From a virus, in IMG/VR virus record IMGVR_UViG_3300025131_004539, positions 1-21,167 of that record: a DNA stretch of 21,167 bases; one strand, given 5' to 3'. The position numbers and the translations under genes were made by a program. Under the pieces are notes generated by a model. The model was not told the origin of the DNA and did not search any database. It saw nothing but the letters and a program-made list of their open reading frames with translations. This document shows, piece by piece, positions 1 to 21,167 of this stretch (position 1 is its first letter; the number at the start of each line of letters is the position of its first letter).

Positions 1-120
1 CATTTGTTTGGACATTATTTGGCAGATTTACATGCAATAGATGATGAGAAGTCAGATTTAGTAGCAGATACCATTGCTGATATGATTATGAGTAAAAATA
101 ATTTAGGAGTTAAAAAATGA
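1..120 (+). CDS. 3' end of an unidentified gene (partial)
   Basis: Frame 1 is open from the window edge to a TGA at 118-120, giving 39 residues that begin HLFGHYLADLHA and end NNLGVKK. The segment is acidic and probably helical, with no recognisable motif. Its stop overlaps the ATG of the next small ORF (ATGA), as is usual within a phage operon. The upstream part lies outside the window, so no function can be given. Confidence 0.6.
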   Translation, partial: HLFGHYLADLHAIDDEKSDLVADTIADMIMSKNNLGVKK

Positions 121-233
121 TTGCTGATGGTAAAGAAACAAAAGATTTAAAATACAAAAAAGCAAAACCACTTATAGATAGTGGTGAATGGGAAATTTAT
201 GTACCGGCGAACGCTGAAATATACGAAACGTAG
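117..233 (+). CDS. small hypothetical protein, 38 aa
   Basis: The ATG at 117 overlaps the preceding stop by four bases, and the frame runs to TAG at 231-233. The product begins MIADGKETKDLKYK and ends PANAEIYET. It is charged, with no membrane segment and no family I recognise. Translational coupling through the ATGA overlap is the main support. Its last 35 bases overlap the next ORF in a different frame, so one of the two starts may be misplaced or one of the ORFs may not be expressed. Confidence 0.4.
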   Translation: MIADGKETKDLKYKKAKPLIDSGEWEIYVPANAEIYET

Positions 234-366
234 GAGTGATAAAATAACTCTTGGACAGTTTATAAAAAAAAGATTAAAAGAAGAAAAGATGACCTGGAAA
301 GATTTAGATATAGATACAATAGATTTTTTTTATCAACAATATAAAGTACGGAATTTTAAAATATGA
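199..366 (+). CDS. small basic hypothetical protein, about 55 aa
   Basis: I chose ATG at 199, preceded by GGGA at 190-193. A GTG at 181 in the same frame is an alternative start. The product is Lys/Arg-rich at the N-terminus (MYRRTLKYTKRRSDKI), then has a helical stretch containing TLGQFIKKRLKEE and DLDIDTIDFFYQQY, which looks like genuine coding sequence. The stop overlaps the ATG of the next gene (ATGA). No function is recognised. The start is uncertain because of the overlap with the 117-233 ORF. Confidence 0.45.
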   Translation: MYRRTLKYTKRRSDKITLGQFIKKRLKEEKMTWKDLDIDTIDFFYQQYKVRNFKI

Positions 367-566
367 AGATTAGAGGAAATAACAACAAAGCAAGAGTACA
401 GCAAAGAAAAGAAGAAGCGGTGCAGAGACAAGTAGTGCGAGATAAACGTACACACGAACAACAATTAGAATTAATAAAAGAACGATCAGGTGAATCTAAA
501 AAAGAAAAATATAGGTTAGTAAAATTAATTAAAGATGTCTATAATAAGAATAAAAATAAAAAATGA
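363..566 (+). CDS. small highly charged hypothetical protein, 67 aa
   Basis: Starts MKIRGNNNKARVQQRKEE and is dominated by Lys, Arg, Glu and Gln throughout. It is probably one long helix or coiled coil, ending in a Lys/Asn tail. It overlaps the previous gene and the next gene (563) by four bases each, so it sits in the same transcription unit. No clear Shine-Dalgarno site is visible, which suggests translational coupling. The basic character would fit nucleic-acid binding, but that is only an inference from composition. Confidence 0.5.
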   Translation: MKIRGNNNKARVQQRKEEAVQRQVVRDKRTHEQQLELIKERSGESKKEKYRLVKLIKDVYNKNKNKK

Positions 567-1579
567 AAAAAGCATTAACTTATGATGATATAAATATTGT
601 TCCTAAATATTCAGAAGTAGAACATAGAGATAAGATAGATATATCTACTCAGTTTACTAAAAAAATTAAATTAGATTTACCAATTGTGTCTTCACCTATG
701 GATACAATTACTGAATTAGATATGGTGATTGAATTGGATATGTTGGGTGGAATGGGTATTATTCATAGGTTTATGTCAATTGAAAAACAATCTAATATGA
801 CAAATACTTTATATACTTATAATGTTAAGTTTGGAGCAGCAATTGGTGTTACAGGAGATTGGTTTGAGAGAGCACAAGAATTAGTTAAGAATGGATGTAA
901 TGTTCTACTTATAGATGTAGCACATGGTCATCATAAATTAGTAGGTGAAGCAATTGAAAGAATTAAAAACATACAGGGAGTTGAAGTTGTTGCGGGATCG
1001 GTTGCAACAAGAGAAGCGGTACAATACTTATGTGAAAAAGGAGCTGACGCGATACGAGTCGGCATTGGAAACGGATCGTTATGTGAAACACGCATTAGGA
1101 CAGGTGTGGGAATCCCTCAAGTTACTGCTTTGCTTGATTGCGTCGCCGTTGCTGATACCTTTGGCTGTCCTACCATTGCTGATGGTGGGGTTCGTAATAT
1201 TGGTGATGTGTGTAAAGGACTTGCTTGTGGGGCTGATACGATTATGTTGGGCTCCCTTTTATCTGGTACAAAAGAAAGTCCAGGAGAAATTGAAAAAGTA
1301 GGCAAGTGGCCTAACGAACAGTTATATAAAAAATACAGAGGTTCAGCATCGTTGGACTCTAAAAAATCAAGAGGTGATAATAAAAATGTGGAAGGTAATC
1401 ACAAGGTTATTCCATACAAAGGGAAAGTCAAAAGAATCATTGGTGATATACAAGAGGGAATTAGTAGTGCTTTCAGCTATGTTGGTGCTAACAATATTTC
1501 TGAGTATCATTCTAAAGTAGAATTAATAGAAGTTACAAGGGCTGGTCAAGTTGAGGCCTCACCACATTTATTAACTTAA
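563..1579 (+). CDS. IMP dehydrogenase / GMP reductase family protein without CBS domains
   Basis: A 338-residue TIM-barrel enzyme of purine nucleotide interconversion. The N-terminus is IMPDH-like (LTYDDINIVPKYSEV, then PIVSSPMDTITE near residues 40-51 and GGMGIIHRFMSIE near 62-74). The catalytic loop is GNGSLCETRIRTGVGIPQ with the likely nucleophile Cys174. IADGGVR at 205-211 is the phosphate-binding region. No CBS pair is present, so the length matches GMP reductases or minimal IMPDHs. The C-terminal flap (VEGNHKV near 276-282, then SYVGA near 305-309) resembles GMP reductase more than the Arg-Tyr flap of IMPDH, and the usual Thr after the Cys is Glu. The direction (IMP to XMP, or GMP to IMP) therefore cannot be decided. 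It would feed or tune guanine nucleotides for the preQ0 genes downstream. Codons around 1045-1200 are markedly more GC-rich than in the rest of the gene. Confidence 0.85.
   Translation: MKKALTYDDINIVPKYSEVEHRDKIDISTQFTKKIKLDLPIVSSPMDTITELDMVIELDMLGGMGIIHRFMSIEKQSNMTNTLYTYNVKFGAAIGVTGDWFERAQELVKNGCNVLLIDVAHGHHKLVGEAIERIKNIQGVEVVAGSVATREAVQYLCEKGADAIRVGIGNGSLCETRIRTGVGIPQVTALLDCVAVADTFGCPTIADGGVRNIGDVCKGLACGADTIMLGSLLSGTKESPGEIEKVGKWPNEQLYKKYRGSASLDSKKSRGDNKNVEGNHKVIPYKGKVKRIIGDIQEGISSAFSYVGANNISEYHSKVELIEVTRAGQVEASPHLLT
945..1301 (+). other. candidate overprinted ORF inside the IMPDH/GMPR gene (118 aa, membrane-protein-like)
   Basis: An alternative plus-strand frame is open from GTG at 945 to TAG at 1299-1301, within the IMPDH-family gene. 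The translation has a charged, coiled-coil-like N-terminal half (MKQLKELKTYRELKLLRDRL onward). A strongly hydrophobic region follows (about residues 58-89, with LLLCLIASPLLIPLAVLPLL, and about 92-108), then a basic tail ending VQEKLKK. The host gene uses GC-ending codons unusually often across the same stretch. There is no good ribosome binding site and no ATG in the first half. It may be a chance by-product of a GC-richer recombined segment. Confidence 0.25.
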
Positions 1580-1619
1580 TTTTGATTAAAATAATACTTA
1601 TTCGAAAGTGAAATAAAAT

Positions 1620-1772
1620 ATGTTTGATTTAGAAGTTTTAATGCATAAGTTAGAAGAAGCAAATGAAACTGAAGATTGGTCTTTAGTTCAAGAAGTGATT
1701 GATGAAATAGTAATAGAAATAGATAACCCGTTTCAAGAATATACTGAAGAGGGTGAAGAAGATAATTGGTAA
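1620..1772 (+). CDS. small acidic hypothetical protein, 50 aa
   Basis: ATG at 1620 to TAA at 1770-1772. The product starts MFDLEVLMHKLEEANETEDW, continues SLVQEVIDEIVIEIDN, and ends EEGEEDNW. It is very acidic and probably two short helices. It lies in the gap between the IMPDH-family gene and the cold-shock gene. There is no strong Shine-Dalgarno site (GAAAGTGAAATAAAAT upstream). The amphipathic, evenly coded sequence looks real, but I do not recognise a family. Confidence 0.5.
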   Translation: MFDLEVLMHKLEEANETEDWSLVQEVIDEIVIEIDNPFQEYTEEGEEDNW

Positions 1773-1803
1773 AAATAAATAATTATATTAAGAGGATAGA
1801 ACA

Positions 1804-2010
1804 ATGAGTACAGGAACAGTAAAATGGTTTGATGGTAAAAAGGGTTACGGGTTTGTAGCCGAAACATCAACCGATACAGATTACTTTGTACATTTTTCTG
1901 AAGTTCAAACAGAAGGCTTTAAGACTTTACAAGAAGGTCAAAAAGTAACATTTGAAATCGGAGAAGGTACAAAAGGTCCAGTAGCAAAAAACGTTACATC
2001 AACGGACTAA
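1804..2010 (+). CDS. cold-shock domain protein (CspA family)
   Basis: A 68-residue single-domain OB-fold RNA/single-stranded DNA chaperone, the normal length for CspA proteins. The start [17 protein letters not shown] contains the RNP1 motif (KGYGFV, residues about 14-19), and DYFVHFSE (about 27-34) is RNP2. The C-terminal part with [11 protein letters not shown] and AKNVTS closes the barrel. The ribosome binding site is AAGAGGATAG ahead of the ATG. Only seven bases separate its stop from the tmRNA 5' end, so the two are probably on one primary transcript. It may melt secondary structure in phage mRNAs or protect RNA. That role is inferred from the family, not seen here. Confidence 0.95.
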
Positions 2011-2017
2011 GTAATAC

Positions 2018-2456
2018 GGGGCTGAATGGTTTCGACAGATGTTGATTGATAATACAGTGCAACGGAGTTTGAGTAAGACTCGCTATAAAAGACTCAACAA
2101 CCAAAATAGCGATAAATCGCTACAAGGGTTGGTAATAGATTGGCACTTAGCCACATCAGAAATGGTGTCCGACGATTTCGTTGAACCTGTTTCAAATTAC
2201 GAACCGACTTACGCATACGCATAAGTCCTTGGGTTGTCTAACACCCGAGCATAAAATAAGTTAGACAAACGGTTGGGTGTAATAGTATCCTACCTTAGTG
2301 GAAAACTATTCCTTACTTCAGAGGGATGATGAAGTGGAGTCGAGGTTACGAACTCGATGGTGTTTTGTTGATTTTATCCTATTAGAAATCAAACAAGTTG
2401 TGAATGACTGATTATCGAAGACAGACTGGACGTGGGTTCGAATCCCACCAGCTCCA
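2018..2456 (+). ncRNA. ssrA: tmRNA (SsrA), one-piece, phage-encoded
   Basis: Transfer-messenger RNA that rescues stalled ribosomes and tags the nascent peptide. The 5' end GGGGCTGAATGGTTTCGACAG is the signature tmRNA start. GGGGCTG (2018-2024) pairs with CAGCTCC (2449-2455), giving the G3:U70 pair recognised by alanyl-tRNA synthetase, with discriminator A2456. The T arm is GTGGG-TTCGAAT-CCCAC (2432-2448). CCA is not encoded. The tag frame ends ...SNYEPTYAYA at TAA 2222-2224. The resume codon cannot be fixed from sequence alone. Downstream is a pseudoknot: stem TTGTCTAAC 2234-2242 with GTTAGACAA 2260-2268, and loop ACCC 2243-2246 with GGGT 2275-2278. Further hairpins include TCGAG 2340-2344 with CTCGA 2353-2357. 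Both halves lie in order, so this is not a permuted two-piece form. Confidence 0.93.
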
Positions 2457-2471
2457 CAAAAAAACGTAAGT

Positions 2472-2500
2472 TTAGACAAAAGATTAACTATTTATATAAA
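2472..2500 (+). promoter_or_regulatory. possible sigma70-type promoter for the 2511 gene
   Basis: TTAGAC at 2472-2477 and TATAAA at 2495-2500 are 17 bases apart, in the short AT-rich gap between the tmRNA and the next gene. The -35 match is only moderate and the region is AT-rich, so this could be chance. Transcription could also read through from the csp-tmRNA unit. Confidence 0.3.
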
Positions 2501-2510
2501 AGGTATATTA

Positions 2511-3017
2511 ATGAATAATAATAAATATATTGTAGCATTGTGTATTGTATTGATTACATACATTAACGGTGTTGTATCAACACGATTAATGAGTAAAACA
2601 AATGCACAACTAATTTCTTTAGAAAAAGAAAATGTTGAATTGAAAGATAAGTTGGTTAAATACGAAACAGAGGGAATGATAGTGACAGTAACTATGTATC
2701 AACCAGTTCGTTATCAGACCGATTCTACACCGAACATTCTCGCAGATGGAACGCGCATTAGGACCCAAGAGGCGTCCAATTATAAATTTATAGCGGTGAG
2801 TAGAAATCTTCTGAAACGATTCGGAGGTTGGCTAGATTATGGTGACTTCGTTTTACTTAAAGGTACAACCAATAAGGATGGAGTTTATCAAGTTAGGGAT
2901 ACTATGAACAAACGTTGGGTTAATCGTATTGATATACTTGAATCAATTGATGTTAAACCATATAAATTTGATAAGGCAAAGATAATTAAAACCGATTTAG
3001 TAGTAAGTGGAAATTAA
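2511..3017 (+). CDS. membrane-anchored protein with an RlpA/3D-like double-psi barrel domain
   Basis: A 168-residue protein. Residues about 5-23 (KYIVALCIVLITYINGVVS) form a signal-anchor or membrane helix. A coiled-coil-like stretch follows (SLEKENVELKDKLVKYETEG, about 36-55). From about 56 on there is a domain with VTVTMYQPVRYQTD, ADGTRI, KFIAVSRNLL, DYGDFVLLKG and YQVRDTMN-RWVNRIDI. These resemble the Asp-containing 3D/RlpA-like fold of peptidoglycan-acting proteins. It would face the periplasm and might act on or bind the cell wall during lysis or entry. Catalysis is not shown, and phage versions may be binding-only. The ribosome binding site is AAAAGG before the ATG. Confidence 0.6.
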   Translation: MNNNKYIVALCIVLITYINGVVSTRLMSKTNAQLISLEKENVELKDKLVKYETEGMIVTVTMYQPVRYQTDSTPNILADGTRIRTQEASNYKFIAVSRNLLKRFGGWLDYGDFVLLKGTTNKDGVYQVRDTMNKRWVNRIDILESIDVKPYKFDKAKIIKTDLVVSGN

Positions 3018-3020
3018 AGC

Positions 3021-3049
3021 TTGACAAATGATAAATATTGTTGTATATT
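3021..3049 (+). promoter_or_regulatory. sigma70-type promoter of the 7-deazaguanine operon
   Basis: A perfect -35 box TTGACA (3021-3026), a 17-base spacer and TATATT (3044-3049) lie in the 55-base gap just upstream of queD. The position and spacing fit recognition by host RNA polymerase early or in mid infection. It is the best canonical promoter I see in the window. Confidence 0.65.
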
Positions 3050-3072
3050 AATATTAAATAAATGAGGTTATA

Positions 3073-3618
3073 ATGCAGACAATCACCCGAGAATATGGGT
3101 TTGATACTGGTCATAGAGTAATGAACGAAAGGTTCAAATGTTTTAACGCACATGGCCATCGGTATCATATTAAACTAACTTACTCTTTTCAAGATATGCA
3201 TGAGATTGGTTATATAATTGATTTCAAAGAAATAAAAAGAGTTGGTGTTCAATGGATAGATGATATGATGGACCACGGGTTTATAGTTAATCCACACGAC
3301 ACGTTACTTATTAATACTCTAATAGACATTGAAACTAAATTATATGAGATGAGTTTAAATGGTAAAGATTATTGTAATCCATCAGTAGAAAATGTAGCTC
3401 GTGAAATATTTCTAGCTCAACAGATTCTTTTTGAAGATTATAAAGGATTAGAAATACATCATATTCGTTTGAATGAAACACCAAATTGTTATACAGATGT
3501 CTATAAAGAATCAATTCCAGATATTGAGAAAGAAAATTTTTATAAAAGAAATTATGAACATATTAAAAAGTATGCTACTCATAAAGGTATAGTGGAGTAT
3601 GACGATAGAAAGCTCTAA
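3073..3618 (+). CDS. queD: 6-carboxy-5,6,7,8-tetrahydropterin synthase (QueD)
   Basis: Converts 7,8-dihydroneopterin triphosphate to 6-carboxytetrahydropterin, the second step from GTP to preQ0. The 181-residue protein has the family's zinc histidines His14 (GHRV) and His27/His29 (HGHRY), with the catalytic Cys23 just before them (KCFNAHGH). It also has DFKEIK (about 51-56), DHGFIVNPHDT, which matches the LDHxxLN element, PSVENVAREI, and the late Glu in NETPN. It is somewhat longer than the usual 120-150 residues because of a C-terminal extension. GAGGTT precedes the ATG at a good distance. It is the first gene after a canonical promoter and overlaps queE by 20 bases. 6-pyruvoyl-tetrahydropterin synthase activity is the main alternative within the family. 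Confidence 0.92.
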   Translation: MQTITREYGFDTGHRVMNERFKCFNAHGHRYHIKLTYSFQDMHEIGYIIDFKEIKRVGVQWIDDMMDHGFIVNPHDTLLINTLIDIETKLYEMSLNGKDYCNPSVENVAREIFLAQQILFEDYKGLEIHHIRLNETPNCYTDVYKESIPDIEKENFYKRNYEHIKKYATHKGIVEYDDRKL

Positions 3619-4357
3619 AAAAGTTATTCCTATAAATGAAATTTACACCTGTTTACAAGGTGAAGGAAAATTAACAGGTGTACCACATATATTAATTAGA
3701 GTTACAGGTTGTAGATTACGTTGTCAATTTGCAAATTCTTTTTGTGATACACCATATAGTTCTTGGGGACCAGAAAAAGGTAAGTTTACTTATGATGATA
3801 TTGACCAATTTTATTCAGATAATACTCATATTAAACATACTATGATTACAGGAGGAGGTCCAACTTTACATAGAGAACTGTTAGTTGATTTGTGTAACTT
3901 GGCCAAAATACATCATCATTATGTTACGATAGAAACAGAAGGTAGCGAATCAGTAAGTACTCAAGCAGATTTAATATCTCTTTCACCAAAGTTATCAAAC
4001 TCAACACCAAGACCTGGAACTTGGATGCCATATTTGAATAGAACAGTTACAGAACAAGATAAAGAGAAACACGAGAAGTGGCGTTGTAACTATGAGGCAA
4101 TGAAATTGTTACTTGACTTACATTCAGATTACCAATTAAAACCAGTTATATCAAATGAGAAAGATTTAGAAGAAGTAAAGGAATTACAAGACGAATTAGG
4201 GGTACCTAATCGAAAAGTATATTTGATGCCTGAAGGAATAGAACCCAAACAATTAAATGAAAGACGAAAATGGTTAATGGAACTGTGTACAAAAGAAGGA
4301 TATAATTTTACAGATAGGTTACATATTATAACCTATGGAGATATAAGAGGAGTTTAA
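3599..4357 (+). CDS. queE: 7-carboxy-7-deazaguanine synthase (QueE), radical SAM
   Basis: Rearranges 6-carboxytetrahydropterin to 7-carboxy-7-deazaguanine. In the 252 residues, INEIYTCLQGEGKLTGVP (about 12-29) is the typical QueE N-terminal substrate loop, followed by IRVTGCRLRC and FCDTPYSSWG. The iron-sulfur cysteines appear to be Cys38, Cys42 and Cys49 (CX3CX6C), a wider second gap than the textbook CX3CX2C. TGGGP (about 84-88) is the SAM-binding stretch, with Gly where Glu is common (TGGEP). SLSPKLSNSTP is typical of QueE. The start overlaps queD. The GGAG is only one base from the ATG, so initiation may be coupled or use the AAAGG further upstream. The stop overlaps the next ATG (TAATG). 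Confidence 0.9.
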   Translation: MTIESSKKVIPINEIYTCLQGEGKLTGVPHILIRVTGCRLRCQFANSFCDTPYSSWGPEKGKFTYDDIDQFYSDNTHIKHTMITGGGPTLHRELLVDLCNLAKIHHHYVTIETEGSESVSTQADLISLSPKLSNSTPRPGTWMPYLNRTVTEQDKEKHEKWRCNYEAMKLLLDLHSDYQLKPVISNEKDLEEVKELQDELGVPNRKVYLMPEGIEPKQLNERRKWLMELCTKEGYNFTDRLHIITYGDIRGV

Positions 4358-4575
4358 TGGTTGAAGTGACAGGTTGGTTAGGATTTATATTCGTTTTGTT
4401 AGGTTATTATTTTAATGCTAAACAGAAAATATATTGTTTTCACGTTTGGGGTTTAGGTAATATGTTATTTCTAATATATGGAATTTTAATAAATGCTAAA
4501 CCACAAATTGCAATATGTATATTTGTTTTAATGATGAATGTATATGGTTATAGACAATGGAGTAAAGTTGAGTAA
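4357..4575 (+). CDS. small integral membrane protein, 72 aa, between queE and queC
   Basis: About three hydrophobic segments: residues about 6-20 (GWLGFIFVLLGYYFN), about 28-47 (FHVWGLGNMLFLIYGILINA), and about 50-65 (QIAICIFVLMMNVYGY), with a YGYRQWSK tail. The layout faintly resembles half-size transporters (PnuC-like or SemiSWEET-like), but I cannot assign a family. It has a good AGAGGAG site, a TAATG overlap with queE, and overlaps queC by eight bases, so it is embedded in the preQ0 operon. A role in moving a pathway intermediate, precursor or cofactor is possible but only inferred from position. Confidence 0.7.
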   Translation: MVEVTGWLGFIFVLLGYYFNAKQKIYCFHVWGLGNMLFLIYGILINAKPQIAICIFVLMMNVYGYRQWSKVE

Positions 4576-5293
4576 AGAAGCTGTTTTAAGCATCAGCGGT
4601 GGATTAGATTCTACTTCATTACTAATTCATTTATTAGATAAAGACTATGATAAAGTTCATGCTATTAGTTTTTATTACGGTCAAAAGAATGAAATAGAAT
4701 TACGACGATTAGATTTAAATTTGAGATATTTAAAGTTTCATAAATTTGATATAACTCATACAAATATGAATTTATCAAGTTTTATGAGTAAGTTTAAATC
4801 TTCATTAACAAGTGATGCTATTTATGTACCGACTGGTAAGACAGATGAAAATAAAATGAAATTAAATTTTGTACCAAATAGAAATGCGATATTTTCAAGT
4901 TTAATATATGGTTATGCAGTTTCATTAGTTAAAGAGAAAGATGTTTTTGTAGATATTGGATTGGGTGTACACGACGGTACACATACAATACCACCAGATT
5001 GTACTCGTATATTTTTTGATAAATTAGAAAGTGCATTCAAAGAAGGTAATGTTGAATCAGATAAAATAAATTATTATTTACCTTATGTTGATGGATATAA
5101 ACATTTGATAGTTGAAGATGCGTTACTTTGTTGTGAGAGATTAAAATTAGATTCAGAAACTATATTCAGAAATACTTTATCGTGTTATGAACCAGAAGAT
5201 TTGGGATTATCGTGTGGAAAATGTGGAGCTTGTAATGATAGAATGTTAGCTTTCTCAACTTTAGAAGTTAAGGATCCAATAAAATATGAGTAA
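4568..5293 (+). CDS. queC: 7-cyano-7-deazaguanine (preQ0) synthase (QueC)
   Basis: ATP- and ammonia-dependent conversion of 7-carboxy-7-deazaguanine to preQ0. The frame is open from ATG 4538, but I place the start at TTG 4568: GGAG at 4559-4562 stands five bases before it, and the protein then begins [12 protein letters not shown], as QueC proteins do. From that start it is 241 residues. SGGLDSTS (10-17) is the ATP pyrophosphatase P-loop, followed by [20 protein letters not shown] and GVHDGTH. The four zinc cysteines are Cys206, 216, 219 and 222 ([18 protein letters not shown]). It overlaps the membrane-protein gene before it and folE after it. Confidence 0.94.
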
Positions 5294-5915
5294 ATTAAAA
5301 TATGCCAATGGCAATAAAATATTAAAAGAATGGGAAAAAGACGAGATGATTCAAGAAGCGGCTGAGTATTATGGTCGTTATATGACAGCTCTTGGGTTCG
5401 ATTGGAAGAATGACCCAAATTCATCAGATACACCAGAACGAGTAGCTCGAGCTTTTGTAAATGATTTAGCTCAGGGTGTATATAGTAAACCACCAAAGAT
5501 TACAGCATTTGATAATGTTGATGGTTATGATGGTATGGTATTTCAAGGTAATATTAAATTACATTCATTATGTTCTCATCATCATTTACCGTTTGTAGGT
5601 AAAGCGCATGTAGCATATCTTCCTACAGCAGAAGGTAAGGTTATCGGACTTAGTAAGTTAAATCGTATTGTAGAATTTTATTCAAGACGACCTCAAGTAC
5701 AAGAAAACTTAACAATGCAGATACATGATCATATTAATGATGTATGTGAGAATAATATAGGTGTAGCTGTTATGATTGAAGCTAATCATATGTGTACTTG
5801 TGTTCGAGGTGTTAAACATAATTCTATTATGAAGACGGCTAAGTTAAGTGGTAAGTTTAAAGATACAGATAGAGCAAGAGAAGAATTTTATGATTTTATA
5901 AGGGATTTAAAATGA
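5286..5915 (+). CDS. folE: GTP cyclohydrolase I (FolE)
   Basis: Opens GTP to 7,8-dihydroneopterin triphosphate, the committed step of the preQ0 route and also of folate synthesis. At 209 residues it is of normal length. [12 protein letters not shown] (about 47-58), [20 protein letters not shown] (94-113), [20 protein letters not shown] (121-140) and [11 protein letters not shown] (168-178) are the family signatures. Zinc ligands are probably Cys96, His99 and Cys170. The Glu of the usual CEHH is Ser here, a small deviation. It overlaps queC by eight bases and the phosphoribosyltransferase by four. Having folE next to queD, queE and queC gives the phage a complete GTP-to-preQ0 set. Confidence 0.95.
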
Positions 5916-6349
5916 AAGAATTTATTAGTTGGAATTTAGTTGATGAGTGTGTAACTGATATTGCAGATTATTTACGTCAAACAAATGTTAAGTATGAAGG
6001 TGTATATGGTATACCTCGAGGTGGAGTAATACTGGCAGTAATATTAAGTCATATATTAGATATACCTTATTTAGCTAATTTAGATAATATGTATGATAAG
6101 AAATTTATTATTATTGACGACATAGCAGATACTGGTACGACATTAAATACATATAAAAAATTAGATGTTTGTGAAAACGCATGTTATGTTACAATACACG
6201 AACACGAACAATCAATTGTAAAACCTGATTACGCAGTAATAGATAAAGAAGATAAATGGATTGTGTATCCGTGGGAAGATGAAGAGTCAGAAGAAATTCA
6301 AGATTATATAGCAGTAAAAAATATGGTAATAGTGAATCCCGACAAATGA
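5912..6349 (+). CDS. purine phosphoribosyltransferase-like protein (Gpt/XGPRT type)
   Basis: A 145-residue type I phosphoribosyltransferase fold. [18 protein letters not shown] (about 33-50) is the first loop, and [14 protein letters not shown] (about 65-78) is the PRPP-binding motif with its two Asp residues. DKWIVYPWE (about 113-121) matches the C-terminal Trp/Pro-Trp region of bacterial xanthine-guanine phosphoribosyltransferase. The expected reaction is purine base plus PRPP to nucleoside monophosphate. It has an AGGGA site, and four-base overlaps link it to folE and the transglycosylase gene. A likely job is salvage of the guanine released when DpdA exchanges bases. The substrate could also be xanthine, hypoxanthine or a deazapurine, and sequence alone cannot tell. 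Confidence 0.8.
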
Positions 6350-7530
6350 GTAAGTTTATATATTTTCCATCATTTTCGGCTGGTGCAATGGGGAGTTCAT
6401 TAGCTAAAAATGTCAAATTGAAAAACGGTTTATCTATTAGATTCTATAGTGAAGAGTTTCCTGAGAAGTATAGGCATACAGATATATTGATAACCGCAGG
6501 ACATCATTATAGAAAAGAAGATTATAAAAATGACTTAGGATTAACAGATAAAAATTTAGTTATGGGTGATTCAGGTGGATATCAAATAGCTTCAGGAGCA
6601 ATTAAATGGGATAAGTTAATTAGAGAAAAAATATTTAATTGGTTAGAACATAATTCTGATATAGCAATGAATTTAGATATCCCACCTAAAATAAAGTATG
6701 AAGGTATGTATGAAGAATGTTTAAAAATTAGTAAAGACAATTTTAAATATTTTGCAGATAAACAAAGTGGTAATACAGATTTTTTAAATATAGTTCAGGG
6801 TACAAATGAGTTTGAATATGTAAACTGGTATAATGAAATGAAAGATTTTCCATTTCAAGGTTGGGCTGTAGGTGGTGGAGGTAGAAACGTTTACACCTTT
6901 ATGTCAGGAGTAATGTCTTTGTTGAATGGCAAAGAACATTTAAAAGATACAAATAAGTATTTTCATATTTTAGGTATATCTAAAATTTCAGATTTTTTAA
7001 TGTTAAATCAATTACAAAAATCTTTAAATGAAGTCGGGTCTGACATAGTTGTTACAACTGATAGTTCTTCACCAGATAGAGCTGTAGTATTCGGTTCTTA
7101 TTATTATAATTACAATTTTAAGAAGGCCACTTTTCAATCTCTTAATATACCTAAGTATGATGATAGTTTTCAGAATCAAGTATTTAAACATCTACCCGTA
7201 TCTACTGAATTTGATAATGAGTATTTGAGAGAAGCATTAACTTGGGATGATACTATAAAATGGAAAGGTCAATGTACTATGGCAATACGTTTACATAATT
7301 TTATGGTTTTTAAAGAAGCGATTGAAAAAGCTGAATATTATGTTTACAGTCATGATTATATTTTAAAACAAGTTTTGTCTAATGATATGTATGAACTTTT
7401 AATGTCTCTTGATAAAATGGTTAAGGGTAATAACCCGAGAACAGTATTTGAAAAGTATAAACCGTTATATAAAAAATTGAGTAATACTAATACTGATGAA
7501 GTTGATATAATTAAAAACAAATTTTTTTAA
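6346..7530 (+). CDS. dpdA: DpdA-like DNA transglycosylase (TGT superfamily)
   Basis: A tRNA-guanine transglycosylase-like enzyme of 394 residues. Its phage relatives exchange guanine in DNA for preQ0 or another 7-deazaguanine. Visible TGT elements are MGDSGGYQIASG (73-84, general acid/base Asp75), LNIVQG (147-152), GWAVGGGG (172-179) and TTDSSSPDRA (237-246), with Asp239 as probable nucleophile. LHNFM near 317 resembles the TGT tail. The CxCxxC zinc site of tRNA-type TGTs is not present; only one Cys is seen near there. The N-terminus (FIYFPSFSAGAM) is unlike bacterial Tgt. It comes last in the que/folE operon, which supports DNA modification rather than tRNA queuosine. No strong Shine-Dalgarno site is seen, so translation is probably coupled. 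Confidence 0.85.
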   Translation: MSKFIYFPSFSAGAMGSSLAKNVKLKNGLSIRFYSEEFPEKYRHTDILITAGHHYRKEDYKNDLGLTDKNLVMGDSGGYQIASGAIKWDKLIREKIFNWLEHNSDIAMNLDIPPKIKYEGMYEECLKISKDNFKYFADKQSGNTDFLNIVQGTNEFEYVNWYNEMKDFPFQGWAVGGGGRNVYTFMSGVMSLLNGKEHLKDTNKYFHILGISKISDFLMLNQLQKSLNEVGSDIVVTTDSSSPDRAVVFGSYYYNYNFKKATFQSLNIPKYDDSFQNQVFKHLPVSTEFDNEYLREALTWDDTIKWKGQCTMAIRLHNFMVFKEAIEKAEYYVYSHDYILKQVLSNDMYELLMSLDKMVKGNNPRTVFEKYKPLYKKLSNTNTDEVDIIKNKFF

Positions 7531-7541
7531 TAGGAGTAAAA

Positions 7542-8360
7542 ATGAAATTAACACCAGAACAATTACAAGATAAATGGAATGAAGTAATTGAACTAATTAC
7601 AGATACGTTTGAAGGTGAACGTAGAGATAACATTTTAAAAATGTGTGAATTTTTTAAAGATAGAATGATGTTCGCACCAGCGAGTGGAGTGATATATTAT
7701 CACAACGCATTTCCAGGAGGTTATGTATGTCATATTTTAAATGTTACAAAATTTGCTTTAAGATTGTATGAACTGTACAAAGAGTTAGGATTACATACTT
7801 CAGAATACAATAAAGAGAATATTATATTTTGTACACTACATCACGATTTAGGTAAAGTGGGTAATTTAGAGTATGATTATTATATTCCTAATGAATCAGA
7901 ATGGCATAGAATAAATCAAGGTAAGATGTATGGTTATGATGAGAACTTACATTGGATGACTGTTACTGATAGGTCTGTATGGTTGTTAAGTCAATTTGAT
8001 ATTAAGATGAATGAAGTTGAATATCTCGCTTTAAGATTAACTGATGGTATGTATGAAAAGGCTAATAAAGATTATTTTATGGGATACGGTGAAGGTAAAA
8101 ATTTAAAAACTAATTTACCACATCTTTTACATAACGCAGATAGTTTAGCTACTCGATGGGAAAAAGAACAGTATATGTTTAGTTCAGATTCAAATATTAA
8201 ATACGAAGAAATTTTTAATTCAGAATTGAAAGTAGAAAGAGAACGAGAAGAAGCTGAAGCTGTAGAAAATATGAAACAAGCATTAGTTAAAGATGAAACA
8301 CCTGATATACTTTCTGAAAAATCAAAAGACTTATTCAATGAGTTGTTTGGAGACAAATGA
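7542..8360 (+). CDS. HD-domain phosphohydrolase
   Basis: A 272-residue protein with the metal-binding pattern H...HD...D: His64 (GGYVCHILNV), His101-Asp102 (TLHHDLGKVG) and Asp200 (HNADSLATRWE). The segment VIYYHNAFPGGYVCH is close to the helix-1 region of YhaM-type and related HD nucleases or nucleotidases. The C-terminal 60 residues are acidic and probably coiled. The family hydrolyses nucleotides or RNA ends, and the substrate here is unknown. A nucleotide-pool role beside the deazaguanine operon is plausible but unproven. The ribosome binding site TAGGAG is well placed before the ATG, after an 11-base gap from the dpdA-like gene. Confidence 0.8.
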   Translation: MKLTPEQLQDKWNEVIELITDTFEGERRDNILKMCEFFKDRMMFAPASGVIYYHNAFPGGYVCHILNVTKFALRLYELYKELGLHTSEYNKENIIFCTLHHDLGKVGNLEYDYYIPNESEWHRINQGKMYGYDENLHWMTVTDRSVWLLSQFDIKMNEVEYLALRLTDGMYEKANKDYFMGYGEGKNLKTNLPHLLHNADSLATRWEKEQYMFSSDSNIKYEEIFNSELKVEREREEAEAVENMKQALVKDETPDILSEKSKDLFNELFGDK

Positions 8361-8632
8361 TGTGGGTAGAAATAATATTAGCTATAGAAACTGTAGCGTT
8401 TATAGTTGAAGGTTATATAATTTGGAACTTAAATAAAAAAACCGAAATGTTAGAAACTTGGGTAGAAGATTTTAGTCAAAGAATAGAAACAGTTCAAACT
8501 GATTTGAAAGTTATTGATGCTAAAGGAGCTTTTGAATCAGATGATGAAGTAGGTGCAATATTTGAACAGATAAAAGAAACTGTAAATGAGTTAGATAATT
8601 TAAGAGGAGAAGAGATTGATGCCAGCAACTAA
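8357..8632 (+). CDS. small membrane-anchored coiled-coil protein, 91 aa
   Basis: One hydrophobic N-terminal segment (VEIILAIETVAFIVEGYIIW, about residues 4-23) is followed by an acidic helical region with heptad-like spacing (TEMLETWVEDFSQRIETVQ onward). Starts at ATG 8357 or the adjacent ATG 8360, with GGAG just upstream. It overlaps the HD gene and the sigma-factor gene, so it is in the same unit. It could be a scaffold at the inner membrane. No family is recognised. Confidence 0.65.
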   Translation: MMWVEIILAIETVAFIVEGYIIWNLNKKTEMLETWVEDFSQRIETVQTDLKVIDAKGAFESDDEVGAIFEQIKETVNELDNLRGEEIDASN

Positions 8633-9398
8633 ACAACAAACGAAAAAGATGATAGATGCGATAAAGCAACCTGTTAAAGTTGTGAAGAAAAAAAGACGTA
8701 AAAAGAGTAAAATGTATTTTGGACAACCAGTTCAAGATGCAATTATTCGATATAATGCGAGTTCAAATCCAGCTATAAAAAATAGAATTTATGAAGAACA
8801 TATAGCAGCCGCATTTGAAAAAATGGCAGAGAATTTAATACATACTTTTAAATTTTATTATTTTGATGTACCACTTGATAATGTTAAACACGAAGTGGTA
8901 TCTTTTATGGTATTACAATTACCCAAATATAAACAAGAAAAAGGTAGAGCGTTTTCATATTTTTCTATAGTAGGTAAAAATTATTTAATTTTAAATAATA
9001 ACAATAATTATAAAAAAATGAAAATACATGATGATATTATAACTTTAGATTATAAAAGAAATGTATTTGGTGAAAGTGAAAAATCTGAAGTTGATGAATT
9101 TAATAAAGAATTTGTAAATCAAATGTTAGAATATTGGGAAAATAATATTACAAATGTATTTCGTAGACAAAAAGATATTTTAGTAGCTGATGCAGTATTA
9201 GAATTATTTAGACGAAGATTAAACATTGAAAACTTTAATAAAAAAGCTTTGTATATTATGATTAGAGAAATGACGGGTTCTAATACACAACATATCACAA
9301 GAGTAATAAATCAAATGAAAAAATTCTATGCTAATATGATAACAGAATTTTCAGAGACAGGAGATATAGATACCTCAAATACAGGAAGTATTTTTTAA
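8619..9398 (+). CDS. gp55-like late-transcription sigma factor
   Basis: A 259-residue protein from ATG 8619, placed there because AGAGGAGA stands about nine bases upstream. A basic N-terminal tail (KVVKKKRRKKSK) is followed by a sigma-region-2-like part: AFEKMAENLIHTFKFYYF, KHEVVSFMVLQLPKYKQEKG, and RAFSYFSIVGKNYLI (about residues 110-125), which is the element shared by T4 gp55 and its marine relatives. The C-terminal half has a helical region with REMTGSNTQHITRVINQMK that may bind DNA. It is expected to redirect host RNA polymerase to TATAAATA-type late promoters. Its position just before the structural genes fits this. The homology is judged by eye from short motifs. Confidence 0.75.
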   Translation: MPATKQQTKKMIDAIKQPVKVVKKKRRKKSKMYFGQPVQDAIIRYNASSNPAIKNRIYEEHIAAAFEKMAENLIHTFKFYYFDVPLDNVKHEVVSFMVLQLPKYKQEKGRAFSYFSIVGKNYLILNNNNNYKKMKIHDDIITLDYKRNVFGESEKSEVDEFNKEFVNQMLEYWENNITNVFRRQKDILVADAVLELFRRRLNIENFNKKALYIMIREMTGSNTQHITRVINQMKKFYANMITEFSETGDIDTSNTGSIF

Positions 9399-9409
9399 TA
9401 GTCAAAAAG

Positions 9410-9430
9410 CTTGTGTCTAAGGACACGAAG
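9410..9430 (+). other. hairpin immediately upstream of tRNA-Ala
   Basis: CTTGTGTC pairs with GACACGAAG around a TAAG loop, with one bulged G. It ends three bases before the tRNA 5' end. It is too weak and has no T tract, so it is not a terminator. It may help RNase processing of the sigma factor-tRNA transcript. Confidence 0.35.
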
Positions 9431-9433
9431 TAT

Positions 9434-9509
9434 GGGGCTCGGGAATGCTTGGGGTGTTCGCCTCCCTTGCACGGAGGATATCAGCGGGGTTCGAATCCCC
9501 GGAGCTCCA
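9434..9509 (+). tRNA. tRNA-Ala (anticodon UGC)
   Basis: A 76-base cloverleaf. The acceptor GGGGCTC (9434-9440) pairs with GAGCTCC (9502-9508), including the G3:U70 alanine identity pair. The D stem is GAAT/GTTC. The anticodon stem is CCTCC/GGAGG with loop CTTGCAC and anticodon TGC at 9468-9470. The T arm is CGGGG-TTCGAAT-CCCCG, and the discriminator is A9509. CCA is not encoded. The variable region ATATCAG is seven bases, longer than the usual four or five. It lies between the sigma-factor gene and a strong terminator, probably cotranscribed with the middle operon. It shares the alanine identity element with the phage tmRNA. Confidence 0.92.
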
Positions 9510-9530
9510 CAATAAGAAGATTTCATTAAC

Positions 9531-9563
9531 AAACTTCGGTCAGCCGTATTAGGGTTGAAGTTT
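9531..9563 (+). other. inverted repeat between tRNA and terminator, possible small RNA element
   Basis: AAACTTC (9531-9537) and GAAGTTT (9557-9563) can form a seven-base-pair stem with a 19-base loop that contains CGGTCAGCCG. Together with the terminator just downstream this could form the body of a short RNA trailing the tRNA. No coding potential is visible. This could equally be an untranslated spacer. Confidence 0.3.
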
Positions 9564-9572
9564 TCTGTATAA

Positions 9573-9601
9573 AAAAAGGGAACTAAAAAGTTCCCTTTTT
9601 T
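9573..9601. terminator. strong rho-independent terminator, usable on both strands
   Basis: AAAAAGGGAACT (9573-9584) and AGTTCCCTTTTT (9589-9600) form a perfect 12-base-pair stem around an AAAA loop, with A and T runs on either side. On the plus strand it ends the operon that finishes with tRNA-Ala. On the minus strand it lies 41 bases past the stop of the 9863-9642 gene. It separates the two convergent units. Confidence 0.9.
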
Positions 9602-9607
9602 ATATGC

Positions 9608-9628
9608 TTGATAGTGTAGGGCTATCAA
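9608..9628 (-). other. second inverted repeat near the 3' end of the minus-strand gene
   Basis: TTGATAG (9608-9614) and CTATCAA (9622-9628) form a seven-base-pair stem with a seven-base loop just beyond the stop of the minus-strand gene. It has no T tract of its own and stands next to the main bidirectional terminator. It may be an mRNA 3'-end stabiliser. Confidence 0.35.
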
Positions 9629-9641
9629 ACCTATTTCGCTC

Positions 9642-9863
9642 CTACTTACGAAATAAACCCACTAACACCAGCAATGCGACGAGTCCAGCGAAACCCGATT
9701 CGCCGAATGTGTTTATGATAGATGTTAGGTTACCAATAACTTTGACACCAAAGATACCAGATCCAAAGATTACTTCAGAAACAGCACCTATAGCTACAAA
9801 AGACATCATTAGATGAGCTAAGTCATCAACGTATCCTTTAACCATTGTTATGATTTCCTTCAT
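9642..9863 (-). CDS. small two-helix membrane protein, only minus-strand gene
   Basis: A 73-residue protein from ATG (complement of 9861-9863) with GGGAG seven bases upstream on the minus strand, a convincing start. Residues about 19-40 (MMSFVAIGAVSEVIFGSGIFGV) and about 53-71 (ESGFAGLVALLVLVGLF) are hydrophobic, and the N-terminus is KEIITMVKGYVDDL. Size and topology would suit a holin or a small membrane-modifying protein, but I do not recognise the family. It is convergent with the sigma factor-tRNA unit and divergent from the baseplate operon, with its own terminator and an AT-rich promoter region containing two TATAAATA motifs. It is therefore an independently regulated gene, plausibly late. 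Confidence 0.8.
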   Translation of the reverse strand: MKEIITMVKGYVDDLAHLMMSFVAIGAVSEVIFGSGIFGVKVIGNLTSIINTFGESGFAGLVALLVLVGLFRK

Positions 9864-9888
9864 CGGTTATCTCCCGTTAGTTAGAAAA

Positions 9889-9922
9889 AAAGGGTAAATC
9901 GGTAAAAACCTCAAAACCCTTT
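9889..9922. other. nested inverted repeat in the leader of the minus-strand gene
   Basis: AAAGGGT (9889-9895) pairs with ACCCTTT (9916-9922), and GGT AAAA ACC (9901-9910) nests inside. It lies in the 5' untranslated leader of the 9863-9642 gene, upstream of its ribosome binding site. It could be an operator, an mRNA-stabilising hairpin or a weak attenuator. Confidence 0.4.
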
Positions 9923-9968
9923 ACTCAATAATAACTATATACGCATACAAATAATAAATTTCAATATA

Positions 9969-10008
9969 TATTTATATATAGAAGTTTTTAGGTTGTAATA
10001 TATTTATA
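9969..10008 (-). promoter_or_regulatory. two TATAAATA motifs facing the minus-strand gene (possible late promoters)
   Basis: TATTTATA occurs on the plus strand at 9969-9976 and 10001-10008, so each reads TATAAATA on the minus strand, the T4 late-promoter consensus. Both lie upstream of the 9863-9642 gene in the right orientation. The gp55-like sigma factor in this window could recognise them. In sequence this AT-rich, one such match is not surprising. The spacing of 32 bases between two exact copies is more suggestive. Confidence 0.35.
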
Positions 10009-10020
10009 TTTGAGTAATAA
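9993..10020 (+). promoter_or_regulatory. possible promoter of the baseplate operon
   Basis: TTGTAA (9993-9998) and TAATAA (10015-10020) are separated by 16 bases, shortly before the ATG at 10036, which has AAGGTAAG as its ribosome binding site. Some promoter is needed here because the upstream terminator and the divergent gene isolate the operon. The match itself is weak, and an unrecognised phage-specific element may be used instead. Confidence 0.3.
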
Positions 10021-10035
10021 TATTTAAGGTAAGCT

Positions 10036-10431
10036 ATGGCAATTGATTACGAAATCTTTGAAGGAAAATCACTTTCTTCTCTTTTTAAAGACATATACGA
10101 TAATACACAATACAATCGTAAACAACTTGATGTGTTAACGAAAGAACTTGTTCAATTTATTAAAGACGGCGACACCGCAATTCAGATAGTACCGATGATA
10201 AAAGAGTACTTAGAAATTAATGTAAAAAATGATGACCAGCTTGTAAAAATGGCAGGAGTTGTTCAACGATTAATTTCCGCGGAAAGTAGAGCTGGTGTTG
10301 AAGATGAATATGGATTATCAGAAGAAGAGAAAGCACAACTACTTACAGGAATGGAAGATGTTGTTAAAGATTTACAAGTAGAGTCAGATAAAATACACAA
10401 CAAAATAGAATCAGTAAAAAAGGTAAGTTAA
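10036..10431 (+). CDS. hypothetical helical protein at the head of the baseplate operon, 131 aa
   Basis: An acidic, helix-rich protein beginning MAIDYEIFEGKSLSSLFKDI, with no membrane segment. It includes TKELVQFIKDGDTAIQIVPM, a central AGVVQRLISAESR and a C-terminal coiled-coil-like part (MEDVVKDLQVESDKIHNKIES). It abuts the hub gene with no gap (stop at 10431, ATG at 10432). As the first gene of the structural operon it may be a small baseplate or assembly protein. No specific family is recognised by eye. Confidence 0.7.
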   Translation: MAIDYEIFEGKSLSSLFKDIYDNTQYNRKQLDVLTKELVQFIKDGDTAIQIVPMIKEYLEINVKNDDQLVKMAGVVQRLISAESRAGVEDEYGLSEEEKAQLLTGMEDVVKDLQVESDKIHNKIESVKKVS

Positions 10432-11442
10432 ATGGCCTGGAAACATAAAAGAACTGTAGATACAACTACGTCTTACCCAACTGGTATGCCAACTTATTCC
10501 AGAATAGCTTCAATGGTAAAACAAATTATTAATGCTTCACAATATGATTATCATGAATCAGAAGCTTTTGAAGTACGAGAGGTTATAAAAGAGTCATTTA
10601 GAGGTGGAGCGTATGGAGCAGTAAGAGGTACTTTTATTAATAATCCACATCAAGAATTACTCGGTGGAGTAGTTTTACCTTTAATGCCTAATATAACAAA
10701 TATACCTTTAATTGGTGAGCATGTAGTAGTTACAGAATATAATGGTCAACATTATTATACAAGTATTATAAATAGAAAAAATTCACCGAACGAAAACGCT
10801 ATACCAGGTGCTAGTGGTATCTATGAAAAAAATACAAAATATGGTGATACATTTGAAAGAAAAAATGTTAAACATATTCAAGTAAATGAAGGTTCTATTG
10901 TATATGAAGGTAGATTTGGACATTCAATACATTTTGATGGTCAAAAAAATAAACCATCTATTAAAATACGAACAAATATAGATACAAGTGATAGTAATCT
11001 TATAACTGAAAATATTGATTCAGATGATAGTTCAATTTATTTAACATCAGACGGATTATCAGGTACAGAGTTTGACGGTGAACAAATTAAGGGTAAAAAA
11101 ATACTAATAAAATCTGACGGTATATTTATTAAAGGAAGTGGTGAAAATGGTGAAGTTAGAATTATTGGAGATCAATCTATTAATTTAAATTCTGATCAAA
11201 TAAAAATAGGTAATGGTGCTAATCAACCCGTAGTAAGGGGTGATGATTTAAAATCATTTTTAAATGACTTTTTAACGGACTTGGATATAACCTTTACAAA
11301 TGCTATGGCAGCTATCACACCAGCTGGAGTAATTGTTACAGGTGGTGGACCAGCAGCTGCTCCTTTTAAAGCCGGTATAATTGCTTTACAAACAAAATTA
11401 GCTACAAATACAATGTTAAGTAATAAAGTAAAAACATCATAG
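10432..11442 (+). CDS. gp5-like baseplate hub / tail spike protein
   Basis: A 336-residue protein. An OB-fold-like domain of gp5/VgrG type occupies about residues 50-120 (REVIKESFRGGAYGAVRGTF, LGGVVLPLMPNI, LIGEHVVVTEYNGQHYYTSII). A repetitive beta-strand region follows (about 150-265, many short Asp/Ser/Asn-rich strands such as KILIKSDGIFIKGSG, VRIIGDQSINLNSDQIKIGN), suggesting a trimeric beta-helix spike. The C-terminal helix (VVRGDDLKSFLNDFLTDLD) followed by an Ala/Gly-rich tail is common in such spikes. No lysozyme domain as in T4 gp5 is present. It should form the membrane-piercing centre of the baseplate. Confidence 0.75.
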   Translation: MAWKHKRTVDTTTSYPTGMPTYSRIASMVKQIINASQYDYHESEAFEVREVIKESFRGGAYGAVRGTFINNPHQELLGGVVLPLMPNITNIPLIGEHVVVTEYNGQHYYTSIINRKNSPNENAIPGASGIYEKNTKYGDTFERKNVKHIQVNEGSIVYEGRFGHSIHFDGQKNKPSIKIRTNIDTSDSNLITENIDSDDSSIYLTSDGLSGTEFDGEQIKGKKILIKSDGIFIKGSGENGEVRIIGDQSINLNSDQIKIGNGANQPVVRGDDLKSFLNDFLTDLDITFTNAMAAITPAGVIVTGGGPAAAPFKAGIIALQTKLATNTMLSNKVKTS

Positions 11443-11450
11443 GAGTTATT

Positions 11451-11894
11451 ATGACAAAAAAAGAGTTAATGAAAATAATACAAGAAGTAGTCCGTAAGGA
11501 AGTAAAAAAAGAAGTGCAAAAGATATTTATAAAAGAAGAAACTTCACCTTTACTTCAAGACGCGGTAGTAAAAAAACCAAAACCTAAAAAAGAAGAAATT
11601 AGTTATTCATCTAATAAGACTTTAAATAAAGTTTTAAATGAAACAGTTGGACTTTCAAAAACAGATAAACAATTAGAAGAATATCCAACAATGAGTGGTG
11701 AAGCATTTGATTCAAGTCGTATGACTGAACTTCTTGGATATGGAAAACCAGAAGAGGTTAGAAGAGATATGGTAGCAGTAGATACTTTACAAAAAGCGGG
11801 TAAGTCTGTAGGTGAAGTTCCTGAACATATAACAAATGCTTTAACAAGAGATTATTCTGGTTTAATGAAAGCCATGGATAAAAAAGGAAAATAA
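11451..11894 (+). CDS. hypothetical virion/baseplate-associated protein, 147 aa
   Basis: Starts with a highly charged helix (MTKKELMKIIQEVVRKEVKK), followed by a Lys/Pro linker (VKKPKPKKEE) and a C-terminal region with TMSGEAFDSSRMTELLGYG and EHITNALTRDYSGLMKAMDKK. The ribosome binding site TAGGAG is well placed. It sits between the hub gene and the gp25-like gene without gaps, so a structural or assembly role is likely from context. No known family is recognised. Confidence 0.7.
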   Translation: MTKKELMKIIQEVVRKEVKKEVQKIFIKEETSPLLQDAVVKKPKPKKEEISYSSNKTLNKVLNETVGLSKTDKQLEEYPTMSGEAFDSSRMTELLGYGKPEEVRRDMVAVDTLQKAGKSVGEVPEHITNALTRDYSGLMKAMDKKGK

Positions 11895-12317
11895 ATGTCC
11901 GCATTAGAAACTGATTTAAATCCTAATACTTATATTGGTTTATCTTTTCCTATAAGACGAGATAGATTTAATGACTTTGCAATGACAAAGACTTCATTAC
12001 AACAGGCTAAACATAATTTAAAAAATTTACTATTGACATTTCCAGGTGAAAGAGTAGGACAACCTGAATTTGGTAGTAGATTAAGAGCATTATGTTTTGA
12101 ACAAATAGATGATGAATTACCAGTTAAACTTGAAGAAGAAGTAAAACAGGCAGTTTCAATTTGGTTACCGTATATTAATATACAAGAAGTTAATACATTA
12201 ACTGAAGAACAAGATCAAAATAAAATTCATGTGGAAATAAAATTTTCTACTACATTGAATCCACAAACACAAGAAGCAATAACAGTAGATGCAAGCTATA
12301 CAGCAGAGCGAGTTTAG
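11895..12317 (+). CDS. gp25-like baseplate wedge protein
   Basis: A 140-residue GPW/gp25 family protein, a sheath-initiating part of contractile baseplates. The family core is clear: SFPIRRDRFNDFAMTKTS, QAKHNLKNLLLTFPGERVGQ (about 37-57), PEFGSRLRALCFEQIDDEL (about 58-76), and a C-terminal strand pair with KIHVEIKFST. The length is normal. It begins immediately after the preceding stop and is followed ten bases later by the gp6/J-like wedge gene, the same order as in T4-like and P2-like baseplate clusters. Confidence 0.9.
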   Translation: MSALETDLNPNTYIGLSFPIRRDRFNDFAMTKTSLQQAKHNLKNLLLTFPGERVGQPEFGSRLRALCFEQIDDELPVKLEEEVKQAVSIWLPYINIQEVNTLTEEQDQNKIHVEIKFSTTLNPQTQEAITVDASYTAERV

Positions 12318-12327
12318 GAGTAATTAA

Positions 12328-14319
12328 ATGGCCCGAACAAGTATAAAAAAGAATGTAGTTAAACAAGTAAATTATCTTAATAAAGATTTTAGTGATTTTA
12401 GAGATAATCTTATAGAGTTCGCTAAAGTATATTTCCCAAATACATATAATGATTTTAATGAGGCATCACCTGGAATGATGTTCATAGAAATGGCAGCATA
12501 TGTTGGTGATGTACTTTCTTATTATATTGATTCACAATTTAGAGAATCGTTACTTGCATACGCGGAAGAAAAACGAAACGTTTATAACATAGCTCAGTCA
12601 TTTGGATACAAGCCAAATGTTACGGCACCATCAAATGTTGTGTTAGATGTATTTCAAACTATTCCAGCATTGAATGAGAAACCTGATGAAAGATATGCAT
12701 TAACTGTTAATGCGGGAGTACAAGTTAAATCAACAAGTACTGGTACAACGTTTAGAACATTAGAAGATTGTAACTTTAAATTTTCAAGTTCCTATGACCC
12801 ACGTGAAATTACAATATTCGAAAGTGATTCAGGAGCTCCTACAAAGTTTTTATTGAAAAAGAAAGTTAAAGCTGAGAGTGGGAATATAACTACAGAAACT
12901 TTTACATTTGGTACAGCAGAAAAATATAGTCAAATTAAATTATCAAATCCTAAAGTTATAGAGATAATATCTGTAACTGATAGTGACGGTAATGCATGGC
13001 ATGAAGTTGATTCGTTGGCTAGAGATACAGTTTTTGTTGACATGGAAAATAATTCTACTAATGACCCTACATCAGTAACTAATAAAGATACTGCACCTTA
13101 TATTTTAAAATTAAATAAAACATCACGAAGATTTACAAGTTATATTGATCAAAATGATTCAACAGTTCTTAGATTTGGAGCAGGAATATCTGAGAACGCA
13201 GATGAAGAAATAATTCCGAATCCAGATATGGTTGGGTCAACCTTACCTGGTAGTCCTACTTATTTAACAACAGCTTTTGATCCAAGTAACTTTTTAAAAA
13301 CTAAAACTTTTGGATTAGCACCAGCTGCTACAACTCTTAGTGTAAGATATGCTTACGGTGGTGGTATAGATGATAATGTAAATGCTAATGATATTACGGA
13401 TATATCAAACATCACATATACAATACAAGATAGTTTGTTAACAACATCATTAGTTCAAGATGCAAAAGATTCAGTATCATTTACTAATCCAAAACCAGCT
13501 ACAGGTGGGTCAGCGGGTGAATCAATTAGAGAAGTTAGAGAAAACGCATTGGCATTTTTTCAAGCTCAAAGTAGAGCTGTAACAAAAGAAGATTATATTG
13601 TAAGAGCATATTCATTACCACCTAAATATGGTAGTATAGCTAAAACTCATTTAGTACAAGATGACCAATTAAATAAGTCTATAGGTACTGATGAATTAGA
13701 AAGAAAAGTAACTCAAGAAGATGTTGATAATGAAAGAACAATAAAATCATTACAAGTTAGAACACCTAATCCGTTAGCAATGAATATGTATTCTTTAGGA
13801 TATGATTCAAATAAAAAATTAACATCATTAAATCAAACTGTTAAAGAAAATTTAAAAACTTATCTATCACAATTCAGATTAGCTACAGATGCTGTTAATA
13901 TTAAAGATGCTTATATAATTAACATTGCAGTTAATTTTGCTATCTTAACAAAAGCAGGTTTTAATAAAAATGATGTACTTTTAAGATGCGTAGCCTCAGT
14001 TAAAGATTTTTTCGATGTTGATAGATGGCAAATAGGTCAACCAATTATTATGTCTGATATAGCTTATGAATTATCTTTAGTAGATGGTGTAGCATCAGTT
14101 GTAGCTCCTACAGATAATAATCCTGAAAAATTACCTGTTGTTATTGAAAACAGATATAAACCTGGAGAAGGATATTCTGGTAACTACTATGATATAAGAA
14201 GTAGTTTAATTGACGGTGTTTTATATCCAGCTTTAGACCCAAGTATTTTTGAAGTTAAATACCCCAACGCCGATATTAAAGGTAAAGTTGTTGGTGATAG
14301 TTTGGGTATAACGGAGTAA
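12328..14319 (+). CDS. gp6/J-like baseplate wedge protein
   Basis: A 663-residue protein. The N-terminus (VNYLNKDFSDFRDNLIEFAK, FPNTYNDFNEASPGMMFIEM, AAYVGDVLSYYIDSQFRESL) is the hallmark of the gp6-like wedge of marine T4-like phages. The central part carries beta-rich domains. The region near residues 395-430 (SAGESIREVRENALAFFQAQ, SRAVTKEDYIVRAYSLPPKYG) is the conserved J/gp6 core. The C-terminal part (LKTYLSQFRLATDAVNIKDA, DVDRWQIGQPIIMSDIAYEL) matches the J-type dimerisation region. It forms the inner baseplate ring joining hub and tail-fibre attachment. GGAG precedes the ATG at good distance. Confidence 0.88.
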   Translation: MARTSIKKNVVKQVNYLNKDFSDFRDNLIEFAKVYFPNTYNDFNEASPGMMFIEMAAYVGDVLSYYIDSQFRESLLAYAEEKRNVYNIAQSFGYKPNVTAPSNVVLDVFQTIPALNEKPDERYALTVNAGVQVKSTSTGTTFRTLEDCNFKFSSSYDPREITIFESDSGAPTKFLLKKKVKAESGNITTETFTFGTAEKYSQIKLSNPKVIEIISVTDSDGNAWHEVDSLARDTVFVDMENNSTNDPTSVTNKDTAPYILKLNKTSRRFTSYIDQNDSTVLRFGAGISENADEEIIPNPDMVGSTLPGSPTYLTTAFDPSNFLKTKTFGLAPAATTLSVRYAYGGGIDDNVNANDITDISNITYTIQDSLLTTSLVQDAKDSVSFTNPKPATGGSAGESIREVRENALAFFQAQSRAVTKEDYIVRAYSLPPKYGSIAKTHLVQDDQLNKSIGTDELERKVTQEDVDNERTIKSLQVRTPNPLAMNMYSLGYDSNKKLTSLNQTVKENLKTYLSQFRLATDAVNIKDAYIINIAVNFAILTKAGFNKNDVLLRCVASVKDFFDVDRWQIGQPIIMSDIAYELSLVDGVASVVAPTDNNPEKLPVVIENRYKPGEGYSGNYYDIRSSLIDGVLYPALDPSIFEVKYPNADIKGKVVGDSLGITE

Positions 14320-14323
14320 GTAA

Positions 14324-15427
14324 ATGCATTATTTTTTATTTCCAGAAAAAGACACAACTCTTTTCGAAGTCAGTTCCAGTTTGAACGCGGGTTTAGATGA
14401 AGTATTAGAAATTAGAAAAAACGTTAGTGAGACTGGAGCAACTGTAGACGTTTCTCGAATTTTAATGAAATTTGATTTAACGTATATTTCAGAATCAATT
14501 GTAAATAATAGAATAACAAATCCTAAATATTTTTTAAATTTGTATGACGCTAATCCAAAAGCATTGGCAACATCACAAAGTTTATATGCATATCCAGTTA
14601 GTGGTTCTTGGGATATGGGTACAGGTCGTTCATACGATAATCCACAAACAGCTGATGGGGCGAGTTGGAAATATAGATATGGTGATAGTAATGGTACAAC
14701 ATGGTCTTCAACTGTAAGCTCTTCAGGTGGAGTTTGGTGGAGTGGAAGTGGATTTGAAGCCTCACATTCTTATGACCATAATACTAAAGATATGAGAATG
14801 AATGTTACATTACTTGTAAATCAATGGTTAAGTGGTTCAATTGTAAATGATGGTTTTATGATTAAACGAAGTGGTAGTATAGGAAATGCTGATCCTTCAG
14901 CTTCAGAAGGTAGTACAGCTCGATTAGGTAGTTTTGCATTCTTTTCATCTAACACTAATACAATATATCCACCTACATTAGAAGTTGTTTGGGATGATTC
15001 TAAATGGTCAACAGGATCATTATCAGCATTAACAGGTTCTGCTTTAGAAGATATGACAATTTATATGAAAGGATTAAGACCTGAATATAAAGAGAAATCT
15101 AAAGCAAGATTTAGACTTGTAGGTAGAGAAAGATTTCCAGCTAAAACATATTCAACAACACCCTCTAATTTAAATGTAAAATATTTACCAAGTACTTCAT
15201 CATTTTATTCTATAGTTGATGCTGAAACTAATGATGTTATAGTTCCATATGGAACTGGTTCAAAACTAAGTTGTGATTCAACTGGTAATTATTTTAACTT
15301 GTGGTTAGACGGATATCAACCTGAAAGATATTATTCTATACAGTATAGAGTTGTAAGTGGTAGTGGAACAGTTGAAGAACTTGACCAATATTTTGATGAG
15401 GGATTTACGTTCAAGGTATCGCTGTAA
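14324..15427 (+). CDS. beta-rich virion structural protein (DNRLRE-like N-terminal domain)
   Basis: A 367-residue protein rich in Ser, Gly, Thr and aromatic residues. The opening (MHYFLFPEKDTTLFEVSSSL, NAGLDEVLEIRKN) followed by SRILMKFDLTYI resembles the DNRLRE-type beta-sandwich in which repeated strands of extracellular or tail proteins are displayed. SGSWDMGTGR and NQWLSGSIVNDGFMIKRSGS fit the same fold. The C-terminal third (MTIYMKGLRPEYKEKSKARF and beyond) looks like a separate domain, perhaps the baseplate-attachment part. It sits directly behind the gp6-like gene and overlaps the next gene by one base. The exact role is inferred. Confidence 0.65.
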   Translation: MHYFLFPEKDTTLFEVSSSLNAGLDEVLEIRKNVSETGATVDVSRILMKFDLTYISESIVNNRITNPKYFLNLYDANPKALATSQSLYAYPVSGSWDMGTGRSYDNPQTADGASWKYRYGDSNGTTWSSTVSSSGGVWWSGSGFEASHSYDHNTKDMRMNVTLLVNQWLSGSIVNDGFMIKRSGSIGNADPSASEGSTARLGSFAFFSSNTNTIYPPTLEVVWDDSKWSTGSLSALTGSALEDMTIYMKGLRPEYKEKSKARFRLVGRERFPAKTYSTTPSNLNVKYLPSTSSFYSIVDAETNDVIVPYGTGSKLSCDSTGNYFNLWLDGYQPERYYSIQYRVVSGSGTVEELDQYFDEGFTFKVSL

Positions 15428-15975
15428 TGCCTTACACAAAACCAGAATTAGAAACCATAGATTTTTATCAGTCTTTTGTAAAAGGTCTTCGAACTAAATA
15501 TTTAAAAGAATTAAAAGAATACGCTGAAACTGGGTTTAGACAAAATGGAGTTCTTTATTCTTTTGAAGATATAATATCTACAGCTGGTATAGAAGATGCT
15601 CAATTAAGCAATAATATGAACTCGTTGTATAATACTTACTTGACTGTAGAACAACAAGAGTCAGTAAAAACATTAAATAATTATTTTTATCCAAGATATA
15701 TAAAAACTAAAACATTAGAAAAAGTAGTAGATAGAAGTATTTCAGAATTAGCTGAATCAAAGTTTGCTGAAAAGTTACCAGATGATATAGAGAATGGTGA
15801 TGTAGTTACAAATGAAGATGCAAAAGATTTTAGGAGATGGCTTATAGACACTAATCAAAAAAGAATATTTCCAGATTTGGCAACATATTATGGTAGAGGA
15901 TATGCATTAGGAGGATTGAAGACTCTCAATAAAACTGTATTAGAGACTATCCCTGATGGAGAACCTGTAGAATAA
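15427..15975 (+). CDS. hypothetical baseplate/tail-associated protein, 182 aa
   Basis: Helical and charged, beginning MPYTKPELETIDFYQSFVKG, with an internal ELAESKFAEKLPDDIENGDV and a C-terminal RRWLIDTNQKRIFPDLATYY followed by GRGYALGGL. There is no membrane segment. One-base overlaps (TAATG) with both neighbours put it inside the structural operon. Such genes between wedge and fibre proteins often encode adaptors, but I do not recognise this family. Confidence 0.7.
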   Translation: MPYTKPELETIDFYQSFVKGLRTKYLKELKEYAETGFRQNGVLYSFEDIISTAGIEDAQLSNNMNSLYNTYLTVEQQESVKTLNNYFYPRYIKTKTLEKVVDRSISELAESKFAEKLPDDIENGDVVTNEDAKDFRRWLIDTNQKRIFPDLATYYGRGYALGGLKTLNKTVLETIPDGEPVE

Positions 15976-17291
15976 TGAGTAGATTAAATGAAAAAGATTT
16001 AGAACTTTTACATACGGGTCAAACAATAGATTTGGCTTCAGCTCAAGATGCTTATTTGGGTGGTGAATTTACTACTAACTCAAATGATTATATTCAAGTT
16101 TTAATTTATGATACAAATAATAATTTTATAGAAAGTGGTATCGCTGACCCAAGTGATTATTCATATGATAATGATATCGGAGTAAAATTAAATACAGGTA
16201 CTATTCTTAGAAAAATGGGTTATGATAGAGGTAGGTATGTTGTAAAATATAATTTTTTAAGAAAAGCTGCAGGTTCATACGAAACAATATTAGTTGATTC
16301 TCAAGGTAATAGATGGTTCGGTGAATATCATACAATGCCAGGTGGTACTATTATGACAGGACGAGCACATTCAGATACAGCTAAAGTTTTATTTTTAAAA
16401 GAGTATAAATATTTTATACATGAAATATCACCGTCAAGAAAAGAAGTACGATTAGCACCACAGCCTATAGAAGATGATAGATATTTAAATGATTTTTATT
16501 ATGCACAAAAACAAGTTAAAAAAATAACATTACCTAATTTATTAAGTTTTTCCGCAGATTCAGATGCATTGAAACCTGATAGTACTACATTACAGGCAGA
16601 AGGTAATTTCCCAATCATAAAACAGATGGTAGGTGGGTTTGTATCAATAGACAATGCATTTATTGAAAGATATATTGAACCGCCTGGATCATCACAAGGT
16701 TCAGGTACTACTCCAACTAACGAAGTAGAAAGTAATGTGATTCAAGCAAAGTTTATTATCTCTGATGATTCTGCCGCTGAATATGTACAAGGTGATCGAA
16801 GCATGAGTAGAATATATGATAGATTCGTAGGTCTTGAAGATAGTGGATACCCAGCTGATGATTCTGGGATTAAATCTGAAACCAGGAATCTTAGAGGGAT
16901 ATATAAATTAGCATATAGTATATTTGACCCACCCGTATATAAACAAAAAGATCCGTCAAAAAATCCTACACTTTCTATAAAAAGTGTTTCAAGTAAACCA
17001 AATGTATCTACAACATATACATGGGAAATTACTGGATATGATTGGGGTAAAAATACTGACTGGAAGAAACTATCAGCTCATTCAAGTGGTCACGATGGAG
17101 ATGTTTCAATAGAATCACCAACACCAGAACAGAATTCCTTATTAAAGGTTACAGAAGACTCTACTAATGGTAGTGAAGTTAGAGTAAAAATATGGAGTAA
17201 GAATTTTCATATGGGTGTTAAATTAACTATTGAACCTAAAGACGGACAACCAAGTACAATACATTTACCAGCATGTATTGTTACATGGTGA
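15975..17291 (+). CDS. large virion structural protein, 438 aa, unknown family
   Basis: Begins MSRLNEKDLELLHTGQTIDL, followed by repeated beta-strand segments, among them NDYIQVLIYDTNNNFIESGI, RGRYVVKYNFLRKAAGSYET and FIHEISPSRKEVRLAPQP. The last, a phrase seen in marine tail proteins where an ordered structure is built from Glu/Ile-rich strands, suggests a tail or baseplate accessory. The C-terminal 110 residues (NPTLSIKSVSSKPNVSTTYT and a GYDW-containing stretch) look like an immunoglobulin-type fold. It is followed nine bases later by the giant tail ORF, which it probably partners. No precise function can be given. Confidence 0.65.
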   Translation: MSRLNEKDLELLHTGQTIDLASAQDAYLGGEFTTNSNDYIQVLIYDTNNNFIESGIADPSDYSYDNDIGVKLNTGTILRKMGYDRGRYVVKYNFLRKAAGSYETILVDSQGNRWFGEYHTMPGGTIMTGRAHSDTAKVLFLKEYKYFIHEISPSRKEVRLAPQPIEDDRYLNDFYYAQKQVKKITLPNLLSFSADSDALKPDSTTLQAEGNFPIIKQMVGGFVSIDNAFIERYIEPPGSSQGSGTTPTNEVESNVIQAKFIISDDSAAEYVQGDRSMSRIYDRFVGLEDSGYPADDSGIKSETRNLRGIYKLAYSIFDPPVYKQKDPSKNPTLSIKSVSSKPNVSTTYTWEITGYDWGKNTDWKKLSAHSSGHDGDVSIESPTPEQNSLLKVTEDSTNGSEVRVKIWSKNFHMGVKLTIEPKDGQPSTIHLPACIVTW

Positions 17292-17300
17292 TAAAGAGAA

Positions 17301-20300
17301 ATGGCTAAGAAAGATTTTATAATAGAAGATGGGTTAGAAGTAACCGGTGAAACTATACGCGGACTTTTAAATGCATCTATCACTATTAGTGCAAATTTAA
17401 ATGAAATTCCAAAGTATGGTACGGGAAATATTGAAGAATATAGATGGACATTAAAAACACCATATAATCAAGTAGCAGATATAGGTACTAATGAATCAAA
17501 AATAACATTTACGTGTAGTGATTATGTTGGAAATAAAATAAGCAGTGAAGGAAAATATGTAATTTCTGTAGAACTGTTTAGAATTAATCAATCAAGTTAT
17601 CAAGATGATAGACCAGTATCCGCAGGAATTTATGGTTTTGAAGTTGATATGGTAGCTGATAAAACGGCACTTACAGAAGCCGATCCAGGATTAGGTTTAC
17701 CAATACCAGTTTTTGTTCCATTCGTAGCGACTATTACAGATATATCTGATAACAAAATTGGAATAAATCAATCTTGGAATAGTCTTAAATCTCAATTGAG
17801 TATAACTGAAGAATTTGTAAAACCAATAGATAAGTTTGAAAACGTTAATGTAACATTTAAAACAAGTGATAAAAGAGATTTAAATACTTATTTACACTTT
17901 GGTGGTGAAAATTTATTACTTACAACAAATGTAAAAACTGATAGTGAAACATTTGAGACATATCCACATTCTGCGGTATTTAAATTATATGAACCTTTAC
18001 CTGATGATATAGAAGAAAAAGATAAAGTATACATAGCTAGAGAAGTTTTACCACAAATAACAGAAGTAGTTGAATTAAAACCATATGACCAAGAAGATGA
18101 AGATGTGTTGGTGTTACGAGTACCCGACACAGCACAAGTAGATTCACCAATAACAAGAAGGTCAACAAATTTACAAAGTTATGAAGATTTAGTTACAACA
18201 GATGTAAAGTTACAAAAAGAAATTGAAGATAAATACTTAACTGAAAAATCTGTTGAACTGAATATAGATTATTCGAATTATGAAAACTTTGTTAACTTTT
18301 CTTCAGCTGAAAAAAGATTAAAAAACTTTAAATATAAAATTGAACAACTTGAAGCATATACAGCTGAGAGCTCTTCATTAGTGGGTATTTCAAATTCTAA
18401 GAATGATTTAGTAGCAGTTGATAATAAAATACGGGGTATTAAAAAGAATTTAGATGGTTATGAGACTTATTTATATCAAGTAAGTTCATCATATACAACA
18501 AGTTCAATGGGAGAATTTCCAGACGCCACGTGGCCTAAGACAGGATCAGGAACATTTGCGGATCCATATAGACCCGTTACTTCATCCAATGCTTCATTTA
18601 TAAATTGGTACGGTACAGTATCAGCATCAATGGGTCAATTATATAGTGCGTCACTTTATGATATTAATAATTCAAATAGATTAGTAAATCTATTACCAGT
18701 TCATGTAAAAGAAGATGTAGAAAATAAACAGTTCTTTGATTTTCTTGATATGATAGGTCAACAGTTTGATGAAATATGGACTTATACTCAAGCTATGGCT
18801 GATATTACAGATAGACAAAATGATTTGAGTGAAGGATTTTCTAAAGACTTAATTTTTAATTTAGCTAAATCTTTAGGTTGGGATATACAGGATGGTAAAG
18901 ATTTATTAGATTTAAGTAGAGTAGGGTTTGGACAAAAACTTAGTGGCACTACATATTCACTTTATACATCCGGTTCATTGTCATCACCACCTGAAGGGGA
19001 TATCTCAAAAGAAATTACAAAACGATTAGTAGCTGCTATACCTTATTTATTAAAAGCTAAAGGTACAATTGGTTCATTGAAAGGTATATTGAATTGTTAT
19101 GGTATACCATCTTCTATATTGAGAGTGAAAGAGTACGGAGGATTACAAAAACAAAATCAAAGAGCTGAATTTGAAATAGCAAGAAAATTTACAAGAGCAT
19201 TAAGATTTAAAGGTGAACAATATGTAGAAACTACTTGGGCAGATGATTCTGATAGTAGTAGAAAACCAGATACAGTTGAATTTAGATTCAGAGCAGTTTC
19301 AGGGTCAGATCAAATACTTGTTCAGAAAGATACAGAATGGGCAATTAAATTAAAGGACAATGACTCAACTGATAATTATGGAACAGTTTCATTTATGTTA
19401 ACTGGTTCTTTTGGATTACAAGAAGTTAGTTCGTCATTGTTACCAGTATTTGATGGTGAGTATCATTCAGTAATGTTAAGAAAATCTAAAATTGAAAATG
19501 AGATATTTTCATTCCCATCATTTGAAACTGTTAGTTTGTTTAATCCACCATTTATAAAAGGTGTTGATAACGCTGAAAGCGGTGAGATAAAAATTGTTAG
19601 TAGTTCAAATGTAGCACGGTCAGGTACTAAAAGTTTAAGTCACGAAAATACATCATACGATGATAGTTCGTTTTCTAAATTTTATAAAAAACCACCTAAT
19701 AATATAACTGATAACATATCAGTAGCATCAGTAAGTATGGGTGATACTTATATGTTTACCGCATATGCTAAAGTTTCTTCAAGCGCTGTAGACTCTGCAG
19801 GTCGTTTAAGTTTATTTGAATTAGATTCGAATGAAGAAATTGTTAATTGGGACCAAGAGTTTGAATATCAATTAAGAGATGGTGGTGTAAAATCTTCTGA
19901 AAGAGTTGGTTTAAATGAAACAGAATGGAAACAAATTGTAGTACAGAAAACAATGAAGTTTCCTAATACTGCAAAGTTAGGTGTAAGATTTGAAAATTTA
20001 AAACCTCGTTCAACAATTTATTGGGATGATATATCTTTAAGAAAAGTACAAGCTAATACAGATTCTATCAATGATAATTTTAGTTATGATTTATTTGTAA
20101 AAAAATATGAAGCGGGTTTAGATAGAATAATACATTCATCAAAAACAACTATGGAAATAACTGGTTCAACCTCTCAATCTTATAATGCATCATGGACAGG
20201 TAGTGGTACTCTTTATTTAGGTGGTCATAGTATAGGGACTGGTTCAGGAAGATTTAATGCTTCCAGATTTGGTGGGTCATTAATGGAATTTAGATTATGG

Positions 20301-21167
20301 ACTGAACCGTTAAAGGAACAATATTTTAATACTCATGTTGAGAATCCAAAATCATATGTTGGTAATAGTCCATCTTCATCTTATTATAATTTAGTAAGGA
20401 GATTTTCATTTGATGATAATTCAGCCTTATCAGACGGAGATGAACTTAGAGATATAAGTGCAAATCAAACTTCTACTCAAAGTGGTAGTGCTCGAGGATT
20501 TGGAGGGGAAAATACATTTGAAACTGTAATAGATAAAACAAAAACAATAATACCTAATCACGGTCCTAATCGTAGAATGGCTACTAAGATAAGAATAGAA
20601 AATAATGTGTTAAGTGGTAGTGGAGCATTATTAAGTAGAAATAATAGATATGATGTAAGTGCTAATGATTTTTCACCACTTGATTCACCAAAACTTGGAA
20701 TTTACTTTTCACCTACTGATGTAGTAAATAATGATATTGTTGAGTCATTCGCAAACTTAGATTTTAATCAATATCTTGGTGACCCACGAGACAATTTTAA
20801 AGATACTTATCCAGAGTTAGCAAATGTAGCTAATGAATATTTTAAAAAGTATGTATCGGGTAGTGTTAATTTTTGGGATTACATGCACATTATAAAATAT
20901 TATGATCAATCTGTATTTAAACAACTTAGTAAACTTATACCGGCACGAGCTAAAACTCATATGGGAACACTTATTGAAGGTAATATTTTTGAAAGACCAA
21001 AATCACCTGTACAACAAAGTAATCCAAGTTTTACAACACCGTATTATACTGATACAATAAATGTTTCAGTTATGGAACCAGAACATGAAGATAGTCGTTC
21101 ACTTGTTCGAGTTGAAACAGAATATCCAAATTATGAGGCAACTATTACAGCATCAATGTTTAGACAA
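17301..21167 (+). CDS. giant tail/baseplate adhesion protein with LamG-like and CBM-like modules (partial)
   Basis: I read the frame from ATG 17301 to the last base and met no stop: 1,289 codons, 3' end outside the window. The N-terminus is MAKKDFIIEDGLEVTGETIR, then a helical stretch near residues 320-360 (YENFVNFSSAEKRLKNFKYK). A tail-assembly-like segment follows (FFDFLDMIGQQFDEIWTYTQ, about 477-496, and RLVAAIPYLLKAKGTIGSLK, about 574-594), resembling the P2 gpI type. Residues about 631-735 look LamG-like, about 754-917 like a carbohydrate-binding jelly roll (YWDDISLRKV at its end), and about 927-1020 LamG-like again (GGSLMEFRLWTEP). KLIPARAKTHMGTLIEG (about 1210-1226) is a conserved tail motif. 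It is probably the receptor-contacting arm. Module boundaries are by eye. Confidence 0.8.
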   Translation, partial: MAKKDFIIEDGLEVTGETIRGLLNASITISANLNEIPKYGTGNIEEYRWTLKTPYNQVADIGTNESKITFTCSDYVGNKISSEGKYVISVELFRINQSSYQDDRPVSAGIYGFEVDMVADKTALTEADPGLGLPIPVFVPFVATITDISDNKIGINQSWNSLKSQLSITEEFVKPIDKFENVNVTFKTSDKRDLNTYLHFGGENLLLTTNVKTDSETFETYPHSAVFKLYEPLPDDIEEKDKVYIAREVLPQITEVVELKPYDQEDEDVLVLRVPDTAQVDSPITRRSTNLQSYEDLVTTDVKLQKEIEDKYLTEKSVELNIDYSNYENFVNFSSAEKRLKNFKYKIEQLEAYTAESSSLVGISNSKNDLVAVDNKIRGIKKNLDGYETYLYQVSSSYTTSSMGEFPDATWPKTGSGTFADPYRPVTSSNASFINWYGTVSASMGQLYSASLYDINNSNRLVNLLPVHVKEDVENKQFFDFLDMIGQQFDEIWTYTQAMADITDRQNDLSEGFSKDLIFNLAKSLGWDIQDGKDLLDLSRVGFGQKLSGTTYSLYTSGSLSSPPEGDISKEITKRLVAAIPYLLKAKGTIGSLKGILNCYGIPSSILRVKEYGGLQKQNQRAEFEIARKFTRALRFKGEQYVETTWADDSDSSRKPDTVEFRFRAVSGSDQILVQKDTEWAIKLKDNDSTDNYGTVSFMLTGSFGLQEVSSSLLPVFDGEYHSVMLRKSKIENEIFSFPSFETVSLFNPPFIKGVDNAESGEIKIVSSSNVARSGTKSLSHENTSYDDSSFSKFYKKPPNNITDNISVASVSMGDTYMFTAYAKVSSSAVDSAGRLSLFELDSNEEIVNWDQEFEYQLRDGGVKSSERVGLNETEWKQIVVQKTMKFPNTAKLGVRFENLKPRSTIYWDDISLRKVQANTDSINDNFSYDLFVKKYEAGLDRIIHSSKTTMEITGSTSQSYNASWTGSGTLYLGGHSIGTGSGRFNASRFGGSLMEFRLWTEPLKEQYFNTHVENPKSYVGNSPSSSYYNLVRRFSFDDNSALSDGDELRDISANQTSTQSGSARGFGGENTFETVIDKTKTIIPNHGPNRRMATKIRIENNVLSGSGALLSRNNRYDVSANDFSPLDSPKLGIYFSPTDVVNNDIVESFANLDFNQYLGDPRDNFKDTYPELANVANEYFKKYVSGSVNFWDYMHIIKYYDQSVFKQLSKLIPARAKTHMGTLIEGNIFERPKSPVQQSNPSFTTPYYTDTINVSVMEPEHEDSRSLVRVETEYPNYEATITASMFRQ

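Follow-up and report, generated by a model that had tools for sequence, protein, structure and literature searches.

The locus described here raises the question of where a phage uses the preQ0 that its genes would make, and why a phosphoribosyltransferase (PRT) gene stands among them. The window, that is, the whole 21,167-nucleotide stretch that was analysed (IMG/VR record IMGVR_UViG_3300025131_004539), contains one tight block of genes at 3073-7530, all on the forward strand, in the order QueD, QueE, PnuC-like, QueC, FolE, PRT and TGT/DpdA-like. Every frame is open, and the genes overlap one another by 1-38 bp. We consider it likely that this operon is a phage DNA-modification cassette, in which preQ0 is made, a DpdA2-like enzyme exchanges it into DNA, and the PRT salvages guanine.

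All four enzymes of the preQ0 pathway are present with their motifs, in agreement with the first-pass annotation, which had described a complete set leading from GTP to preQ0. FolE, GTP cyclohydrolase I, lies at 5286-5915 (PF01227, E 6.4e-51); QueD, 6-carboxytetrahydropterin synthase, at 3073-3618 (PF01242, E 2.4e-25; PHROG 2389 QueD, E 6e-25); QueE at 3599-4357 (PHROG 2076 QueE, E 2e-44), with a cysteine motif CX3CX6C that is retained in the relatives L004 and L022; and QueC, 7-cyano-7-deazaguanine (preQ0) synthase, at 4538-5293 (PF06508, E 1.4e-37), with an SGGLDST loop and CX9CX2CX2C. The true start of QueC is probably the TTG at 4568, because a GGAG is found at 4559-4562 and because in L004 a stop precedes the later start. 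A QueC dN/dS of 3.6 against L004 was rejected as an artefact, since the stretch compared takes in sequence ahead of the true start codon and runs through a stop; for QueD, QueE, FolE, PRT and DpdA the ratio is 0.13-0.42.

QueD, QueE, QueC, FolE and the TGT-like protein do lie in a single overlapping operon, as had been claimed, but the PnuC-like gene (4357-4575) and the PRT gene (5912-6349) had been omitted from that list. The former, between QueE and QueC, encodes a 72-aa PnuC/SemiSWEET-like half transporter whose match to PF04973 (E 1.5e-5), at 25.5 bits, lies just below the family cut-off of 27.3 and amounts to a resemblance only. Across nine relatives this protein has 21 invariant columns, and its position between QueE and QueC is kept. 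It may conceivably carry a precursor across the membrane.

Upstream of QueD, a sigma70-type promoter, TTGACA-17-TATATT, is found on the forward strand at 3021-3049, with 11 of 12 positions matching. It is the top of 70 sites in a scan whose chance expectation is 70.5, and so the score means little alone. The promoter is nonetheless probably real, because five divergent relatives (L004, L007, L012, L009 and L209) have it at the matching place upstream of QueD. The gene order of the operon is repeated in relatives found through DpdA, a gene common to 26 viral contigs. Downstream, also on the forward strand, lie an HD-domain protein (7542-8360) and a gp55-like sigma factor (8616-9398; named from phage context), both core neighbours, the latter downstream of the insertion slot. 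With the gp55-like gene as the anchor of a presence/absence test across 41 loci, PRT and DpdA prove all-or-none: at the slot upstream of HD/gp55 they are either both present (21 loci) or both missing (20 loci). The HD protein was ruled out as a part of the operon, since at the 20 loci (of 41) where the cassette is missing, it still adjoins the gp55-like gene; comparison of its profile with the PDB gave nothing useful.

If preQ0 does enter the DNA, which final base should we expect? The simplest product, judging from gene content, would be plain dPreQ0, as had been guessed from the first reading, because QueC is present, no QueF scores above cut-off in the relatives searched, and an alternative end module, PHROG 17812 with a glycosyltransferase, is absent from window-type relatives, in records up to 53.7 kb that were searched for QueF and this module. 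In Escherichia phage CAjan and Mycobacterium phage Rosebush, preQ0 genes and DpdA without an amidotransferase yield dPreQ0, and the DNA of Vibrio phage nt-1 contains dPreQ0 too (PMC6884629). A phage or host gene beyond the 21-kb window may instead convert the base to ADG, archaeosine or preQ1, since only part of the genome is represented here and several derivatives occur in nt-1 DNA (PMC6884629); given the same absence of QueF and of the end module from the records searched, we hold this to be less likely.

The exchange itself is assigned to the DpdA2-like transglycosylase at 6346-7530, which is proposed to replace guanine by preQ0 in DNA. The protein matches PF01702 under the curated cut-off (E 1e-4), and the HMM comparison that the first-pass annotation had suggested gives no clear placement with tRNA-acting Tgt: the Tgt models score 21.8, 19.4 and 18.8 bits against cut-offs of 26.3, 350 and 47.6, none of which is reached. 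The catalytic residues D75, D111, Q151 and D239 are conserved, and D75 and D239, the two catalytic aspartates, are invariant among 56 sequences. The AF2 model, at pLDDT 92.9, adopts a complete TGT fold (Z 23.9 to TGT); an earlier model from 18 close sequences (pLDDT 46.5) was set aside. Foldseek with the model finds DpdA (7ui4) at rank 17, the fold being at least as near to tRNA TGTs, and the closest viral structure models include Motura TGT and nt-1 R9TGF0. By profile comparison the family matches nt-1 DpdA2 at 91%, E. coli Tgt at 84% and 9g DpdA1 at 1%, and the best pairwise matches are jumbo-phage homologues. Ten aligned DpdA sequences proved too divergent to scan the collection with, and PADLOC had no match for the protein. 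The protein appears to go with the DpdAs of jumbo and T4-like phages (PA5oct-like, Phosso, Motura), distantly with nt-1 DpdA2, and not with DpdA1.

Loss of the zinc-site cysteines had been taken to set this protein apart from Tgt. The cysteine triad (CXCXXC...H) is indeed absent from the clade of the window, with H317 kept, but the site (C..C..C..H) is retained in relatives whose DpdA is about 34-45% identical, many of which have similar genes nearby. Therefore zinc was lost late in the clade, and its loss, which we ruled out as a mark of DpdA, does not discriminate DpdA from Tgt. The zinc site of these more distant family members, and an overall fold nearest to tRNA TGTs, would fit an enzyme that modifies tRNA, in an operon that raises the level of queuosine-type modification in host tRNA. 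We find this unlikely, given scores far under the Tgt cut-offs, the grouping with phage DpdA-type proteins, and the lack of any QueF above cut-off in relatives, though bacterial Tgt uses preQ1 as its substrate. In this phage operon the gene has the preQ0 pathway genes as its neighbours. Insertion of preQ0 into DNA seems the best reading of the operon.

According to this reading, FolE, QueD, QueE and QueC would convert GTP to preQ0, and the DpdA2-like enzyme would swap it for guanine in finished phage DNA, where it would act as a shield against host restriction. Each exchange would expel one free guanine. On the scale of CAjan, with ~8,400 guanines exchanged per genome, simple arithmetic gives ~1.4 mM guanine in 1 fL for 100 progeny. 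The PRT would join guanine and PRPP into GMP, which kinases would carry on to GTP, the substrate of FolE; purine would thereby be spared and a competing product of the exchange removed.

The PRT (5912-6349), which resembles xanthine-guanine phosphoribosyltransferase (PF00156, E 6e-9), is the proposed salvager of the guanine that DpdA releases. Its profile matches the purine PRT 1vdm (E 3e-20) and XGPRT 1a95-1a98 (E 8e-11); the motifs RGG, DDIxDT and WIVYPWE are invariant, and the protein, a homologue of Gpt, has the loops for PPi, PRPP and the base. In the alignment, His98 stands in place of the lysine that contacts the purine O6, so that the specificity is uncertain; conversion of released guanine to GMP and GTP would be the likely role.

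In three separate scans, the PRT lies near preQ0 genes or DpdA at 75 of 80, 62 of 80 and 14 of 24 loci, and it co-occurs with several unrelated DpdA types in many unrelated viruses. A FolE-PRT fusion is found in 34 sequenced phage records, where it is annotated as plain GTP cyclohydrolase; Quinobequin-P09, a 7-deazaguanine phage (PMC6884629), is among them. Against the salvage reading count some PRT homologues in loci without preQ0 genes, and the 9g- and Rosebush-type cassettes, which have no PRT. The PRT might instead act on preQ0, to give a ribonucleotide and then a modified dGTP for the phage polymerase, with DpdA as a back-up. Such a modified-dGTP route was formerly proposed for phages like Campylobacter phage CP220, which has a PRT homologue. 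Yet DpdA accompanies the PRT in 68 of 80 loci, the PRT adjoins or is fused to FolE, the GTP-using step, and not QueC, it is present even where a cassette has no QueC, and its homology is to guanine/xanthine PRTs, all of which makes this route quite improbable. A protein as the target of the TGT-like enzyme, as appears to be the case for Cap10 of a CBASS defence system (PDB 9ntn), is very improbable indeed: the fold match to Cap10-CdnD is weak (E 1.4e-4), all 26 PDB matches ranked above it are TGT/DpdA enzymes, and the operon has no CBASS-like partner.

Phages with 7-deazaguanine DNA are already known, and the proposed cassette shares parts with several of them. T4-like nt-1 has preQ0 genes and a DpdA2-type enzyme of detectable homology (BLAST E about 1e-3), but its DpdA is only about 24% identical, its gene order differs, and no PRT is annotated in its cluster; unlike the window operon it has ArcS, and its DNA shows trace modification only (PMC6884629), which counts against the proposed exchange in DNA. 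CAjan and Rosebush have the same minimal set (FolE, QueD, QueE, QueC and DpdA without amidotransferase) and dPreQ0 as the measured product, but a DpdA of another subfamily without detectable sequence similarity (tested with 9g and Ares); the Rosebush-type cluster of Ares, unlike the window, lacks the PRT. Flavobacterium phage immuto 2-6A keeps QueD, QueE, PRT (26% identical), FolE and DpdA together, although its DpdA is short and without detectable similarity, and it has QueF and a PurN-like gene. In the Queuovirinae (Quinobequin-P09, NP1, VpKK5) the 7-deazaguanine cluster likewise includes PRT and FolE, but as a single fused protein with the PRT N-terminal, and beside a different DpdA type. 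Among isolates, Pseudomonas PA5oct-like phages have the closest kind of DpdA (27.6% identity, E 3e-15), but they lack QueC, and DpdA is followed by a glycosyltransferase and PHROG 17812. Synechococcus phage BUCT-ZZ01, too, lacks QueC and has PHROG 17812 with a glycosyltransferase.

Across sister cassettes, QueC and the pair of PHROG 17812 and glycosyltransferase are mutually exclusive (40 versus 16 loci), and cassettes with the pair are predicted to make other 7-deazaguanines, possibly glycosylated. We tentatively suggest that 7-deazaguanine cassettes are modular guanine recyclers, in which a Gpt-type PRT is free or fused to FolE, and an exchangeable module, either QueC (for preQ0, as in the window) or PHROG 17812 with a GT-B glycosyltransferase adjoining DpdA, sets the end chemistry, the latter leading to glycosylated 7-deazaguanine. 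If true, this would be a new class of DNA hypermodification, and the switch hints at undescribed DNA bases in phages that can be grown, such as PA5oct; modifications of this kind bear on restriction, phage use and sequencing. The FolE-PRT fusion occurs in well-studied Pseudomonas and Vibrio phages, and thus the salvage idea can be tested directly and cheaply in isolates. In the literature searched, which mostly left out subscription papers, nothing on point links a PRT or a glycosyltransferase to 7-deazaguanine; the PRT seems to have been overlooked as a companion of the preQ0/DpdA pathway, and within the literature found, the fate of the guanine that DpdA expels is apparently a question not yet asked.

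The 115-aa PHROG 17812 protein was also considered as a second QueD; its HRHMFHI stretch is suggestive, but its profile against QueD gives 1.8%, which lends no support to homology. PHROG 17812 might correspond to DpdL. The module that it forms with the GT-B glycosyltransferase is sometimes accompanied by a methyltransferase and a further gene.

The cassette at 3073-7530 is real, complete and of a known kind, and it probably serves 7-deazaguanine modification of DNA; its variant features new here are a DpdA2-like enzyme, a xanthine-guanine phosphoribosyltransferase-like protein (PRT, 5912-6349) and a PnuC-like gene. It encodes, on one strand, QueD, QueE, the 72-aa PnuC-like protein, QueC, FolE, PRT and a TGT/DpdA-like protein (6346-7530), neighbouring genes overlapping by 1 to 38 bp; QueC probably starts at TTG 4568, which is preceded by GGAG. 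All five enzymes named in the first-pass annotation (FolE, QueD, QueE, QueC and the DpdA/TGT-like enzyme) are indeed found here. The canonical promoter also proposed there is not unusual by count (70 sites, versus 70.5 expected), but it is kept 5' of QueD in divergent relatives. The window itself, a complete IMG/VR record of 21,167 bases, is a genome fragment with 31% GC and T4-like baseplate genes, and its gp6-like protein is nearest to those of Microcystis phage Mel-JY01 (47%), an uncultured 484-kb phage (42%) and Flavobacterium phage immuto (40%). A tRNA-Ala (tgc) lies at 9434-9510, between the gp55-like sigma factor gene and the baseplate genes.

In 56 relatives of the DpdA-like protein there is no variation at the catalytic residues D75, D111 and D239, and hardly any at Q151. 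The AlphaFold2 model drawn from their alignment (pLDDT 92.9, pTM 0.91) predicts a TGT fold over almost the whole length (Z 23.9, rmsd 3.9 and 311 residues against human TGT). The top 26 Foldseek matches in the PDB are all TGT-family enzymes, including the DNA preQ0 insertase DpdA (7ui4), and the best named viral model matches are the Achromobacter phage Motura TGT and Vibrio phage nt-1 R9TGF0; sequence relatives are proteins of PA5oct-like, Phosso, 2.275.O, PhiXhv, GR7B and Illi-2 phages. Profile comparison gives 91% for nt-1 DpdA2, 84% for E. coli Tgt and 1% for 9g DpdA1, and the protein scores under the curated Tgt cut-offs. Loss of the zinc site had been offered as a mark separating DpdA from Tgt. 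However, the zinc cysteines missing here are present in more distant relatives (among them loci L109, L114 and L117); the loss is therefore recent in the window's clade, and unusable as a criterion. Judged by the genes found with it, the protein is likely to put a preQ0-type base into DNA.

Scanning with the DpdA-like protein yields 26 viral contigs at 71-100% identity. Where a contig is long enough to show it, the gene order is nearly always that of the window. Some relatives have QueD swapped for a distant version (27% in L009). The ratio dN/dS is 0.13-0.42 for QueD, QueE, FolE, PRT and DpdA; the small PnuC-like gene has 0.5-0.6. In one related contig (L007, 779-1321) QueD matches the window's at 100% identity, whereas its cassette neighbours reach only 60-87%, which points to a recent exchange of genes. 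Taking the downstream gp55-like gene (8616-9398) as anchor, we compared 41 loci that extend 3 kb or more upstream of the HD-domain gene (7542-8360). DpdA and PRT are both present in 21, with at least two preQ0 genes visible in 19 of these, whereas the other 20 have neither DpdA, PRT nor preQ0 genes and still retain the HD-domain gene. Thus, the cassette occupies a fixed slot in which it may be present or absent, and the HD-domain gene, which had been considered as a cassette member, is instead a core neighbour.

PRT matches purine phosphoribosyltransferases whose structures are known (1vdm, E 3e-20; E. coli XGPRT 1a95, E 8e-11) and retains the RGG, DDIxDT and WIVYPWE motifs; Gpt's purine-contacting lysine aligns with a histidine. 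A preQ0 gene or DpdA occurs at 75 of the 80 best loci in a scan with the window's PRT, and FolE lies within 150 bp of PRT in 56 of them; the DpdA is of the window type at 33, the immuto type at 32 and the DpdA1 type at 3. Since these loci were picked by similarity to the window, we repeated the scan with two distant PRTs as queries. Either DpdA or a preQ0 gene lay within 6 kb at 62 of 80 loci for the PRT of Synechococcus phage BUCT-ZZ01 and at 14 of 24 for that of Brevundimonas phage MaInes. Most of the remaining PRTs stand alone, which makes the association a strong one, though not exclusive. As a figure of scale, QueE matches 175 of 50,697 phage records. At two loci (L220, L245) a PRT homologue sits in the slot upstream of HD/gp55 with no preQ0 genes in view, and in L245 it adjoins GuaB/C-like genes.

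PRT also forms the N-terminal ~115 residues of a protein annotated simply as GTP cyclohydrolase in Queuovirinae such as Quinobequin-P09, NP1 and VpKK5, and in relatives infecting Stenotrophomonas, Xanthomonas, Variovorax and Sphingomonas; in all, 34 phage records match. The same PRT-FolE fusion occurs in IMG/VR loci L387-L389, and as the "GTP cyclohydrolase" of L278 (5893-6786), L279 (4917-5819) and L283 (2576-3469). We found no mention of the fusion in the accessible literature on such clusters; the recurrent PRT, and above all these unannotated fusions, deserves specialist attention.

If DpdA swaps bases, each modification would free one guanine and spend one GTP. At CAjan's measured level ~8,400 guanines would be exchanged per genome, which for 100 progeny amounts arithmetically to ~1.4 mM in a 1-fL cell, large beside normal GTP pools. 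We infer that PRT recycles this guanine: its conversion to GMP would close the loop back to FolE's substrate and would also take away the competing product of the exchange. Such recycling would explain both the adjacency and the fusion of FolE and PRT. Guanine nucleotide supply may be set by an IMP dehydrogenase/GMP reductase-like gene that lacks CBS domains (563-1579; top PDB match IMPDH 1vrd, E 1e-75, with a flap shorter than that of 1vrd in the same alignment), since a homologue occupies the same region in relatives both with and without the cassette.

The window has the QueC version of the end module, and QueF gave no match above cut-off in 24 related records. CAjan and Rosebush, with the same minimal gene set, hold dPreQ0 in their DNA (PMC6884629). 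As judged from an incomplete genome and from the search for QueF, plain dPreQ0 would be the simplest guess for the window's product.

Sister cassettes differ at this end. Within the window's clade, QueC occurs at 40 loci without either the glycosyltransferase or the 115-aa PHROG 17812 protein, 16 loci have both of the latter and no QueC, and 3 have none of these and a methyltransferase in their place; no counted locus is mixed, and the 59 loci are not independent, as overlapping scans and repeated contigs are included. This exclusivity predicts that sister phages use 7-deazaguanine bases other than preQ0, possibly bearing a sugar, and the switch deserves specialist attention. The glycosyltransferase (GT-B; weak PF00534, PHROG 4356) lies directly upstream of DpdA, and the pair just upstream of DpdA in L209 (7387-8707), L218 (5243-8547), L229 (5809-7566) and similar QueC-less cassettes. 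QueC is absent, at record level, from the 101-173 kb relatives, and also from the complete genomes of PA5oct-like phages and BUCT-ZZ01, where PHROG 17812 and the glycosyltransferase are both present; phiST has PHROG 17812 and lacks QueC and the same glycosyltransferase. L218 additionally carries a methyltransferase, as well as a 283-aa protein that matches no Pfam family. A third arrangement, in L178, L181 and L270, comprises QueD, QueE, FolE, DpdA, a methyltransferase and PRT, without QueC or glycosyltransferase.
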